Part shown: in pieces, positions 1-64,000 of the stretch
How positions within the stretch are numbered: position 1 is the stretch's first letter
Layout: the number at the start of each line of letters is the position of its first letter
Assembly: GCF_004300825.1 (NCBI RefSeq)
Contig: NZ_CP036250.1
Location: 1,860,001-1,924,000 of the forward strand
Source: Egicoccus halophilus
GTDB lineage: Bacteria; Actinomycetota; Nitriliruptoria; Nitriliruptorales; Nitriliruptoraceae
Length of the DNA stretch: 64,000 bases
Direction: 5' to 3'
Notes under the pieces: generated by a model
Seen by the model: the letters and a program-made list of their open reading frames with translations, nothing else
The model's database searches: none
What the model was told of the DNA's origin: nothing
Translations under genes and position numbers: made by a program

Positions 1-542
1 GCGGTCCACAGCGAGCCGTTGCTGACCCGGGGGTTGCCGCCGAGGACGACCAGCAGGTCGGTGCGGTCGATGTCGGGGACCGGCACGGCCAGCGGGTCGC
101 CGAACATCGCGCCGCAGGACAGGTGTTTGGGCAGCTGGTCGACGCTCGAGGCCGAGAACACCTGCCGCGTGCCCAGCGCCTTGAGCAGCGGTCGCACGTA
201 GAGCTGACCGGCGAGATTGTGCACGTTGGGGTTGCCGAGGTAGACACCGACGGCGTCGCGACCGTGCTCGGTGAGGATCGGCGCCAACCGTCGGCCGATC
301 TCGTCGAAGGCCTCCTCCCAGTCGACCTCGACCCAGCCGCCGTCGCGCCGCACCCGGGGACGGGTGAGCCGGTCGGGGTCGGCGTGGACCTCGCCGATCA
401 GGGCCCCCTTGGGGCACAGGTAGCCGGCGCTGAACACGTCGTGTTCGTCGCCGACGACCCGGACGACCGTGTTCCCGTCGAGCGTCAGTCGCAGGCCGCA
501 GGTCGCCTCGCACAGCGCGCAGGTCCGGATGGCGGTGGCCAA
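1..542 (-). CDS. Molybdopterin oxidoreductase, N-terminal part (truncated by window)
   Basis: This is the N-terminal 180 residues of a molybdenum/tungsten bis-MGD enzyme of the formate dehydrogenase / assimilatory nitrate reductase superfamily; the rest lies left of base 1. Four cysteines at residues 8, 11, 15 and 43 (CALCEATC, then YLCPKG) match the N-terminal [4Fe-4S] site of this family, and VVLGGNPRVSNGS near the cut is typical of the cofactor-binding part. The start is TTG at 542, chosen because GGGAGG lies 8 nt upstream and translation leads straight into the cysteine motif. It follows the MpaB-like gene by 19 nt and is probably co-transcribed. The substrate cannot be told from this fragment. 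Confidence 0.88.
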   Translation of the reverse strand, partial: MATAIRTCALCEATCGLRLTLDGNTVVRVVGDEHDVFSAGYLCPKGALIGEVHADPDRLTRPRVRRDGGWVEVDWEEAFDEIGRRLAPILTEHGRDAVGVYLGNPNVHNLAGQLYVRPLLKALGTRQVFSASSVDQLPKHLSCGAMFGDPLAVPVPDIDRTDLLVVLGGNPRVSNGSLWT

Positions 543-561
543 GGCGACGTCCTCCCGAGCG

Positions 562-1587
562 TCAGGAGGCCACGCTATCGCTCTCGGGGGCACCGGTGCC
601 CCTCGCGCCGTCGGCACGTCGGGTGGCGGCCTCGACGCTGGGCGAGGGGCCGGTGGCCGCCCGCAACGCGGTCAGTGCGACGCGGGCCTGCAGCACCGCG
701 GCCCGGGCGGCGGTGCGCGGAAGGTCCAGTTCCAGGGCGCGGCGTTCGTGCGGCTCGAGCGAGCCGATCGCACCGGCGTACAGCACGAGGTAGGCCCCGC
801 GGACCGAGGCGGGCAGCGGTGGCCAGCGCAGGAACCGCAGTGCCGAGCGCCCCTGCTCGTTGACACCGAGCTCCGGGGCGAAGTCGGCGAGCGCAGCGTC
901 GAGTTCGTCCTCCGTGCGGGGCAGGACACCGTCGTCGAGCAGCGGCAGTGCCACCCGGCCCGCCCGCAGCTCGGCCTGCGCTCGTTCGTCGGCGAGCAGC
1001 CCGTCGACGTCGACGGCGGGGTCGAGCAGGGCAGCGATGCGCGACTGTTGGAGAACGAACGCGTCGCGCCGCTCCGGTCCGAGCGGGCGCGGCGACCACG
1101 CCCGGTCGGCGACCAGGAACGAGGAGGTGAGGGCGATGCCCACCCAGGTGAGCAGTCGCGGGTCGTCCGCCCGGTAACGGCGGCCGTCGGGCGCGGTGCC
1201 GTGCACGTGCGGATGGACCCGACGGACCTGTCGGGCGACCCGCAACGCCTCCGGCGTCGAGCCGAACGTCGAGGCGGTGACGTACGCCGAGGTGCGGTGC
1301 AACCGGCCGAGCGGGTCGGTCCGGAAGGCGGAGTGGTCGGCGACGCCGGCCATGGCCAGCGGGTGCGCCACCTGCAGCAGCAGGGCCCGGAGGCCGCCGG
1401 CGATCGCGGCCGGTTCCCCGATCACCTGCCACGACGCCGAACCGGGGCCGCACAGCCCCGGGTCGCCCGCGCCGGTGGCCGGATCGAACGGCGGCGGGCC
1501 GAACAGTCGCCCGAGCTGCCAGCGCACCAGCGCGCGCACGCCCGGGAGTCCGAGGGAGGGCCCGAGGGAACGTTGGCGTCGAGTCAT
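562..1587 (-). CDS. Oxygenase MpaB family protein (DUF2236)
   Basis: A 341-residue protein of the MpaB/DUF2236 family, which includes the haem-dependent latex-clearing protein of rubber degraders and fungal MpaB; most bacterial members have no known substrate. Family signatures are the HPLAMAGVADHS segment (about residue 75) and the VHPHVHGTAPDGRRYRADDP stretch followed by LLTWVG (about 123-150). The C-terminal 40 residues are Ala/Arg/Thr-rich and probably disordered. The ATG at 1587 is preceded by GGGGAC. The neighbouring molybdoenzyme starts 19 nt downstream, which suggests a shared transcript, though no functional link between the two is obvious. Confidence 0.85.
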   Translation of the reverse strand: MTRRQRSLGPSLGLPGVRALVRWQLGRLFGPPPFDPATGAGDPGLCGPGSASWQVIGEPAAIAGGLRALLLQVAHPLAMAGVADHSAFRTDPLGRLHRTSAYVTASTFGSTPEALRVARQVRRVHPHVHGTAPDGRRYRADDPRLLTWVGIALTSSFLVADRAWSPRPLGPERRDAFVLQQSRIAALLDPAVDVDGLLADERAQAELRAGRVALPLLDDGVLPRTEDELDAALADFAPELGVNEQGRSALRFLRWPPLPASVRGAYLVLYAGAIGSLEPHERRALELDLPRTAARAAVLQARVALTALRAATGPSPSVEAATRRADGARGTGAPESDSVAS

Positions 1588-1701
1588 GTCCCCAGCGTGC
1601 CAGCGCCCGCGTGTCCGTGACGGCGTCGACCCGGCCCATCCGTCCCGGCACCGTCGACGTTCGTGCCGTCACCGACTGCGAGGCCACGCTGACGGGACGG
1701 C

Positions 1702-2115
1702 TCAGGGCGACGGTGGGTCGCCGTAGCCGCGCAGGACCTCGTCGAGCGCGAGCTGCACCGGCGGGTCGGGCGGCGCGGCGGCGGGCGCCTGCGGTTCCTC
1801 ACCGGTGAGCGCTGACCACCACCACCGCAGTCCTCGGGGCGGATTGCGCAGCCCGAGGTCCTCGAACCGACCGTCGATCCGGTCGAGGAACGCCAGCTCG
1901 GCGACGACGATGTTCACGACGTCGCGCACGAGCGGGTCGCGGGGATAGTCGGCGCGCAGCATGGGGACGACGTCGGTGCGGGTCTCGACCGACGCGTAGC
2001 GGCGCGCGGTCGCCGGCTCACCGGCCACCGCGAGTCGGCTGCGGGTCTCGCGCCACAACAGCCGCTGGCGTGCGAACCAGTCCCACGCGTACGCCGGCGG
2101 CCCCGACCATGCCAC
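1702..2115 (-). CDS. Hypothetical protein, Trp-rich
   Basis: A soluble protein of about 137 residues that I do not recognise. It is rich in Trp, Arg and Leu in its first half (WFARQRLLWRETRSRL), carries a predicted helical centre (VRDVVNIVVAELAFLDRIDG), then a WWW run and a Pro/Ala-rich linker. I place the start at GTG 2115 because AGGAGG lies 5 nt upstream and a TACGCT box (2145-2140, minus strand) gives a short leader; a GTG at 2136 in the same frame would add seven residues. It lies 45 nt beyond the stop-to-start gap from the small membrane protein gene on the same strand. Confidence 0.7.
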   Translation of the reverse strand: MAWSGPPAYAWDWFARQRLLWRETRSRLAVAGEPATARRYASVETRTDVVPMLRADYPRDPLVRDVVNIVVAELAFLDRIDGRFEDLGLRNPPRGLRWWWSALTGEEPQAPAAAPPDPPVQLALDEVLRGYGDPPSP

Positions 2116-2160
2116 GTCGACCTCCTCCGCGACCACGCGAGCGTAGACCCGGAGCGGCCC

Positions 2161-2580
2161 TCAGGCCCCGACGCCGCGGATCCCCGCACTGACGACACCG
2201 ATGGCACCGAACACGAGCACCAGGGCGACGACCAGCCCGCCGGCCGCGGTGCGTCTGGCCTGCACGGCCACGTCGGCCTTGCGTGCGCGCCCGATCGCGA
2301 CGTGGGCGACCACGAGCGCCGCCAGCGCCAGCAACGGATGCAGCATCGACACCAAAAACGACGGGTGCTCCCAGTACCGACCGAGCACGAAGATGGCGAG
2401 GCCGCCGAGGATCTGGATGTCGATCAGCACCGCCGGCAGCACGAAGTTGCGGGCGGCGAAGGGGCGGTCGCGGTCGACGACGAATCCCGCGATCGCCGCG
2501 GTCAGCACGACCAGAGCCACGAGGTACCCCAGGAACTGGTGTGCGGTGGCGATGACGTCGAGGTTGAGGCCGGTGTCCAT
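2161..2580 (-). CDS. Small four-helix membrane protein
   Basis: A 139-residue integral membrane protein of unknown function. Four hydrophobic segments are visible at about residues 14-35, 46-68, 78-95 and 112-135, with a conserved-looking His in helix 1 (TAHQFLGYLVAL) and another in helix 3 (SMLHPLLALAALVVAHVAIG). Paired histidines of this kind occur in small haem-b membrane proteins, but two residues are not enough to claim haem binding. The ATG at 2580 has GGAG 6 nt upstream. No partner gene is evident. Confidence 0.78.
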   Translation of the reverse strand: MDTGLNLDVIATAHQFLGYLVALVVLTAAIAGFVVDRDRPFAARNFVLPAVLIDIQILGGLAIFVLGRYWEHPSFLVSMLHPLLALAALVVAHVAIGRARKADVAVQARRTAAGGLVVALVLVFGAIGVVSAGIRGVGA

Positions 2581-2625
2581 GGTGCTCCAGGTCGCTACGG
2601 AAGGTGCGGGGAGGGCGCGAGCGGC

Positions 2626-2829
2626 TCAGCGCTCCGTGCCGGGATCCTCCTGCCAGGTGGATTCGGTGTCGTCGTCCTCGCCTGGCGGGTCGACCATGTC
2701 GGCCGGGTCGTCGGTCTCGACCGGCGCGTCGGTGTCCGCGTCGAGGTCGGCGTCGCCGCAGCCGGTCAGGGTCGCGCCGGCAGCGAGAGCCAGGGCGGCC
2801 AGGGTGGTGGTCGGGCGTCGTCGTATCAC
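2626..2829 (-). CDS. Small acidic lipoprotein
   Basis: A 67-residue predicted lipoprotein. GTG at 2829 overlaps the stop of the upstream hydrolase in a GTGA arrangement, and GAGGAGGAA ends just before it, so the two are translationally coupled. The N-terminus is IRRR followed by an Ala/Leu hydrophobic stretch and the lipobox LTGC at about residue 21. The rest is an acidic Asp/Glu/Thr linker with no visible fold. It probably tethers to the outer face of the membrane as an accessory of the exporter/hydrolase operon; this is inferred from position only. Confidence 0.75.
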   Translation of the reverse strand: MIRRRPTTTLAALALAAGATLTGCGDADLDADTDAPVETDDPADMVDPPGEDDDTESTWQEDPGTER

Positions 2830-3668
2830 AGTTCCTCCTCGAGCAGCGAGAGCGGCAACGTGTTCCCCCGCCCCAGGTAGACCACCTCGGTGTCGAGCGA
2901 CGCGTCGTCGACGGCGGTGCGAAAGTCCGACAGGGGCGAGCGGAAGACCGTGTAGTCGTCGTAGTGGACCGGGACGGCCGTCCGCGGACGGACCAGTTGC
3001 AGCAGTTGCCGTCCCTGGGTCGCGTCCATCGTGAGCAGGATGCCGGCGATGCGCGTCCCTCCGAGGTGGACGATCGCCAGGTCGACGTCCGGGAACCGGC
3101 GCGGGATCTCGTGCAGGCGCTCGTGCAGCAAGGTGTCGCCGGTGACGTAGCAACGGAGCGGCCGTCGACCCGGCGAGGTGTACTCGAGCAGGCTCCCCAT
3201 CACCGGCGGGAGCACCTTGGCCAGCGGGTCGGGGGCGTGCTTGCCCGGCAGCGAGGTGATGGTCAGGGTGGTGTCGTCGCGGGTCAGCCGGTGGATCTGC
3301 CAGGTCCGCAGGGCGACGGGGCGACGAAAGCCCTGACGGCGCAGCTTGCGTGCCGCGTGCGGCGTGGTGACGATCGGCAGGGACTTGTCCAGCCGTTCGA
3401 TGGCGACCTCGTCGAAGTGGTCACCGTGATGGTGCGAGAGCAGCACGAGATCCAGGGCTGGCAGTTCGTCGATGTCCATGGCGGGGTCGAGCAGCCGACG
3501 CGAGCGCAGCCCACCGCCGAGCTTGGCGTGCTCGCCCTGGTGCAGGAAGTTGGGGTCGGTCAGCAACGTGAACCCGCCGAGCCGGAGCAGCACCGTGGCG
3601 TTGCCGATGAACGTCAGTCCCTCGGTGGGCACGTGACCCGCGGACGGGCGGCCCTCGGATCCGGACAC
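2826..3668 (-). CDS. MBL-fold metallo-hydrolase (UlaG/RomA-like)
   Basis: A 280-residue metallo-beta-lactamase-fold hydrolase. The metal-binding signature SHHHGDHFD is present at about residue 98, followed by later ligands in GKHAPD and YVTGDTLLH and a terminal PVHYDDYTVF motif typical of the UlaG/NAPE-PLD-like branch that acts on phosphodiesters or lactones. The start is GTG 3668, with GAGGAG 7 nt upstream; a longer in-frame ATG at 3731 would run into the exporter gene and is less likely. It lies 28 nt after the heavy-metal exporter and is coupled to the following lipoprotein gene. Confidence 0.87.
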   Translation of the reverse strand: MSGSEGRPSAGHVPTEGLTFIGNATVLLRLGGFTLLTDPNFLHQGEHAKLGGGLRSRRLLDPAMDIDELPALDLVLLSHHHGDHFDEVAIERLDKSLPIVTTPHAARKLRRQGFRRPVALRTWQIHRLTRDDTTLTITSLPGKHAPDPLAKVLPPVMGSLLEYTSPGRRPLRCYVTGDTLLHERLHEIPRRFPDVDLAIVHLGGTRIAGILLTMDATQGRQLLQLVRPRTAVPVHYDDYTVFRSPLSDFRTAVDDASLDTEVVYLGRGNTLPLSLLEEEL

Positions 3669-3696
3669 GGTACGTCTCCTCGTCAGGCGCACAGCA

Positions 3697-4968
3697 TCAG
3701 GCACCGAGCCCGACGGCCAGGGCGAGCGCACCGACCAGGAGGCCGGGAACCGTGGTCAGGACACTGGCCGCGACGGCCGAACGTCGGTCCATCAGCAGCA
3801 GCGGCAGCAGCGCGTCGCCGTCCTGGCTCAGGGCGTTGGCGAGCAGCGTCGGCAGCGGCAGGCCGCCGCTGGCGTACAGGCCGGTCAGCACGATCTGCGG
3901 GGCACAACCGGGGACCAGACCGAGCGCGGCACCGGCGAGGACGCCGCCGAGACCCGCCAGCGAGGCCAGCGCGACCATCGACAGGCCGAGTTCGGCGACC
4001 ACCGCCATGCCGACGAACGCCACGGTGACCCACACGGCGATGCGTGCCGACTCGAACGCGGTCGCGTGCAGCACCTCGACGACCTCGGAGGTCTCCCGGC
4101 GGGGCCGCCCGTCACGGCGGGCCCGTCGCTCGCGCCACGCCAGGACCCCGGCCGTGACGGTGCCGGCGAGTCCGACCAGCAGGCCGAGATCGGCCGGGCC
4201 GGTCGCGAACCGGTCGGCGATGGTGTCGACCTCGGGTTGCAGCAGCACCGGGACGACGAGCAGGGCGCCGAGCGTGACGAGCAGCCAGTAGATCACGGGG
4301 CCGAGCGTGTCGGAGGCCCGCGCGCCGAGCCGGTGACCGAGTCGCAGGCCGTGCGGTCCGCCGGGGGGCGGTGACCCCGGCCCGTCACCACCGGTCGCGG
4401 ACCGATCGTGGTGGCCGTGGCCGGGCAGGTCGGGGGCGGGCAGGTCGGGGGCGGGCAGGGGAGTGCGGCAGCACGCCGCGCCCGGTGGGACCGACGCGAC
4501 CGGCGGCGCCGACGACACCGACGTCGTGGCACGCGCCGACAGGCGAGCGGCGGCGTCCTGCCTCGTGCGGGGGGACCAGCCCACGGCGTCCACCGCATAG
4601 CCGCAGACGAGGCCCGTGACGAACAGCACGGCGTGGAGCACCACGGCCAGGCCGGGATCGGCGGCGAGGATGACGAACGACGAGTCACCCATCGTCGCCA
4701 CCAGGGCCGCCACCACCGTGCCGAAGGAGACCTGCCCGCGGACGTAGAGCGGCATGACCAGTACGGCGCCCCCGCAGCCGGGGAACACGCCCGCGACCGC
4801 CCCCAGCAGCGGACCGGCCCGCCACCGGGCGGCGAGGAAGCGCGCCAGACGGTCGCCGTAGCGCCACTGCAGCAGACCGAACAACCCGATCATCGAGGCC
4901 ACGAACACGGTGACGTCGAGGAACGCTTCGGCCGCCGGCACGACCACCAACTCGAACAGCACGGGCAC
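3697..4968 (-). CDS. Putative 10-TM heavy-metal exporter (ArsP_2 family)
   Basis: A 423-residue membrane protein of the ArsP_2 family (putative 10-TM heavy-metal exporter, also annotated as putative manganese transporter). Two halves of about five helices each carry the paired family motifs FPGCGGAVL (about residue 62) and VPGCAPQIV (about 354). Between them is a cytoplasmic or exposed linker (about 140-215) that is Pro/Gly-rich, contains a GHGHH cluster, and includes a duplicated LPAPD pentapeptide. It heads a minus-strand operon with a metallo-hydrolase and a lipoprotein. The substrate is not known; cysteine motifs in the membrane and the His cluster favour a soft or transition metal. Confidence 0.82.
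   Translation of the reverse strand: MPVLFELVVVPAAEAFLDVTVFVASMIGLFGLLQWRYGDRLARFLAARWRAGPLLGAVAGVFPGCGGAVLVMPLYVRGQVSFGTVVAALVATMGDSSFVILAADPGLAVVLHAVLFVTGLVCGYAVDAVGWSPRTRQDAAARLSARATTSVSSAPPVASVPPGAACCRTPLPAPDLPAPDLPGHGHHDRSATGGDGPGSPPPGGPHGLRLGHRLGARASDTLGPVIYWLLVTLGALLVVPVLLQPEVDTIADRFATGPADLGLLVGLAGTVTAGVLAWRERRARRDGRPRRETSEVVEVLHATAFESARIAVWVTVAFVGMAVVAELGLSMVALASLAGLGGVLAGAALGLVPGCAPQIVLTGLYASGGLPLPTLLANALSQDGDALLPLLLMDRRSAVAASVLTTVPGLLVGALALAVGLGA
4423..4459. repeat. 15-bp tandem repeat inside exporter gene
   Basis: Two and a half copies of GGGCAGGTCGGGGGC. On the coding strand it makes the duplicated LPAPD pentapeptide in the linker of the metal exporter. It stays in frame because the unit is 15 bp, so copy number could vary without breaking the gene. 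Confidence 0.85.
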
Positions 4969-5039
4969 TGCTCCCGTCGCTCAGGACGATAGCGGCAGCG
5001 CCGGGCGGCGCCGCCGAAGGACGACCGTGGCAGGTGCCC

Positions 5040-5064
5040 GGGGGCCGGGTGGGAGTCGGCCCCC
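5040..5064 (-). terminator. GC-rich hairpin after catalase
   Basis: GGGGGCCG and CGGCCCCC form an 8-bp stem with a 9-nt loop, 20 nt beyond the stop of the manganese catalase. There is no clear U-tract, as is common in high-GC actinobacteria. Confidence 0.55.
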
Positions 5065-5084
5065 GCGCCCCCCGGGCGCGGACC

Positions 5085-5918
5085 TCAGCTGGGGCCCGGG
5101 GTGCCCTTGGCGAACAGGTGCGGCGCCGGCTTCGGCGGCATCGGGACCGGTCCCTCCGGCGTGGGCTCGGTGACCGAGAACTCCCCCTTGCCGTCGGGAG
5201 CGGGGCCGTTGGCCCAGGGACCCTCCACCCCCTGGCCGCCGTCCGACAGCGGCCAGTAGGTGTAGGCGTGCGGGCTGTGCTCCTGCTCCTGCGGGAAGTC
5301 CATCGGCACCGGCGTGCCGTCGACCATGTCCGCCTCGAGCTCCTGGATGGCCGCCAGCCACATGTTCTGGTGCATGGTGTCGCGGGCGATCAGGAAGCTC
5401 AGTGTCTCCTTGACCCCGGCGTCGTCGGTCATCTTGTAGATGCGCGAGGCCTGCAGACGGCCCTGCGACTCGGCGGTCACGTTGAAGCGGAAGTCGGCCA
5501 GCAGGTTGCCGCTCGCCTGGGCGAACGCCCCGCTCCAGGGGTTTCCGGCACTGTCGGCCGCCCGTGGGCCGAGGCCGGCGACGATCGCGTGCTGCGGGTT
5601 CATGCCGCCGATCACGGCGGCCAGCGACGGGTCGTCGGCCATCGCGTGCTCCTGCTCACCGGCCGGCGCGTCCTCGAGCAGCTTCGCGATCAGCGTGGAG
5701 AGGATCTCGATGTGCGCGAGCTCCTCGGTGCCGATGTCGAGCAGCAGGTCCTTGTACTTGCCGGGCATGCGGCAGCTCCAGCCCTGGAGCAGGTAGCTCA
5801 TGGACACCGAGATCTCGCCCCACTGGCCGCCGAGCAGCTCCTGCACCTTCTTCGCCAGCAGCGGGTCGGGCCGATCGGGCTGCGCCTGGAACTGCAACGC
5901 CTGCTTGTGGAAGAACAT
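5085..5918 (-). CDS. Manganese catalase
   Basis: A 277-residue non-haem dimanganese catalase that disproportionates hydrogen peroxide. The ferritin-like four-helix core shows the expected ligand pattern: Glu in GQWGEISV (residue 35), the EELAHIE motif (about 65-71, Glu and His ligands) and a later Glu/His pair in KETLSFLIARDTMHQNMW. The C-terminal segment from about residue 210 is Pro/Gly-rich, as in the family. ATG 5918 has AAGGA 9 nt upstream; earlier in-frame sequence is Arg-rich and not family-like. It stands alone, with a hairpin downstream, next to a divergent kinase/regulator pair. Confidence 0.93.
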   Translation of the reverse strand: MFFHKQALQFQAQPDRPDPLLAKKVQELLGGQWGEISVSMSYLLQGWSCRMPGKYKDLLLDIGTEELAHIEILSTLIAKLLEDAPAGEQEHAMADDPSLAAVIGGMNPQHAIVAGLGPRAADSAGNPWSGAFAQASGNLLADFRFNVTAESQGRLQASRIYKMTDDAGVKETLSFLIARDTMHQNMWLAAIQELEADMVDGTPVPMDFPQEQEHSPHAYTYWPLSDGGQGVEGPWANGPAPDGKGEFSVTEPTPEGPVPMPPKPAPHLFAKGTPGPS

Positions 5919-6052
5919 GCTTCGTGTCCTTGTCTCGCCAGGGTCGCGCCGCGGTGACGCGCCGGACACCGACCGAAGCGCGCCGCCGGAGCGCCCGCGA
6001 GACGCCCGCGGGCCAACCCGTGGCCCGCCGGGGTCAGCCGGTGGTCGTCCGG

Positions 6053-6961
6053 TCAGGGCGAGCCGACCGGAGGCGGCGGGGTCGGCTCGCCCGACGGCAG
6101 GCAGAGCACGGCGTCGTGGTGCCCTGCGCTGCGGCGATGCTCGACCCGCCCACCGAGCGAGTGCGCCAACGCGTCGACGATGGGGATGCCCAGGCCGGCG
6201 CCGGCGGTGGTGGTCCCGGTCGCGGAGCGGACACGGCTGCGTACCCGCAGTCGCAGTTCCCCACCGACGAGGGCCCACGACACGGCGACGGGCGCGTCGG
6301 ACGCGCCGTGGCGGGCGGCGTTCTCCAGCAGGTTGGTGACGATCCGTCGCAGCCGCACCGCGTCGCTGTGCACCGTGGTGTCGGCTCCGACGACGTCGAG
6401 TCGTGCCGCGGGGATGCCGCAGGCCGAAGCCGCTCCGAGGACGAGTTCGGGCAGCGCGACGGGCCCGGCGCGGGCGACCGGCGGGCCGAGCACGTGCGGC
6501 GGCGCCGTCGGCGCGCGGCGGGTCGGCTCGGCGCCCGGACCGACGCTGCGGTCGCGCAGCCCGGCGCTGAAGTCGCGCACGTCGTCGAGCATCGCCGCCA
6601 GGTGCTCGGTGTGCAGCGCGACCAGTTCCAGCGCCTGCCGGCGCTCCTCGGGCCCGAGCCGGTCGCCGTCACCCAACGCGCGGGTCAGCGACCCGATCGA
6701 GGAGATCGGTGTGCGCAACTCGTGCACCAGCACGTCGAGGACATCGCGATCGTCGACGTTCGACGCGGACGTCCCGCTCGCCGACCCGTCCGTCGGTTCC
6801 GACGTCTTACCGGCGCCAGGCGATCGCCGGTGGCGTTCGGCACGTGCCAACCGCGTCGCGAACCTGCCGCCACCGAGGACGAGTGCGCCGAGCGCCAGGG
6901 ACGCGCCGGCCAGCGCCCGTCCCGCCGGCCACGGTGGGCGATCGGCCCCCGGCTCACCCAT
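6053..6961 (-). CDS. Membrane sensor histidine kinase (HisKA type)
   Basis: A 302-residue kinase with one N-terminal membrane segment (about residues 15-33), a short linker, a HisKA dimerisation helix with HELRTP (phospho-acceptor His80), an N box (NLLENAARHG) and a short G box (GLGIPIVDAL). No periplasmic or PAS sensor domain is visible, so the signal is probably sensed in the membrane or through a partner. ATG 6961 is chosen as the first in-frame ATG before the membrane segment. It is divergent from a LuxR-type response regulator 118 nt away, which is the likely partner. The C-terminus after the G box is short and Pro-rich. Confidence 0.82.
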   Translation of the reverse strand: MGEPGADRPPWPAGRALAGASLALGALVLGGGRFATRLARAERHRRSPGAGKTSEPTDGSASGTSASNVDDRDVLDVLVHELRTPISSIGSLTRALGDGDRLGPEERRQALELVALHTEHLAAMLDDVRDFSAGLRDRSVGPGAEPTRRAPTAPPHVLGPPVARAGPVALPELVLGAASACGIPAARLDVVGADTTVHSDAVRLRRIVTNLLENAARHGASDAPVAVSWALVGGELRLRVRSRVRSATGTTTAGAGLGIPIVDALAHSLGGRVEHRRSAGHHDAVLCLPSGEPTPPPPVGSP

Positions 6962-7079
6962 GTGGGTACCACCAGGTACCCGACCGCGGGGCCGCGGTCG
7001 GCCATCCCGACCTCGTCGGCGGCGACGTCGACTCACGACGCGACGGGCACACGCGGTGGTCGTCGCAGAAGGGACTCGG

Positions 7080-7826
7080 GTGGGACCGACCATCGACATC
7101 GTCGTCATCGACGACCACGCCCTGTTCGCGCGGGGCGTGCAACTCTTGCTCAACGCGGCGGGTGACCCGCGCGTGCGCGTCGTCGCGACCACGGACGCGC
7201 CACACCGGGCGGCGGAACTGGTGCGCGGGTACGCCGCGACCGTCGCTCTCGTCGACCTGGCCATGCCGGACCCGGGAGGGCTGGCCGTGGTCGCTGACCT
7301 GCGACGACGCTTTCCGCATCTGCGCATCCTCGTGCTGTCCGGGGTGGAGGGACTGGAGGCACCGCTGACCGCCCTGGCAGCCGGCGCCGACGGGTTCCTG
7401 CCCAAGTCGAGCGACCCCGAGGCGTTGGTGCAACCCCTGCTGAGCGTGGCCGAGGGCTGGCAGGTGATGTCCGCCGAGCTGTTGCGCGAGCTCGTCTCGC
7501 GTGCGCGCCGCCCGGCGACGACGGGCATCCCGGCGTTGACCGCCGACGAGCAGCAGTTGTGGCGGCGTGTGGCGGCCGGCGCGAGCAGCGACGAGCTGGC
7601 CCGGGAACGTCACGTCTCCGAGCGCAGCGCCAAACGGCAGGTGGCCGGCCTGCTGCGCAAGCTCGGGGTCGGCAGCCGCATCGAGGCGGCCGCGCTCGCG
7701 GGCCGCTGCGGGCTGCTCGACGACGCCACGGACGAGTCCGTGGCGGTCGGTGACCGCCGAGGGCCGCCCGCAACGCGGCCCGGTGAGGCCAGTCGTTGGC
7801 ACGGTCGGACACCCGTCGGCGCGTAG
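7080..7826 (+). CDS. NarL/LuxR-type response regulator
   Basis: A 248-residue response regulator. The receiver domain (about 1-120) has the acidic pair in VVIDDH, the phospho-acceptor Asp in LVDLAMPDP, Ser in LVLSG and Lys in FLPKS. The C-terminal DNA-binding domain (about 150-210) is LuxR-like but divergent: LTADEQQLWRRVAAGASSDE, then SERSAKRQVAGLLRKLGV. About 30 residues of low-complexity sequence follow. GTG 7080 has AAGGGA 6 nt upstream. It is divergent from a HisKA-type kinase, an unusual pairing since NarL regulators usually work with HisKA_3 kinases. Confidence 0.82.
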   Translation: MGPTIDIVVIDDHALFARGVQLLLNAAGDPRVRVVATTDAPHRAAELVRGYAATVALVDLAMPDPGGLAVVADLRRRFPHLRILVLSGVEGLEAPLTALAAGADGFLPKSSDPEALVQPLLSVAEGWQVMSAELLRELVSRARRPATTGIPALTADEQQLWRRVAAGASSDELARERHVSERSAKRQVAGLLRKLGVGSRIEAAALAGRCGLLDDATDESVAVGDRRGPPATRPGEASRWHGRTPVGA

Positions 7827-7863
7827 CGTCGCCGGGCCGGCGACGACGACGAGGAGCGGGCGC

Positions 7864-8058
7864 GTGGACGAACGGGCCGCCGAACTGGTCGAACGTACGG
7901 TCGCGGACCTGCGTGCGGCGTTGGCGGCCCGTCGCCCGGGTGGGCACGGCGCGTTCGAGGACGAGCTGCGGGACCTCGAGCGCCTGCAACTGGCCGGCGA
8001 CCAGCTGCTGCACGCGCTGCGCCGCCAGGCGCTCCACGTGCAGCAGCGTCGCGGATAG
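7864..8058 (+). CDS. Small charged hypothetical protein
   Basis: A 64-residue soluble protein, rich in Arg, Glu, Ala and Leu and almost wholly helical by composition (heptad-like Leu pattern in AAELVERTVADLRAAL and LERLQLAGDQLLHAL), so it may form a coiled coil. GTG 7864 has GAGGAG 7 nt upstream and a TAGCGT box about 35 nt upstream. Function unknown. Confidence 0.65.
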   Translation: MDERAAELVERTVADLRAALAARRPGGHGAFEDELRDLERLQLAGDQLLHALRRQALHVQQRRG

Positions 8059-8071
8059 CCGCCGGGGACGG

Positions 8072-8623
8072 TCAGCGACCGGCGTCGCGGACGGCGTCAC
8101 GGGCACGGTCGAACACCCCGACGATCGGCCCGACGGCCGCCCGGACGCCAGGATGCTGAGGGGTGTTGGGGTGCGGACGGGTCGGGCCCGCCGCGCGCAG
8201 CTTCTCGAACCGTCCTCCGAGCTCGCGTCGACGCTCGTCGGAGAGGTGCTCGCGCAGGCGCGGGAACTCGTCGCGCTCCTCGTGTTCGGCGTGGCCGACG
8301 ATCTCCTTGCGCAGCCGGGCGACGGCCGTGCTGAACTCCGTCGAGTCGACCTCGACGTCCTGCACCTCGGCCAGCAGCTCCTCGCCGCGGGACTCCTCCG
8401 CGAGCACCTGCTCGGCGAGCTCCTCGCCGCCGGGGACCTCGTCGCGCAGGGCCTTGTGCACCAGCGCCTCCTCGGCGGCCTCGTGGCTGGCGAGGGCCGC
8501 GACGAGGTCGTGGAACAGCTCGACGCGGCGTTCCCCGGCGGCGTTCTCGAGCTCGTCGAACATGCGGCGGAACTGGTCGTGATCGGCCTGCAGGACGTCG
8601 ATGATGTCGCGGTCGTCGGCCAT
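8072..8623 (-). CDS. Hemerythrin HHE domain protein
   Basis: A 183-residue protein with a hemerythrin/HHE cation-binding domain (about 3-130), expected to bind a di-iron centre and sense or store oxygen, NO or iron. The ligand pattern is visible as QADHDQFRRMFDE, ASHEAAEEALVH and HAEHEERDEFP. The C-terminal 45 residues are Pro/Ala/Arg-rich. ATG 8623 has AAGGAC about 10 nt upstream; an in-frame GTG at 8641 would add six residues. It is convergent with the small helical protein gene (13 nt between stops). Its role fits the redox and iron theme of the window. Confidence 0.88.
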   Translation of the reverse strand: MADDRDIIDVLQADHDQFRRMFDELENAAGERRVELFHDLVAALASHEAAEEALVHKALRDEVPGGEELAEQVLAEESRGEELLAEVQDVEVDSTEFSTAVARLRKEIVGHAEHEERDEFPRLREHLSDERRRELGGRFEKLRAAGPTRPHPNTPQHPGVRAAVGPIVGVFDRARDAVRDAGR

Positions 8624-8748
8624 GGGGCGTCCGTCCTTCACGTGGGGTCCTGGTGTCCCGGTCGGGCACCTCGACGGAGCGTGCGCCGGGCCGACCTCGG
8701 TGCACCGTCGCGGTCCGTGTCGACGGGCGACCGTCCCTGCCAGTTCGA

Positions 8749-9434
8749 CTAGCCGGCGGTGGGCCGACCGCCGGTGGGCCGGGCCGAGCTCAGCAGCCCG
8801 AGGTCGAGGGCGCGCAGCACCGCGCGGGTCCGGTCGCGGACACCGAGCTTGAGCAGGATGCTGCTGACGTGGTTCTTCACCGTGCCCGGCGCCAGGTGCA
8901 GGGCCTCGGCGATCTCGCGGTTGGCGAACCCGCCCGCGAGCAGGCGCAGCACCTCGAGCTCCCGGCCGGTCAGCGGTTCGTGCGCACGAGCGGCGCGTCG
9001 CCGCCCGCGGGGGTGTCGCGGGTGAGCGCGTGCAGCAGCCGTTCGGTGACGGCGGGCTGGACCAGGCGGCCGCCGGTGGCCAGGGCGCGCACCGCGGCGA
9101 CCAGCTGCTCGAGCGTCACGTCCTTGAGCAGGTATCCCCGCGCGCCGGCACGTAGGGCCTGCAGCACCAGCTCGTCGTCGTCGAACGTGGTGAGCACCAG
9201 CACCGGCGGCGACTGCTCCCAGGTGGCCAGCTCCCGCAGCGTGGCGATGCCGTCGCGGCCGGGCATCTGCAGGTCGAGCAGCACGACGTCGGGGGCGTGT
9301 TCGGCGATGGCGGCGAGCGCGGCGTCCCCGTCGGCCGCCTCGGCCACGACCTCGACGTCCTCGGCGAGCGCCAGCAGCTGCTCGAGCCCTTGGCGCACCA
9401 ACGTCTGGTCGTCGACCACGCACACGCGGATCAC
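8749..9434 (-). pseudogene. NarL-type response regulator split by a frameshift
   Basis: Receiver and DNA-binding domains of one response regulator lie in two frames. GTG 9434 (GTGA overlap with the kinase stop) opens a full receiver: VVDDQTLV, phospho-Asp in LLDLQMPGRDG, Thr in VLTTFDDD, Lys in YLLKDV. That frame stops at 8970. The complete LuxR helix-turn-helix ([21 protein letters not shown] ending in a [11 protein letters not shown]-type helix) is one base out of frame and runs to 8749. One base missing in the C5 run at about 9007-9011 would restore a single reading frame of about 228 codons. It may be a true mutation, an assembly error or, less likely, recoding. Partner of the upstream HisKA_3 kinase. 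Confidence 0.85.
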
Positions 9435-10573
9435 GGTGCGGCCGTCGCGGGCAGTCGCGCCGCGAGCGCGAACCCCTGCTGCGGACCGGTCGTCCACTGC
9501 AGCTCGCCACCCAGCGCGCCGAGGCGCTCGCCCATGCCGGTCAACCCGTTGCCGGCCACCACCCGGTCCGCGCCGCGACCGTCGTCGCGGGCAGAGACCG
9601 TCAGGGTGCCCGTCGGGTCCTGCTCGATCCGCAGCCACAGGTTGTCCGCGTCGCTGTGGCGGACCGCGTTGGTGACCATCTCCTGCAGGCAGCGCACGAG
9701 CGCCGCGGCACGTTCCGGATCGACGGCGACGTCGTCGTCCACCTCGACGTGGACGTGGGGTCGTGGGACCTGCAGCGCGATCGCCTCCACGGCCGCGCGC
9801 ACGCTCGGGGCGGGATGCCGCAGTTCGCCGACGGCAGCGCGCACGTCGCCGAGCAGTTCCTTCGCGAGCCCGCGCGCCCGGTCCACGGCTGCCTGCTGGG
9901 CCGGCCCGTGCTGGTGGGTGGCGACCTCGAGGTTGAGGGTGAGCGCGGTGAGCTGGTGGCCGACGAGGTCGTGCAGTTCCCGGGCGATGCGCAGCCGTTC
10001 CTCGTTGCGGCTGTCGGCGGCGAGCATGGCCTGGGCGGCCTCGAGCTGGGTGTTGACCTCCGCCAGTCGCTCGCGGGCGGCGGCCTCGCGCACCTGCCCG
10101 GTGACCACGAGCATCGCGAACGCCTGGAAGCTGCCGTAGACCATGGTCATCAGCAACATTTCGGTCCAGCCGACGTCGCCGGCCACCAGCAGGACGGCCA
10201 CGACGCCCGTCTGGAGGGCGACCACCCACGCGGCGCCCCGGGTGCCGAGCACGTAGGCGGCGCTGGCCGCGGACACGACCAACAGCACGGCCGAGAACCC
10301 GAACGACATCGACAGGCCGAAGACCACCAGGCCGGCCAGGACCTGCACCGCCAGCAGCACCCGGGCGTCGAGCGGGACCAGGCGCGCGGGCAGCACGTCG
10401 AAGCCCAGCAGGGTGGCGAGGTGGACCAGGTAGGCCGCCCACCACCAGCCCGGTGCCGTCCCCGCCAGCGTGCCGGCGCCGAACGACGACTCGAGCGCGA
10501 CGGGGACGCCCACGGCGAGGCTCGCGACCAGCCCGGTCGCGATCGAGACCCGTTCGAGCGCCGTGTCGTCCAC
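9431..10573 (-). CDS. Membrane sensor histidine kinase (HisKA_3, DesK-like)
   Basis: A 380-residue kinase with about six membrane helices in residues 10-160, a coiled linker (EAAARERLAEVNTQLEAAQAML) and a HisKA_3 domain whose phospho-His201 lies in IARELHDLVGHQLTAL. The HATPase part shows EMVTNAVRHSDA and DDGRGAD...GNGLTGMGERL. There is no extracellular sensor domain, as in the DesK/LiaS-like group. GTG 10573 lies 7 nt after TAGGCT, which points to a leaderless message. It is divergent from an ABC-2 exporter, a common arrangement in which the two-component system controls the transporter; here its regulator gene is frameshifted. Confidence 0.85.
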   Translation of the reverse strand: MDDTALERVSIATGLVASLAVGVPVALESSFGAGTLAGTAPGWWWAAYLVHLATLLGFDVLPARLVPLDARVLLAVQVLAGLVVFGLSMSFGFSAVLLVVSAASAAYVLGTRGAAWVVALQTGVVAVLLVAGDVGWTEMLLMTMVYGSFQAFAMLVVTGQVREAAARERLAEVNTQLEAAQAMLAADSRNEERLRIARELHDLVGHQLTALTLNLEVATHQHGPAQQAAVDRARGLAKELLGDVRAAVGELRHPAPSVRAAVEAIALQVPRPHVHVEVDDDVAVDPERAAALVRCLQEMVTNAVRHSDADNLWLRIEQDPTGTLTVSARDDGRGADRVVAGNGLTGMGERLGALGGELQWTTGPQQGFALAARLPATAAP

Positions 10574-10580
10574 GCGGGCG

Positions 10581-10586
10581 AGCCTA
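10581..10586 (-). promoter_or_regulatory. TAGGCT box, leaderless kinase start
   Basis: TAGGCT on the minus strand, 7 nt before GTG 10573. The distance places transcription start at the start codon, and it decides the start chosen for the kinase. Confidence 0.55.
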
Positions 10587-10670
10587 CGTCCGCCGACCGC
10601 CGTGGGGGAGTGCCAGAGGTCATGGCCCGCCTCGTGACCGGTGGCACACGACCGTCGGCAGGCCCGTCCG

Positions 10671-10676
10671 TAGCGT
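10671..10676 (+). promoter_or_regulatory. TAGCGT box before the ABC exporter
   Basis: A -10-like TAGCGT in the divergent region, 51 nt before the ATG of the ABC ATPase. It implies a leader of about 45 nt that includes the GCAGGAG ribosome-binding site. Confidence 0.4.
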
Positions 10677-10727
10677 CGGTCGAAGCGGCGCCCGCCCCGG
10701 GTGCCCTCGTCCTCGCAGGAGTCGCCC

Positions 10728-11669
10728 ATGTCCGCGGTCGTCGAGCTGCACGCGGTGACCAAGCGCTACGGCACCGTCGATGCGCTCGCCGGGCTCGAGC
10801 TCGCGATCGAGCCCGGTGAGCTCGTGGCGGTCCTCGGGCCCAACGGCGCCGGCAAGACCACCACCTTCGAACTGCTGCTCGGCCTCGCCCGGCCGAGCGC
10901 CGGGACGGTGTCGGTGCTGGGCCGCACGCCGGGGTGCCGGGCGAACCGGTTGCGCACCGGGGCGATGCTGCAGGGGGCCGGGCTGCCCGAGCAGGTCACC
11001 GTGCGCGAACTGGTCACCCTGCTGGCGGCCGCCTACCCGGTCGCCGACCCGGTCGACGACGTGCTCGCCCGCACGGCACTGGCCGACCAGGCCCGGCGCA
11101 CGGTCACGTCGCTGTCGGGCGGCGAGCGTCAACGGCTGCTGCTCGCGATGGCCATCGTCGGACGCCCCGAGCTGCTCGTGCTCGACGAGCCGACCGCCGC
11201 GATGGACGCGGCCTCCAAGCGCGCCTTCTGGGAGCAGGCCGACGTGGCCGTCGCGTCGGGCACGACGGTGCTGTTCGCCACCCACGACCTCGTCGAGGCC
11301 GACCAGGTCGCGGAGCGCGTGCTGGTGCTCGGCGGTGGACGGTTGCTCGCCGACGCCACGCCGCGGGAGCTCAAGTCGCTCGTCTCCGGCAAGGTCCTGA
11401 CCGCGACGACCGACGCCCCGCTCGCCGTGGTCGCCGACCTGCCGGGCGTCGACCGCGTCGACGTCGTCGTGCCCGCCGGAGCCGACGGCCTCGCGCGGGT
11501 CGTCGTCCGTGGCGAGCAGCCCGAGCAGGTCGTGCACGGACTGCTGCGCGACGGGTGGCGCCTGGTCGACCTGACCGTCGCCGACGCCCAGCTCGAGCAG
11601 GCCTTCCTGCGCCTGACGGCTCCCGGCGCGCTCGACGCGCAGCCGCCCCACCTCCTCGAGGTCACCTGA
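10728..11669 (+). CDS. ABC transporter ATP-binding protein
   Basis: A 313-residue ATPase of the ABC-2 (drug/lipid/antibiotic exporter) class. Walker A GPNGAGKTTT (about residue 40), Q loop in GAMLQGAGLPE, signature SLSGGERQR, Walker B LLVLDEPTA and the H loop ATHD are all intact. The C-terminal extension (about 225-313) is the usual ABC-2 type accessory domain. ATG 10728 has GCAGGAG 7 nt upstream. The permease start overlaps its stop (TGATG). It is divergent from a DesK-like kinase, which probably regulates it. Confidence 0.9.
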   Translation: MSAVVELHAVTKRYGTVDALAGLELAIEPGELVAVLGPNGAGKTTTFELLLGLARPSAGTVSVLGRTPGCRANRLRTGAMLQGAGLPEQVTVRELVTLLAAAYPVADPVDDVLARTALADQARRTVTSLSGGERQRLLLAMAIVGRPELLVLDEPTAAMDAASKRAFWEQADVAVASGTTVLFATHDLVEADQVAERVLVLGGGRLLADATPRELKSLVSGKVLTATTDAPLAVVADLPGVDRVDVVVPAGADGLARVVVRGEQPEQVVHGLLRDGWRLVDLTVADAQLEQAFLRLTAPGALDAQPPHLLEVT

Positions 11670-12511
11670 TGAGCACGACCGTCCCCACCCCCGCCCGTCT
11701 GCCCGCGTCCGCGCCGCTGCGGTTGCTGCTGCGCACGCTGCGCCAACAGGTCCGCGTCGAGTTCTCCGCCACGCTGCGCGCCGCGGAGTTCGTCGGTGGG
11801 GCGCTGGCGATCCCGGTCATCCTCTACGCCATGTTCGGGTTGCCGGTCGCATCGCGGGTGCTGCCCGGCGGCGCCAGCGTCGGTGCCATGATGGCGGTCT
11901 CGTTCAGTGCCTACGGGGTCGTGTCGCTCGCGATCTTCACGTTCGGTGACGAGCTCGCCAAGGAACGCGGCCGCGGCTGGACCCGGACGCTTCGGGCCAC
12001 GCCGCTGCCCGAGGGCGTGCACCTGGCCGGCAAGACGGTCATGGCACTCGGCCACGGTCTGCTCGTGGTCGTCGCCATCGGGCTGGTCGCCACGCTCGTC
12101 GGCGGGGTGCGCTGGACCGCGCTCGAGTGGGTGCGGGTCGCCGCCGTGCTCTCGACCGGGGTCCTCGCCTTCAGCACGATCGGTTTCGCGCTCGCCTACC
12201 TGGTGCGGCCGCGGGCGGCCTCGATCGTCGCCAACCTGGTGTTCCTGCCGCTGTCGTTCTGCTCCGGCTTCTTCTTCCCGATCGCCGATCTCCCCGAGTT
12301 CCTGCAGCGGCTCGCCCCATGGCTGCCGACCTACCACTTCGGGCAGCTCGCGTGGCGACAGGTCGGCAGCGCACGGGACGTCGAGGCGTTCGTCGGCGTG
12401 GCCCCGCGACCGGCGTCGGTGCACCTGACGTGGGTGCTCGGGTGCTTCGTCGTGTTCGGGGCGCTGGCCGTCCTCGCCGCCCGGCGGGAAGCGGTCGCCC
12501 GACGGTCGTGA
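11669..12511 (+). CDS. ABC-2 type transporter permease
   Basis: A 280-residue ABC-2 permease with six membrane segments (about residues 42-60, 75-100, 125-150, 158-182, 190-208, 252-272). The family's amphipathic segment DELAKERGRGWTRTLRATPLP precedes helix 3. The ATG overlaps the TGA of the ATPase, so the two are made together. The pair most likely exports a lipid, peptide or drug; the substrate cannot be deduced. Confidence 0.88.
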   Translation: MSTTVPTPARLPASAPLRLLLRTLRQQVRVEFSATLRAAEFVGGALAIPVILYAMFGLPVASRVLPGGASVGAMMAVSFSAYGVVSLAIFTFGDELAKERGRGWTRTLRATPLPEGVHLAGKTVMALGHGLLVVVAIGLVATLVGGVRWTALEWVRVAAVLSTGVLAFSTIGFALAYLVRPRAASIVANLVFLPLSFCSGFFFPIADLPEFLQRLAPWLPTYHFGQLAWRQVGSARDVEAFVGVAPRPASVHLTWVLGCFVVFGALAVLAARREAVARRS

Positions 12512-12526
12512 CCCGCGGCCCGGGGG

Positions 12527-12540
12527 ACCGGCCGGCCGGT
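12527..12540. terminator. Palindrome after the ABC-2 permease
   Basis: ACCGGCCGGCCGGT is a perfect 14-bp palindrome followed by TTTGGG (sharing its last T), 16 nt after the permease stop. It may act as a weak terminator before the iron-uptake operon. Confidence 0.4.
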
Positions 12541-12558
12541 TTGGGCAACGCCATCGAA

Positions 12559-12577
12559 CGAGGTTAGGCTGCCCTCA
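12559..12577 (+). promoter_or_regulatory. Candidate DtxR/IdeR iron box before fbpA
   Basis: CGAGGTTAGGCTGCCCTCA matches 14 of 19 positions of the IdeR/DtxR consensus TTAGGTTAGGCTAACCTAA. The embedded TAGGCT (12565-12570) would be the -10 element, so a bound repressor would block transcription. The start codon is 50 nt downstream. Some of the match is due to the -10 element itself. Confidence 0.5.
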
Positions 12578-12627
12578 CTTCGCCCGCCGTTGTCGGCGGT
12601 CCCCCGACGCGACCTGGAGCACCACCC

Positions 12628-13770
12628 GTGCGTACCCCTCGACGTGCCGCCGCCGTGCTGGCGGCGGTCGCCCTGCTCGCCGCCGCCTGCGGTGGCGGTG
12701 ACACCGCCGACGACACCGCGACCGACGACGCCACCACCGACGGCACGGCGACCGACGACCCGGCCACCGATGACGCGGATGCGACCGACACGGACGCGGC
12801 CGGCGACGAGGCGACCGAGGACCACGCGGCCGCGGGCGACGCGGAGCCGCTGACGGTCTACTCGGGTCGCAGCGAGGAGCTGGTCGGGGAGGTGCTCGCG
12901 GGCTTCGAGGAGCAGACGGGCATCCCGCTCGACGTGCGCTACGGCGACACCGCGGAACTGGCCGCCACCATCCTCAACGAGGGCGAGGCGTCGCCGGCCG
13001 ACGTCTACTTCGGACAGGACGCCGGCGCGCTGGGCGCGCTGCAGGCCGAGGGTCGCTTCGCCGCCCTGCCCGACGACCTCGTCGAACTGGTCGAACCGGC
13101 GTTCTCCTCGACCACGGGCGAGTGGGTCGGCGTGACCGGCCGGGTCCGCGTGCTGGCGTACAACACCGAGACGCTCACCGAGGACGAGGTGCCGGACTCG
13201 GTGCTCGAGCTCACCGACCCCGCCTGGTCCGGCCGGGTCAGCTGGGCACCGACGAACGGCTCGTTCCAGGCCTTCGTGACCGCCATGCGGGTCACCGAGG
13301 GGGAGGACGTCACCCGCGAGTGGCTCGAGGGCATGCTCGCCAACGACGTGCAGGTGTTCGAGAACAACGCCTCACAGGTCGAGGCCGTCGGACGCGGGGA
13401 GGTCGACGTCGCCCTGGTCAACCACTACTACCTGCTGCGCTTCACCGCCGAGGACCCCGACTTCCCGGTCGCGAACAAGTACCTGCCCGGGGACATCGGC
13501 GGGCTCGTCAACGTCGCCGGCGTCGGCGTCCTCGACTCCAGCGACCAGCCCGTCGAGGCCGAGCAGTTCGTCGCCTACCTGCTCAGCGACGACGTGCAGC
13601 ACTACTTCGGCACCGAGACCAACGAGCGCGAGTTCCCGGCGGTCGAGGGCGTTGAGGCCACCGACCTGCCGACGGTCGAGGAACTCGACCCGCCGGCGAT
13701 CGACCTGTCCGACCTCGAGGACCTGCAGGGCACGCTCGCCCTGCTGCAGGAGACCGGTGCCCTCGAGTAG
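12628..13770 (+). CDS. fbpA: Iron(III) ABC transporter substrate-binding lipoprotein
   Basis: A 380-residue ferric-iron-binding protein of the FbpA/AfuA type. After a signal peptide and lipobox-like LAAAC (about residue 20) comes a Thr/Asp/Ala spacer (about 23-72), then the binding fold: LTVYSGRSEEL, SPADVYFGQDAGALGAL, and LVNHYYLLRF, where the paired tyrosines are the usual iron ligands. GTG 12628 is the start before the Arg-rich signal sequence. It precedes the FbpB permease by 50 nt, with fbpC convergent downstream, together making a complete importer. A candidate iron box overlaps its promoter. Confidence 0.9.
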   Translation: MRTPRRAAAVLAAVALLAAACGGGDTADDTATDDATTDGTATDDPATDDADATDTDAAGDEATEDHAAAGDAEPLTVYSGRSEELVGEVLAGFEEQTGIPLDVRYGDTAELAATILNEGEASPADVYFGQDAGALGALQAEGRFAALPDDLVELVEPAFSSTTGEWVGVTGRVRVLAYNTETLTEDEVPDSVLELTDPAWSGRVSWAPTNGSFQAFVTAMRVTEGEDVTREWLEGMLANDVQVFENNASQVEAVGRGEVDVALVNHYYLLRFTAEDPDFPVANKYLPGDIGGLVNVAGVGVLDSSDQPVEAEQFVAYLLSDDVQHYFGTETNEREFPAVEGVEATDLPTVEELDPPAIDLSDLEDLQGTLALLQETGALE

Positions 13771-13808
13771 CCACCGCGTCACGCCGGCCGGGAATCGGTG
13801 CGCACCGC

Positions 13809-13814
13809 TACCGT
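13809..13814 (+). promoter_or_regulatory. TACCGT box, possible leaderless permease start
   Basis: TACCGT 7 nt before ATG 13822. The same geometry is seen before several other genes here, and it favours ATG 13822 over the in-frame GTG 13798. Confidence 0.4.
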
Positions 13815-13821
13815 CGTCGTC

Positions 13822-15483
13822 ATGGATCGCGACCTGTCCGGCGTGCTGGCCGACCCCCTCGGTGAGCCGTCCGAGCCGCCGGCTCCCACCACGCCCGCAC
13901 GGCGTCGGTGGGGGTCGGTCCGCGCCTCGCGGACCCACCCGGTGGTGTGGGTGCCCGCGCTGCTGGTCGCGCTCGCCATGCTCGTCCCGGCGGCCTTCCT
14001 CGTCGTGCAGGCGAGCGAGCTCTCCGGGGAGCGCATCCAGCAGCTCGTCACGGCGCCCGAGACGCTGCGGCTCACCGGTCGCACGCTGTTGCTCGCCGGC
14101 AGCGTCACGGGCGCCAGCCTGCTCCTGGGCGTACCGATCGCCTGGCTGACGGTCCGCTCCGACCTACCCGGTCGGCGATTCTTCGCCGTCGCGACCGCCC
14201 TGCCGCTGGTCATCCCGACCTACGTGGGGGCCTACGCCCTGGTCGCGGCACTCGCGCCGGGCGGGCTGGTGCAGGACTGGTTCGGGTTCCGGCCTCCCTC
14301 GCCCTACGGGTTCTGGGCGGCGTTCACCGCCCTGACGCTGTTCACCTTCCCGTACGTGCTGCTGACCGTGCAGGCGGCGCTGCGCGGCCTGGACCCGTCG
14401 CTGGAGGAGGCGAGCCGCTCGTTGGGGCGCGGGCCGCTGGTGACCTTCCTGCGCGTCACGCTGCCGCAACTGCGTCCGTCGGCGGCGGCCGGCGGGTTGC
14501 TGGTGACCCTCTACGTCCTCAGCGACTTCGGCGCGGTGTCCATGCTGCGCTACTCGACCTTCACGCGGGCGGTCTACCTGCAGTACCGGGCCGCGTTCGA
14601 CCGGGCACCCGCGGCGCTGCTCGGGGTGTTGCTGGTCGCCATGACGGTGGTCTTCCTGGTCCTCGAGGCGCGCGTCGCGCGCGACCGCGGTGGACAGTTC
14701 GGGATCCGTGGCAGCGGCCGGGCGGCGAGCCGGGTCCCGCTCGGGCGGTGGCGATGGCCGGCCGTGGCGTTCTGCTCGAGCGTCGTGATCGCCGGACTGG
14801 TCCTGCCCGTCAGCGTGCTCGTCTCCTGGCTGGTCCGGGGGCTGCGGGGCGGTGAGGCGTTCACCGCGGTCGCCGGACCGGCCGGGCGGAGCCTGCTCGT
14901 CGCCGCACTCGGTGCGCTGGCGGCCGTGGCGTGTGCCGTGCCGATCGCCGTGTGGGCGGCCCGCAGCCGGTCCCGCCTGGCGCGCCTGGTCGAACGCGCG
15001 TCGTTCACCGGCTACGCCCTGCCCGGCATCGTGGTCGCGCTCGCGCTGGTGTACGTCGGGATCCGCACCGTGCCGGCGCTCTACCAGACCCTGGCGATGC
15101 TGGTGTTCGCCTACGTGGTGCTGTTCCTGCCGCAGGCGGTCGGTGCCGTGCGGACCTCGCTGCTGCAGGTCAACGCCAACGTCGAGGACGCGGCCCGCAT
15201 GCTCGGGTCGTCGCGCCTGACGACACTGCGGCGGGTGACGTTGCCGCTCGCGCGGCGCGGCGCCCTCGCCGGTGGCGCGCTGGTGTTCCTCACCGCCCTC
15301 AAGGAACTGCCGGCCACGCTGCTGCTGGCGCCGACCGGCTACGACACGTTGGCGACCCGGGTGTGGTCGGCGACCACGGAGGCGTTCTTCGCCCGGGCGT
15401 CGCTGCCGGCGCTGGCGCTGATCCTGCTGGGCTCGGTCCCGCTGGCGGTGTCGATGATCCGGGAGCGCCGCGAGCGGATCTGA
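13822..15483 (+). CDS. fbpB: Iron(III) ABC transporter permease
   Basis: A 553-residue fused permease with two homologous halves of about six helices each, as in FbpB/SfuB. Both EAA loops are visible: the first in DPSLEEASRSLGRGPLVTF, the second in NANVEDAARMLGSSRLTTL, each followed by the LPQLRPSAAAG or LPLARRGALAG contact segment. ATG 13822 follows a TACCGT box and has no Shine-Dalgarno; an in-frame GTG at 13798 would add eight residues. It moves ferric iron delivered by FbpA, energised by FbpC, whose gene is convergent 48 nt beyond. Confidence 0.9.
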   Translation: MDRDLSGVLADPLGEPSEPPAPTTPARRRWGSVRASRTHPVVWVPALLVALAMLVPAAFLVVQASELSGERIQQLVTAPETLRLTGRTLLLAGSVTGASLLLGVPIAWLTVRSDLPGRRFFAVATALPLVIPTYVGAYALVAALAPGGLVQDWFGFRPPSPYGFWAAFTALTLFTFPYVLLTVQAALRGLDPSLEEASRSLGRGPLVTFLRVTLPQLRPSAAAGGLLVTLYVLSDFGAVSMLRYSTFTRAVYLQYRAAFDRAPAALLGVLLVAMTVVFLVLEARVARDRGGQFGIRGSGRAASRVPLGRWRWPAVAFCSSVVIAGLVLPVSVLVSWLVRGLRGGEAFTAVAGPAGRSLLVAALGALAAVACAVPIAVWAARSRSRLARLVERASFTGYALPGIVVALALVYVGIRTVPALYQTLAMLVFAYVVLFLPQAVGAVRTSLLQVNANVEDAARMLGSSRLTTLRRVTLPLARRGALAGGALVFLTALKELPATLLLAPTGYDTLATRVWSATTEAFFARASLPALALILLGSVPLAVSMIRERRERI

Positions 15484-15531
15484 CGGCGTCGCGAGGTGGG
15501 CGTGCCCCGCTCGTCACGTCGCTGGGCCCAC

Positions 15532-16629
15532 TCAGGCCGGGGCGAGCACCGCGGGAGCCGGTGCCGGCTCGTCGTCGAACACGACCACCGGACCCTCGAC
15601 GCTGACCTCGACCCGGTCGCCGCGCCGCAGGTCCATCGCCGGTCCACGACGCGCGCGCAGCAGGCGCCCGTCGGCCAGGCGAACCTGCACCAGCTGGTCG
15701 TGCCCGAAGTAGGCGATCGCGGTCACCACGGCACTGCCCGCGTCGTCACGGGCCAGGCGGAGCGACTCCGGGCGCACGACGACCGCTCCGCTGGCGGACC
15801 CGAGCGCCCGGGTCGTTCCCAACCGCCCCAGCGGGGTGTCCACCGAGAACCGGTCGGCGCGGGTGCCCGGCAGTACGTCCGCCTCGCCGACGAACTCCGC
15901 CACGAAGCGGCTCGCCGGGCGGGTGTAGAGCGTCTGCGGGTCGGCGACCTGGTGGATGCGGCCCCGGTGCACGACCGCGACCCGGTCGGCCAGCGACAGG
16001 GCCTCCTCCTGGTCGTGGGTGACGAACACGGCGGTGGCCTCGGCCGCACGCAGGATCGCGCGGACGTCCTCGCGGACGGTCGCACGCAGGGCTGCGTCGA
16101 GGTTCGAGAACGGCTCGTCGAGCAGCACCAGGCCAGGCTCGGGAGCCAACGCACGGGCCAGCGCGACCCGCTGCTGCTGTCCACCCGAGAGCGCAACCGG
16201 CAGCCGGTCGCCGTAGCCACCGAGGTCGACCAGGTCCAGCACCTCGGCCACGCGCCGCCGCCGCGCGCTGCGCGAGCACCCGGTCAACCCGTAGGCGACG
16301 TTGCGGGCGACGCTGAGGTGGGGGAACAACGCGTAGTCCTGGAACACCATCCCGATCCGGCGCCGTTCGGGCGGCAGGAACGTGCCCGGGCCGGCCACCA
16401 GCCGGCCGTCGATGGCGATCGAGCCGGCGTCGGGGGCGAGCAGTCCGGCGATGGTCCGCAGCGCGGTCGTCTTGCCGCACCCCGACGGACCGAGCATGGC
16501 CGTGAGGCTGCCACGGGGGACGACGAGGTCGAGGTGGTCGACGGCCACGGTGCCGCCGAACCGCTTGTGCAGTCCGGCGACGACCAGCGCGGCATCGGCG
16601 TCGGTCCGGGTGGCGTGCGGCGCGGTCAC
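15532..16629 (-). CDS. fbpC: Iron(III) ABC transporter ATP-binding protein
   Basis: A 365-residue importer ATPase. Walker A GPSGCGKTT (about 52), Q loop VFQDYALFPH, signature ALSGGQQQRVALARAL, Walker B LVLLDEPFSNLD and H loop VTHDQEEA are intact. A C-terminal TOBE region (about 280-350: VVVRPESLRL, VQVRLADGRLL) follows, as in FbpC/PotA. GTG 16629 has GAGG about 6 nt upstream. It is on the opposite strand to fbpAB with its own candidate iron box, so the three genes are probably co-regulated rather than co-transcribed. Confidence 0.9.
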   Translation of the reverse strand: MTAPHATRTDADAALVVAGLHKRFGGTVAVDHLDLVVPRGSLTAMLGPSGCGKTTALRTIAGLLAPDAGSIAIDGRLVAGPGTFLPPERRRIGMVFQDYALFPHLSVARNVAYGLTGCSRSARRRRVAEVLDLVDLGGYGDRLPVALSGGQQQRVALARALAPEPGLVLLDEPFSNLDAALRATVREDVRAILRAAEATAVFVTHDQEEALSLADRVAVVHRGRIHQVADPQTLYTRPASRFVAEFVGEADVLPGTRADRFSVDTPLGRLGTTRALGSASGAVVVRPESLRLARDDAGSAVVTAIAYFGHDQLVQVRLADGRLLRARRGPAMDLRRGDRVEVSVEGPVVVFDDEPAPAPAVLAPA

Positions 16630-16654
16630 GGGACCTCGGGCGGATCGGCGAACA

Positions 16655-16673
16655 GGAGGTGAGGCTACCCTTC
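16655..16673 (-). promoter_or_regulatory. Candidate DtxR/IdeR iron box before fbpC
   Basis: GGAGGTGAGGCTACCCTTC (plus strand) matches 13 of 19 iron-box positions. Read on the minus strand it contains TAGCCT, a -10-like box 36 nt before the fbpC start. It resembles the box in front of fbpA in sequence and placement. Confidence 0.45.
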
Positions 16674-16806
16674 GGCTCGGGTCGGCGTCGAACGGTGGTC
16701 CGTCGTCGACACCGGCTTTCGTCTCCGGTCCGCGCTCGTTATGGTCCGGGGTCGTCGGACCGTTCCACGCGGCTCCGACGTCGTCTCTACGCCCGCTGGA
16801 GGAATC

Positions 16807-17184
16807 GTGCGCCCCACCCGCCGTGCTGCCGGGCTGCTCGTCCCGCTCGTCGTGCTCGCCGCCGCCTGCGGTGGCGGGGACGCCGTCGACGAGGCGACCT
16901 CGGCCGACCCGACCGAGGACGTCCAGACCGAAGAACCCGACGAGGACGAGGCGCTCGACGAGGTCGACGAGGTCGAGGACGTCGAGGAGCCCGACGGCGC
17001 CGACGACGAGGCGGAGCCCGAGCCGGCCGACACCGGCACCACCGGTGCGCCGGCCGACGACGTCCCGCTCGAGGGGACCAGTGCGGTCGACACCGACGAC
17101 GTCTGGCTCGACGGCACGAGCGCGGTCCCCGGCGGGGACGTCGAGTGGGGCACCAGCGCCGAGCCGGCCGACGACCTCGGCTGA
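16807..17184 (+). CDS. Acidic lipoprotein with C-terminal GTSA repeats
   Basis: A 125-residue predicted lipoprotein of unknown function. The signal peptide (RPTRRAAGLLVPLVVLAAAC) ends in a lipobox-like cysteine at about residue 20, then a strongly acidic Glu/Asp/Thr linker (about 25-75). The C-terminus carries three imperfect repeats: DDVPLEGTSAV, DDVWLDGTSAV and GDVEWGTSAE. GTG 16807 directly follows GGAGGAATC (GGAGGA, 3 nt). It is divergent from fbpC and may share its control region. The repeats could be a surface-exposed binding tail. Confidence 0.78.
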   Translation: MRPTRRAAGLLVPLVVLAAACGGGDAVDEATSADPTEDVQTEEPDEDEALDEVDEVEDVEEPDGADDEAEPEPADTGTTGAPADDVPLEGTSAVDTDDVWLDGTSAVPGGDVEWGTSAEPADDLG

Positions 17185-17229
17185 CCGGCGCCGCACGGCG
17201 CGCGGAGCGGGCCCGCCCGCGCGCCGGGG

Positions 17230-17235
17230 TAGGCT
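17230..17235 (+). promoter_or_regulatory. TAGGCT box, leaderless groES-like start
   Basis: TAGGCT ends 6 nt before ATG 17242. No Shine-Dalgarno is present, so the message is probably leaderless. Confidence 0.5.
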
Positions 17236-17241
17236 GCGGGC

Positions 17242-17580
17242 ATGAGCGCATCCGAACCCGTGACCGAGATCCGACGCAGCGTCGCCGTGCTCGGTGACCG
17301 CGTGCTCGTCCAGCCGCCGGAGGACAGCGAACGCCGTTCGAAGGGCGGCATCCTGATCCCGGCGACCGCCACGTCGGTCGACCGCAAGGGCACCTGGGGC
17401 GAGGCGATCGGCGTCGGACCCCACGTCCGTTCGGTCTCGACGGGTGACGAGGTGCTCTACCTCCCCGAGGACGCCATTGAGGTGGACGTGCAGGGCGAGG
17501 CCTATCTCATCGTCCGCGAGCGCGACGTCCACGCCGTCGGGACGACCCGCCGTGACGGCGCCACCGGTCTGTACCTGTAG
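17242..17580 (+). CDS. GroES-like co-chaperonin
   Basis: A 112-residue protein of the Cpn10/GroES family, which caps the GroEL chamber. The N-terminal strand VAVLGDRVLVQPPE, the mobile loop region (SERRSKGGILIPATA, about 31-45) and the C-terminal YLIVRERDVHAV match the fold. It is slightly longer than a standard GroES at both ends, has no groEL beside it, and is therefore probably a paralogue and not the housekeeping copy. ATG 17242 is set by the TAGGCT box. Confidence 0.82.
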   Translation: MSASEPVTEIRRSVAVLGDRVLVQPPEDSERRSKGGILIPATATSVDRKGTWGEAIGVGPHVRSVSTGDEVLYLPEDAIEVDVQGEAYLIVRERDVHAVGTTRRDGATGLYL

Positions 17581-17695
17581 TGCGCACCGGCACGTCGCTC
17601 GACTACCGCGTCGGGTGCCTCGCCGCCTAGCGTTGCCGCCGGCGACATCATCGTCAGGCACCACCGCCAGCACCATCGTCGAGGGAGGGACCCGC

Positions 17696-18793
17696 ATGAG
17701 CGCGCAGACGGATGCCGTGGCCTCGGCAGCGGCGGTCGGGCCTCCGCCCGGCATGCAGGTGCGCCTGTCCTCCAACGAGTCCCCGTTCGGTCCGTCGCCG
17801 GCCGCGGTCGCGGCCGCCGGCACCGCGGTCGCCGAGGCCCACCTGTACCCCGACGACCAGTCGCTCGCCCTGCGCCGGGCGATCGCGGAGCACGACGGCC
17901 TCGCGCTCGAGCAGGTCGCCGTGGGCACCGGTTCGGCCGCGCTGCTGATGGACGCGATCGCGCACGAGGCCCGTGCGGGCGGCGACGTGGTCGCGTTCGC
18001 GCGCAGCTTCGTCGTCTACCGCCTCGGTGCCCGCAACGCCGGAGCACGCTACGTCGAGGTCGGGACCGACGGCCCGGCGACCGGCGAGCGCGACGGCTAC
18101 GGCCGCGGCGTCGAGCGACTGCTGGCGGCCGTCGGCGACGACACCCGCGTGGTCGCGATCGACAACCCGGGCAACCCGACCGGCGCGCACCTCACCGGCG
18201 AGCAGGTGCAGGCCCTGGTGGCCGGGATCCCCGAGCACGTGACGATCCTGCTCGACGAGGCCTACCACCACTTCGCCCGGGGTCAGCAGGGCTACGCCAC
18301 CGCGGACGAGCTCGGACTGGAGCATCCACGGCTGCTGGTGCTGCGCACGTTCTCCAAGGCGCACGCGTTGGCCGGGCTGCGAATCGGGCAGCTGACCGGA
18401 CCCGCCGAGCTCGTCGGCGCGATCGACGCCTGGCGGCCCCGCTTCAACGTGACCGCCGCGTCGCAGGCGGCCGCGATCTCGAGCCTCGGTGACCGCGAGC
18501 ACCTGCGCCGGTGCGTCGAGGGGACCCTGGCCGGACGCACCCGGATGGCGACCGCCCTGCGCGAACTGGGCGTGCCGTTCACCGACGGCCTCGGCAACTT
18601 CCTGACCATCGAGCTGGGGACCGCGTCCGGACCCGTCGTGGCGGCCTACGCGGGCCACGGCGTGGGCGTGCGACCGCTCGAGCCCTACGGCATGACCGAG
18701 CAGATCCGCGTCAGCGTCGGCACGCCCGACGAGGTGGAGGCCTTCCTCGCCGCGTCCCGCGAGGTGCTCGCGGACGTGCCGTCCCGAGGCTGA
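17696..18793 (+). CDS. PLP-dependent aminotransferase, HisC-like
   Basis: A 365-residue class I/II aminotransferase close to histidinol-phosphate or aromatic-amino-acid aminotransferases. It has the N-terminal LSSNESPFGPSP motif, DNPGNPTGAHL, LLDEAYHHFA, and the PLP-binding lysine in RTFSKAHALAGLRIG (about residue 221), plus IRVSVGTPDE near the end. ATG 17696 has GAGGGAGGGA immediately upstream. With no other his genes nearby and a Phe/Trp-like substrate loop uncertain, aromatic aminotransferase is as likely as HisC. A TlpA-like gene follows 1 nt after its stop. Confidence 0.85.
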   Translation: MSAQTDAVASAAAVGPPPGMQVRLSSNESPFGPSPAAVAAAGTAVAEAHLYPDDQSLALRRAIAEHDGLALEQVAVGTGSAALLMDAIAHEARAGGDVVAFARSFVVYRLGARNAGARYVEVGTDGPATGERDGYGRGVERLLAAVGDDTRVVAIDNPGNPTGAHLTGEQVQALVAGIPEHVTILLDEAYHHFARGQQGYATADELGLEHPRLLVLRTFSKAHALAGLRIGQLTGPAELVGAIDAWRPRFNVTAASQAAAISSLGDREHLRRCVEGTLAGRTRMATALRELGVPFTDGLGNFLTIELGTASGPVVAAYAGHGVGVRPLEPYGMTEQIRVSVGTPDEVEAFLAASREVLADVPSRG

Positions 18794-18794
18794 G

Positions 18795-19394
18795 GTGCGG
18801 GCGCGCGTCGCGCTGCCGCTCGCGGCCGTCCTCGTGGCGGTCGCCGTCGCGGTGTTCGCGATCGTCACCTTCGACGACGGCGGTGAGGTGGCCGACTTCG
18901 GGGTGCCCCCGCCGCAGGGTGGCATCGCGCTGCCGGGCGACCAGGGGCTCGACGTCGGGGAGGTCGAGGCGCCGGCGCAGCTGCCGCCCCGCGACGCCAC
19001 GGTCGTGTCGGTGACCTGGGAGGAGGTCGCCGGTTGGATCGCGCGGGAGAACGACGACGGGCGCCCGGTGGTGGTCAACCTGTGGGCCAGTTGGTGTGGG
19101 CCCTGCGAGCGCGAGATCCCGCTGCTCAACGAGACGGCCGCCGCCAACCCGGACATCGCCTTCCTCGGGGTGGCGGCGCAGGACGCCCTCGAGGACGCCC
19201 GTCAGGCGGCGGAGGACTTCGGGATCGCCTTCCCGTCGCTCCACGACGCGGACTTCGACCGGGTCGCCTACCAGCTCGGTGCCCGCGGGCTGCCGACCAC
19301 CGTGACCTTCGACACGGAGGGTCGCATGGTGGGTCGGGTGCTCTCGGAGCTCAACGAGCGCAATCTCGGTGACCTGCTCGACACCGTGCGGTGA
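18795..19394 (+). CDS. TlpA-like membrane-anchored thioredoxin
   Basis: A 199-residue thioredoxin-fold protein facing the cell exterior. An N-terminal anchor (about 3-24) is followed by a spacer and a TlpA/AhpC-type redoxin domain (about 85-195) with the active site ASWCGPCER (Cys102, Cys105) and a cis-Pro in RGLPTTV. It probably reduces exported disulfides, for example in cytochrome c maturation, but no ccm genes are near. GTG 18795 follows GAGG by 5 nt. Its stop overlaps the start of the next gene (GTGA). Confidence 0.87.
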   Translation: MRARVALPLAAVLVAVAVAVFAIVTFDDGGEVADFGVPPPQGGIALPGDQGLDVGEVEAPAQLPPRDATVVSVTWEEVAGWIARENDDGRPVVVNLWASWCGPCEREIPLLNETAAANPDIAFLGVAAQDALEDARQAAEDFGIAFPSLHDADFDRVAYQLGARGLPTTVTFDTEGRMVGRVLSELNERNLGDLLDTVR

Positions 19395-20230
19395 TCGGGC
19401 CGGTGACCGGTCCGGCCACGGCGGACGTGCGGCGGGTCGCGGTCTCGGCCGACGGCACCCGGCTCGCCGTGGTCGAGCGCGGACCGGTCGGGGCGCGACC
19501 GTTCGTGGTCGCCCACGGGGTGGGGTCCTCGGCGCGGTTCGTCGGAGCGGCCTTCGCCGGGCCGGTCCTGGACGCCGGCGGTCGGCTCGTCACCTTCGAC
19601 CAGCGCGGGCACGGTGACAGCAGCCCGGTACGCGTGCCCGGTGGGCACGTCCTGGACCGCCACGTCGAGGACCTGACGGCGGTCGTCGCCGGTCTCGCGT
19701 CCCCGCCGGCGGTGGTGATCGGGGTCTCGCTGGGTGGTCACGCCGCCGTGCGGGCCGCTGCACGTGGTCACCTCGAGGGCACGACCGTCGTCGCGTGCCT
19801 GCCGGCCTGGACCGGTGACGCCGTGGCGGGGGAGGGGCCACACGCCGCGATCGCGACCGAGGTCCGGTCCACCTCCGTCCAGGCACTGATCGCCCGGCTC
19901 GCCGCCGACACCACCATGCCGAGCTGGCTGCGCTCGACGCTGCTCACCGACTACCGGCGCCACGACCCCGACAGCCTCGCGGCGGCGCTGGTCGCGCTCG
20001 ACGGCGGGGAGGCGCCGGGGCTCGACGAGGTGGCCGCGGTCGGGGACCGCCTCGGTGTCGTCGGCTGGCCGCACGACCCGGGCCACCCGCTCGACCAGGC
20101 ACGGCGCTGGGCGGCGGTGTCCGGTGGCCGGCTGCGGACCCTGCGGCTGACCGACCTCGAGGACGACCTCGAACGGCTCGGACGGGTCGCCCTGGCGGCG
20201 GCGGGCCGCGATGCGGGGCCGCGCGGCTGA
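19391..20230 (+). CDS. Alpha/beta hydrolase
   Basis: A 279-residue alpha/beta-hydrolase-fold protein. It shows the oxyanion HG motif (VVAHGVGSS, about 38), FDQRGHGDSS (about 73), the nucleophile elbow GVSLGGHAA (Ser about 117) and a late Asp/His region (GWPHDPGH, about 215). It is likely an esterase or lipase of unknown substrate. GTG 19391 overlaps the TlpA-like stop. It is convergent with the HMG-CoA lyase gene, with only 2 nt between stops. Confidence 0.83.
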   Translation: MIGPVTGPATADVRRVAVSADGTRLAVVERGPVGARPFVVAHGVGSSARFVGAAFAGPVLDAGGRLVTFDQRGHGDSSPVRVPGGHVLDRHVEDLTAVVAGLASPPAVVIGVSLGGHAAVRAAARGHLEGTTVVACLPAWTGDAVAGEGPHAAIATEVRSTSVQALIARLAADTTMPSWLRSTLLTDYRRHDPDSLAAALVALDGGEAPGLDEVAAVGDRLGVVGWPHDPGHPLDQARRWAAVSGGRLRTLRLTDLEDDLERLGRVALAAAGRDAGPRG

Positions 20231-20237
20231 GCTCAGC
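20226..20237. terminator. Palindrome spanning two convergent stops
   Basis: GCTGAGCTCAGC is a perfect 12-bp palindrome that contains the TGA of the hydrolase and the complement of the TGA of HMG-CoA lyase. It may serve as a shared, bidirectional transcription end. Confidence 0.35.
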
Positions 20238-21141
20238 GCTCCCGCTTGGCCAGCATCGCCTCGGCCACCCGCGACACCGGCGGGCGGCCCAGCTGCTGCG
20301 CCATCCATGCCGTCGCGTCGACCAGCGCGTCGAGATCGACCCCGGTCGTGACGCCCGAACCGTGCAGCGCGTACACCAGGTCCTCGGTGGCGAGGTTGCC
20401 TTTCGCTCCCGGTGCGTAGGGGCAGCCACCGAGGCCGCCGGCGGCGCTGTCGGCGATCGTCACGCCGGCCTCGAACGCGGCCAGCGTGTTGGCCAGCCCC
20501 TGCCCGTAGGTGTCGTGCATGTGGACCGCGAGCCGTTGCACCGGTGCCTCGGCGGTGACGGCCGCCAGCAGGTCCTGGACCTGACCGGGTGCCCCGACGC
20601 CGATGGTGTCACCGAGCGAGATCTCGTCGCAGCCCAGTTCGAGCATCGCCACCGTCATGCGCACGACGTCCGCGACCGGCACCTCACCCTGGTACGGGCA
20701 CCCGCACACGGTCGAGACGTAACCGCGCACCCGCAGACCCGCGTCCCGCGCCCGCGCGACGACGGGCCGGAACATCTCCAGCGACTCGTCGATGGTGCGG
20801 TTGAGGTTCTTCGCGCTGAAGGCCTCCGAGGCGGCGCCGAACACGGCGACCTCGGCGACGTCGGCCTCCAGTGCCCGCTCCAGCCCTCGTTCGTTGGGGA
20901 CCAGGACCGGGTAGCGCACGTGCTCGACCCGCTCGATGTCGGCGAGGACCTCGGCGGCATCGGCCAGCTGCGGTACCCAGCGCGGCGAGACGAAGGAGGT
21001 CGCCTCCACCACCGACAGGCCCGTACGTGCCAGTCGGTCCACGAACGCGACCTTCACGTCGGTCGGTACCACCCCGGGCTCGTTCTGCAGCCCGTCGCGA
21101 GGGCCGACCTCGACGATCGTCACGTGCTCGGGCAGGTCCAT
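20233..21141 (-). CDS. Hydroxymethylglutaryl-CoA lyase
   Basis: A 302-residue HMG-CoA lyase that cleaves HMG-CoA to acetoacetate and acetyl-CoA, the last step of leucine degradation. The TIM-barrel signature VEVGPRDGLQNE starts at residue 10, followed by EATSFVSPRWVPQ, the metal-binding HMHDTYGQG and the C-terminal catalytic loop GGLGGCPYAPGAKGN (Cys about 258). ATG 21141 has GAGGAGGAC upstream. It sits 24 nt after the methylcrotonyl-CoA carboxylase alpha gene and is probably its operon partner. Confidence 0.94.
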   Translation of the reverse strand: MDLPEHVTIVEVGPRDGLQNEPGVVPTDVKVAFVDRLARTGLSVVEATSFVSPRWVPQLADAAEVLADIERVEHVRYPVLVPNERGLERALEADVAEVAVFGAASEAFSAKNLNRTIDESLEMFRPVVARARDAGLRVRGYVSTVCGCPYQGEVPVADVVRMTVAMLELGCDEISLGDTIGVGAPGQVQDLLAAVTAEAPVQRLAVHMHDTYGQGLANTLAAFEAGVTIADSAAGGLGGCPYAPGAKGNLATEDLVYALHGSGVTTGVDLDALVDATAWMAQQLGRPPVSRVAEAMLAKRER

Positions 21142-21165
21142 GACGTCCTCCTCGTGCGGTGGCGG

Positions 21166-23148
21166 TCAGTCGCCGTCGCCGACGGTCGGTTCGAACGCCA
21201 GCAGCGGAGCCCCCGCTTCCACGGCGTCACCGACGCCCACGTGGACGGCGACGACGGTGCCGTCGGCCGGCGCGACGACCGGGTGCTCCATCTTCATGGC
21301 CTCGACCACGACCAGGGTGGCACCCGCCGCCACCTCGTCCCCGGCGGCGACGGGCAGCGCGATCACCGAACCCGGCATCGGGGAGGCGAACGCCGCGCCG
21401 CCGGCGAGCTCGGCCGGATCGGCGGATCGGGTGGCGGGCACCAGCGTCAAGCGCCGAGTCGTCCCCTGCCCGCTCACCCACACCTCGGTGCGGTCGTCGA
21501 CCACGTGCCGGGTCACGCCGCCCACCTCGCCGTCCGCGGGGGCAGGCACCGGCTTCCCGTCGGCGTCGGTGATCCGGCGGCCGTCCGGACCGCCGGTGAT
21601 CCGCAGCGACGACGAGGCGTCGGCGAGGTCGTCGTGCAGCGTGACGAGCCAGCCGCCGGCGCCGCCCAGCCGCAGCGGTCCCAGCCGGTCCCAGGGACGA
21701 TGCGGGTCGCCCGCCGGGCTGGGGCGCGGTGCGTCGGCCAGCGCGTCGGCGGCGGCCACCAGTGCCGCGGTGGGTGTCGGTGACGGCGTCCAGTCGCCCA
21801 GGTGCTCGTCGAGGAAGGCGGTGGTCAGGTCCCCGGCGACGAAGGCGTCGGACGTCACGATCGCCCGCAGCAGGTCGAGATTCGTGGTCACGCCGTGGAC
21901 CTCGGTGTCACCCAGCACCTCGGCCAGCCGCGCACAGGCGGTCGTGCGGTCGGCGGCGTGCACGATCAGCTTGCCGAGCATCGGGTCGTAGTGGCGGCTG
22001 ACGGTGCTGCCGGAGGCGATGCCGAGGTCGGCGCGCACCCCCTCCCCGTCGGGGACCGAGAGGTGCAGCACCGGACCGGTCTGGGGCAGCTGCCGCACGG
22101 GGTCCTCGGCGTAGAGACGCACCTCGACGGCGTGGCCCTCGGCGCGGACCTGCTCCTGCATGAAGCCGAGCGGTTCGCCCGCGGCGACGCGCAACTGCAG
22201 CTCCACCAGGTCGAGCCCGGTGACCAGCTCGGTGACCGGGTGCTCGACCTGCAGGCGGGTGTTCATCTCCAGGAAGAAGAACTCCGGCTCGTCACGGTCG
22301 AGCGTGTCGCCGGCGACCAGGAACTCGATGGTGCCCGCCCCCTCGTAGGACACCGAGCGGGCGGCGGCCACGGCGGCCGAGCCCATCCGCTCGCGCAGGG
22401 CCGCGTCGAGCGCGGGGGAGGGGGCCTCCTCGACGACCTTCTGGTGGCGGCGCTGGACCGAGCACTCGCGCTCGAGCAGGTGCACGACGTTGCCGTGCCG
22501 GTCGCCGAACACCTGCACCTCGACGTGGCGGGGCCGCGACACGAGGCGCTCGAGGATGACCCGGTCGTCGCCGAACCCGGCCTTCGCCTCGCGGCGGGCG
22601 GCCCCGAGCGCGTCAGGCAGTGCGGACGGGTCGGTCACGGCCCGCATGCCCTTGCCGCCACCGCCGGCGACCGCCTTCACCAGCAGCGGGAACCCGACCT
22701 CGTCGGCCGCGGCGAGCAACGCCTCGTCGTCGAGGGAGGCGTCGTGGATGCCGGGGACGACGGGGACCCCGGCCGCCTCGAGGTGCTGCTTGGCGGCGGC
22801 CTTGTCGCCCATCAGCCGCAACACGTCCGGGGCCGGGCCGACGAAGGTCAGGCCGGCGTCGGTCACCGCCCGGGCGAAGGCGGCGTTCTCCGACAGGAAG
22901 CCGTAGCCGGGATGCACGGCGTCCGCACCCGTGTCACGGGCCGCGGCGAGCAGCCGGTCGACGTCGAGGTAGGACGACACGGCCGGAGCCGGACCGAGTC
23001 GGACCGCGGTGGTGGCCTCGCGCACGTGCGGTTCGTCGACGTCGGCGTCGCTGTACACGGCCACGGTCTCGATGCCCATGGCGTGGCAGGTGCGGATCAC
23101 CCGACGGGCGATCTCCCCGCGGTTGGCCACCAGGACCCGGCGCAGCAT
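21166..23148 (-). CDS. Methylcrotonyl-CoA (acyl-CoA) carboxylase alpha subunit
   Basis: A 660-residue biotin-dependent carboxylase subunit. The biotin carboxylase part (about 1-450) has LVANRGEIARR, the ATP-grasp Gly loop AVAGGGGKGM, and the EMNTRLQVEH catalytic motif. A linker domain follows, then the biotinyl domain with AMKMEH (Lys about 626). The context (carboxyltransferase, hydratase and HMG-CoA lyase genes) argues for 3-methylcrotonyl-CoA as substrate, although acetyl- and propionyl-CoA carboxylase alpha subunits look alike. ATG 23148 has GGAGAA 5 nt upstream. Confidence 0.9.
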   Translation of the reverse strand: MLRRVLVANRGEIARRVIRTCHAMGIETVAVYSDADVDEPHVREATTAVRLGPAPAVSSYLDVDRLLAAARDTGADAVHPGYGFLSENAAFARAVTDAGLTFVGPAPDVLRLMGDKAAAKQHLEAAGVPVVPGIHDASLDDEALLAAADEVGFPLLVKAVAGGGGKGMRAVTDPSALPDALGAARREAKAGFGDDRVILERLVSRPRHVEVQVFGDRHGNVVHLLERECSVQRRHQKVVEEAPSPALDAALRERMGSAAVAAARSVSYEGAGTIEFLVAGDTLDRDEPEFFFLEMNTRLQVEHPVTELVTGLDLVELQLRVAAGEPLGFMQEQVRAEGHAVEVRLYAEDPVRQLPQTGPVLHLSVPDGEGVRADLGIASGSTVSRHYDPMLGKLIVHAADRTTACARLAEVLGDTEVHGVTTNLDLLRAIVTSDAFVAGDLTTAFLDEHLGDWTPSPTPTAALVAAADALADAPRPSPAGDPHRPWDRLGPLRLGGAGGWLVTLHDDLADASSSLRITGGPDGRRITDADGKPVPAPADGEVGGVTRHVVDDRTEVWVSGQGTTRRLTLVPATRSADPAELAGGAAFASPMPGSVIALPVAAGDEVAAGATLVVVEAMKMEHPVVAPADGTVVAVHVGVGDAVEAGAPLLAFEPTVGDGD

Positions 23149-23345
23149 CCAGTTCTCCCGTGTCGACGAGCCCGCACGTCCGGCGCGGACGCTAGCAGCG
23201 CACGCCCGAGTTCCCCTCGCGCGCGGGTGCGGTGCTGCACGCGCGCGGGCGGGCAGTCGGTGGGGTCGCCTCCCTCGACGTGGCAGGATGCCCGCGGACG
23301 GTCCCGCCCGTCCCACTGCCCTTCGCCTTCCCCGAGGAGTGCTCC

Positions 23346-24038
23346 GTGCGTCGTCCGGTCCTGCGATCCCTCCTGCTCACCACCGTGGTGGTGCTCGTCA
23401 CCGCCTGCGGTGGTGGGGGTGGCTCCGAGCCCAGCCTGGTGGACCCCACCGGCCCGGCCGACGAGACCGTCGAGCTGCCCGAGGACGCCCCGGAGACCGA
23501 CGAGGCCCCGGACGAGGAGGAGCAGCCGGAGCCGCTCACCGAGGGGGACACGGCCGAGGACGCCGACGAGGGCCAGATCGGCGACACCGACGCCGCCCCC
23601 GGCGCCGACACCGACGGGGCCGGGGACGACGCGACGGACGGGTCGGCGGCGGCTGTGGACGGCGCGGCCGCGCCGGACGAGGCGGCGCTGGCCGACCCGT
23701 GCGCGGGGCACCAGGGCCGGGAGGGCGAGGCCTTCCTCGAGGTCGTGGCACCCGCCGACGAACAGCAGCTCGGCCAGCTCGACGGCGTCGAACTCGTCGG
23801 CTGCTCGAACGTCTACGAGGCCAACGTGCAGTGGGAGCTCTACACCGGCGACGGTGAGCTGTTGACCGACGGCTTCACGACCGCCGAGTGCGGGAGCGGC
23901 TGCGTCGGCGAGTTCCGCGAGGAGCTCGACCTGAGCGCGGCGCAGGGCGAGCCCTTCGCCGAGCTGCACGTGTTCTCCGAGAGCCCGCAGGACGGGTCGC
24001 GCGACCACCTCGTGGCGATCCCGCTCGTCCTGACCTGA
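23346..24038 (+). CDS. Lipoprotein with Gmad2-like domain
   Basis: A 230-residue predicted lipoprotein. The signal peptide ends in lipobox VTAC (about residue 19). An acidic Glu/Asp/Pro/Thr linker spans about 25-120. The C-terminal 105 residues resemble the Gmad2 immunoglobulin-like domain of GerM-associated proteins: VVAPADEQQLGQLDGVELVG, VYEANVQWELY, DGELLTDGFTTAECGS and GEFREELDL. Two Cys pairs could form disulfides. GTG 23346 has GAGGAG 7 nt upstream. It interrupts the leucine-degradation cluster on the opposite strand; a link to that pathway is unlikely. Confidence 0.82.
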   Translation: MRRPVLRSLLLTTVVVLVTACGGGGGSEPSLVDPTGPADETVELPEDAPETDEAPDEEEQPEPLTEGDTAEDADEGQIGDTDAAPGADTDGAGDDATDGSAAAVDGAAAPDEAALADPCAGHQGREGEAFLEVVAPADEQQLGQLDGVELVGCSNVYEANVQWELYTGDGELLTDGFTTAECGSGCVGEFREELDLSAAQGEPFAELHVFSESPQDGSRDHLVAIPLVLT

Positions 24039-24143
24039 TCGGCGCCGGACAGCGGCACTCACACCGTGCGGTCGTTCCGGAGCTCGTCGACGAGGCGGTG
24101 GACCCCGACCCGGCGACACGCGACCCCGCCGGCACGTTCGGTG

Positions 24144-24159
24144 CGACGCACGTGCGTCG
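24144..24159. repeat. Perfect 16-bp palindrome
   Basis: CGACGCACGTGCGTCG. Its 14-bp core GACGCACGTGCGTC recurs twice in the tandem repeat at 40963-41056, in another intergenic region. Confidence 0.7.
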
Positions 24160-24183
24160 GACGCCGGCCTGTGCAGATGAGCA

Positions 24184-24227
24184 CGCACGGATCGACGGTC
24201 GCGGTGGCACTGAGCGCGATCCGTGCG
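24184..24227. terminator. 11-bp inverted repeat
   Basis: CGCACGGATCG (24184-24194) pairs exactly with CGATCCGTGCG (24217-24227), leaving a 22-nt loop. A further CGCACGGAT lies about 30 bp on. It may end transcription from either flanking convergent gene. Confidence 0.45.
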
Positions 24228-24389
24228 TTCGGACGTCGGGCGGTGCGGATCAGGGCGCACGGATGGCTCCGGCGAGGCCCTGCCGCGGCACCCGGGCGAC
24301 AACCGCGGCAGGTGCGGGCCCTGCCACACCGCTGCCGAACCGGTGCCGAGGTGATCGGCGTGGTCGCCCCTCGACGCCGACGCGTGGGA

Positions 24390-25184
24390 TCAGGCGTCGG
24401 CGGACGGGATCCAGCTGGCCTTGCGCTTGTCGAAGAAGGCCTGCATGCCCTCCTGGCCCTCCTCGGCCGCGCGCAGGCGCGCGATCAACTCCAGCCGCAG
24501 CTGCTGGGAGCCGTTCCGGTCGAGCCGGTCGATGTCCCGGATGAGCTGCTTGGTCGCCCGCTGCGCCTCGGGAGCGCCGGCGAGCAGGTTGGTGACCACC
24601 GTCTCGACGGTCGCGTCGAGGTCGTCGGGTTCACAGACCTCGCTGACGAGACCGAGGTGCAGGGCCCGGTCGGCGTCGAACGGCTCGCCCGACAGGAAGT
24701 AGCGCCGGGCGTGCCGGGCGCCGATGCGCGGCTGCACGTAGGCCGAGATCATCGACGGCGCGATGCCGACCCGGACCTCGGTGAACGCGAGCTTGGCGCC
24801 TCGTACCGCCACCGCCACGTCGACGCAGCCGAGCAGGCCGGCCGCACCGCCCATGGCATGACCGTTGACCCGCGCGACGGTCGGGGCCGGGAACTCGTCC
24901 ACCGCCCGCAGCATGGCCTCGAAGTTGCGGGAGTCCGCGACCGACTCCTCGAACGAGTAGTCCATCACCGACGACATCCAGCTCAGGTCCGCGCCCCCGG
25001 AGAAGACCGTGCCGGCGCCGGTGAGCACCAGCACCCGCACGTCGGGGTCGTCGGCCAGGCGGGTCGCGGCGTCCGTGATCGCGCCCATCAGGGTGGGGTC
25101 GAACGCGTTGCGGACCTCGGGACGGTTCAGCGTCAGGGTCACCACCCCACGCTCGTCGCGGTCGATCAGCAGGGCGTCGCTCAT
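24390..25184 (-). CDS. Enoyl-CoA hydratase family, probable methylglutaconyl-CoA hydratase
   Basis: A 264-residue crotonase-fold protein. It has the oxyanion-hole residues in GTVFSGGADLSWM and NGHAMGGAAGLLGCVDVAVA, and the acid/base loop TEVRVGIAPSMISAYV, where Glu is retained. Its place between the two carboxylase subunit genes fits methylglutaconyl-CoA hydratase, which turns 3-methylglutaconyl-CoA into HMG-CoA. ATG 25184 has GGAGGAG about 9 nt upstream; a longer in-frame start at 25247 has none. The stop of the upstream carboxyltransferase lies 84 nt away. Confidence 0.87.
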   Translation of the reverse strand: MSDALLIDRDERGVVTLTLNRPEVRNAFDPTLMGAITDAATRLADDPDVRVLVLTGAGTVFSGGADLSWMSSVMDYSFEESVADSRNFEAMLRAVDEFPAPTVARVNGHAMGGAAGLLGCVDVAVAVRGAKLAFTEVRVGIAPSMISAYVQPRIGARHARRYFLSGEPFDADRALHLGLVSEVCEPDDLDATVETVVTNLLAGAPEAQRATKQLIRDIDRLDRNGSQQLRLELIARLRAAEEGQEGMQAFFDKRKASWIPSADA

Positions 25185-25268
25185 GGCCAGCGCTCTCCTC
25201 CACGGTTGGCGGCGGACGCTAGCGGAGCGGCCGGACCCGGCCCACACCGGCGCGGCGCATCCGCCGGC

Positions 25269-26876
25269 TCACATGCGGAACACGCCGTAGCTGGGGCGCT
25301 CGATCGGGGCGTTGAGCGCCGCGGACAACCCGAGGCCGAGGACGTCGCGGGTCTGTGCCGGGTCGATGACGCCGTCGTCCCACAGCCGCGCGGTCGCGTA
25401 GTAGGGATGCCCCTGGTGCTCGTACTGGTCGCGGATCGGCGCCTTGAACGCCTCCTCGTCCTCCGTCGGCCAGTCCTCGCCGCGGGCCTCGAGTCCGTCG
25501 CGACGGACGGTGGCGAGCACGTTGGCGGCCTGCTCGCCGCCCATGACCGAGATGCGGGCGTTGGGCCACATCCACAGGAACCGCGGCGAGTAGGCGCGAC
25601 CGCACATGGCGTAGTTGCCGGCACCGAACGATCCGCCGAGCACGACGGTGAGCTTGGGAACGGTGGAACACGCCACGGCGGTGACCATCTTCGCGCCGTC
25701 CTTGGCGATGCCGCCGGCCTCGTACTCCCGGCCCACCATGAAGCCGGTGATGTTCTGCAGGAACACCAGCGGGACGCCGCGCTGGTTGCACAGCTCGATG
25801 AAGTGGGCGCCCTTGAGCGCCGACTCGCGGAACAGGATGCCGTTGTTGGCCACGATGCCGACGGGGTAGCCGTGGATGCGTGCGAAGCCGGTGACCAGCG
25901 TCTCGCCGTACAGCGGCTTGAACTCGTGGAAGCGTGAACCGTCGACCACGCGCGCGATCACCTCACGCACGTCGTAGGGCTGGCGCAGGTCGGCGGGCAG
26001 CACGCCGTAGAGCTCGGTGGGGTCGTACTTGGGCGGCTCGGGCGGCTCGACCGACACCGGCACCTGCTTGACCCGGTTGAGGTTGGCGACCGCGTCGCGG
26101 GCGAGCTGCAGCGCGTGCCGGTCGTCGACGGCGAGATGGTCGACCACCCCGGAGGTCCGGGCGTGCAGGTCGCCACCGCCGAGGTCCTCGGCGGAGACGA
26201 CCTCGCCGGTGGCCGCCTTCACCAGCGGTGGGCCGCCGAGGAAGATCGTGCCCTGGTCCTTGACGATGATGGTCTCGTCGCTCATCGCCGGCACGTAGGC
26301 CCCGCCCGCGGTGCACGAGCCCATCACCACGGCGATCTGCGGTAGCCCGGCCCCCGAGAGCGTGGCCTGGTTGTAGAAGATCCGGCCGAAGTGCTCACGG
26401 TCGGGGAAGACCTCGTCCTGACGGGGCAGGAAGGCACCGCCGGAGTCGACGAGGTAGACGCACGGCAGGTGGTTGTGGTGCGCGACCTCCTGGGCCCGCA
26501 GGTGCTTCTTGACCGTCACCGGGTAGTAGGTGCCGCCCTTGACGGTCGCGTCGTTGGCGACGATCACGCACTCGGTGCCGGCGATGGTGCCGATCCCGGT
26601 GATGATGCCGGCGCCCGGTGCTTCGTCGTCGTACATGCCGGTGGCGGCCAGGGGCGAGAGCTCGAGGAACGGCGTGCCGGGGTCGAGCAGCGCCTCGACC
26701 CGGTCGCGGGGCAGCAGCTTGCCGCGCGCGAGATGGCGCTCGCGCGCCCGTTGCGAGCCACCGCGGGCGGTGGTCGCGAGTCGCTGTCGGAGGTCCTCGA
26801 CCAGACCGAGATGGTGGTCCCGGTTGGCCGCGAATCGCGCCGAGGAGGGGTCGATGGTGCTGCGCAGGGTGTCCAT
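25269..26876 (-). CDS. Methylcrotonyl-CoA carboxylase carboxyltransferase (beta) subunit
   Basis: A 535-residue carboxyltransferase, the normal length for the family. The N-terminal half has [14 protein letters not shown] and [17 protein letters not shown]; the C-terminal half has [23 protein letters not shown]-like substrate sequence (split here by motif: NITGFMVG, then [10 protein letters not shown]), and [14 protein letters not shown]. These motifs are typical of MCC beta and distinguish it from acetyl-CoA carboxylase. ATG 26876 lies 7 nt after TAGGCT, so the message is probably leaderless. It is the first gene of the minus-strand leucine cluster. Confidence 0.92.
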
Positions 26877-26883
26877 GCGCGGC

Positions 26884-26889
26884 AGCCTA
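26884..26889 (-). promoter_or_regulatory. TAGGCT box, leaderless carboxyltransferase start
   Basis: TAGGCT on the minus strand, 7 nt before ATG 26876 and with no Shine-Dalgarno in between. It is the probable promoter of the leucine-degradation genes. Confidence 0.5.
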
Positions 26890-26951
26890 ACGGTGCAGCC
26901 CGCGCGGACCACGGTGCGGCACGGACCGACCGCCGCCGACGGCGGACCGGG

Positions 26952-27410
26952 TCAGCCGGTCAGGCGCTGCTTGACCAGTGCCGACACCCGGGTGCCGTCG
27001 GCGCGGCCCTGGACCTTGGGCATGACGGCCTTCATGACCTGGCCCATCTGTTGGGGCCCGGTCGCACCGAGCTCCGCGACGGTGGCGTCGACGATGCCCG
27101 CGAGCTCCTCGTCCCCGAGCTGCTGCGGCAGGTAGGCCGCGTAGATCTCCGCCTCGGCCTCCTCGGTCTGCGCCGACTCCTCGCGTCCGGCGTCGCGGAA
27201 GGCCGTCGCGGCCTCGCGGCGACGCTTGACCTCCGAGCCGAGGACCTGCTGGACGGTGTCGTCGTCGCAGCGTCCCTGCGGGCTGTGACCGTCGGCGACC
27301 GCCCGGTTCTTGAGCGCTGCCACGGCCATGCGCAACGCGGAGGTCCGCGCCTTGTCGCGCGCCTTCATCGCCTCGCGGAGGTCGGTCTCGATCTGGTCGT
27401 GCAGGGACAC
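26952..27410 (-). CDS. GatB/YqeY domain protein
   Basis: A 152-residue YqeY-like protein, with the helical domain also found at the end of GatB of the tRNA amidotransferase. Features are LREAMKARDKARTSALRM, the EVKRRREAATAFRDAGR helix, and PQQMGQVMKAVMPKVQGRADG near the end. A tRNA-related or aminoacyl-tRNA amidotransferase role is presumed for the family but not shown. GTG 27410 is the start. It is a single gene, with a strong hairpin upstream separating it from the next one. Confidence 0.9.
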   Translation of the reverse strand: MSLHDQIETDLREAMKARDKARTSALRMAVAALKNRAVADGHSPQGRCDDDTVQQVLGSEVKRRREAATAFRDAGREESAQTEEAEAEIYAAYLPQQLGDEELAGIVDATVAELGATGPQQMGQVMKAVMPKVQGRADGTRVSALVKQRLTG

Positions 27411-27475
27411 GGCGGCGCCTTCGCGCAGTCGGCGGTGGGGGACGTGAGGCGCAGGCTACCGGCGCCCCACGACGA

Positions 27476-27510
27476 CGCCGGCCCTCCCCGGGAGCAGGGG
27501 AGAGCCGGCG
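27476..27510 (-). terminator. Long GC-rich hairpin
   Basis: CGCCGGC-c-CTCCCC and GGGGAG-a-GCCGGCG form a 13-bp stem with one facing C/A mismatch and a 7-nt loop. It lies about 100 nt beyond the stop of the H1-like gene and before the YqeY gene, and is the probable terminator of the former. Confidence 0.6.
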
Positions 27511-27609
27511 TGTCGTTGGCTCCGGCGGCGCGTCGGGAGTTCGCGAGGGCCGGAGCGGAGATCGCCCGCTGGGTGGGAGGAGGCGGGAGTGCCAGCGGGG
27601 CGGGAGACG

Positions 27610-28305
27610 TCAGTCCTGCGTGACCTCGTCGGTGGCGACGTCCGCGGCGGTGTCGGCCACGGTCGCGCCGGAGCGGCGCACCGAGGTGGCGGCGGTCCGG
27701 ACCTGGTTGGTCGCGACCTCGGCCTGGCGGCGACCGGCGAAGCGGCCCGCGGCGACGGTCACGTCGGCGGTCCTGCGCACCGAGCTGACGGCGGCCCTGA
27801 CCTGCGAGCGGGTGGCACCGGTCTGCTCGAGCAGGCGGGCGACCCGGGCGTCGCTGCGCACGTCGGCGGCGACCCGTCGGCCCTCGGTGGCCTTCTTGTC
27901 CAGGAGCTCGGTCAGCTGACCGAGCAGGCCCTCGACGTCCTTGCCGACGCGCTCACGCCACTCGTCGACCTTGACGGACTCGAGGCGCTCCGGCAGGCGA
28001 CGGGCCAGCGTGACCACGTCGTGGGCGAGGCCCGCGGCGGCGTAGCCGGCGTCCTCGAGGACGGACGTCGCCTCGCGCTCGTCGAGGGTCGGCTCGTCGG
28101 TCGGGGTCGACTCCTCGATGGGGGCCGCCTCTTCGGTGGGGGTCGGCGTGTCGGCGGGCGTCGTCGCCTCGACCGGGGCCGCCTCGACCGGGGCCGCCTC
28201 GACCGGCGTCGTCGCCGCCGGTGCTGCGGCGGTGCGCTTGGCGGCCGTCTTCTTGCGGGCGGTCTTCTTCGCCGTCTTCTTGGCGGTGTTGGACGTGGCG
28301 GCCAT
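27610..28305 (-). CDS. Histone H1-like Lys/Ala-rich protein
   Basis: A 231-residue protein of unknown function. Residues 6-28 (AKKTAKKTARKKTAAKRTAA) resemble the Lys/Ala-rich tails of bacterial histone H1-like and HU-tail proteins and could bind DNA or polyphosphate. Then come three PVEAA repeats and a Pro/Glu/Thr acidic linker (about 33-78), and a helical C-terminal region (about 80-225) with many Ala/Val/Arg heptads, phasin-like in character. ATG 28305 opens directly into the basic tail. Upstream lies an array of TTGCAAGC motifs. It could be a nucleoid or granule-associated protein; this is inference. Confidence 0.75.
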   Translation of the reverse strand: MAATSNTAKKTAKKTARKKTAAKRTAAAPAATTPVEAAPVEAAPVEATTPADTPTPTEEAAPIEESTPTDEPTLDEREATSVLEDAGYAAAGLAHDVVTLARRLPERLESVKVDEWRERVGKDVEGLLGQLTELLDKKATEGRRVAADVRSDARVARLLEQTGATRSQVRAAVSSVRRTADVTVAAGRFAGRRQAEVATNQVRTAATSVRRSGATVADTAADVATDEVTQD

Positions 28306-28356
28306 TCGAGGACCCTTCTGCGACGGAACGGACGGGCGTGTGCTTCCTGTTTTGCG

Positions 28357-28410
28357 CGCTTGCTTGCAACCGTACGCGACCGACGCCCGGGCTGCAAGCA
28401 GTTGCAAGCG
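28357..28410 (-). promoter_or_regulatory. TTGCAAGC repeat array, candidate operator
   Basis: GCTTGCAAC (28362-28370) and GTTGCAAGC (28401-28409) form a perfect 9-bp inverted repeat 30 bp apart, with GCTGCAAGCA between them and CGCTTGC just outside. The cluster lies 52-105 bp upstream of the H1-like gene, where a repressor or activator would bind. The local GC content is lower than in the surrounding sequence. Confidence 0.45.
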
Positions 28411-28578
28411 TTCGTTAGCTGCCGAGCACCTTCGGTGGCCCGGCGTCCGTTCGGCGCACGCTGCCGGACACCCCGGTCGGCGATCCCGGCCCCCGGCCCC
28501 CCGGCCCCCGGCCATCGACGTACGCGGCGCACGCCGTGCCGGCAACGGAGGGTCTCCGTCGAGGCGGCTCGGCGTGGG

Positions 28579-28926
28579 TCAGCCGGTGGCGAGGGCGCGC
28601 AGATGCAGTTGGATCTCGGCCGCGAGCACCCGTTGCACCGGCCCCAGCCGCAGGTCGAAGACCCGCTCGGCGCCGGCGAGGAGGTCGCGGAACCAGTCCT
28701 CGTGTCGTTCCCGCAGGCCGAGCGGCACCAGGACGTCGACGTTGCGGCCAACCGGACGGTGGGCCGCGGCGACGCCGGCGATCCGGTAACCGCCGGCGAG
28801 CAGGTCGTCGACGTCGACCGGGAGCAGCTCCGGGTGCCCGACCGTGACGGTCAGCTCGGCCGCCTCGGGCACCGTGGGCAGTCGCCGTGCCCAGCCACGG
28901 TCACGCGCCGTCACGCGCACCAGCAC
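28579..28926 (-). CDS. Hypothetical protein
   Basis: A protein of about 115 residues that I do not recognise. It is soluble, with alternating hydrophobic stretches (AELTVTVGHPELLPVDVDDLL, VGRNVDVLVPLGLRERHEDWF) and a Leu-rich C-terminal helix. The start is uncertain: GTG 28926, preceded by GAGGGG, gives the compositionally regular protein; an in-frame ATG at 29019 would add an irregular tail. It stands alone, divergent from the saccharopine-dehydrogenase-like gene. Confidence 0.6.
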   Translation of the reverse strand: MLVRVTARDRGWARRLPTVPEAAELTVTVGHPELLPVDVDDLLAGGYRIAGVAAAHRPVGRNVDVLVPLGLRERHEDWFRDLLAGAERVFDLRLGPVQRVLAAEIQLHLRALATG

Positions 28927-29177
28927 CGACCCCTCTTCGGGGGCGGGAGCAGCGGTCGATGGCAGCACCGTCGGCCTCGTCGCACGGGTCGTCGAAACAG
29001 CGGGCGCGCATCCTCGCACCCCGCGGCGTCCGAGTCACGCATCCACGACACCGCGACGACTGCCGTCCGCGTCGCTGCCGACGCCGCGTAGCCTTCCGCG
29101 TGCCGCCCGGCACGGGACGGCGCCGTCCCCTTGGTGGGGACCGGCCCGGTCCCACGCCACGAGACGAGGAGCATGCG

Positions 29178-30242
29178 ATGGCCGCCGTCGTCGTGATGGG
29201 CGCCGGCGGGGTCACGGGCCGTCGGCTCGCCGAGTCGCTGCAGGCCGCGGGTCACGTGGTCACGCGCGTGCCGGCCGACGCGGACGTCGCCGCCGTGCGC
29301 GCCGCCGGAGCCGACCTCGCCGTCCTCGCCGTCCGCGACGTCGCGGACCGGGCCGCGCTGATGCACCGCCTCGTCGCCGCGGGCACGTCCGTGCTCGACG
29401 CCGGAGCCGACGCGCTGCCCTCCGGCGGACCCGCGGACGACGCCTACGAGCGGCTCGACGCGGCAGCGCGCGCGGGCGGCGTGGTGGCGGTACCGGCCGC
29501 GGGCGCCGGACTCGGCGACCTGCTGGCCGCTGCCGCCGCCGAAGCGGTCCGAGGGCCGCGCGAGGTCCATGTGTGCTGGGCCTTCCCCGACCGTGGTGGC
29601 TGGCGGCGGGCACTGGCTCCCGGGTACCGGGCCACGGCGGCCGGACGGGTGACGGGTCCGCTGTCCGGCCCGGTCGAGGGCCGGGGCGTGCAGGAGGAGC
29701 GGACGGGCGAGATCCGTCGGCTGGCCTGGTTCCCCCGGCCCATCGGACCGGCGCACGCGGCCGTGGTCCCCGGGCCCGAGGCACAGGCCGTGCCGCGTCA
29801 CGCGCCGGCGGTGCGCGTGGCCAGGACCTACCTCGCCATGCCGGCCTGGCGGGCCGAACTGCTGCAGGCGACCGCCACGCTGGCCCGCCATCCCCGGGTG
29901 CATCGGCTGATCGACCGCCGGTGGTCGCCGGGTGGCGACCCGGTCGTCGGTCCGGACGCCGTCCGCTGGGCCTGCGTGGCCGAGGCCGCCGGCAGCGACG
30001 GGGTGGCACGCGCATGGGCGAACGGGCGTGACCCCGTCGGGCTCGGGGTCGGCACCGTCGTCGCCCTGGCCGCCGCGGTCCTCGCGGGCCACTGCGACGC
30101 CGGCGCCCTGCCGCCGGCGCGGGTCGACGTGCCAACGGCGCTGCTGGACCGACTCGCGGCAGCCACCCGCCTGCGGTGGTCCCTGATCCGTCCACGACCG
30201 GCCGACGGTCCGAGCTGGCAGGGAGGTCCCCGTGCCGGCTGA
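29178..30242 (+). CDS. Saccharopine dehydrogenase-like NAD(P)-binding protein
   Basis: A 354-residue oxidoreductase-like protein. The N-terminus is a Rossmann fold with VVMGAGGVTGRRLAESL (residues 5-21), resembling saccharopine dehydrogenase-like or trans-acting enoyl reductase-like proteins. A later GLGDLLAAAAAEAVRG segment and a C-terminal Ala-rich part complete it. The substrate is unknown; the middle (GVQEERTGEIRRLAWFP) is typical of the family's substrate domain. ATG 29178 has GACGAGGAG about 6 nt upstream. Its end overlaps the helicase gene by 11 nt, which suggests one transcript. Confidence 0.75.
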   Translation: MAAVVVMGAGGVTGRRLAESLQAAGHVVTRVPADADVAAVRAAGADLAVLAVRDVADRAALMHRLVAAGTSVLDAGADALPSGGPADDAYERLDAAARAGGVVAVPAAGAGLGDLLAAAAAEAVRGPREVHVCWAFPDRGGWRRALAPGYRATAAGRVTGPLSGPVEGRGVQEERTGEIRRLAWFPRPIGPAHAAVVPGPEAQAVPRHAPAVRVARTYLAMPAWRAELLQATATLARHPRVHRLIDRRWSPGGDPVVGPDAVRWACVAEAAGSDGVARAWANGRDPVGLGVGTVVALAAAVLAGHCDAGALPPARVDVPTALLDRLAAATRLRWSLIRPRPADGPSWQGGPRAG

Positions 30243-32436
30243 CGGCGACCTGCTCGCCGACGAGCGGATCACCGGGGAGGTGCTCGGTGTCGTCTACGCC
30301 GATGCCGACACCGGGTTCGGCGTGGTCGAGCTGGCGCTGCAGGAGGACGGCGGGGCCCGCTGCAGCGGGCCGCTCAGCGACGTGGTGGAGGGGCAGACGC
30401 TCACGCTGGTCGGGCGCTGGCGCGACCACCCACGCTACGGGCGGACGTTCGAGAGCGTCTACTACGAACAGGTGGCGCCTTCCACGGTGGCCGGCCTGCG
30501 CAGCTTCCTCGCCTCGGAGCGCTTCGAACACGTGCCGGAGCGGGCGCGACTGCGGGTGCTGACGACCTTCGGGGCCGGTGCTGGACGGGTGATCGAGCAC
30601 GAGACGGGTCGTCTGGTCGCCGAGGCCGGTCTCGACCCCGACGACGCCGAGGCCCTGCACGAGGCGTGGATGACCGGTCAGGCGCTCGGCGAGCTCGTGC
30701 GGCTCGTCGAGCCGGCGGGTTGGCCGATGGACGCGGTCCGTGCCGCGCACGCCCGTTTCGGTACCGACGCGGCGCGGTTGGCACGTCAGGACCCCTACCG
30801 GCTGCTGGAGGCCGAACGGGTCCGTTTCGCCCACGCCGACGCGCTGGCCCGGTCGCTGGGCATCGCACCGACCGACCCGCGCCGCCTGGCGGCCGGTGCC
30901 CGGGCCGCGGTCGCGGCCGCTCGGCGTGGCGAGGGCCACCAGCACCTGCCGCGGGAGGAGTGCGTGCGTGCGGCGATGCCGTTGCTGCGGGTCGATGCGA
31001 TCCTCGCGGCCGCCGGGGTGGACGCCGCCGTCGCCGAGGGCGCGCTCGAGGTCGAGGAGGTCGCCGGGGTGGCGGTCGTCTCCACCCCGGCCGGCTTCGC
31101 GGCCGAACGCGATCTCGCCGACGGTCTGGCGCGCCTGTTGACCACGACCCGCTCGCGTCTGCAGGCGCACCTGGAGGGCGTGGACCCGGCGCCGGAGCTG
31201 ACCACGGGTCAGGCCGACGCGGTGCGGGCCGCGTTCGCCTCACCGGTGTCGGTGCTGACCGGTGGCCCGGGAACCGGCAAGACGCGCACCGTCCAGGAGA
31301 TCGTCCGGGCCGCGGAGGAGGCCGACCTGGAGGTCGCCCTGTGCGCGCCGACGGGTCGCGCAGCCAAACGGCTCGAGGAACTCGTGGGTCGCTCGGCGAC
31401 GACCGTGCACCGTCTGCTGGAGGCGAGACCGGTCACCGGCGGCGGGTTCGCGTTCCGCTACGGCGAGCACGAGCGGCTCCCGCAGGACCTGCTCGTCGTC
31501 GACGAGGTGTCGATGTGCGACACCTGGCTGGCGGGTCGTCTCGTGCGGGCGCTCGACGACGGTGCGCACCTGGTGCTGGTCGGCGATCCCGACCAGCTGC
31601 CGTCGGTCGGCCCCGGTGACGTGTTGCGCGACGTCCTGCGCAGCAGCGTGGTGCCCTCCACGGTGCTCACCGAGATCCACCGGCAGGCCGCCGGCAGCCG
31701 CATCGTCGGACTCGCCCGGGAGGTGCTGGCCGGCACGGTCGGGGTGTTGAAGGGCGCCGACGGGGACGTGTTCCTCGCCGAGGAGGCCCGGCGCCCGGCC
31801 ATCGTCCCGCGGGTCGTCGAGGCCGTCGCCGAGCGGGCGCCCGCCTACTTCGGGGTCGAGATCGACGACGTACAGGTGCTCGCGCCGATGTACAAGGGCC
31901 CCGCCGGCGTCCACGCGCTCAACGCCGCCCTCAAGGAACGGCTCAACCCGGCCGACGGCCGCCCGAGCGTGGCGGGGTTCCACGTCGGTGACCGGGTGAT
32001 GCAGACCCGCAACGACCCCGAGCTCGACGTCGCCAACGGTGACGTCGGCCGGGTCGTCGATCTCAGCCGTCGCGGCAAGACGCTCCGCGTCGCCTTCCCT
32101 CGCGGGGAGGTGACCTACGACGCCGACCAGGCCCGTGACCTGGTCGCCGCCTGGGCGGTCACGGTGCACAAGTCACAGGGTGGGGAGTGGCCGGTGGTGG
32201 TGCTCGTCTGTGATCGCTCGCACCGCATCATGCTGTGGCGCAACCTGGTCTACACCGCCGTCACGCGCGCCCAGCGGGCGCTCATCGTCGTCGGACAGGC
32301 AGAGGCGTTGCGTGCCGCCGCGCGCCACGACCGACCCAGCGACCGGCGGACCGGACTCGCCTGGCGGCTGGAGCAGGCCGACCTGGACGCGGACCGGCGG
32401 GCGACACACCCGTCACGCACGGTCCGCCCCGCGTGA
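30232..32436 (+). CDS. recD2: RecD2-type ATP-dependent helicase
   Basis: A 734-residue superfamily 1B DNA helicase of the RecD2 type (RecD without RecBC). After an OB-like N-terminal domain (ITGEVLGVVYADADTGFGVVE) and a helix-hairpin-helix middle (about 90-330) come the motor motifs: Walker A TGGPGTGKTRT (about 343), motif Ia APTGRAAKRL, motif II VVDEVSM, motif III LVGDPDQLPSVG, and motif V/VI AVTVHKSQGGEWP and YTAVTRAQRAL. It probably acts in repair or replication restart. GTG 30232 has GGGAGG 5 nt upstream and overlaps the preceding gene. Confidence 0.93.
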   Translation: MPADGDLLADERITGEVLGVVYADADTGFGVVELALQEDGGARCSGPLSDVVEGQTLTLVGRWRDHPRYGRTFESVYYEQVAPSTVAGLRSFLASERFEHVPERARLRVLTTFGAGAGRVIEHETGRLVAEAGLDPDDAEALHEAWMTGQALGELVRLVEPAGWPMDAVRAAHARFGTDAARLARQDPYRLLEAERVRFAHADALARSLGIAPTDPRRLAAGARAAVAAARRGEGHQHLPREECVRAAMPLLRVDAILAAAGVDAAVAEGALEVEEVAGVAVVSTPAGFAAERDLADGLARLLTTTRSRLQAHLEGVDPAPELTTGQADAVRAAFASPVSVLTGGPGTGKTRTVQEIVRAAEEADLEVALCAPTGRAAKRLEELVGRSATTVHRLLEARPVTGGGFAFRYGEHERLPQDLLVVDEVSMCDTWLAGRLVRALDDGAHLVLVGDPDQLPSVGPGDVLRDVLRSSVVPSTVLTEIHRQAAGSRIVGLAREVLAGTVGVLKGADGDVFLAEEARRPAIVPRVVEAVAERAPAYFGVEIDDVQVLAPMYKGPAGVHALNAALKERLNPADGRPSVAGFHVGDRVMQTRNDPELDVANGDVGRVVDLSRRGKTLRVAFPRGEVTYDADQARDLVAAWAVTVHKSQGGEWPVVVLVCDRSHRIMLWRNLVYTAVTRAQRALIVVGQAEALRAAARHDRPSDRRTGLAWRLEQADLDADRRATHPSRTVRPA

Positions 32437-32625
32437 GCGGTGCGCCGCCACCCGCTCGACCACGGGGCCCCACTCGGGCAGCAGGACGGCCAGCGTCGGC
32501 GGCGTGAGACCGGAGGCGAGCAGTCGACGGACCACCGACTCGCGGTGGGCGACGACGGCCCGTCGGCCCTCGCCGTCGCAGGCGATCGCCACCGTCCCCG
32601 GTCCCTGCCCCATCGCGCCGTGCAT
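32413..32625 (-). CDS. Small hypothetical protein
   Basis: A 70-residue protein with an apparently folded core (TVAIACDGEGRRAVVAHRESVVRRLLASGL, then LAVLLPEWGPVVERVAAHRS when read in parts). ATG 32625 has GAGGGGG 7 nt upstream, which supports translation. It is convergent with recD2, and the two 3' ends overlap by 24 nt. I do not recognise a family. Confidence 0.55.
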   Translation of the reverse strand: MHGAMGQGPGTVAIACDGEGRRAVVAHRESVVRRLLASGLTPPTLAVLLPEWGPVVERVAAHRSRGADRA

Positions 32626-32748
32626 CGCCGACCCCCTCGAGCCGCGGCCGCCCGGAGGAGCGTGCCACCGGCCCTGGCATCGGCGGTGGAGGCGGCAGGC
32701 TTGACTCCCGCGCCCTCGCGGTCCCGGCTCCGGGCGCTGGCTGCTCGC

Positions 32749-33192
32749 TCAGGCCACGGCGTGGGCGAGGCGCAGCACCTCCGCGCAGCCGTCGCGCCGG
32801 GTCTGCGGGACGAACCAGCAGGCGCCGTTGGGATGTGCGGTCTGCCGACAGGCGCGGACGGCGTCCATGGCGTCGAGCAGGGCGCGGCGCAGTTCGCGCA
32901 CGGCGAGGCCGAGCACCGCGGAGGACGTGGCCGGCACCGGCCGTTCCCCGATCAACTGGTGGGCGAGTCGACACAGGTCGGGTCCGTCCCCGACGGCGGC
33001 GAGCCCGCACCCCGCCTCGGCGCACCCGTCCGTGCGGGGGGCGTGACCGCTGGCCCCGAGGACCGCGTGGGCGGCACGCAGCAGCGCGTCGAGGTGCTCC
33101 ATGGCGAGGGTCAGCTCCGTCGCGGGGGAGCGCGCCAGCCGACCGTCGGAGGTGAACCCGTCGGTACGCGTGCTCAGCCGCGCAGCGCCCAT
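32749..33192 (-). CDS. Hypothetical protein with Cys/His pairs
   Basis: A 147-residue protein that I do not recognise. It carries scattered Cys and His residues (GCAEAGCGL, DLCRLAHQLIG, VRACRQTAHPNGACWF, RDGCAEVL) that could bind a metal, in an otherwise helical Ala/Leu/Arg-rich sequence. ATG 33192 has CAGGAGG 7 nt upstream; in-frame sequence before it is not protein-like. It is divergent from the ATP-grasp gene with 218 nt between starts, and may belong to the same functional unit; that is inference. Confidence 0.7.
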   Translation of the reverse strand: MGAARLSTRTDGFTSDGRLARSPATELTLAMEHLDALLRAAHAVLGASGHAPRTDGCAEAGCGLAAVGDGPDLCRLAHQLIGERPVPATSSAVLGLAVRELRRALLDAMDAVRACRQTAHPNGACWFVPQTRRDGCAEVLRLAHAVA

Positions 33193-33397
33193 GGCTCGGC
33201 CTCCTGGTCGGCGTGTCGTGCTGGACCGCCCGTCGGCGCGTCCCCCGGTCACCGAAGGGCTCCCGGTGCCCTCGCGCGGACGCCGCCCGCAGAGGTTCCG
33301 GTGGGCGCACACGCGCGGCGCGGCCCGGGATCGCCGGGCCGAACGCCACACGCGGTGGCGGGCGGTCGCACCTCCTGCCGCGGCCCGCGACGGCGAC

Positions 33398-33403
33398 TAG
33401 GGT
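33398..33403 (+). promoter_or_regulatory. TAGGGT box, leaderless ATP-grasp start
   Basis: TAGGGT ends 7 nt before ATG 33411, with no Shine-Dalgarno. It is the probable promoter of the ATP-grasp/alpha-E/transglutaminase operon. Confidence 0.5.
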
Positions 33404-33410
33404 GCGACCG

Positions 33411-34940
33411 ATGACCCAGTCCCGATCCCACGCGAGCCCGCACCTGAGCCAGCAACCGCGCCCGATGGGCCTGTTCGCCGACTACGACGTCGGCGGCGAC
33501 CGCTTCTTCGACGAGGTCTTCGGGACCGACGGCAGCACGCGGGAGCACTATCGCGTCCTCGTCGACCGCCTGCGGTCCCTGACGCCGCAGGACCTCGACC
33601 GTCGCCAGGCCATCCGCGACCGGATCTTCCGGACGCAGGGCATCACGTTCACCGTCTACGACGGGGGCGAGCGCGACGAGGGGATCGAGCGCACGTTCCC
33701 CATGGACCTGCTGCCGCGGATCATCCCGGCCGACGAGTGGACGCACATCGAAGCCGGTGTGGCGCAGCGCGTCACCGCCCTCAACCGCTTCCTCGAGGAC
33801 CTCTACATGGGGGAGCAGGCAGCGGTCAACGACCGCGTCGTCCCGCGCTGGCTGGTCCACACCGCCGACGGCTTCCGACGCGAGGCGTTCGGCATCCCGG
33901 TGCCCCACGCCGCCCGGTGCCTGGTGTCGGGCGTCGACCTCGTGCGTGACGTCGACGGCGTCTACCGGGTGCTGGAGGACAACCTGCGCAACCCGTCGGG
34001 CATCTCCTACGTGTTGGAGAACCGGGCCGCCATGACCCGGGTGCTGCCGCTGGTGTTCTCCCGACAGCGGGTCCGGCCGGTGGACCACTACGGCCCGATG
34101 TTGCTGCGGGCGCTACGGGAAGTGGCCCCACCTGCGGCCGGTGAGCACCCGACCGCGGTGGTGCTGACGCCCGGCATCTACAACTCGGCCTACTTCGAGC
34201 ACGCCTTCCTCGCCCGACAGATGGGCATCGAGCTGGTGGAGGGACGCGACCTGGTCGTCGACGAGCACGTCGTCTACATGCGCACCACCCGTGGGCTCGA
34301 ACGCGTCGACGTGATCTACCGCCGCATCGACGACGACTTCCTGGACCCGGTGGTGTTCCGACCCGACTCCGCGCTGGGCGTGCCGGGGCTGCTCTCGGCC
34401 GCCCGTGCGGGCAACGTCACCATCGCCAACGCGCTGGGCAACGGGGTGGCCGACGACAAGGCCGTGTACGCCTTCGTGCCCGATCTGATCCGTTACTACC
34501 TCGGCGAGGATCCGGTGCTGCCCAACGTCGACACCTACCTGCTGTGGGAGGCCGACCAGCGCGCCGCCGTCCTCGACCGGCTCGACGAGCTCGTGGTCAA
34601 GCCCGTGGCCGCGTCGGGTGGCTACGGGATGCTCATCGGCCCCCACGCCGACGACGAGGAGTTGGCCCGCTTCCGCACCCGGATCGAGGCCGACCCCCGG
34701 GCCTACATCGCCCAGGAGGTGGTGTCGCTCTCGCGTCACCCCACGCTGGTGGACCACTCCTTCGAGGGTCGTCACGTCGACCTGCGCCCGTTCGCGATCA
34801 GTGGCGAGAGTGTCGAGGTGATCCCCGGCGGACTGACCCGGGTGGCCCTGCGCCGCGGGTCGTTGGTGGTCAACTCGTCACAGGGCGGCGGCTCGAAGGA
34901 CACCTGGGTGCTCGACGGACACGCGACCGGAGACGGCTGA
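33411..34940 (+). CDS. Circularly permuted ATP-grasp protein
   Basis: A 509-residue circularly permuted ATP-grasp ligase of the type always found with alpha-E and transglutaminase-like genes. Family segments are the N-terminal GITFTVYDGGERDEG, FPMDLLPRIIP, VLEDNLRNPSGISYVLENR, VVLTPGIYNSAYFEH, LVVKPVAASGGYGM (the nucleotide-binding loop) and HVDLRPFAI. Such enzymes are predicted to form amide or peptide bonds using ATP; the product is not known. ATG 33411 is set by a TAGGGT box. The alpha-E gene overlaps its stop (TGATG). Confidence 0.9.
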   Translation: MTQSRSHASPHLSQQPRPMGLFADYDVGGDRFFDEVFGTDGSTREHYRVLVDRLRSLTPQDLDRRQAIRDRIFRTQGITFTVYDGGERDEGIERTFPMDLLPRIIPADEWTHIEAGVAQRVTALNRFLEDLYMGEQAAVNDRVVPRWLVHTADGFRREAFGIPVPHAARCLVSGVDLVRDVDGVYRVLEDNLRNPSGISYVLENRAAMTRVLPLVFSRQRVRPVDHYGPMLLRALREVAPPAAGEHPTAVVLTPGIYNSAYFEHAFLARQMGIELVEGRDLVVDEHVVYMRTTRGLERVDVIYRRIDDDFLDPVVFRPDSALGVPGLLSAARAGNVTIANALGNGVADDKAVYAFVPDLIRYYLGEDPVLPNVDTYLLWEADQRAAVLDRLDELVVKPVAASGGYGMLIGPHADDEELARFRTRIEADPRAYIAQEVVSLSRHPTLVDHSFEGRHVDLRPFAISGESVEVIPGGLTRVALRRGSLVVNSSQGGGSKDTWVLDGHATGDG

Positions 34941-35944
34941 TGCTGGCACGCCTCGCCGAGAACCTGTTCTGGGCCGGCCGCTACGTCGAGCGGGCCGAGG
35001 ACACCGCCAGGATGGTGGACGTCACCTACCACACGCTGCTGGAGTCACCGGCGAGCGAGGTCGGCGGCAGTTGGGCGCAACTGCTCGACGTGCTGCACCT
35101 GCGCACCGCCTACGGGCAGCGTCCACTCGCGCCGGCCGAGGTGCTCGCGTTCCTCGTCCTCGACCGCGACAACACCGGCTCGATCACCTCCTCGATCGTG
35201 CGGGCGCGCGAGAACGCCCGTTCCGTGCGGGAGCTGATCTCCTCGGAGCTGTGGGAGTCCGTCAACGACCTGCACCTCGACCTCGGCTCGCGGGACCTGC
35301 GCCGGGAGCTCACCGATCAGCCCTACGAGCTGTTCAAGACGATCCGTCGGGCGTGCCTGACCATCTACGGCGTCGCCAGCGAGACCATGCCGCGTGACGA
35401 CGGCTGGCGGTTCATGGCCCTGGGGCGGGTCCTCGAGCGCGCGGAGATGACCTGCCGCCTGATCGACATCCGCTACCAACACCTCGAGGACCTCGCCGGC
35501 CCCTCGCGACGGTTGGTCGGCGCGAACGCCGAGCGTCCGCGCGGAGCCGACCGCACCGACTTCCACCACTGGATCGCGGTGCTCAAGTCCGCGTCCGCGT
35601 TCGAGGCCTACCGGCGTCGCTACCGGTCCTCGATGGACCCCGCCGACGTGGTCGAGTTCCTGCTGCTCGAGCCCGACCTGCCCCGCAGCGTGGTGTTCTG
35701 CCTGTCGAGTGCCATGCACCAGCTGCAGGTGCTCAGTCGTGGTCGCCCCAGCCGGGCCGTCCGCGCCCTGGGCCGCGTCACGGCATCCCTGCAGTACCGT
35801 GACGTCGGTGAGTTGTTCGACCTCGGCCTGCACGACTTCCTCGACACCGTGCAGGCGCGGGTGGCCGACGTCGCCGAGGCGGTCGCCGACGAGTTCTTCC
35901 GTCACCATCCGGTCGGGTCGATGCACGCCATCGCCACGGCCTGA
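34940..35944 (+). CDS. Alpha-E domain-containing protein
   Basis: A 334-residue all-helical protein of the alpha-E family. Its N-terminus LARLAENLFWAGRYVERAEDTARM and the repeat-like later segment FMALGRVLERAEMTCRLIDIRY show the family's paired Glu/Arg helices. The family occurs with circularly permuted ATP-grasp and transglutaminase genes, and is thought to be part of the same peptide-forming or peptide-processing complex. It has no signal peptide, so it is cytoplasmic. The ATG overlaps the ATP-grasp stop. Confidence 0.9.
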   Translation: MLARLAENLFWAGRYVERAEDTARMVDVTYHTLLESPASEVGGSWAQLLDVLHLRTAYGQRPLAPAEVLAFLVLDRDNTGSITSSIVRARENARSVRELISSELWESVNDLHLDLGSRDLRRELTDQPYELFKTIRRACLTIYGVASETMPRDDGWRFMALGRVLERAEMTCRLIDIRYQHLEDLAGPSRRLVGANAERPRGADRTDFHHWIAVLKSASAFEAYRRRYRSSMDPADVVEFLLLEPDLPRSVVFCLSSAMHQLQVLSRGRPSRAVRALGRVTASLQYRDVGELFDLGLHDFLDTVQARVADVAEAVADEFFRHHPVGSMHAIATA

Positions 35945-35992
35945 CCGTTCCCGGCACCCGACGGTGCCGATCGACGCGACCGAGGGAAGCCC

Positions 35993-36958
35993 GTGAGGCT
36001 CGACATCCGCTACACGACCCGGTTCGTCTACGAGGCCCCGGTGGTCGAGTCCCAGAACGAGCTGCGGGCCTGCCCGGCGTCCGACGAGCGTCAGCAGTTG
36101 GTCCACTACGACGTGACGACCACGCCGTCGTCGCGGGTCGCCTCCTACGTCGACTACTGGGGGACGCGGGTGGACACGTTCGGCATCCGCGGACCGCACC
36201 AGCTGCTGGAGGTCGCGGCGGAGGCGACCGTCGAGACCCTGCCGGTGGTCGCGCCCACGGTCGGTCTGCCACGTGCGGCCCTGCAGGACCCCGTCTTCCG
36301 TGACCGCCATCAGGAACTGCTGCAACGCTCCGCCCATGTCGACTGGGGGACCGGGGTCGCTGCCGCGGCACGACGGCACGCCGAAGGGGCGGGGGACGAC
36401 GTGCTGGCCCTCGTCCATGCCGTCCACGAGGGCGCCGCCGAGCTGTCCTACGCGCCCGGCCGGACCTACGTCGGCGTGCCCGTCGAGAAGGTGCTCGCCG
36501 CGGGAGGCGGCGTGTGCCAGGACTTCGCGCACCTCGCGATCGCCATGTACCGCAGCCTCGGCGTCCCGGCGCGCTACGTGTCCGGCTACTTCTTCACCCG
36601 GGACGACGCCACGGGCGCCGACGTGCACGAGGCCGAGGAGGTGGAGGTCGTGACCCACGCCTGGGTCGAGGTGGCGGTCCCGCTGCCCGCGGCCGACGGC
36701 GGACGAGGCGTCGGTGCCCACCTCTGGTTGGCGCTCGACCCCACCAACCGTCAGCCCGTGGGGGAGCGGCACGTCACGATCGGCCGAGGTCGCGACTACG
36801 ACGACGTCTCACCGTTCCGGGGCGTCTTCTCCGGACCTCCCGCCCACGAACTGTCCGTCAACGTGCGCATGCGACGTCTGGCCCTCGAGCCGCTCGGTGA
36901 CGTCGCCGGTACCCGACGTCCTGCCGTGGGCCCGTCGCAGCGCCAGCAACAGCAGTGA
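35993..36958 (+). CDS. Transglutaminase-like cysteine protease
   Basis: A 321-residue protein with a bacterial transglutaminase N-terminal beta domain (RLDIRYTTRFVYEAPVVESQN) and a transglutaminase core. The Cys-His-Asp triad is complete: GGGVCQDFAHL (Cys about 173), THAWVEVAVP (His about 222) and LALDPTNRQPVGERH (Asp about 249). Members of this group are more often proteases or peptidases than cross-linkers. It lies 48 nt after the alpha-E gene, with GAGGGA before GTG 35993, and completes the three-gene cassette. The C-terminus ends in a Gln run. Confidence 0.9.
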   Translation: MRLDIRYTTRFVYEAPVVESQNELRACPASDERQQLVHYDVTTTPSSRVASYVDYWGTRVDTFGIRGPHQLLEVAAEATVETLPVVAPTVGLPRAALQDPVFRDRHQELLQRSAHVDWGTGVAAAARRHAEGAGDDVLALVHAVHEGAAELSYAPGRTYVGVPVEKVLAAGGGVCQDFAHLAIAMYRSLGVPARYVSGYFFTRDDATGADVHEAEEVEVVTHAWVEVAVPLPAADGGRGVGAHLWLALDPTNRQPVGERHVTIGRGRDYDDVSPFRGVFSGPPAHELSVNVRMRRLALEPLGDVAGTRRPAVGPSQRQQQQ

Positions 36959-36980
36959 CCCGGACGGTTCTCGTGCCGGC

Positions 36981-37007
36981 TTGAGTCCGCGGCGACGCTG
37001 CCGACGA
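36981..37007 (+). promoter_or_regulatory. Sigma-28-like promoter before pilZ gene
   Basis: TTGAGTCC-N11-GCCGACGA resembles the FliA/WhiG consensus TAAAGTTT-N11-GCCGATAA: the spacing is exact, 6 of 8 bases match in the -10 half and 4 of 8 in the -35 half. It lies 60 nt before the PilZ start. Confidence 0.4.
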
Positions 37008-37067
37008 GGGCAGCAGCATGCCGGCTCGGGTGACGCGCCCGGGTCCTCGGTACCACGGAGGGAACCG

Positions 37068-37739
37068 ATGCTGCGCCGCCGATCGTCGATGACCGCGCCC
37101 CCACCCCACGAGGAGCCGCTGCGCGTCCCGATCGAGGGGACGATCGTCGCCCTCGAGCTCGTGGACGTCGACCGGGTCTGGCGCAGCCGCGTCGAGGTAC
37201 AGCAGGGGCGCGAACTCGTGGTGATCGCCCCGACCCGCCCGATGGGGCCACCGATCCTGCCCGAGCCCGGCCGCGGTGTGGTCGTCGGCTGGCCCAGCGC
37301 CTGGGGGTACCTCGAGGCGCAGGCGCGTCTCACCCGTGCCGATGCCGGCGACATCGCGACCTGGGTGCTCGACGTGGAGCGCAGCGCCCTCTCGCAGCGC
37401 CGCGCCGCGTTCCGCCTCGACGCCCGGCTCGCCCTGACGATCACCGTCGACCGTGTCGGTGAGGTACCCGCCACCACGCGCAACCTGTCCGAGGGCGGGC
37501 TCGCGTGCGAACTGCCGCTGCGTCACGAGCTGGATGCCGGCACGCCGCTGGGGTTCGCACTCCAGCTGCCCGACGGTCGTCTGGTCGGGCAGGGCATGGT
37601 CATCCGGGCCGTGCGGATGGTGCCCGACGGGACCGAGCTCGGCATCGCCTTCGACGAACTCGACCCCGCCGAGGCCGAGCGACTGCGCCAGTACGTCTTC
37701 GAGGAGCAGCTCGCACGCCGCGCCAGCGGCCTGCGCTGA
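37068..37739 (+). CDS. PilZ domain protein, YcgR-like
   Basis: A 223-residue cyclic-di-GMP receptor. The N-terminal half (about 20-105) is a YcgR-like flagellar-brake N domain; the C-terminal half is a PilZ domain with the ligand motifs SQRRAAFRLD (RxxxR, about 109) and NLSEGGLACEL (N/DxSxxG, about 138). Proteins of this build slow flagella or alter other surface functions when c-di-GMP is high. ATG 37068 has GGAGGGA 5 nt upstream. A sigma-28-like promoter precedes it, which supports a motility link. Confidence 0.85.
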   Translation: MLRRRSSMTAPPPHEEPLRVPIEGTIVALELVDVDRVWRSRVEVQQGRELVVIAPTRPMGPPILPEPGRGVVVGWPSAWGYLEAQARLTRADAGDIATWVLDVERSALSQRRAAFRLDARLALTITVDRVGEVPATTRNLSEGGLACELPLRHELDAGTPLGFALQLPDGRLVGQGMVIRAVRMVPDGTELGIAFDELDPAEAERLRQYVFEEQLARRASGLR

Positions 37740-38331
37740 GGCGACGCGGACCCGAAGAGCGGCGTCCGGACAGGAAGGAGGGCCCCGAGCGACGCTGCGA
37801 GTCGTGGTCGTGGTGTCGACCCGGGCCGCCCGGGCCGATCCTCGCGTCTTCTCGGGACCCTCGGCGGTCACCGGTCGGCTCGACGCTCTCCTGGGGAGCG
37901 GAGCCGTTCGCGCTCAGGTCGGTGACGGCCAGTGCCCGTCGCATCGCCCGAGCGGGCGACGTGTGGTTCGGCAGTGGCCACCGTGTCCCATCCTCGCTGC
38001 CCATCGGCGCGTGGCGGGTGGTGGGCTCCCGTCCCTCGTGCGGACACGCTCCGACCGTAACGGTCACCGGCGTCGCCGTCGACGGACGGCGCGGGCAGCG
38101 AGGGGGCGCGCACGCAGGGTGGACGGCCGCAGTCGCACGACCACCGTCCGCCGCTTCCCACCGTTTGCACCGACGGACTGGCGGGAGCCCGGCCGTCGTC
38201 GGACCATGCCCTCCTGCCGCCGCGACCACGCCCGCCTCCGCCGGGCGTCTCAGGTCGCGGTGTCGCCGTCCGCGGCGCATCGCCGATCGTCCCGTCGTGC
38301 CGGGACGCGTGCTCAGGAAGGAGCCGTTGTC
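37740..38331 (+). other. 592-bp untranslated region before metN
   Basis: No convincing gene on either strand. It contains a two-part RNA fold (37927-37979), a 13-bp palindrome GACCGTAACGGTC (38053-38065) and, at its end, the metN ribosome-binding site AAGGAG. I looked for the known S-box, SAM-II and SAM-IV consensus elements and did not see them. Confidence 0.55.
37927..37979 (+). ncRNA. Predicted two-stem RNA structure upstream of metNIQ
   Basis: GGCCAGTGCC (37927-37936) pairs with GGCAGTGGCC (37970-37979), a 10-bp stem with one G-G mismatch. It encloses TCGCCC-gagc-GGGCGA, a perfect 6-bp hairpin with a tetraloop. It may be part of a regulatory leader for methionine uptake or the terminator of the pilZ gene 188 nt upstream. 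It matches no riboswitch I know. Confidence 0.35.
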
Positions 38332-39324
38332 GTGATCCGGTTGTCCGGCGTGTCCAAGGTCTTCCCCGGTCGTTCGGGGGACGTGGTCGCCCTCGCCGAC
38401 GTCGACATCGAGGTCGGGCGCGGCGAGATCTGTGGCGTCGTCGGGCAGAGCGGTGCGGGCAAGTCGACCCTGCTGCGGTGCGTGAACCTGCTCGAGCGTC
38501 CCAGTTCCGGCAGTGTCGAGATCGACGGCGTGGAGCTCACCACCCTCGACGCCGCCGCCCTGCGCGACGCCCGCCGCGGCATCGGCACGGTCTTCCAGCA
38601 GTTCGCGTTGCTGAGCTCGCGCAGCGCCGCCGACAACGTCGCGCTGCCGCTCGAGGTCGCCGGCGTGCCGCGTGCCCGTCGCCGCGAACGCGTGCGCGAA
38701 CTGCTCGAACTGGTCGGGCTCGAGGACCGCGCGGACGCCCACCCGGCACAGCTGTCCGGGGGCCAGCAGCAGCGCGTCGGGATCGCCCGCGCGCTGGCCA
38801 CCGAGCCGCGGGTGCTGCTGTGCGACGAGGCGACCTCCGCGCTCGACCCGGAGACCACCGACCAGATCCTCGATCTGCTGCGCGACCTCAACCGGCGTCT
38901 CGACCTCACCGTGCTGCTCATCACCCACGAGATGCACGTCGTCGAACGCATCTGCGACCGCGGGGTGCTGCTCAAGGAGGGCCGCGTCGTCGAGTCCGGC
39001 CGGGTCGCCGACCTGCTCGCCCAGCCGCGCTCGGTGCTCGCCGCGGGACTCGGGCCGAAGCTGCCCGCCCCGGACCCGGACGTCGCCGCCCGGATCGAGG
39101 GAACGCTGCTCGACGTCCGTTTCCTCGGTGACCTCGTCGGCGAGCCCGTCATCGCCGACCTCGTCCGCCGGTTCGACCTCGACGTCTCCGTCGTCGGCGG
39201 CGGTGTCGACGTCATCGCCGGCACCCGGATCGGCCGGCTGCACCTGCAGCTGCCCGCCGGGGACCACGCCGGCGCGATCGCGCACCTGCGCCGACGGGGC
39301 GCCGAGGTGGAGGTGATCGCATGA
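38332..39324 (+). CDS. metN: Methionine ABC transporter ATP-binding protein
   Basis: A 330-residue MetN. It has Walker A GQSGAGKSTL (about 39), Q loop VFQQFALLSSR, signature LSGGQQQRVGIARAL, Walker B LLCDEATSALD and H loop ITHEMHV. The C-terminal NIL (ACT-like) domain (about 250-330: LLDVRFLGDLVGEPVIADL, DVIAGTRIGRL) binds methionine and shuts down uptake in the family. GTG 38332 has AAGGAG 8 nt upstream. It forms an importer with MetI and MetQ, coupled by a 4-nt overlap. Confidence 0.94.
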   Translation: MIRLSGVSKVFPGRSGDVVALADVDIEVGRGEICGVVGQSGAGKSTLLRCVNLLERPSSGSVEIDGVELTTLDAAALRDARRGIGTVFQQFALLSSRSAADNVALPLEVAGVPRARRRERVRELLELVGLEDRADAHPAQLSGGQQQRVGIARALATEPRVLLCDEATSALDPETTDQILDLLRDLNRRLDLTVLLITHEMHVVERICDRGVLLKEGRVVESGRVADLLAQPRSVLAAGLGPKLPAPDPDVAARIEGTLLDVRFLGDLVGEPVIADLVRRFDLDVSVVGGGVDVIAGTRIGRLHLQLPAGDHAGAIAHLRRRGAEVEVIA

Positions 39325-39971
39325 GCCAGCTCGCCCCCCTGCTGCTCGACGCCACCCTCGAGACCCTCTACATGGTCGGCGTCGCCGGACTCGTCAGCCT
39401 CGTGCTCGGCGTGCCGCTCGGCGTGGCCCTGATCGCCACCGGCCCCGGTGGTCTGCGCCCGCAGCCGGTCGTGAACCGGGTGCTGGGCACCGCGGTCAAC
39501 ATCGGGCGTTCCCTGCCGTTCATCATCCTGCTCATCGCCCTGATCCCGTTCACCCGGCTGGTGGTCGGCACCTCGCTGGGATCCACCGCCGCGATCGTCC
39601 CGCTGGCCGTCGGCGCCATCCCGTTCTACGCCCGGCTCATCGAGGCCTCGCTCGCCGAGGTCCACCCGAGCAAGCTCGAAGCCGCCGTCGCCATGGGCTC
39701 CACGCACCGGCAGATCGTCAGCAAGGTGCTGCTGCCCGAGGCGATGCCGTCGCTGGTCGCCGGTCTGACCGTCACCCTCATCGCCCTGGTGTCCTACTCG
39801 GCGATGGCCGGCGTGGTCGGTGGTGGCGGACTCGGCGACGTGGCCATCCGCTTCGGCTACCAACGCTTCCGCGGTGACGTGATGCTCGCCACCGTGGTCC
39901 TGCTGGTCGTGATCGTCCAGCTCCTGCAGGTCGTCGGTGACCTGCTCGTGCGCCGGCTCCGGCGCCACTGA
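39321..39971 (+). CDS. metI: Methionine ABC transporter permease
   Basis: A 216-residue permease of the MetI type with five membrane helices. The EAA loop is SKLEAAVAMGSTHRQIVSKVLLPEA (about residues 117-140), and SYSAMAGVVGGGGLGDVAIRFGYQR is the MetI C-terminal signature. The ATG overlaps the metN stop (ATGA). The lipoprotein MetQ follows 74 nt downstream. Confidence 0.94.
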   Translation: MSQLAPLLLDATLETLYMVGVAGLVSLVLGVPLGVALIATGPGGLRPQPVVNRVLGTAVNIGRSLPFIILLIALIPFTRLVVGTSLGSTAAIVPLAVGAIPFYARLIEASLAEVHPSKLEAAVAMGSTHRQIVSKVLLPEAMPSLVAGLTVTLIALVSYSAMAGVVGGGGLGDVAIRFGYQRFRGDVMLATVVLLVVIVQLLQVVGDLLVRRLRRH

Positions 39972-40045
39972 CCCCGTCCGACGTCGCGCGACACCACCCT
40001 CCCGCCCGGTGTGCGCGACGCATCCTCCCCCGAAAGGTGCTCCAC

Positions 40046-40876
40046 GTGCGCTCCTCCCTCCGTGCCCTTCCCGCCACACTCGCCGCGGTGCTGCTGTTGA
40101 CCGCCTGCGGTGGTGGTGACACCGGCGGCGAGCAGGCCGACGGGTCTCCCGACGCGCCGCTGCGCGTCGGCGTCTCGCCCGTCCCGCACGCCGACATCCT
40201 CGGTTTCGTCGCCGACGAACTCGCCGCCGACGCCGGCCTCGAGATCGAGGTCGTCGAGTTCACCGACTACATCCAGCCCAACGTCGCCCTCGACGAGGGC
40301 GAGCTCGACGCCAACTACTTCCAGACGGTGCCCTACCTCGAGGAGCAGATGGCCACCGCGGGCTACGACTTCGTCGCCCTCGAGCCGGTGCACGTCGAGC
40401 CGCTGGGCCTGTACTCCGAGCGTCACGGCGCGCTCGACGAGCTGCCCGACGGCGCCACGGTGGCCATCGCCAACGACCCGACCAACGCCGCCCGCGGCCT
40501 GCGGCTGCTCGAGGCCAACGGCCTGATCACCCTGGCCGACACCGGTGACGCCGCGCCGACCGTGCTCGACCTCGAGGACAACCCGCGCGACCTCGACATC
40601 ACCGAGATCGAGGCGGCCCAGCTGCCCCGCACCCTCCAGGACGTGGACGCCGCCGTCATCAACGGCAACTACGCGATCGAGGCCGGCCTCGTGCCCGCCG
40701 ACGACGCACTCGCGCTCGAGGCGGCCGAGGGCAACCCCAACGCCAACCTCGTCGTCGTCCGCGAGGGCGACCAGGACGACCCGCGCATCGAGCAGCTCGA
40801 GGAACTGCTCCACAGCGACGAGGTGCGCGACTTCATCGACACCACCTACGAAGGTGCCGTCCTCCCGGCCTTCTGA
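40046..40876 (+). CDS. metQ: Methionine-binding lipoprotein (NlpA/MetQ family)
   Basis: A 276-residue D/L-methionine-binding lipoprotein. Signal peptide with lipobox LTAC (about residue 21), then LRVGVSPVPHADILGFVA, FTDYIQPNVALDEGELDANYFQTVPYLEE in parts, and VAIANDPTNAARGLRLLE, all MetQ hallmarks; PRTLQDVDAAVINGNYAIEAGL near the end closes the binding site. GTG 40046 is preferred over GTG 40037 because AAAGG lies 8 nt upstream of it. It delivers methionine to MetNI. Confidence 0.93.
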   Translation: MRSSLRALPATLAAVLLLTACGGGDTGGEQADGSPDAPLRVGVSPVPHADILGFVADELAADAGLEIEVVEFTDYIQPNVALDEGELDANYFQTVPYLEEQMATAGYDFVALEPVHVEPLGLYSERHGALDELPDGATVAIANDPTNAARGLRLLEANGLITLADTGDAAPTVLDLEDNPRDLDITEIEAAQLPRTLQDVDAAVINGNYAIEAGLVPADDALALEAAEGNPNANLVVVREGDQDDPRIEQLEELLHSDEVRDFIDTTYEGAVLPAF

Positions 40877-40962
40877 TCCCGTGCCGCCGGGTTCCTCGCT
40901 GCCGATGGCGGGGGACCCGGCGGTCGGCGTCTGCCGGACTGGTCACCCGGCGGCGCGACCGC

Positions 40963-41056
40963 ACGTGCGTCGTGGTCCGCGATCCGGGGGCGCGGGACGC
41001 ACGTGCGTCGTGGTCCGCAATCCGGGGGTGCGGGACGCACGTGCGTCGTGGTCGGC
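40963..41056. repeat. 38-bp tandem repeat, 2.5 copies, with palindromic junctions
   Basis: Units at 40963-41000 and 41001-41038 differ at 2 of 38 positions; a partial third unit runs from 41039 to about 41056. Each junction forms the 14-bp palindrome GACGCACGTGCGTC (40996-41009 and 41034-41047), also present at 24145-24158. Not a CRISPR: there are no spacers. Confidence 0.85.
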
Positions 41057-41166
41057 GCGATGGCGCCTGCCGAGGTCACCCGGCCGCGGCCCACCGAGGA
41101 CACGCTGAGCCGGGCCGTTGCGGTCCGGTGGTCGTCTTGCGGGATCGGTGGTGGCGTCCTACTATT

Positions 41167-41184
41167 CGAAACACGGATGTTGCG
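41167..41184 (+). promoter_or_regulatory. Candidate SufR operator
   Basis: CGAAACA-CGGA-TGTTGCG, an inverted repeat with 6 of 7 arm positions matching, in an AT-richer patch with TACTAT just upstream and CGTAATT just downstream. It lies about 100 nt before the sufR start, where autoregulation of the SUF operon would occur. Confidence 0.45.
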
Positions 41185-41282
41185 TAATTGCCAGTTCCCA
41201 CCGGGAAAGGTTCCCGGGTCGGGAGTGCACGCGACACCACCTCTCCCGATCCGCGTCCGCTGATGCGCACGAAGGTTGCCCC

Positions 41283-42071
41283 ATGTCCGCCGAGCACGCC
41301 GCCACGACCCCCTTCGCGGGGCGTTCGCTGGTGTCGTTGCTGGGGGAGCAGCGGGCGACGATCGTGGAGGTGCTGCGCCAGGACGGTGACGCCTCGGTGG
41401 CCGAGCTCGCCCGCGCGCTCGACATCTCCGAGGTCGCGACGCGACGGCACCTGACCGTGCTCGAGGAGGACGGACTGGTCGCCGCGCAGACCGTCAAGCA
41501 GGGGCGCGGACGCCCAGCGGCGCGCTACTCGCTCACCGCCGACGCCCGGCGCCTGTTCCCCCAGGGCCACGACCAGCTCGCCGGCGAACTGCTCGACTTC
41601 CTCGCCGACCACGGTGACGGGGAAGGCCTGCGACAGTTCCTGCGTTGGCGCATGCAGCGCCAGGTCGACGGGCTGCGTGACGCGGTCACCGCCGAGGACC
41701 TGCACGAGCGGCTCGCGCAGCTGGCCGGTCGGCTCTCCGAGGCGGGCTACGCGGCATCCGTGACCCCCGACGGCGCCGGATTCACCCTGGAACAGCGCCA
41801 CTGCGCCATCCAGGACGCCGCCGAGGAACACCCGGAGCTGTGCGCCTACGAGGCCGCCGGCTTCGCCAAGGTCCTCGGGACCGACGTCAAGATCTCCCGT
41901 CGCGAGACGCTCGCGGCGGGGGGCAGTGCCTGCGTCTGCTGCGTGCAGCCGCGCACGGCACCCGCCCAGCACGAACCCACCCTGCACGACTCCCGCCCCC
42001 GCCCCCGCCAGGGCGCGAGCGCCCGTGCCACCCAGCCGTCCGGGACGTCCGGACGAGGAGACGAGCTGTGA
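41283..42071 (+). CDS. sufR: SUF operon iron-sulfur repressor, SufR-like
   Basis: A 262-residue regulator. The N-terminal winged helix (about 12-85: [28 protein letters not shown]) is of the ArsR/DeoR-like SufR type. The C-terminal part has cysteines in [19 protein letters not shown] (about 180-194) and CVCCVQP (about 221-224), fit to hold a [4Fe-4S] cluster that sets DNA binding by cell Fe-S status. ATG 41283 has GAAGGTT upstream. A 45-residue Arg/Pro/Ser tail follows the last Cys. Its stop overlaps sufB (GTGA), so it is the first gene of the operon. Confidence 0.9.
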
Positions 42072-43519
42072 GCCAGACCGAGATCCAGCTCCCGGTCAGC
42101 GAGGCCCGCGCCGAGCAGGCCCGCGTCGCCGAGGACCTGTCGGACTACAAGTTCGGCTGGTCCGACAGCGACGAGGGCTACGCCTTCACGTCGGGCACCG
42201 GCCTGACGCGCGAGACCGTCGCCGCCATCAGCGAGCGCAAGAACGAGCCCTCGTGGATGCGTGACCTGCGTCTGCGCGCCTTCGACGCCTACGGGCGCCG
42301 TCCGATGCCCAACTGGGGCTCGGACCTGTCCGGGATCAAGTTCGAGGACATCTTCTACTACGTCGAGGCCAGCGAGAAGCAGGCCAACTCGTGGGAGGAG
42401 CTGCCGCCGGAGATCCTCGAGACCTACGAGAAGCTCGGCATCCCGCAGGCCGAGCGCGAGCGGCTCATCGCCGGCGTCGCGGCGCAGTACGAGTCCACCG
42501 TGCTCTACCACAAGGTCCGCGAGGACCTCGAGGAGCAGGGCGTGGTGTTCCTCGACACCGACACCGCGCTGCACGAGCACGAGGACATCTTCCGCGAGCA
42601 CTTCGCGACGGTGATCCCGGCCAACGACAACAAGTTCGCGGCGCTCAACACCGCGGTCTGGTCGGGCGGGTCCTTCATCTGGATCCCCGAGGGCGTCAAG
42701 GTCGACATCCCGCTGCAGGCCTACTTCCGCATCAACAAGCAGAACATGGGCCAGTTCGAGCGCACGCTGATCATCGCCGAGCCGGGCAGCTACGTGCACT
42801 ACGTCGAGGGCTGCACGGCGCCGATCTACAGCTCCGACTCGCTGCACTCCGCGGTGGTCGAGATCATCGTCAAGGAGGGCGCACGCGTCCGCTACACGAC
42901 GATCCAGAACTGGTCGAACAACGTCTACAACCTGGTGACCAAGCGCGCCGTGGCGGAGAAGAACGCCACCATGGAGTGGATCGACGGCAACATCGGCTCC
43001 AAGGTCACGATGAAGTACCCGGCCGTGTGGCTCACCGGCGAGGGCGCCAAGGGCGAGGTCCTGTCGGTGGCGTACGCCAACGACGGCCAGCACCAGGACG
43101 CCGGCGCCAAGATGGTCCACGCCGCGCCGTACACGACCTCGAACATCCTGTCGAAGTCGATCTCCAAGGGCACCGGTCGTACCTCCTACCGCGGCCTGGT
43201 CCGCATCGAGGAGGGCGCCCACCACGCCCGCAGCGCCGTCAAGTGCGATGCGCTGATGCTCGACGACACCTCGCGTACGGACACCTACCCGTACATGGAG
43301 ATCGAGCAGGAGGACGCCACGATCGAGCACGAGGCCACGGTCTCGAAGGTCTCCGACGACCAGCTGTTCTACATGCAGTCGCGCGGGATCGACGAGGACG
43401 AGGCCACGGCCATGATCGTGCGTGGCTTCATCGAGCCCATCGCCCGTGAGCTGCCGATGGAGTACTCCGTCGAGCTCAACCGCCTGATCGCGCTGGAGAT
43501 GGAAGGCGCCATCGGATGA
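42068..43519 (+). CDS. sufB: Fe-S cluster assembly protein SufB
   Basis: A 483-residue SufB, the main scaffold of the SufBCD complex on which Fe-S clusters are built. Segments include [45 protein letters not shown] in parts, [11 protein letters not shown], and the C-terminal [20 protein letters not shown]. The conserved Cys lies in VEGCTAP, with a second in SAVKCDAL (the position of the catalytic Cys405 of E. coli SufB). GTG 42068 overlaps the sufR stop. No intein is present, unlike in mycobacteria. Confidence 0.96.
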
Positions 43520-44970
43520 CGACGTCCTCCCTCCGTTCCGGACCCGAGAAGACGGTCGCCCCCGTCGATCGCGTTGCGGTTCCGCTCGACGCGTTGACCG
43601 AGGACGCCGTGCGCAGCCTGGCGACCGGTGAGCCCGACTGGCTCGTCGACCGTCGCCTGGCCGCCACCAAACGCTACCTCGACCAGTCCTGGCCCGACAG
43701 CCGCAAGGACGAGTTCTGGCGCTCGACACCCTTCGCCAAGCGCTTCGACGTCAGCCACCCGCTGGTGGCCGAGGCGCCGGCCGCGGTCGGCACCGACACC
43801 GAGGGCGACGACGCCCTTCCGGGCTCGCTCGTCGCCTCGCTGGAGCTGTCGACGGCGCAGGTGCGCATCGTCGACGGTGAGCTCGTCGAGGTGGTCGTGC
43901 CGACCGCGCTCGCCGAACAGGGCGTGGTCGTCACCGACCTGCGCACCGCCGCCGAGGAGCACGCCGACCTCGTCCGCGAGCACCTCGGGTCGCTGACCAC
44001 CAGCGGCGAGGGCTCGGGCGCCGACGAGGACCGCACCATCACCGTCAACGACGCGGCCTGGACGGCGGGTGCGTTCGTGTACGTGCCGGCCGAGGTCGAG
44101 CTCAGCGACCCGATCGGGGTGCACGTCCACGTCACCCGCGACGGCGCCCACCTGCCCCGCGTGCTGGCCGTGCTCGGCCACCACGCCAAGGCGACGATCT
44201 ACCTCGAGCACACCTCCGACGAGGGGGTGTCCGCGCTGGTCGACGAGGTCGTCGAGGTCGTGGCCCAGGACGCCTCCCAGGTCGACCTCGTCAGCCTGCA
44301 CGAGTGGGCCGACGGGATCGGTCACCTGTCGCTGCAGAAGATCGCGGCCCACCGTGACACCCGGGTGCGTCATGCCGCGATCGTCGCCGGCGGCTCGACC
44401 GTCCGGTTGCGCCCGGAGTGCGACCTGCTCGGCCCCGGTGCCGACGTGCGTCCGCTGGGGATGTACTACGCCGACGAGGGGCAGTGGTTCGACCTGCAGC
44501 CCTACGTCCGCCACATCGCTCCGCGCGCGACGTCCGACGTGTTCTACAAGGGCGCGCTGCAGGGCAACAGCCGCACGATCTTCCGCGGCAACATCTTCGT
44601 GCACAAGGACGCCGTCGGCACGGCCACGGACGAGAACAACAAGACCCTGCTGCTGACCGAGGGCGCGCGCGCCGACGCCACGCCGTTCCTCGAGATCGAG
44701 TGCGCCGACATCACGGCCGGGCACGGCTCGGCGACCGGGCAGCTCGACGCCCGGCACCTGTTCTACCTCGAGTCGCGCGGCATCCCGCGCCCGCAGGCGC
44801 TGCGCATGCTGGTCCACGGCTTCTTCGGCGAGATCCTGCGCGCGATCGACCTGCCGGGTGTCGAGGAGCGCGCCCTGTCGCACATCGAGGCCGAGCTCGC
44901 GTCGACCGACCTCGACAACCTGGGCATCAACGACGCCGCGTTGCGTGGTGAGTTGCGGGGCGAGCTCTGA
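43516..44970 (+). CDS. sufD: Fe-S cluster assembly protein SufD
   Basis: A 484-residue SufD, the SufB paralogue in the SufBCD scaffold. The beta-helix core is followed by [24 protein letters not shown] in parts, [17 protein letters not shown] (containing the conserved His, about 405) and the C-terminal [21 protein letters not shown] that mirrors SufB. The ATG overlaps the sufB stop and its own stop overlaps the Rieske gene start, so the three are translationally linked. Confidence 0.95.
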
Positions 44971-45314
44971 TGGCCGCCTCGAAGGTCGCCACCCTCGGTG
45001 AGCTCACCGACGCGGTCCCGCACCGGGTCGAGGTCGACGGCGTGCCCGTCTGCCTCGTCCGGTTCGGGGACGAGGTGAAGGCGATCCACGACACCTGTTC
45101 CCACCAGGAGTGGTCGCTGACCGACGGCGGGACGGTCTACGGCAACGAGGTCGAGTGCAGCCTGCACGGCAGCGCCTTCGACCTCGACGACGGCCGGCCG
45201 TCGTCGCTGCCGGCGACCCGGCCGATCCCGACCTTCGCGGTCGAGATCGACGGTGACGCCGTGCTGCTCGACGTGCACGCCCCGACCAACGACGCTCCGT
45301 TTCCCGACCACTGA
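44970..45314 (+). CDS. Rieske-type [2Fe-2S] ferredoxin in the SUF operon
   Basis: A 114-residue Rieske ferredoxin. The two cluster-binding loops are DTCSHQEWSLTDG and ECSLHGSAFDLDDG, giving the Cys-x-His ... Cys-x2-His ligands. This position between sufD and sufC is usual in actinobacteria; the protein may supply electrons for cluster assembly, but its role is not established. The ATG overlaps the sufD stop (TGATG). Confidence 0.92.
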   Translation: MAASKVATLGELTDAVPHRVEVDGVPVCLVRFGDEVKAIHDTCSHQEWSLTDGGTVYGNEVECSLHGSAFDLDDGRPSSLPATRPIPTFAVEIDGDAVLLDVHAPTNDAPFPDH

Positions 45315-45398
45315 CGCCGCAGCACGTGCGGCGGACCACCGACGACGACGGCCCGAGCGGGGCCACGTCTGAGTCGACGACCGAAAGCTTGCAGAACC

Positions 45399-46139
45399 AT
45401 GGCTGATCTCGAGATCCGCGACCTGACGGTCGAGGTGGACGGTTCCGACATCCTGCGTGGTGTCAACCTCGACCTCGACAAGGGCAAGACCCTCGCCCTG
45501 ATGGGCCCCAACGGCTCGGGCAAGTCGACGTTGGCCTACGCCATCGCCGGCCACCCGGCCTACGACATCACCGGCGGCACCATCCGCTGGCAGGGCACCG
45601 ACCTGGTCGAGCTGGCCCCCGACGACCGCGCCCGCCTCGGCGTCTTCCTCGCCATGCAGTACCCGGTCGAGGTGCCCGGCGTCTCGCTGACGAACTTCCT
45701 GCGGACGGCGCTCAACGCCACCAACGAGCAGGACGTGCCGATCCGCGAGTTCATGTCACGTCTGCGCGCGGAGATGGCCGAGCTGTCGATCGAGGAGTCG
45801 TTCCTGCAGCGCTCGGTCAACGAGGGCTTCTCCGGCGGGGAGAAGAAGCGCTTCGAGATCCTGCAGATGGCGATGCTCAAGCCGCAGCTGGCCGTCCTCG
45901 ACGAGACCGACTCCGGCCTCGACGTCGACGCGCTCAAGGTCGTCTCCGAGGGTGTCAACCGGCTCACCGGCCCCGACCTCGGGACCTTGATCATCACCCA
46001 CTACACCCGCATCCTGCGCTACATCCGCCCCGACGAGGTCCACGTGATGTTCGAGGGCCGCATCGTCGCCAGTGGAGGCGCGGAGCTCGCCGACGAGCTC
46101 GAGGAGCGCGGCTACGACCACCTCAAGACCAACGCCTGA
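45399..46139 (+). CDS. sufC: Fe-S cluster assembly ATPase SufC
   Basis: A 246-residue ABC-like ATPase of the SufBCD complex, soluble and not a transporter. It has Walker A GPNGSGKSTL (about 34), the SufC-type sequence GVFLAMQYPVEVPGVSLTNFLR, signature EGFSGGEKKR, Walker B LAVLDETDSGLD (with Asp-Glu-Thr as in SufC) and H loop IITHYTRIL. ATP use by SufC drives the SufBD rearrangement that exposes cluster sites. ATG 45399 lies 84 nt after the Rieske gene with only a weak ribosome-binding site. Confidence 0.96.
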   Translation: MADLEIRDLTVEVDGSDILRGVNLDLDKGKTLALMGPNGSGKSTLAYAIAGHPAYDITGGTIRWQGTDLVELAPDDRARLGVFLAMQYPVEVPGVSLTNFLRTALNATNEQDVPIREFMSRLRAEMAELSIEESFLQRSVNEGFSGGEKKRFEILQMAMLKPQLAVLDETDSGLDVDALKVVSEGVNRLTGPDLGTLIITHYTRILRYIRPDEVHVMFEGRIVASGGAELADELEERGYDHLKTNA

Positions 46140-46245
46140 CCGGTCTCCGCCACCCGTGCCACCGTTGTCCCGGTCGGCACGGGTGTCCGGGCCAGGACCA
46201 CGGCACCCTGGACGCTCCCACGCCAGTCACGAAGCGAGGACGGCC

Positions 46246-47484
46246 ATGACCCTCGACGTCTCGACCCTCCGCAAGGACTTCCCGGTCCTCTCCCGGGAGG
46301 TGCACGACGGACGGCGGCTGGTCTACCTCGACTCCGCGGCGTCCTCACAGACCCCGACGCCGGTGCTCGAGGCGATGGATCGCTACTACCGCTGGTCGCG
46401 CTCCAACGTCCACCGTGGGGTCTACCGCCTCGCCGAGGAGGCCACCGACCTCTACGAGGGCGGCCGCACCAAGCTGGCGAGCTTCGTCGACGCCGACCCC
46501 CGTGGCGTGGTGTTCACCAAGAACGCGACGGAGGCCATGAACCTCGTGGCCTACGCGTGGGTGCGCCGGCACGTCGGCCCCGACGACGTGGTGCTCACCA
46601 CCATGATGGAGCACCACGCCAACCACGTCCCGCTGCTGTACGCGGCGCGTGACGTCGGTTTCGAGGTCCGGCACGTGCCGCTGACCGACGACGGCCAGCT
46701 CGACCACGACGCGGCCCGTGAGCTCGTCGCCGACGGTCGGGTGACGTTCCTCGCGATGGTGCACGTGTCCAACGTGCTCGGGACCCGCAACGACGTCGCC
46801 GCGATGACCGCGCTGGTGCGCGACGCCAACGCCGAGTGCGTCGTGCTCGTCGACGGCACGCAGGCCGTCCCGCAGATGCCGGTCAGCTTCCGTGAGCTCG
46901 ACGTCGACTTCTACGCGCTCACCGGACACAAGATGTGCGGCCCGACCGGCATCGGTGCGCTGATCGCCAAGCCCGAACGGCTCGAGCAGATGGACCCGTT
47001 CTTGACCGGCGGCGAGATGATCCGCGACGTCTCGATCGAGGCGGTCACCTGGAACGAGATCCCGGCCAAGTTCGAGGCCGGCACCCCCATGATCGCCGAG
47101 GCGGCCGGGCTCGGCGCCGCCGTCGACTACCTCACCGGCGTCGGCATGGAAGCCATCCGCGACCACGAGACGCAGCTGGCCCAGGTCTTCCTCGACCGGC
47201 TGGGTGAGCTCGACGGGGTGAGCGTGCACGGTCCGGCCGACGCGACGCTGCGCGGCGGGGCGATCTCGTTCGCGATCGAGGGTGTCCACCCGCACGACGT
47301 CGGCGCGATGCTCGACTCCAAGGGCGTGTGCGTCCGGGTCGGGCACCACTGCGCCAAGCCACTGATGAAGGAACTGGGGGTGGTGGCGACGGCGCGTGCG
47401 AGCCTGTACCTCTACAACGACGTCGACGACCTCGACCCGCTCGTCGAGGGCATCGAGGCCGCCCGCTCGTTCTTCGCCCGCTGA
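46246..47484 (+). CDS. sufS: Cysteine desulfurase SufS
   Basis: A 412-residue group II cysteine desulfurase that draws sulfur from cysteine for Fe-S assembly. The PLP lysine is in ALTGHKMCGPTGIG (about 229), and the persulfide Cys in RVGHHCAKPLM (about 368). LDSAASSQTP at the start and TTMMEHHANHVP are typical of SufS. ATG 46246 has GCGAGGA 7 nt upstream. SufU, the zinc-dependent sulfur acceptor, is encoded next; there is no SufE. Confidence 0.95.
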   Translation: MTLDVSTLRKDFPVLSREVHDGRRLVYLDSAASSQTPTPVLEAMDRYYRWSRSNVHRGVYRLAEEATDLYEGGRTKLASFVDADPRGVVFTKNATEAMNLVAYAWVRRHVGPDDVVLTTMMEHHANHVPLLYAARDVGFEVRHVPLTDDGQLDHDAARELVADGRVTFLAMVHVSNVLGTRNDVAAMTALVRDANAECVVLVDGTQAVPQMPVSFRELDVDFYALTGHKMCGPTGIGALIAKPERLEQMDPFLTGGEMIRDVSIEAVTWNEIPAKFEAGTPMIAEAAGLGAAVDYLTGVGMEAIRDHETQLAQVFLDRLGELDGVSVHGPADATLRGGAISFAIEGVHPHDVGAMLDSKGVCVRVGHHCAKPLMKELGVVATARASLYLYNDVDDLDPLVEGIEAARSFFAR

Positions 47485-47512
47485 CTCTTCCGCCCCGCCA
47501 GGAGGCGCGCCC

Positions 47513-47977
47513 GTGAGCATGGACGACCTGTACCAGGAGATCATCCTGGACCACTACCGCAGCCCGAAGAACCGGGCACCCTCCCTCGAGGACGAGGACG
47601 TGCACGTCCACCACTCCAACCCGCTGTGCGGTGACGAGATGGACCTGCGCCTGCGGGTGGCCGACGACCATGTCGACGGCCTGGTGTTCGACGGCGAGGG
47701 CTGCTCGATCAGTCAGGCGTCGGCGTCGGCGATGACCCAGGCGGTGCTCGGGCGCGACCTCAAGGACGCGCTCGACCTCACCGAGGACTTCCGACGCATG
47801 ATGCACGGCGACGAGCCCGCCCGCGCCGACGACCTGCTCGACGGCATCGCCTTCCAGGGCGTGGCCAAGTTCCCCGTCCGGGTCAAGTGCGCCCTGCTGG
47901 GGTGGATGGCCGTCCGCGACGCGATCGAGACCTACCAGAACGGTGCTTCCGCCCACACCGTGACGCACGACGAGTGA
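47513..47977 (+). CDS. sufU: Sulfur-transfer scaffold SufU
   Basis: A 154-residue SufU/IscU-like protein that accepts sulfur from SufS. The three cysteines are in HSNPLCGDEM (about 40), GEGCSISQAS (about 65) and VKCALLGWM (about 127), with the Asp of CGD, as expected for zinc-binding SufU. GTG 47513 has AGGAGG 7 nt upstream. The sufT gene follows immediately. Confidence 0.95.
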   Translation: MSMDDLYQEIILDHYRSPKNRAPSLEDEDVHVHHSNPLCGDEMDLRLRVADDHVDGLVFDGEGCSISQASASAMTQAVLGRDLKDALDLTEDFRRMMHGDEPARADDLLDGIAFQGVAKFPVRVKCALLGWMAVRDAIETYQNGASAHTVTHDE

Positions 47978-47985
47978 GTGACTCC

Positions 47986-48450
47986 ATGAGCCAGTACGAC
48001 GTCGACACCGCGCTGCACGACGACGAGATCCCCGAGGCGGACACGCCCACCGGGAAGGTCGAGGACGCCGACACCGCCGCGGAGGCGCCGCGCACGCGCC
48101 ACCCGTTCGAGGACCTGCCGCTCGAAGCGGACGGTATGCCGGCCTCGCAGGACCTGTTCAACGGCCTGCGCGCCGTGGTCGACCCGGAGATCGGCTACAA
48201 CATCGTCGACCTCGGTCTCGTCTACGACGTCACCAAGCCCGAGCCCGGCTACGTCCACGTCCTGATGACGCTGACCACGATGGGTTGCCCCCTGACCGAG
48301 GTCATCCACCAGCAGTGCTCGGTCATCCTCGGTGCGATGCCCGGCGTTGAGCGGGTCGAGGTGGAGTTCACCTTCACGCCGCCCTGGGGGCCGCACGCGA
48401 TGGCCGACTACGTGCGCGAGGAACTGCGCGCCATGGGCATGAACATCTGA
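47986..48450 (+). CDS. sufT: MIP18-family protein, SufT-like (DUF59)
   Basis: A 154-residue protein with a disordered acidic N-terminus (about 1-45) and a DUF59/MIP18 domain: GLRAVVDPEIGYNIVDLGLVYDV in parts, MTLTTMGCPLTEVIHQQ (with the conserved Cys) and EFTFTPPWGPHAMAD. SufT-like proteins help mature Fe-S proteins. ATG 47986 is used; GTG 47974, in frame and overlapping the sufU stop, is also possible. It ends the SUF operon. Confidence 0.9.
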   Translation: MSQYDVDTALHDDEIPEADTPTGKVEDADTAAEAPRTRHPFEDLPLEADGMPASQDLFNGLRAVVDPEIGYNIVDLGLVYDVTKPEPGYVHVLMTLTTMGCPLTEVIHQQCSVILGAMPGVERVEVEFTFTPPWGPHAMADYVREELRAMGMNI

Positions 48451-48491
48451 TCCGCCCCGTCGACCCGCCGAACGTCGGCCTGCCGACCGCC

Positions 48492-48827
48492 GTGACCGAC
48501 CCGGACACGGACGGCCGGGCGGCCCAGCCCGGTTACGTCGCCTGCAGCGAGCTGCGGGTCGCCGCCGAGGGACGCGCGGCGCTGCTCGCGGCCTTCCGGG
48601 ACCGGCTCGGTGCGGTGGACTCGTGGCCCGGGTTCCGGGGCGTGCAGGTGTGGCAGGACGACTCTGACCCGTTGCGGTTCGTGATGGTCACCTGGTGGGA
48701 CGACGAGGCGGCCTTCCGTGACTACCTCGCCAGCGACGCCTTCCGCCGCTCGGCGGCCCGCATCCCGGCCGGTGAACACGGGCCGCGTCGGGTCGCCCTC
48801 GACCGGTTCGAGGTGGTGGCGTGGTGA
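48492..48827 (+). CDS. Antibiotic biosynthesis monooxygenase (ABM) domain protein
   Basis: A 111-residue dimeric-ferredoxin-fold protein of the ABM family. LLAAFRDRLGAVDSWPGFRGVQVWQ and RFVMVTWWDDEAAFRDYLAS match the fold, as in haem-degrading or quinone-forming monooxygenases and many unknowns. No haem-ligand motif is clear. GTG 48492 is the start. Its stop overlaps the start of the cobalamin-binding protein gene (GTGA), so the two are made together and may act together. Confidence 0.78.
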   Translation: MTDPDTDGRAAQPGYVACSELRVAAEGRAALLAAFRDRLGAVDSWPGFRGVQVWQDDSDPLRFVMVTWWDDEAAFRDYLASDAFRRSAARIPAGEHGPRRVALDRFEVVAW

Positions 48828-49840
48828 ACGAGGTCACGACCGCCGCGCACGAGCGGCTGCTCGCCGTCGCCGAGACGGGCGACGTCGACGGGGCGTTCGC
48901 GCTGCTGCACGGCTGGCTCGACGCCGGTTGGACACCGTCACGGATCCTCTCCGAGGCGGTGGTGCCCGCGCAGCAGGAGGTCGGCGCCCGCTGGCAGCGC
49001 AACGAGTGGACCATCGCCAAGGAGCACACGGCCACCGCCGTCGTCGACGCGCTGGTGGGGGTCCTCGGGCTGCGGGCCGCCGAACAGCCCTGGACGCGCC
49101 CCAACCGGGACCCCGTCCTGGTCGTCTGCGCCGAGGGGGAGTGGCACACGCTCTCGGCACGGCTGGTCACCGAGGGCCTGCGCGCCGAGGGCTGGCCGGT
49201 CCGCCTCCTGGGCGGCTCGGTGCCGGCCAGCCACCTCGCGCACAGCGCCGCCGAGGGGACCTGGACGGCGGCCGTGGTGTGCTGCGCGGTGCCGATGTTC
49301 CTGCCCGGTGCGCGTCGCACGACCGCCGTGCTGCGGGCGGCCGGAATCCCGGTGCTGGTGACCGGACGGGGGTTCGGCGGCGACGATCGGCGTGCCGAGG
49401 CGGTCGGCGCCGACGGCTGGGCGCCGGACCTCGCGACGGGTCTCGAGGTGCTCGGCGACTGGGAGCGTGTCCCGCCGCCGTTGGCCGGCGCCCCGGTCCC
49501 TCCCGACGAGGTCGAGGAGTTGGCGTCGGTCGCGGGCAGCGTGGCCGAAGCGGCCTATGCCGAGCTCGCAGTGGCCTGGCCAGCGCTCGGTCGTCTGCCG
49601 TCGGCGGCCCGGCAACGCACCCGGGAGGACTTCGGCTACCTGCTGCAGTTCCTCGAGGCGACGGTCCTGACGGGGGACGAGCGGATCCTGCGGGACTACG
49701 TCGACTGGTTGGCGACGGTGCTCGGCAGCCGCGGCGTCCCCGACGACGTCGTCTCGATCACCCTCGCCAGTGTGCAGCGGGCGCTGCCGACCGGGCTGCG
49801 CCACGCCCACGACGCCCTGTTGAGCGTCCGCGACCGCTGA
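48824..49840 (+). CDS. Cobalamin-binding protein with photoreceptor-type Wx9EH motif
   Basis: A 338-residue protein. Residues 1-95 are a helical B12-cap domain with Trp57-x9-Glu67-His68 (WQRNEWTIAKEH), the signature of the light-sensing CarH/LitR cobalamin domain. A Rossmann B12-binding domain follows (about 97-215), with EGEWHTLS (Glu106-x-His108-x2-Ser) in place of the usual (D/E)xHxxG. The helical C-terminus (about 235-338: FGYLLQFLEATVLTGDERILRDYVDWL in parts) recalls RsbR-type sensor folds. There is no MerR DNA-binding domain, so it would have to act through a partner. GTG 48824 overlaps the ABM gene stop. Confidence 0.82.
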   Translation: MNEVTTAAHERLLAVAETGDVDGAFALLHGWLDAGWTPSRILSEAVVPAQQEVGARWQRNEWTIAKEHTATAVVDALVGVLGLRAAEQPWTRPNRDPVLVVCAEGEWHTLSARLVTEGLRAEGWPVRLLGGSVPASHLAHSAAEGTWTAAVVCCAVPMFLPGARRTTAVLRAAGIPVLVTGRGFGGDDRRAEAVGADGWAPDLATGLEVLGDWERVPPPLAGAPVPPDEVEELASVAGSVAEAAYAELAVAWPALGRLPSAARQRTREDFGYLLQFLEATVLTGDERILRDYVDWLATVLGSRGVPDDVVSITLASVQRALPTGLRHAHDALLSVRDR

Positions 49841-49918
49841 CGGGCAGGGGGCGTGGTGACCTCGACCGTCCCCACCGGGATGCGCGCAGGGACGCGACCG
49901 GCCCGGCAGTCCGACGCG

Positions 49919-51517
49919 TCATGCGCCCGGTGCGCGTGCGGCCCGCAGCAGGTCGGTGACGCGGCGCGCGTCCTCCACCACGCCGGGCAGGGCGAACTCG
50001 AGGCGCAGACGTGCCGCCGGGTCGTCGGCGACCGGCAGTCGGGGCGGTCCGTCCCCGAACGACAGGTCCACCGGCAGCGCGCCGGACGGTGCCTTGGTCG
50101 CGGGCACGACCGCGCCGCCGAGCGCCACGACGAGGTCCTCGAGCACGCCGGCCACCTCGCGTGGCCGTGACAGGTGCAGCAGGCGCCGCGTCGCCCGGTG
50201 GACGAGCTGGCTGGTGACCGGGTCGACGTCGCGTTCGACCACGGTGGGCGCGAACGTCCGGAGCTCGGTGCGCAGCCCACCGGCGGCGTCGGCGTCCGGG
50301 GCGGGGGACGACCCGCCGGACCAGCCGCGCACGACGGTGGTGTCACGACGCGGGAACGCCTGCGGTAGCCGTGCCCGGAAACAGGTGCCCACGCCCGGTT
50401 CGCTGACCACCTCGACGTCCCCGCCGTGCAGCTGGACGTACTGCTGCACGATGGACAGGCCCAGCCCGGTGCCCCCACGGTGTCCGCGTTCGAAGCGGTC
50501 GAAGAGGCGGGGCAGGAGCTCGGCGGGGATCCCCGGGCCGTCGTCGACGACCTCGAGGGACACCGAGTCGGCATGGAGGGCAGCCCGCACCGTCACGGTC
50601 GTGCCCGGTGGGGTGTGCCGGGCGGCGTTGCCGAGCAGGTTGCGCAGGATCCGCCCCAGTCCCTGCGGGTCGGCGTGGAGTTCGACGTCGTCGACCTCCA
50701 GCCGCACCGGGTGCTCGGCCGTCAGCGGGGAGAGATCCGCCACCAGTCGCGTCACGAAGTCCCGCAGCGGCACCGGTTCGGGGCGGAGCTCGAGTTGTCC
50801 CGTTGCCAGCCGGGAGGAGGTCCGCAGGTTGTCGATCAGGTCCTGCAGCGCCCGCGTGTTCGACAACACCCGCTCGAGGACCTCCTCCTGCTCGTCGTCC
50901 GGGATGTGCCCGTCGCGCAGCAGCGTGACGAATCCGTTGACGGCGACGACCGGCGTCTGCAGGTCGTGCACGACCGAGGCCAGGAACTCCTGCCGTTGGC
51001 GTTCCACCTCCTCCCGACCGTGCGCGGCCTGCTCCCGTTCAGCCAGCTCGCGCTCACGGGAGCTGGCTTCGGCGAGACGCGCCGTCCGGTCGCGGATGAC
51101 CTCGGCGAAGCCGCTCAGCTCGCCGTGCGGTCCTCGCAGGGTGGTGACCACGACCTCGGCCCAGAACCGGCGGCCGTCGCGACGCACCCGCCAACCCTGG
51201 TCGTCGGCGTGCCCGTCGCGGCGCGCCCGGGCCAACAGCGTGTCCGGGCCGGTCGGTGGGGGAGCGCCGGTGGCGTGGAGGACGGCGTGGGGACGCCCGA
51301 CGATCTCGTCCTCGGCGTAGCCGGTGACGCGACCGGCCCCGGCGTTCCAGGTCGTGACGACCCCGTCGGCGTCCAGCAGGAAGATCGCGTGGTCGGGCAC
51401 GTTGTCGAGCAGGAGGCGGGATCGCTGCTCGCGCTGGCGCAACTCGTCGCCGCCCAGCTCGTCGCCACGCCGCGACGTGGCGCGGCGCGACCGCCGCTCC
51501 GCGCGACGCTGGGACAT
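49919..51517 (-). CDS. PAS-domain sensor histidine kinase with C-terminal extension
   Basis: A 532-residue cytoplasmic kinase. A PAS domain (about 35-150: LLDNVPDHAIFLLDADG, WNAGAGRVTGYAEDEIVGR) is joined by a coiled coil to HisKA (VVHDLQTPVVAVNGF, phospho-His about 179) and HATPase (NLLGNAARHTPPG, DDGPGIP, GTGLGLSI). The PAS lacks the NCRFLQ motif of blue-light LOV domains. About 150 extra C-terminal residues (from about 385) form an unknown domain (VERDVDPVTSQLVHRATRRLL). ATG 51517 has GGGAG 7 nt upstream. It is convergent with the B12-sensor gene. Confidence 0.85.
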   Translation of the reverse strand: MSQRRAERRSRRATSRRGDELGGDELRQREQRSRLLLDNVPDHAIFLLDADGVVTTWNAGAGRVTGYAEDEIVGRPHAVLHATGAPPPTGPDTLLARARRDGHADDQGWRVRRDGRRFWAEVVVTTLRGPHGELSGFAEVIRDRTARLAEASSRERELAEREQAAHGREEVERQRQEFLASVVHDLQTPVVAVNGFVTLLRDGHIPDDEQEEVLERVLSNTRALQDLIDNLRTSSRLATGQLELRPEPVPLRDFVTRLVADLSPLTAEHPVRLEVDDVELHADPQGLGRILRNLLGNAARHTPPGTTVTVRAALHADSVSLEVVDDGPGIPAELLPRLFDRFERGHRGGTGLGLSIVQQYVQLHGGDVEVVSEPGVGTCFRARLPQAFPRRDTTVVRGWSGGSSPAPDADAAGGLRTELRTFAPTVVERDVDPVTSQLVHRATRRLLHLSRPREVAGVLEDLVVALGGAVVPATKAPSGALPVDLSFGDGPPRLPVADDPAARLRLEFALPGVVEDARRVTDLLRAARAPGA

Positions 51518-51545
51518 GGCGAACTCCCGACCGGCAGCCGCCGCC

Positions 51546-51560
51546 GCTGCTGCTGCTGCT
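51546..51560. repeat. GCT trinucleotide microsatellite
   Basis: Five GCT units in the leader of the PAS kinase gene, 29 nt upstream of its ATG, flanked by GCC units. Confidence 0.7.
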
Positions 51561-51687
51561 GCCGGGCGGGCGCTCTCAGAGAACCCACATCGTAGGCAAC
51601 GCCGTGGGGGGCACCCCGGTGCCCCGCTGCACGAACGGACGTGCCGCCGCCGGCCGGGGTTGACGTCACCTGGCCGGGCGGGGTTTG

Positions 51688-53532
51688 ATGACCGGCTCGT
51701 CACCAGACGGTCGGACGGGCTCGGAGCCCGTCGTGACCACCCCGCCCTCCGCGGCCACGTCCGCGCCCGCCGTTGCGGACGACGGTGACGTCGCAGCCGC
51801 ACACTGGCGCCTCGTCGGGGCGTTCCTGGCCCCGCACCGGCGGGCGCTGACCGGCTTCAGCCTGCTGGTGCTCGTGGCGGGCGCCCTGCCGTTGGCCGGT
51901 CCGGTCCTGCTCGGCGCCATCGCCGACGGCGCCGGCGGCGCCGCTGGTGAGGCGGACGCGGCGCGACTCGCGCTCCTCGCCGCCGCGTTCGGCGCCGTGG
52001 GGCTGCTCGCCAACGGCGCCGACCTGCTGGTGGCCTGGTTGGGCGCCCGCCTGGCGTGGCGCGCCGCGAACCAGTTGCGGGTACGGGTGGCGGCCCACGC
52101 ACTCGCGCTGGGCAGCACGTGGCACGCCCGCTCCACGCCGGGTGAGGTGGTCGACCGTGTCGACGGTGACGCCACCCGGGTGGGGGAGCTGCTGGCGCAG
52201 GTCGTCGTGCGCCTGTCCGCCGCGCTCGTCACCCTGGCCGGTGTCGTCGTCCTGCTGACCGTGCAGGACTGGCGCCTGGGCGCGGCCCTCGCGCTGCTGC
52301 TGGCTGCCGGTGGCGTCGTCCTGGTCCGCCTGCGGGACCTGGCGGTCCCGGCGGGGGTCGTCGCGCGACAGCGCTCGGGTGAGGTGTTCGGAGCGGCCGA
52401 GGAACGGTTGCGAGGCGCCGAGGAACTGCGGGCGCTCGGCGGCAGCCGGTACGCGGTCGCCGACCTGCACCGGCGCTCCGCGCTGACACTGGCGCCCTGG
52501 CGTCGGCAGGAGACCTATGCCACCGGTATCTGGTCGGCGTCGATGCTGGTCGTGTTCGGCGGCGGCGCGGTCGCGCTCCTGGGCGGCATCCTGCTCCAGC
52601 GGGCCGGCGTGCTGACGATCGGCCAGGTCCTGGCGGCCTTCACGGCCACGCAGTTGACCCGCCGACCGCTCGAACAGCTCGCCGAGAACATCCAGCAGAT
52701 CCAGCAGGCCGGCGCCGGAGCCGTCCGACTCGGGGAGCTGCTGTCCCAGCCGCCGGCGGTCGAGTTCCACGGCGAGGCGCGGCTGCCCGACGGTGCGCTC
52801 GAGGTCGAGCTCGACGCCGTCCGGGCCGCCTACCCGGGCGCGGACGACGACACGCTGCACGGTGTCACGCTGCACCTGCCGGGGGGCCAGCACCTCGGTG
52901 TCGTCGGGGCGAGCGGTGGCGGCAAGACGACGCTCACGCGGCTGCTGCACCGCAGCCTCGACCCCCGCCTGGGCACCGTCCGGCTCGCCGGGATCGACCT
53001 GCGCGAGGTCGACGAGGCATCGTTGCGGCGACGGGTCGCCGTGGTCTCGCAGGAGGTGCAGCTGCTGTCGGCCTCCATCCGCGACAACCTGACCCTGCTC
53101 GGCAGCGTCGAGGCCGACGACGATCGGCTGGTCGCGGCACTGGACGCCGTCGGGCTGGGGGACTGGTACGCCCGGCTGCCGTCCGGGCTCGACGCCCGTC
53201 TCGGGTCCGAGGCCGGCACCTCGGCCGGTGAGGCCCAGTTGCTCGCGCTCGCCCGCGTCCTGCTGCGCGATCCGGGCCTGGTCGTGCTCGACGAGCCGAC
53301 GGCGCGCCTGGACACCGCCAGTGCGATGGCCGTGACCCGCGCGCTGGACGTGCTCCTGGAAGGCCGTACGGCGGTCGTGGTCGCCCACCGGCTCGCGACC
53401 CTCGAGCGGGTCGACCGCATCGCACTGGTCCGCGACGGACGCATCGTCGAAGAGGGACCGCGCGAGCTGCTGCGGCACGGTGACACCGGCTTCGCCCGGC
53501 TCGTCGCCGCCGAACTCGGGGCGGTCTCGTGA
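51688..53532 (+). CDS. ABC exporter half, consensus-Walker subunit
   Basis: A 614-residue half exporter with a six-helix membrane domain (about 40-330) and an ATPase domain (about 365-610). Walker A is GASGGGKTTL (about 408) and Walker B is LVVLDEPTARLD with the catalytic Glu intact, but the signature is GTSAGEAQ in place of LSGGQ. The start is ATG 51688, one codon after an in-frame TTG. Its partner gene overlaps its stop by 4 nt. The pair is a heterodimeric exporter of lipids, drugs or peptides; substrate unknown. Confidence 0.9.
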   Translation: MTGSSPDGRTGSEPVVTTPPSAATSAPAVADDGDVAAAHWRLVGAFLAPHRRALTGFSLLVLVAGALPLAGPVLLGAIADGAGGAAGEADAARLALLAAAFGAVGLLANGADLLVAWLGARLAWRAANQLRVRVAAHALALGSTWHARSTPGEVVDRVDGDATRVGELLAQVVVRLSAALVTLAGVVVLLTVQDWRLGAALALLLAAGGVVLVRLRDLAVPAGVVARQRSGEVFGAAEERLRGAEELRALGGSRYAVADLHRRSALTLAPWRRQETYATGIWSASMLVVFGGGAVALLGGILLQRAGVLTIGQVLAAFTATQLTRRPLEQLAENIQQIQQAGAGAVRLGELLSQPPAVEFHGEARLPDGALEVELDAVRAAYPGADDDTLHGVTLHLPGGQHLGVVGASGGGKTTLTRLLHRSLDPRLGTVRLAGIDLREVDEASLRRRVAVVSQEVQLLSASIRDNLTLLGSVEADDDRLVAALDAVGLGDWYARLPSGLDARLGSEAGTSAGEAQLLALARVLLRDPGLVVLDEPTARLDTASAMAVTRALDVLLEGRTAVVVAHRLATLERVDRIALVRDGRIVEEGPRELLRHGDTGFARLVAAELGAVS

Positions 53533-55220
53533 CGGGCAGCGTCCCGAGCCACGACGCGACCGGCCGGCGTGCCTCCTGGCGGGTGATCCGGCACATGATG
53601 GGCGTGCGCAAGTCGGCCTACTGGGGCGGCGGGATCCTGTGGTGGGCCTTCCTCGTCGCACCCCTGGCGGTCGGCATCCTGCTCGAGCAGCTCTTCGACG
53701 CCCTCGCGGGCGGCGGACCGGCCCTGTGGCTCCTGGCCGCGGTCGCCGGCGTGGAGATCACGCGCGCACTGACGTTGCCGGCCGTCGGTTGGGTGTTCGA
53801 GCCCTTCTGGGGTCACGCGGAGACGGTGCTGCGCACCAACGTGCTGCGCTCGCAACTGCACCCGGACCCGACCGAGCGGGGCCCGGCCATCATCGACGCC
53901 GCCGGGGCGCTGCCGCTGTTCCGCGACGACCCGGAACACGTCGCGCGTGCCACCGACTTCTGGCTCTCCCTGGTCGCCACGGGCGCGATCGCGGTCGTCG
54001 CCCTGGCGGTCATCATCGCCCGCATCGACCTCGGGGTCGCCCTCGTCGTGGCGGTGCCGCTGCTGGTCGCGTGTGGCTTCGGTCACCTGCTGGCACCGAT
54101 GGTCCGCCGGCGGCGTGCCGACGACCGCGCCGTGACCGCCGAGGTGACCGGCTACCTCGGCGAGGTGTTCGGTGCGGTCACCACGGTGACCACCTCGGGA
54201 GCGTCGCCGGCCATCGTCGACCACCTCGAACGGCTCTGCGAGCGGCGGCGGGTCACCGCCGTCCGTGACCGCGTCGCCGCCCAGCTGCTGCCGGCCGTCG
54301 GTTCCTCGGCCGGTGACCTCGCGCTGGCGGGTGGGCTGCTCGCGGCGGCGCTGCTGGTCGCCGAGGACCTGACCGCCGGCCAGGTGGCGTTGCTGGCCTC
54401 CTACGCTCCGCTGCTCGCCGGGGTGCCGCGGCACTGGGCGGGCTGGCTCGCCGTGCGCCGCCACGCCGACGTCGCCGTCGACCGCCTCCTCGGTGCCGTC
54501 GCCGACCGCGAGGTGACCCGCCTGATCGCCCCCGTCGGTGCGGTCGCCCTGGACCCGCCGCCGGTGCCCCGAGCGCCGCTGCCGCCGGCGCCGTCGGCAC
54601 CGCGACTCCAGCTGGTCGGGGTGGTGACCGAGACGCCCGACGGCCGGCGGATCGGCCCGGTCGACCTCGACGTGCCGCCGGGCGGGTTCGCCGTCGTCAC
54701 CGGCCGGGTCGGCAGTGGCAAGTCGACGTTGGTGCGCGCGGTCCTCGGACTCGCACCGCTGGTCGCGGGGGAGATCCGCTGGGACGGCGAGGTGGTCGAC
54801 GCGCCACGGTGGATGACGCCGCCACGGGCCGCCTACGTCGCCCAGGTGCCGACGCTGTTCAGCGAGGCCCTCGACGACAATCTCCGCCTGGGTTGGGACG
54901 TGGACGACGCGGACCTGCAACAGGCGCTGGACGCCGCGGCCGCCCGTGAACTGGTGGGATCGCTCGAGGACGGCCTGGACACCCGGCTCGGTCCGCGGGG
55001 GATCCGGCTGTCGGGTGGCCAGGCCCACCGGGTCGCCGCCGCACGTGCCCTGGTGGCCGGCTCGGCCCTGGTGGTCGCCGACGACCTGTCCGCGGCGCTC
55101 GACGCCGGGACCGAGGCCGAACTCCTGGACCGGATCCTCGGCCGTGGTCGCACCATGCTGGTGGTCTCCCACCGACCGTCGGTGCTCGCGCGGGCCGACG
55201 TGGTGCTCGAGCTCGGTTGA
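53529..55220 (+). CDS. ABC exporter half, consensus-signature subunit
   Basis: A 563-residue half exporter with membrane helices in about 30-320 and an ATPase domain (about 355-563). Walker A GRVGSGKSTL (about 392) and signature RLSGGQAHR are intact, but Walker B reads LVVADDLSAALD, with Asp where the catalytic Glu should be. It complements its partner: this subunit's signature and the partner's Walker motifs make one working ATP site, while the other site is degenerate. GTG 53529 overlaps the partner's stop. Confidence 0.9.
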   Translation: MTGSVPSHDATGRRASWRVIRHMMGVRKSAYWGGGILWWAFLVAPLAVGILLEQLFDALAGGGPALWLLAAVAGVEITRALTLPAVGWVFEPFWGHAETVLRTNVLRSQLHPDPTERGPAIIDAAGALPLFRDDPEHVARATDFWLSLVATGAIAVVALAVIIARIDLGVALVVAVPLLVACGFGHLLAPMVRRRRADDRAVTAEVTGYLGEVFGAVTTVTTSGASPAIVDHLERLCERRRVTAVRDRVAAQLLPAVGSSAGDLALAGGLLAAALLVAEDLTAGQVALLASYAPLLAGVPRHWAGWLAVRRHADVAVDRLLGAVADREVTRLIAPVGAVALDPPPVPRAPLPPAPSAPRLQLVGVVTETPDGRRIGPVDLDVPPGGFAVVTGRVGSGKSTLVRAVLGLAPLVAGEIRWDGEVVDAPRWMTPPRAAYVAQVPTLFSEALDDNLRLGWDVDDADLQQALDAAAARELVGSLEDGLDTRLGPRGIRLSGGQAHRVAAARALVAGSALVVADDLSAALDAGTEAELLDRILGRGRTMLVVSHRPSVLARADVVLELG

Positions 55221-55229
55221 CGTCCGTGC

Positions 55230-55964
55230 TCACTCGTGGAAGACGTCGATCACCACCCGCTGGGGGTCGTCGAAGCGCTCGACGAGGAACGGGCGACGCT
55301 CGTCGAGGCCGACGAAGAACAGGTGCATGCCCTCGTAGACGGTGTCGTCACGGACCTCGAGCACGACACCGCCCTCCGGGCCCAGCTGCTCCTGCTGGAA
55401 CCAGTGGTCGATGTCCTCGGGCAGCTCCGGCGGCAGGGTCAGGTGGCTCAGGGCCACGCTGAGCGACGCGTCGCCCGCGACGCTGACCGGTTCACCGGAA
55501 CCCTGGGCGCGCGGCTCGTCGTACTGCACGAACCATCCCGCGGTGCCGTCGCCCTCGAGCTCCAGCACCACCCGGTCGAACCCCTCGTGGGTGCCGATGC
55601 GCACGTCGGTCACGGCCAGCAGCTCGCCCGGCTCGCCCTCGTCCTCGACCAGGTCGGTGCCCGGCGTGCCCGGCAGGGGCTCGACGCCGTCGGACCCGTC
55701 GTCGCCCGGGTCCGACGTGGCCTCCTCGGGGTCCTCGTCGACCGGATCGTCGCCCGCGGCGTCGTCCGGCTCGGGCGCGGGTTCCGGGGTCGCGTCCGGA
55801 TCCTCGGGTGCGGGGTCGGCTTCCGGCGCTTCGGTGGCCTCCTCGCCGGGACCGCCCGGTGCCGGCTCGTCGATCTCGGGCGTGTCGACCTCCGTGCCGT
55901 CGTCGCAAGCGGTCAGGACCAGGCCAGCGGCGAACACGGCAGCGGCCAGGCGGGTCGAACGCAC
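55230..55964 (-). CDS. Lipoprotein with AMIN-like domain
   Basis: A 244-residue predicted lipoprotein. The signal peptide ends in lipobox LTAC (about residue 20); an acidic Pro/Glu/Asp spacer follows (about 24-95), then an AMIN-like domain (about 100-244): LLAVTDVRIGTHEGFDRVVLELEG in parts, WFVQYDEP, SVALSHLTLPPE and RVVIDVFHE. AMIN-like domains often bind cell-wall components. GTG 55964 has GAGGA about 8 nt upstream. It is convergent with the ABC exporter (9 nt between stops) and divergent from moeZ. Confidence 0.85.
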   Translation of the reverse strand: MRSTRLAAAVFAAGLVLTACDDGTEVDTPEIDEPAPGGPGEEATEAPEADPAPEDPDATPEPAPEPDDAAGDDPVDEDPEEATSDPGDDGSDGVEPLPGTPGTDLVEDEGEPGELLAVTDVRIGTHEGFDRVVLELEGDGTAGWFVQYDEPRAQGSGEPVSVAGDASLSVALSHLTLPPELPEDIDHWFQQEQLGPEGGVVLEVRDDTVYEGMHLFFVGLDERRPFLVERFDDPQRVVIDVFHE

Positions 55965-56183
55965 GGGAGCATCCTCGGTCGGTTGCCGACCACCATGTCG
56001 GAGCTCACCGTCGCGCACCACCGCGCACACCGTCCGATCGCCCGGCGGATGCTCGCCCGGGGACACGGGGAGCGTGGCGGTCGTGCGACGGTTCGCACGG
56101 TTTCCACGCCGATGGAAGGGTGGGGCAGACCCGCGCGTTGACACTGGACGACCCGCCTGTCGCCTCCCCTGGAAGGTCCGTCC

Positions 56184-57356
56184 GTGGTACGCCCTGTCGT
56201 CGATCGACGTGAGCCGCTCACCAACGACGAGATCGCCCGCTACAGCCGCCACCTCATCATCCCCGACGTGGGGATCGAGGGGCAGGAACGGCTCAAGGCG
56301 TCCAAGGTCCTGCTCGTCGGTACCGGCGGGCTCGGTTCGCCGCTCGCGCTCTACCTCGCCGCGGCCGGCGTGGGCACCATCGGCATCGTCGACAACGACG
56401 TGGTGGACGCCTCCAACCTGCAGCGTCAGGTCATCCACACCACCTCGATGATCGGTCGGCCGAAGGTCGAGTCGGCCAGGCACGCGATCCTCGAGATCAA
56501 CCCCAACGTCACCGTCGAGGTCCACGAGACCTACCTCACCAGCGAGAACGCGCTCGAGATCGTCGAGCCCTACGACCTCGTCATCGACGGGACCGACAAC
56601 TTCCCGACCCGCTACCTCGTCAACGACGCCTGCGTGCTGCTCGGCAAGCCCAACGTCTATGGGTCGATCTTCCGCTTCGAGGGGCAGCTCAGCGTCTTCT
56701 GGGCCGACGAGGGCCCGTGCTACCGCTGCATGTTCCCCGAGCCCCCGCCGCCGGGCATGGTCCCCAACTGCGCCGAGGGCGGCGTCCTGGGCGTCATCCC
56801 CGGCATCATCGGCTCGTCGCAGGCCATCGAGGGCATCAAGCTGCTCACCGGTATCGGCGACCCCATGATCGGTCGCCTCGGCCTGTACGACGCGCTCGAG
56901 CAGAACTGGATGTACGTCAAGGTCAACAAGGACCCCGACTGCCCGGTCTGCGGCGACGAGCCCACGGTCACGCAGCTGATCGACTACGAGGACTTCTGCG
57001 GCATGCCGGCGCACGACCGCGTCGAGGAGTTCGAGACCGACGTCACCCTCGAGATCCTGCCGAGCGAGTACGCCGAGATCGCCGACAAGCCCGACGTGGT
57101 GCTGCTCGACGTCCGCGACCCCCACGAGTACGAGATCAATCGCATCCCCGACGCCGTCCTGATCCCCAAGGACACGCTGCCGTCCAGGCTCAGCGAGCTC
57201 GACGAGACCAAGGAGTACGTCGTGCACTGCAAGTCGGGCGTGCGCTCGCTGGAGTCGACGCAGCTGCTGCGTGGCGCCGGCTTCAAGGCGCGCTCGATGC
57301 GGGGCGGCATCACGGCCTACGCCCGCCAGGTCGACCCCTCGATCCCGGTGTACTGA
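56184..57356 (+). CDS. moeZ: MoeZ-type sulfur-carrier adenylyltransferase/sulfurtransferase
   Basis: A 390-residue E1-like enzyme that adenylates and then thiolates small ubiquitin-like sulfur carriers for molybdopterin, thiamine or cysteine synthesis. The ThiF/MoeB domain (about 12-265) has the nucleotide loop GTGGLGSPLAL (about 46), VDNDVVDASNLQRQ, and paired zinc cysteines CYRC and CPVC. The rhodanese domain (about 275-388) has VVLLDVRDPHEYEI and active-site HCKSGVRS (Cys about 349). GTG 56184 is the start. Two strong hairpins follow. It fits the molybdoenzyme gene at the left edge of the window. Confidence 0.94.
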   Translation: MVRPVVDRREPLTNDEIARYSRHLIIPDVGIEGQERLKASKVLLVGTGGLGSPLALYLAAAGVGTIGIVDNDVVDASNLQRQVIHTTSMIGRPKVESARHAILEINPNVTVEVHETYLTSENALEIVEPYDLVIDGTDNFPTRYLVNDACVLLGKPNVYGSIFRFEGQLSVFWADEGPCYRCMFPEPPPPGMVPNCAEGGVLGVIPGIIGSSQAIEGIKLLTGIGDPMIGRLGLYDALEQNWMYVKVNKDPDCPVCGDEPTVTQLIDYEDFCGMPAHDRVEEFETDVTLEILPSEYAEIADKPDVVLLDVRDPHEYEINRIPDAVLIPKDTLPSRLSELDETKEYVVHCKSGVRSLESTQLLRGAGFKARSMRGGITAYARQVDPSIPVY

Positions 57357-57368
57357 TCGAGGTGCCGG

Positions 57369-57397
57369 CGGCTCCCCGCTGACCGGCGGGGGAGCCG
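57369..57397 (+). terminator. Terminator hairpin 1 after moeZ
   Basis: GGCTCCCC (57370-57377) pairs with GGGGAGCC (57389-57396), plus one outer C-G pair; 13 nt beyond the moeZ stop. Confidence 0.65.
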
Positions 57398-57424
57398 GCC
57401 GCCGGCGTCGGCGGGATCGGAACG

Positions 57425-57451
57425 GAACGGGTCGCCTTCGGCGGCCCGTTC
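57425..57451 (+). terminator. Terminator hairpin 2 after moeZ
   Basis: GAACGGG-t-CGCC and GGCG-g-CCCGTTC form an 11-bp stem with one mismatch and a TTC loop, 68 nt beyond the moeZ stop. It backs up the first hairpin. Confidence 0.65.
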
Positions 57452-57524
57452 GCCGTTCGGGTGTCGCGGTCCGACCGCTTCGCACCGCGGTCCCGTCGGC
57501 CGGGGCGTGACGGCCGCCCCGGGG

Positions 57525-57552
57525 TTGCAACTTCTACGTAGATTCGTAGTCT
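57525..57552 (+). promoter_or_regulatory. Promoter and palindromic operator of ArsR-like gene
   Basis: TTGCAA (57525-57530), a 16-nt spacer and TAGTCT (57547-57552) form a full promoter; ATG 57559 follows 6 nt later, so the message is leaderless. The spacer contains the palindrome CTACGTAG (57534-57541) with a further CGTAG at 57545-57549, a likely site for autoregulation. Confidence 0.6.
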
Positions 57553-57558
57553 GGCGAC

Positions 57559-58101
57559 ATGGGTACGGACGGCGAGCAGCGACTGGACGCACTCGAGGCA
57601 CGTGTGCGCCGGTTGGAGGCGCTGCTCGCGCAGGCCGCCGGTGACCCGCCGTCGCGGCACGTCGCCTCGGCCAGCGACGCGGACGCCGAGCGGTTCTGGG
57701 CCCTGCGCGGCCTGCGGGACCGTCTGCCTGCCGAGGACGGAGCGGTCCTGTTCACCGGCGTCGTGCCGTTGCCGACCGACGAGGCGGGCGCGCCGATCGA
57801 GTGGCAGTACGGCCTGCCCGCGTCCGCACTGCTGGCGGGGGACTGGACCGAACTGGCCGAGGCGCTCCAGGCACTGGCCCACCCGGTCCGGCTGTCGTTG
57901 CTGCACGCCGTCCTGCACGGCGCCGAGACGGTCGCGGAGCTCACCGACGACGCGGTGGCGGGAACGAGCGGGCAGGTCTACCACCACCTGCGCCAGTTGA
58001 CGGCCGCAGGGTGGCTGCAGTCGACCGGACGCGGTCGCTACGCGGTGCCCGCCACCCGCGTCGTGCCCCTGCTGGTCGTCCTCGCGGCCGCCCGCCGCTG
58101 A
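57559..58101 (+). CDS. ArsR-like winged-helix regulator
   Basis: A 180-residue transcription regulator. The N-terminal 30 residues form a coiled coil (RLDALEARVRRLEALLAQA); the middle (about 50-95) is a possible ligand or dimer region, and the C-terminal part (about 98-175) is an ArsR-type winged helix: LAHPVRLSLLHAVLHGAETVAEL, then SGQVYHHLRQLTAAGWL as recognition helix. No ArsR metal-binding cysteines are present, so the signal is not a soft metal bound in the classic way. It probably controls itself and the serine hydrolase gene 86 nt downstream. Confidence 0.82.
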   Translation: MGTDGEQRLDALEARVRRLEALLAQAAGDPPSRHVASASDADAERFWALRGLRDRLPAEDGAVLFTGVVPLPTDEAGAPIEWQYGLPASALLAGDWTELAEALQALAHPVRLSLLHAVLHGAETVAELTDDAVAGTSGQVYHHLRQLTAAGWLQSTGRGRYAVPATRVVPLLVVLAAARR

Positions 58102-58187
58102 GACCGCCCCTCGCGCCGCCGCCACCGCCCGCCGCGCCCGCCGGCCCCCGCCGCCCGCCACCCGTCATCGACCCGGAGGCACGTTCC

Positions 58188-59687
58188 ATGCCGAACCGCA
58201 CCTGGCTCCGCATCGCCGCCGGTGGTCTGCTCGGGCTGCTGGTGGGGCTCGTCCTCGCGCCCTCGCGGCCGGTACTCGACGCGGCCGGCGCGACGGGCGA
58301 TGCACGGCTGGTCGAGGAGGTGCTCGCGCTGGTCGGGGACGCTCCCCATGCCGGTCTGGTCGCCGCCGTCGTCGAGGCCGACGGCACCCTTCACACGGCC
58401 GGGCTCGGGACGGCCGACGGCGAGCGCCCGGTCGACGCCGACACGCCCTTCGAAGCCGGTTCGGTCACCAAGGCCATGGTCGGGATGCTCCTGGCCGACC
58501 TCGTCGGGTCCGACGCGGCGCTCGACGCCCGGACACCGCTCGGGCAGGTCCTCCCCGGGCTCGCCGAGCGTCCGGCAGGAGCGATCACCCTCGAGGAACT
58601 GGCGCAGCACCGCAGCGGCCTGCCGGTGATGGCACCGGCAGGACCGACCGGGTTCCTCCGGGTCCTGGGCAGTACCTGGCTCGGCACCGACCCCTATGGT
58701 TGGGCCAGCGGGGACGACCTCGTGGCCGCTGCGGCAACGAGCGACGCGAGCGGGGGCGCCGATCCGACCTACTCCAACTTCGGCTTCGGACTGCTCGGCA
58801 CCGCCCTGGCCACGTCGGCGGACACCGAACTCGACCTGCTGCTCGACGAGCGACTGTGGACACCGCTCGGCATGGACGACACCGTCCGGGTCGAGACGGA
58901 CGGTCCACTGCCCGCCGGACACGCCCATCCGCACCGCGGTGGTGACACGCGTGTGTCGACGTGGCACGGCGAGGGCTACCTCGGTGCCGGCGCCGGGATC
59001 TGGTCGACGGCACGGGACCTGACCCGGCTGGCCGTGTCCACGCGCGACGGATCGGCCCCCGGTGCGGAGGCTGCCGCCCCACGTGCCGACTTCGGCGGGA
59101 CCTCGCGCATCGGCTGGGGCTGGCTGACCACGAGGCAGGACGCCCTCGAGGTGACCTGGCACGACGGCGGCACCGGCGGTATGCGCTCGTTCGTCGGCTT
59201 CACCGACGAGCGCGTCGCCGTGGTGCTGGCCAGGGGGGACCGATCCGTCGACCACGTCGGGACCGGCCTGCTCGGCGCAGGTGCCGAGCCGCCGACGCCC
59301 GTACCTGCGACCCAGTACCCCCTGTTGGCGGTCACGATCGGCCTGCCGCTGGCCGCGGCCGTGACGCTGCTGGTCGTGGCCCGCCGTCGGCGGGATGCCG
59401 CACCCGGGCCGGGACCGGACCGTCTGCGCCTCGTGACCGCGACGATGGGCGGGGCCACGCTGCTGGTGCTGATCTGGCGTGCGGGACTGTGGGGGGTCGT
59501 GCCACCGCCGTGGTGGGCCGTCGGCGTCGGTGGCTTCGGTGCCGGTCTGGTCGCCGCCGGGCTGCGGTGGACGACACTGCCCCGGGTGGCGTCCGGCCGG
59601 CCCGCGCTGCGCTGGGCGGGGGTGGCCTGGTCGGCCGCGTTCCTGATCGCGTCGGTCGTCCTCGTCTCCGCCACCCTCGGCGGCTGA
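58188..59687 (+). CDS. Membrane-anchored serine hydrolase (beta-lactamase class C fold)
   Basis: A 499-residue protein. An N-terminal anchor or signal (about 5-30) leads to a beta-lactamase/esterase domain (about 40-360) with all three motifs: SVTK (GSVTKAMVG, Ser about 91), YSN (about 194) and HDGG (about 325). Three to four C-terminal membrane helices follow (about 380-495). It acts outside the cell on a peptide, ester or beta-lactam; substrate unknown. ATG 58188 has GGAGG 8 nt upstream. It lies just after an ArsR-like regulator that may control it. Confidence 0.88.
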   Translation: MPNRTWLRIAAGGLLGLLVGLVLAPSRPVLDAAGATGDARLVEEVLALVGDAPHAGLVAAVVEADGTLHTAGLGTADGERPVDADTPFEAGSVTKAMVGMLLADLVGSDAALDARTPLGQVLPGLAERPAGAITLEELAQHRSGLPVMAPAGPTGFLRVLGSTWLGTDPYGWASGDDLVAAAATSDASGGADPTYSNFGFGLLGTALATSADTELDLLLDERLWTPLGMDDTVRVETDGPLPAGHAHPHRGGDTRVSTWHGEGYLGAGAGIWSTARDLTRLAVSTRDGSAPGAEAAAPRADFGGTSRIGWGWLTTRQDALEVTWHDGGTGGMRSFVGFTDERVAVVLARGDRSVDHVGTGLLGAGAEPPTPVPATQYPLLAVTIGLPLAAAVTLLVVARRRRDAAPGPGPDRLRLVTATMGGATLLVLIWRAGLWGVVPPPWWAVGVGGFGAGLVAAGLRWTTLPRVASGRPALRWAGVAWSAAFLIASVVLVSATLGG

Positions 59688-59697
59688 GCAGCGGCAC

Positions 59698-59703
59698 TAC
59701 CCT
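59698..59703 (+). promoter_or_regulatory. TACCCT box, leaderless ankyrin-gene start
   Basis: TACCCT ends 6 nt before ATG 59710, the same geometry as at 17230 and 57547. No Shine-Dalgarno is present. Confidence 0.5.
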
Positions 59704-59709
59704 GCGGGC

Positions 59710-60135
59710 ATGAGCGACCCTGACGCATCCACGCCCGCCGGCACGCCCGCGCTCGACGACGAGACACTGGCGTTCGCCCGTCGCATGTTCGATCTTGCCC
59801 GGGCCGGGGATCCGGAGCTGTTGGCCCAGGTCGACGCCGGCCTGCCGGCGAACCTCACGAACGGTGAAGGGAGCACCCTGTTGCTGCTGGCCGTGTACCA
59901 CGGCCGCGACGACCTCGCGCAGGGGCTTCTCGAGCGGGGCGCTGACGCGCAACGGATCAACGACCGCGGTCAGACCGCACTCGCGGCGGCCGCCTTCCGG
60001 GGCTCGACCCGGATCGCCCGGTCCCTGCTCGACGCCGGTGCCGACCCGCGCGCCGGATCTCCCGATGCGCTGGAGACGGCCCGCTTCTTCGAGCAGCACG
60101 AGGTCCTCACCCTGCTCGCGTCGCGGGCCGACTGA
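59710..60135 (+). CDS. Ankyrin-repeat protein
   Basis: A 141-residue cytoplasmic protein made of about three ankyrin repeats: a degenerate first (about 25-50), GSTLLLLAVYHGRDDLAQGLLERGAD, and GQTALAAAAFRGSTRIARSLLDAGADP. Such small ankyrin proteins mediate protein contacts; some accompany catalases in bacteria, but none is near here. ATG 59710 is set by the TACCCT box. Confidence 0.88.
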   Translation: MSDPDASTPAGTPALDDETLAFARRMFDLARAGDPELLAQVDAGLPANLTNGEGSTLLLLAVYHGRDDLAQGLLERGADAQRINDRGQTALAAAAFRGSTRIARSLLDAGADPRAGSPDALETARFFEQHEVLTLLASRAD

Positions 60136-60187
60136 CACGGCGTGGCCGGGAGCAGCAGGTCTCGGACGCGCCGGGCCGACGGCGACG

Positions 60188-61006
60188 TCAGGCGACCGGG
60201 GTGGGTTGCAGGGCGCCGGCGAGGAAGGCCCGGATCGCCGGGTGGGCCAGTTCGAGGTCGCGACCGGCGAGCAGACGGTGGCGCGCCCGGGGCAGGAGGT
60301 GCTCGGTCAACGCCGACCGCGGGGTGACCAGCCGACGCAGCGTCTCCCCGCTCGGCCCGGCCGGGATCAGGGCGTCGTCGCCGCCGTGCAGCCACAGCAC
60401 CGGCAGCCGCAGGCGCGGGCCGCGCTCGATGGACGTCAGGCCGCGGTGCAGCGCGGCCGGCGTCGCCATCGGCAGCCCGCCGTGCCACACGAGCGGGTCG
60501 CCGGCGAACCGTCCACCCACGGACGGGTCGCTCGACAGGGCTCGGGCCGTCGGAGGTTCGACCGACAGGCGCGGATCGTCGAGGTACGCCCCGGGCCGCA
60601 CGCCCAGCAGCGGCGCGGCGAGCACGATCGCGGCCAGGGTGTCGGGCAACTGCTGGGCGAGCCGGGTCGCGACCGTTCCGCCGGTGCCGTGCCCGAGCAC
60701 CATCACCGGCAGGTCCGGATCGCGGGCGCGGGCCAGCTGCAGCAGCAGCCGCTGGTCGTCGACGGCTGCGTCGAGGTCGTCGATCAGCCCCGGCGTGCCA
60801 TCCGAGCGTCCGTGCCCGGCCTGGTCGAGCGCATAGACGCGAGCGCCGTCGGCCACCAGCCGTTCGGCGAGGGCGTCGTAGTGGCCGACGTGTTCGCGCA
60901 GACTGTGACAGATCAGGACCAGGTGGTCGGCCTCCGGCGAGGACCAGCCGACGACGTGACGTTCGCCGGTCACGCCCTGCATGAGCTCCGCACTGGCGAC
61001 GAGCAC
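60188..61006 (-). CDS. Alpha/beta hydrolase, monoacylglycerol-lipase-like
   Basis: A 272-residue alpha/beta hydrolase of the lysophospholipase/monoacylglycerol lipase type. It has LVLICHSLREHVGHYDALAERL (family start), YALDQAGHGRSDG, the nucleophile elbow VLGHGTGG, where Thr replaces the usual Ser, a central Asp in LHGGDDALIP and His in PRARHRLL. GTG 61006 has GGAG 5 nt upstream and a TAGTCT box at 61059-61054; ATG 60982 is the alternative. The Ser-to-Thr change at the nucleophile makes activity uncertain. Confidence 0.82.
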   Translation of the reverse strand: MLVASAELMQGVTGERHVVGWSSPEADHLVLICHSLREHVGHYDALAERLVADGARVYALDQAGHGRSDGTPGLIDDLDAAVDDQRLLLQLARARDPDLPVMVLGHGTGGTVATRLAQQLPDTLAAIVLAAPLLGVRPGAYLDDPRLSVEPPTARALSSDPSVGGRFAGDPLVWHGGLPMATPAALHRGLTSIERGPRLRLPVLWLHGGDDALIPAGPSGETLRRLVTPRSALTEHLLPRARHRLLAGRDLELAHPAIRAFLAGALQPTPVA

Positions 61007-61146
61007 TGCGACTCCGGATCCGCCGGCACCGGACAGGCCGGCCTCTGCGCCCCAGACTAAGTCGCTTGACCAGAACCGGCCCTGCCCGTTGGGGCAGTGC
61101 CGGACATGCCGCCGGATTTCCGCCGCGTGAGGCGGCCGAACGGGTC

Positions 61147-61176
61147 GGGCCGCGGAACCCGAGGGTTCCGCGGCCC
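61147..61176 (-). terminator. Perfect 14-bp inverted repeat after multicopper oxidase
   Basis: GGGCCGCGGAACCC and GGGTTCCGCGGCCC, separated by GA, 24 nt beyond the stop of the multicopper oxidase. It is the strongest hairpin in the window and the probable terminator. Confidence 0.75.
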
Positions 61177-61200
61177 ACCGTCCGCCGGCATCGGTGCCGG

Positions 61201-62601
61201 TCACTCCTCGACGATGAGGGCCGTGACCATGCCGTACATGCCCTCGTCGCTCTCGGCGTGCGTGAGGATGTGGCAGTGGAACGCCCACACCCCGGCCTCC
61301 TCCGCCGGCACCAGCACCGAGAAGCGCTCGCCCGGTGCGACGTTGACGGTGTCGGACCAGTAGGGCTGCTCCAGCGGGAAGCCGTCCTTGGCGACCACCA
61401 GCTGCGGCACGCCGTGCAGGTGCATCGGGTGGATCTGGTAGCCCTCGTTGTAGTAGTGGATCAGGATGTTGTCGCCCTTCTTGGCGACGATCGGCGCCGT
61501 GGCGGGGAACGACTTGCCGTTGATGCTCATCCCGATGGTGCCGGCGTCGTTGACGACCATCGGCACGACCTGGTCGATGGTGGTGTCGGCGGGCAGTTCG
61601 CGGCCACCGATCACGCTGCCGCCCTCGGGCATCGGCAGGTCACCGACCAGGAACACGCCCCACATGCCGTTGGGGACCTTCATCTGGGCGTGGTGGTGCG
61701 GGTGGTACATGTTGACGGCCGACTCGGTGGTCACGAACGAGTAGGTGTGCGACTCGCCCGAGGGGATCAGTTCCTGGGTCAGCGGGGCGAAACCGTCCTG
61801 ATTGTTGGGGACCTTGATGCCGTGCCAGTGGACGTCGGTGCCCATCGGCAGGTTGTTGGTGACGACGACCTCGACCTTGTCGCCGGGCTGCGTCTGGATC
61901 ATTGGACCGGGGATCTGGCCGTTGTAGGCCCAGCCCTCGACGATCTTGCCCGGTTCGACCTCCCAGTCGATGATCTCGGCCGTCAGCTCGAACCGCTTGG
62001 TGCCGTCCTCCAGGATGGTGGGCTCGAGGGGCTGGTTGCCCAGGCCTTCGGTCGCTGCCGGGAACTCCAGGATGGTGTCGTGCATCGCCGCGTCGAGCGC
62101 GGCCCAGTCGGTGTCGGCACCGTGGCCGCCGTGGTCGGCGTGGCTGTCGACGGCGGCGACCGGCTCGGCGCTCACGCCGTCACCCTCGAGGATCGTCAGC
62201 GTCCCGGTCATGCCGCCCGAGGCGTGGCCGGCGACCGTGCAGTGGACCTCGTAGGTGCCCGGCGCCAGGGAGGCGAGGTCCAGCGTGGCCGACTCGCCGC
62301 TGTTGAGCATCGGGGTGGCCAGACCCGTGTCGACGACCTCGAGGTCGTGCGCGATGGCGCCGCCGTTGGTGACCTGCAGGACACCGCCCGCGGCGATCTC
62401 GATGGCGCCCGGGGCGATGGCGAACTCGGACAGTTCGACGGCCACCTCGGCGGCCTCGTCGCTGCTGGCCGCGGCGACGGCCAGCGCCGGCCCGTCCCCA
62501 CCCCTGGCCGCGGCGGTGATGAGTGCGCCAGCGCTGAGCACCAGGGCGATCATCGCGATGACTGCGACGGCGATGGCGCCGACCGTACGTTCCTCCGACA
62601 T
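61201..62601 (-). CDS. Multicopper oxidase with extra N-terminal cupredoxin
   Basis: A 466-residue exported, membrane-anchored copper oxidase. After a membrane segment (about 8-32) comes a single cupredoxin domain (about 45-140) with its own type 1 copper set: HDLEV, then HCTVAGHASGGM. A His-rich linker follows, then a two-domain oxidase with the trinuclear motifs HWHGIKV, HPHHHAQ, HPMHLHG and the type 1 motif HCHILTHAESDEGM. The reaction could be laccase-like, metal-oxidising or nitrite-reductase-like. ATG 62601 has GGAGAG upstream. Confidence 0.9.
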   Translation of the reverse strand: MSEERTVGAIAVAVIAMIALVLSAGALITAAARGGDGPALAVAAASSDEAAEVAVELSEFAIAPGAIEIAAGGVLQVTNGGAIAHDLEVVDTGLATPMLNSGESATLDLASLAPGTYEVHCTVAGHASGGMTGTLTILEGDGVSAEPVAAVDSHADHGGHGADTDWAALDAAMHDTILEFPAATEGLGNQPLEPTILEDGTKRFELTAEIIDWEVEPGKIVEGWAYNGQIPGPMIQTQPGDKVEVVVTNNLPMGTDVHWHGIKVPNNQDGFAPLTQELIPSGESHTYSFVTTESAVNMYHPHHHAQMKVPNGMWGVFLVGDLPMPEGGSVIGGRELPADTTIDQVVPMVVNDAGTIGMSINGKSFPATAPIVAKKGDNILIHYYNEGYQIHPMHLHGVPQLVVAKDGFPLEQPYWSDTVNVAPGERFSVLVPAEEAGVWAFHCHILTHAESDEGMYGMVTALIVEE

Positions 62602-62738
62602 GACGTCTCTCCTCTGCACGTCCGTCCGCGGGCGTGGACCGCGGCCGTGGCGCGGTGGGCACTCCACCGTGTCGCCGTTGTCGGGAACTGTCGCTCGCGA
62701 TGCCGGGCGTCGGCAGGGCGCGACGTCATCAGCCCGGG

Positions 62739-62752
62739 GGGACCTTGGACCC
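62739..62752. promoter_or_regulatory. Candidate DevR/DosR-like box
   Basis: GGGACCTTGGACCC matches 11 of 14 positions of the DosR core GGGACTWWAGTCCC. It lies about 140 nt upstream of the multicopper oxidase. A weaker GGGACCCTTCGGC is at 62762-62774. A DevR-like regulator is encoded 650 bp away. Confidence 0.3.
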
Positions 62753-62831
62753 TCCTGCACCGGGACCCTTCGGCGGCACCGGACCTCGCCGGCGGCCGTC
62801 GGGCGCGGTCAGGACTCCCGGACGGCGGTGC

Positions 62832-63254
62832 TCAGGACGCCGGGCGGCGCAACCGTCGACCGTGGACCTCGTCGGGACGCAGCCGCACGACCATCGAGCG
62901 CATGGCGGTCGGCGCCGCCCAACTGTCGAGCTCGGCCACCAGGCGACGGGTCTCGGCGTCGTCGACCGGCTCGGCCGTGCCCTGCACGAGCACGCTCCAC
63001 CCGACCGACCGGGCCGGGTCGTGGTCGTCGACCTGGAACGCCACGGGACGGCCGAGCAGCAGCGCCTCGGTCTTGGCGCCCTGCAACGCCCGGAACACCA
63101 CCGTGCGGCCGTCCACGACGTGGTTGACCGGGACGATGACCGGCGCCCCCCGGTCCACGTAGGCCAACCGGCCCAGCGGGCGGGAACCGAGCAGCGTCAG
63201 ACACTCCTCGAGCGACAGCACCTCGAGTTCGTGACGATCCGTGGCGTGGTCCAT
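62832..63254 (-). CDS. Pyridoxamine 5'-phosphate oxidase family protein
   Basis: A 140-residue split-barrel flavin or F420-binding protein of the PPOX family. LSLEECLTLLGSRPLGRLAYVD, VIVPVNHVVDGRTVVFR and GAKTEALLLGRPVAFQVDD match the group of small PPOX-like proteins commonly found in DevR/DosR regulons and nitroimidazole-reductase relatives. ATG 63254 is the likely start; there is no strong ribosome-binding site. It lies downstream of the DevR-like regulator on the same strand, 142 nt away. Confidence 0.85.
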   Translation of the reverse strand: MDHATDRHELEVLSLEECLTLLGSRPLGRLAYVDRGAPVIVPVNHVVDGRTVVFRALQGAKTEALLLGRPVAFQVDDHDPARSVGWSVLVQGTAEPVDDAETRRLVAELDSWAAPTAMRSMVVRLRPDEVHGRRLRRPAS

Positions 63255-63396
63255 GGTCGGCCCCCGTGGGCTTGCGGGTCGGCGTCCAGCCGGGGACAGC
63301 ATGCCAATCCGAACGCCCGTGCGCCCAGGGTCGCGTGACCCACGAAGGACAGGACCTGTGGCCTGCCGCCGGCCCGGCGCGTGCAGCAGCCGCGGA

Positions 63397-64000
63397 TCAG
63401 ATCTCGCCGCGCTCGACCTGGGTGTAGAACACCGCGGCTTCGGTCCGCCGCTGCATGCCGAGCTTGGCGAGCAGGTTGGAGACGTAGTTCTTCACCGTCT
63501 TCTCGGCGAGGTGCATCCGCTCGGCGATCTGCCGGTTGGTGAGACCCTCGGCGATGAGCGCCAGGATGCGGCGCTCCTGCTCGGACAACGAGGTGAGCCG
63601 CGGGTCCTCCTCGTCCCCGCGACGCAACCGCTCGAGGACCTTGCCGGTGACCGACGGATCGAGCAGCGAGTCGCCGGCGGCGACCCGCCGGATGGCGTCG
63701 AGCAGGTCGGGACCGCGGACGTCCTTGAGCAGGTAACCGGCCGCACCCGCCATGATGGCGTCGAACAGCGCCTCGTCGTCGCCGAACGAGGTCAGCATCA
63801 GGCACGCGATGCGCGGGTCGCGAGCGCGGACCTCGCGGCAGACCTCGACCCCGTTGCCGTCGGGCAGTCGCACGTCGAGGACGGCGACGTCGGGCTGTCG
63901 CTGGGCGATGCCGGCCAGCGCCATCCCGGCGGTGGCGGCGTCGCCGACGACCTCGAGGTCGTCCTCGGCGTCGATCAGGTCCTTGAGACCGCGGCGCACG
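63397..64000 (-). CDS. DevR/NarL-type response regulator (5' end outside window)
   Basis: The C-terminal 200 residues of a response regulator whose N-terminus lies beyond base 64000. The receiver has phospho-Asp in AVLDVRLPDGNG, Thr in LMLTSFGDDEA and Lys in YLLKDVRG. The LuxR helix-turn-helix LSEQERRILALIAEGLTNRQ and AEKTVKNYVSNLLAKLGMQR is very close to DevR/DosR of mycobacteria, the hypoxia and NO regulator, including the KTVKNYVS recognition helix. The cognate kinase is not in the window. Ends in VERGEI. Confidence 0.9.
   Translation of the reverse strand, partial: VRRGLKDLIDAEDDLEVVGDAATAGMALAGIAQRQPDVAVLDVRLPDGNGVEVCREVRARDPRIACLMLTSFGDDEALFDAIMAGAAGYLLKDVRGPDLLDAIRRVAAGDSLLDPSVTGKVLERLRRGDEEDPRLTSLSEQERRILALIAEGLTNRQIAERMHLAEKTVKNYVSNLLAKLGMQRRTEAAVFYTQVERGEI

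Follow-up and report, generated by a model that had tools for sequence, protein, structure and literature searches.

The window analysed here, a stretch of 64,000 nucleotides from Egicoccus halophilus, contains an open reading frame whose product, judged by alignment and domain content, is almost certainly a member of the photocobilins, a family, described in 2024 (PMC10979010), in which a B12 receptor also bears a globin-like domain for biliverdin. The gene follows that of an ABM-domain protein on the same strand and is convergent with the gene of a PAS histidine kinase, whose C-terminus carries an unnamed domain, called PPD here.

48492..48827, plus strand: ABM-domain protein, 111 aa (PF03992, E 9e-17; best PDB match HmoB 4oz5, E 9e-11)
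48824..49840, plus strand: standalone photocobilin of 338 aa, or 339 aa from an alternative GTG at 48821; full-length match to 8J2W/8J2X/8J2Y
48851..49066, plus strand: B12-binding helical cap, residues 11-82 (PF02607 B12-binding_2, E 4e-12)
48992-48994 and 49022-49027, plus strand: cap motif codons, Trp58 and Glu68-His69, invariant in 25 sequences
49115..49432, plus strand: B12-binding Rossmann domain with EGEWH, residues 99-204 (PF02310 B12-binding, E 7e-8)
49145-49147, plus strand: codon of the Rossmann His109, invariant in 25 sequences
49502..49825, plus strand: globin-like biliverdin domain, aligned to SasPcob, with the codons of Asp270 (49628-49630) and Trp296 (49706-49708)
49919..51517, minus strand: PAS histidine kinase of 532 aa when codon usage sets the start (the frame stays open to 51802); gene convergent with that of the photocobilin
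51089-51415, 50801-50998 and 50360-50671, minus strand: PAS, HisKA and HATPase_c domains of the kinase (Pfam)
49931..50206, minus strand: PPD, about 95 aa, kinase C-terminus; recurs beside photocobilins in relatives

The ABM and photocobilin genes overlap by 4 nt at GTGA and are translationally coupled, as the preliminary description of this DNA had held, and the convergent kinase that it named is real, with a PAS-HisKA-HATPase architecture by Pfam. Scans for promoter and terminator consensus sequences gave no match. Residues are numbered here from 48821; Trp57, Glu67 and His68 of the preliminary description were counted from the GTG at 48824. The region 43001-49837 holds a run of suf-type Fe-S cluster genes, on one strand and with short gaps, leading into the ABM-photocobilin pair, and genes of similar size lie upstream of the pair in the nearest relative (G001, locus L035).

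Identity of the B12 receptor

In a phmmer search of the PDB, the best match was SasPcob from Saccharothrix syringae (8J2W/8J2X, E 6e-51, residues 5-330 aligned), followed by AbPcob (8J2Y, E 5e-45) and then CarH (2e-11). SasPcob (PMC10979010) is about 35% identical to the window protein and has the same cap, Rossmann and globin-like domains and the same B12 residues (Trp/Glu/His/His). Biliverdin is contacted in SasPcob by Asp270 and Trp296 (PMC10979010), and both are kept in the alignment. A single-protein query of the genome contigs recovered only one true photocobilin relative. The AlphaFold2 model (pLDDT 65.5) is of medium quality because only two sequences, the window protein and that of locus L033, were aligned for it; Foldseek and VIA-align both ranked photocobilin structures first.

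The preliminary description had recognised a B12 photoreceptor module of the CarH/LitR type from a Wx9EH cap motif and the string EGEWHTLS, which contains His109. Both are present, Pfam finds both B12-binding domains, and the shared Wx9EH and ExH motifs, together with the cap and Rossmann domain that bind adenosylcobalamin (AdoCbl) in CarH/LitR, bear the assignment out. None of the 25 aligned homologues departs from Trp58, Glu68, His69 and His109, so the B12 motif is not a chance occurrence. CarH/LitR proper were rejected, since their chain also includes a MerR-type DNA-binding domain, and the Pfam scan found neither this nor any other DNA-binding domain in the window protein, as had been noted before.

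The C-terminus had been described as a helical, RsbR-like domain. It is helical, but the full-length alignment to SasPcob identifies it as the photocobilin globin-like, biliverdin-binding domain. An RsbR stressosome protein was also rejected, since Pfam found no STAS domain and a B12 domain precedes the globin-like one, whereas in RsbR the STAS domain follows a non-heme globin. The resemblance was not baseless, because the RsbR globin served as outgroup to the photoglobins in a 2023 study (PMC10151467). With a globin domain of the biliverdin-binding kind, the window protein is probably a two-chromophore receptor, using B12 and a bile pigment. It is not a new type of receptor; it is a known but rare kind of B12 light sensor.

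Other arrangements were seen elsewhere in the sample. At L050:1033-2775 a photocobilin shares one open reading frame with a long C-terminal extension that resembles a putative GAF-ANTAR, and at L149:3878-6114 a gap of 12 bp separates a photocobilin-like gene from a histidine kinase gene immediately downstream.

The PPD domain and its changing outputs

PPD had no match in Pfam, NCBIfam or the PDB, and AlphaFold2 on the domain alone gave a pLDDT of 61.6. A shortened GAF domain was considered, but PPD matched none of three GAF segments when profiles were compared, which is weak evidence given the small alignments. The neighbouring genes that were scanned included no recognisable response regulator.

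All searches together yielded 17 PPD copies that adjoin a photocobilin, spread over three families of the phylum, six at other places (G019 has three, while G233, G310 and G377 have a single copy each) and four at contig ends (G032, G016, G008 and G021:C338). The PPD profile was built from 14 of the 17 adjacent copies; among the nine resolvable copies outside it, three adjoin a photocobilin (two in G319, one in G421), against about 0.1% expected per copy. Thirteen of the 15 genomes with PPD also have a photocobilin, compared with 19 of the 61 relatives overall (hypergeometric 3e-7, the genomes not being independent). G233 and G310 gave no photocobilin match at E 1e-6. In G016, the GGDEF gene that carries PPD is truncated at a contig end and the photocobilin contig starts inside a GGDEF-ABM-like gene, so the two may be one locus. 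Many photocobilin loci are without PPD, and those that are streptomycete-like are instead accompanied by SpoIIE phosphatase and STAS genes; the SasPcob-like loci of the sample likewise have SpoIIE/STAS partners, in contrast to the ABM and PPD-kinase neighbours in the window.

The literal gene order of ABM, B12 protein and PAS kinase, whose conservation had been put forward as a check, was found only in this genome; what is conserved in it is the ABM gene and the C-terminal PPD of the kinase. Beside photocobilins, PPD was seen attached to a kinase in this genome only, a second PPD kinase (L122) lying at a contig end. In relatives PPD stands before GGDEF (a domain that Pfam missed in L041 and L054), between PAS and GGDEF (L112), after EAL (L113) or, in L036, after a MerR domain whose closest solved relatives are CarA and CarH. 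In both the window and L036 the PPD gene has the same position next to the photocobilin gene and runs convergently to it, the output being a kinase in one and MerR in the other, and among 15 pairs compared their photocobilins (49%) and their PPDs (52%) are mutually nearest. Such nearest pairs with different outputs suggest that the photocobilin is tied to PPD and not to the output. Photocobilin and PPD distances over the 15 pairs are correlated (Mantel r 0.85), a correlation that linkage alone could also give. In the photocobilin tree, AbPcob falls in a starred clade with standalone members beside PPD-GGDEF genes.

PPD probably lets one sensor drive different outputs. A bolder proposal, to which we give an even chance, is that PPD is a dedicated adaptor for standalone photocobilins with interchangeable outputs (kinase, MerR, GGDEF, EAL), forming a split, rewirable system of the CarH type with ABM as a third component; gene context in several lineages supports the adaptor idea. 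The presence of PPD beside standalone photocobilins is the new part, and ABM or GGDEF neighbours may have been mentioned in earlier literature.

The kinase is probably linked to the photocobilin. It might instead be an unrelated neighbour, the photocobilin working with ABM or with partners elsewhere and PPD being a general input or regulatory domain that is common near photocobilins by chance. Such a chance association would agree with the six PPD copies away from any photocobilin and with G001, the nearest relative (L035, 63% identity), which has the ABM and photocobilin genes but neither the kinase nor a PPD gene beside the photocobilin. It accords poorly with 17 adjacent copies with varied outputs in three families, at a rate far above that expected, and with the host genome, where photocobilin and PPD occur just once each, the latter in the neighbouring convergent kinase gene; we consider it unlikely, although it is the strongest of the alternatives.

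The ABM neighbour and possible sources of bilin

As had been suggested, the ABM partner is conserved and recurs at photocobilin loci of relatives. Among the 61 relatives, eight ABM copies reached at least 141 bits; seven of them belong to photocobilin loci, and the eighth, at a contig end, is fused to PPD-GGDEF. The next matches fall to 64 bits, except for a copy in G008 that is cut by a contig end and adjoins a PPD gene. Fusions of ABM to PPD-GGDEF occur in three genomes (L048, L117, L161). A wider set of 396 genomes of the phylum added one further strong copy, in the distant G171 (L146:3799-6399). This ABM, of the same subfamily, is separated by 47 bp from a Wx9EH B12 sensor without a globin domain, whose gene in turn overlaps one for a PAS-GAF-SpoIIE protein. 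A second standalone B12 sensor of G171 adjoins a gene for a luciferase-like monooxygenase (L147:2413-4097).

The near-exclusive occurrence of close ABM genes at photocobilin loci, together with an IsdG/HmoB-like fold whose relatives are mostly heme-degrading enzymes, could mean that ABM is a heme monooxygenase supplying bilin to the adjoining photocobilin, so that the locus makes and uses its own pigment. Also in keeping with local synthesis, 18 of the 19 photocobilin genomes among the relatives showed no canonical heme oxygenase. The host genome likewise gave no match to PF01126. The catalytic triad of IsdG-type heme monooxygenases is Asn/Trp/His (PMC6018153). Unlike the IsdG, MhuD and HmoB enzymes of its fold family, the window ABM does not keep the triad, having Ser19/Tyr78/Ala at these positions, and Asn and Trp are replaced in 7/7 aligned copies; it is therefore probably not the bilin maker. 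The sensor beside the G171 copy, moreover, has no globin domain, and the host genome has elsewhere a second, MhuD-like ABM with Asn/Trp/His kept (L145:1980-2390; G000:C1 about 1109979-1110389). Bilin supply by the linked ABM is accordingly improbable, and this protein is better taken as a conserved accessory component. The MhuD-like ABM is a possible source of bilin, although MhuD itself yields mycobilin and not biliverdin (PMC6018153).

Probable signalling by protein contact

Most likely the window photocobilin signals by protein contact. From what can be read in the sequences (photocobilin membership, chromophore residues, the linkage with PPD and ABM and the swapping of outputs), we infer that the protein would be loaded with its chromophores, respond to light, contact PPD and affect the kinase. 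AdoCbl would be held between the helical cap (Trp58, Glu68-His69) and the Rossmann domain, with His109 as the lower Co ligand, and a bilin would occupy the C-terminal globin-like domain. Green light acting on B12, or red light acting on the bilin, would break the Co-C bond, and this cleavage would alter the cap and the oligomer as well as the surface that the protein exposes. The altered photocobilin would then act in trans on a PPD-carrying partner, here the convergent kinase, in which PPD, placed after the ATPase domain, could change kinase activity. This scheme of a standalone photocobilin with AdoCbl photolysis, contact with PPD and exchangeable outputs is the one that we moderately favour. 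The protein might instead carry B12 or corrinoids without responding to light, or sense B12 levels, since the B12 fold is common to corrinoid proteins and a light response is not readable from sequence. This is very improbable, because Trp-x9-Glu-His and the bilin residues match characterised photocobilins and no methyltransferase gene was seen adjoining the photocobilin.

Known systems offer parallels for separate parts of the scheme. Photocobilins act on diguanylate cyclase in trans (PMC10979010). AbDPcob, of which 8J2Y is the photocobilin part, has the same photocobilin fold and differs in being fused to a diguanylate cyclase output and in having the bilin Asp replaced by His; its biliverdin binding is weak (PMC10979010). 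Its close relatives adjoin PPD-GGDEF proteins, a split form of the same wiring. In CarH/LitR the MerR domain lies on the sensor chain, whereas L036 places a CarA/CarH-like MerR domain on another protein, which carries PPD and is encoded beside the photocobilin. As AerR of Rhodobacter capsulatus (7TE2) shows, a standalone B12 receptor can work through contact with a partner (PMC5362033). AerR thereby resembles the window protein in its proposed mode of action, although it has no globin domain, its partner is the repressor CrtJ and its sequence similarity is far lower (E 2e-4).

The role of standalone photocobilins was considered less clear in the 2024 paper, where protein contacts were suggested (PMC10979010). 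PPD provides a concrete candidate contact domain for these receptors, together with natural swaps of output, and its presence on GGDEF, EAL or CarA/CarH-like MerR proteins in relatives suggests that such sensors feed into c-di-GMP turnover or transcription there. The PPD system may also serve as a modular green- and red-light switch in engineered signalling.
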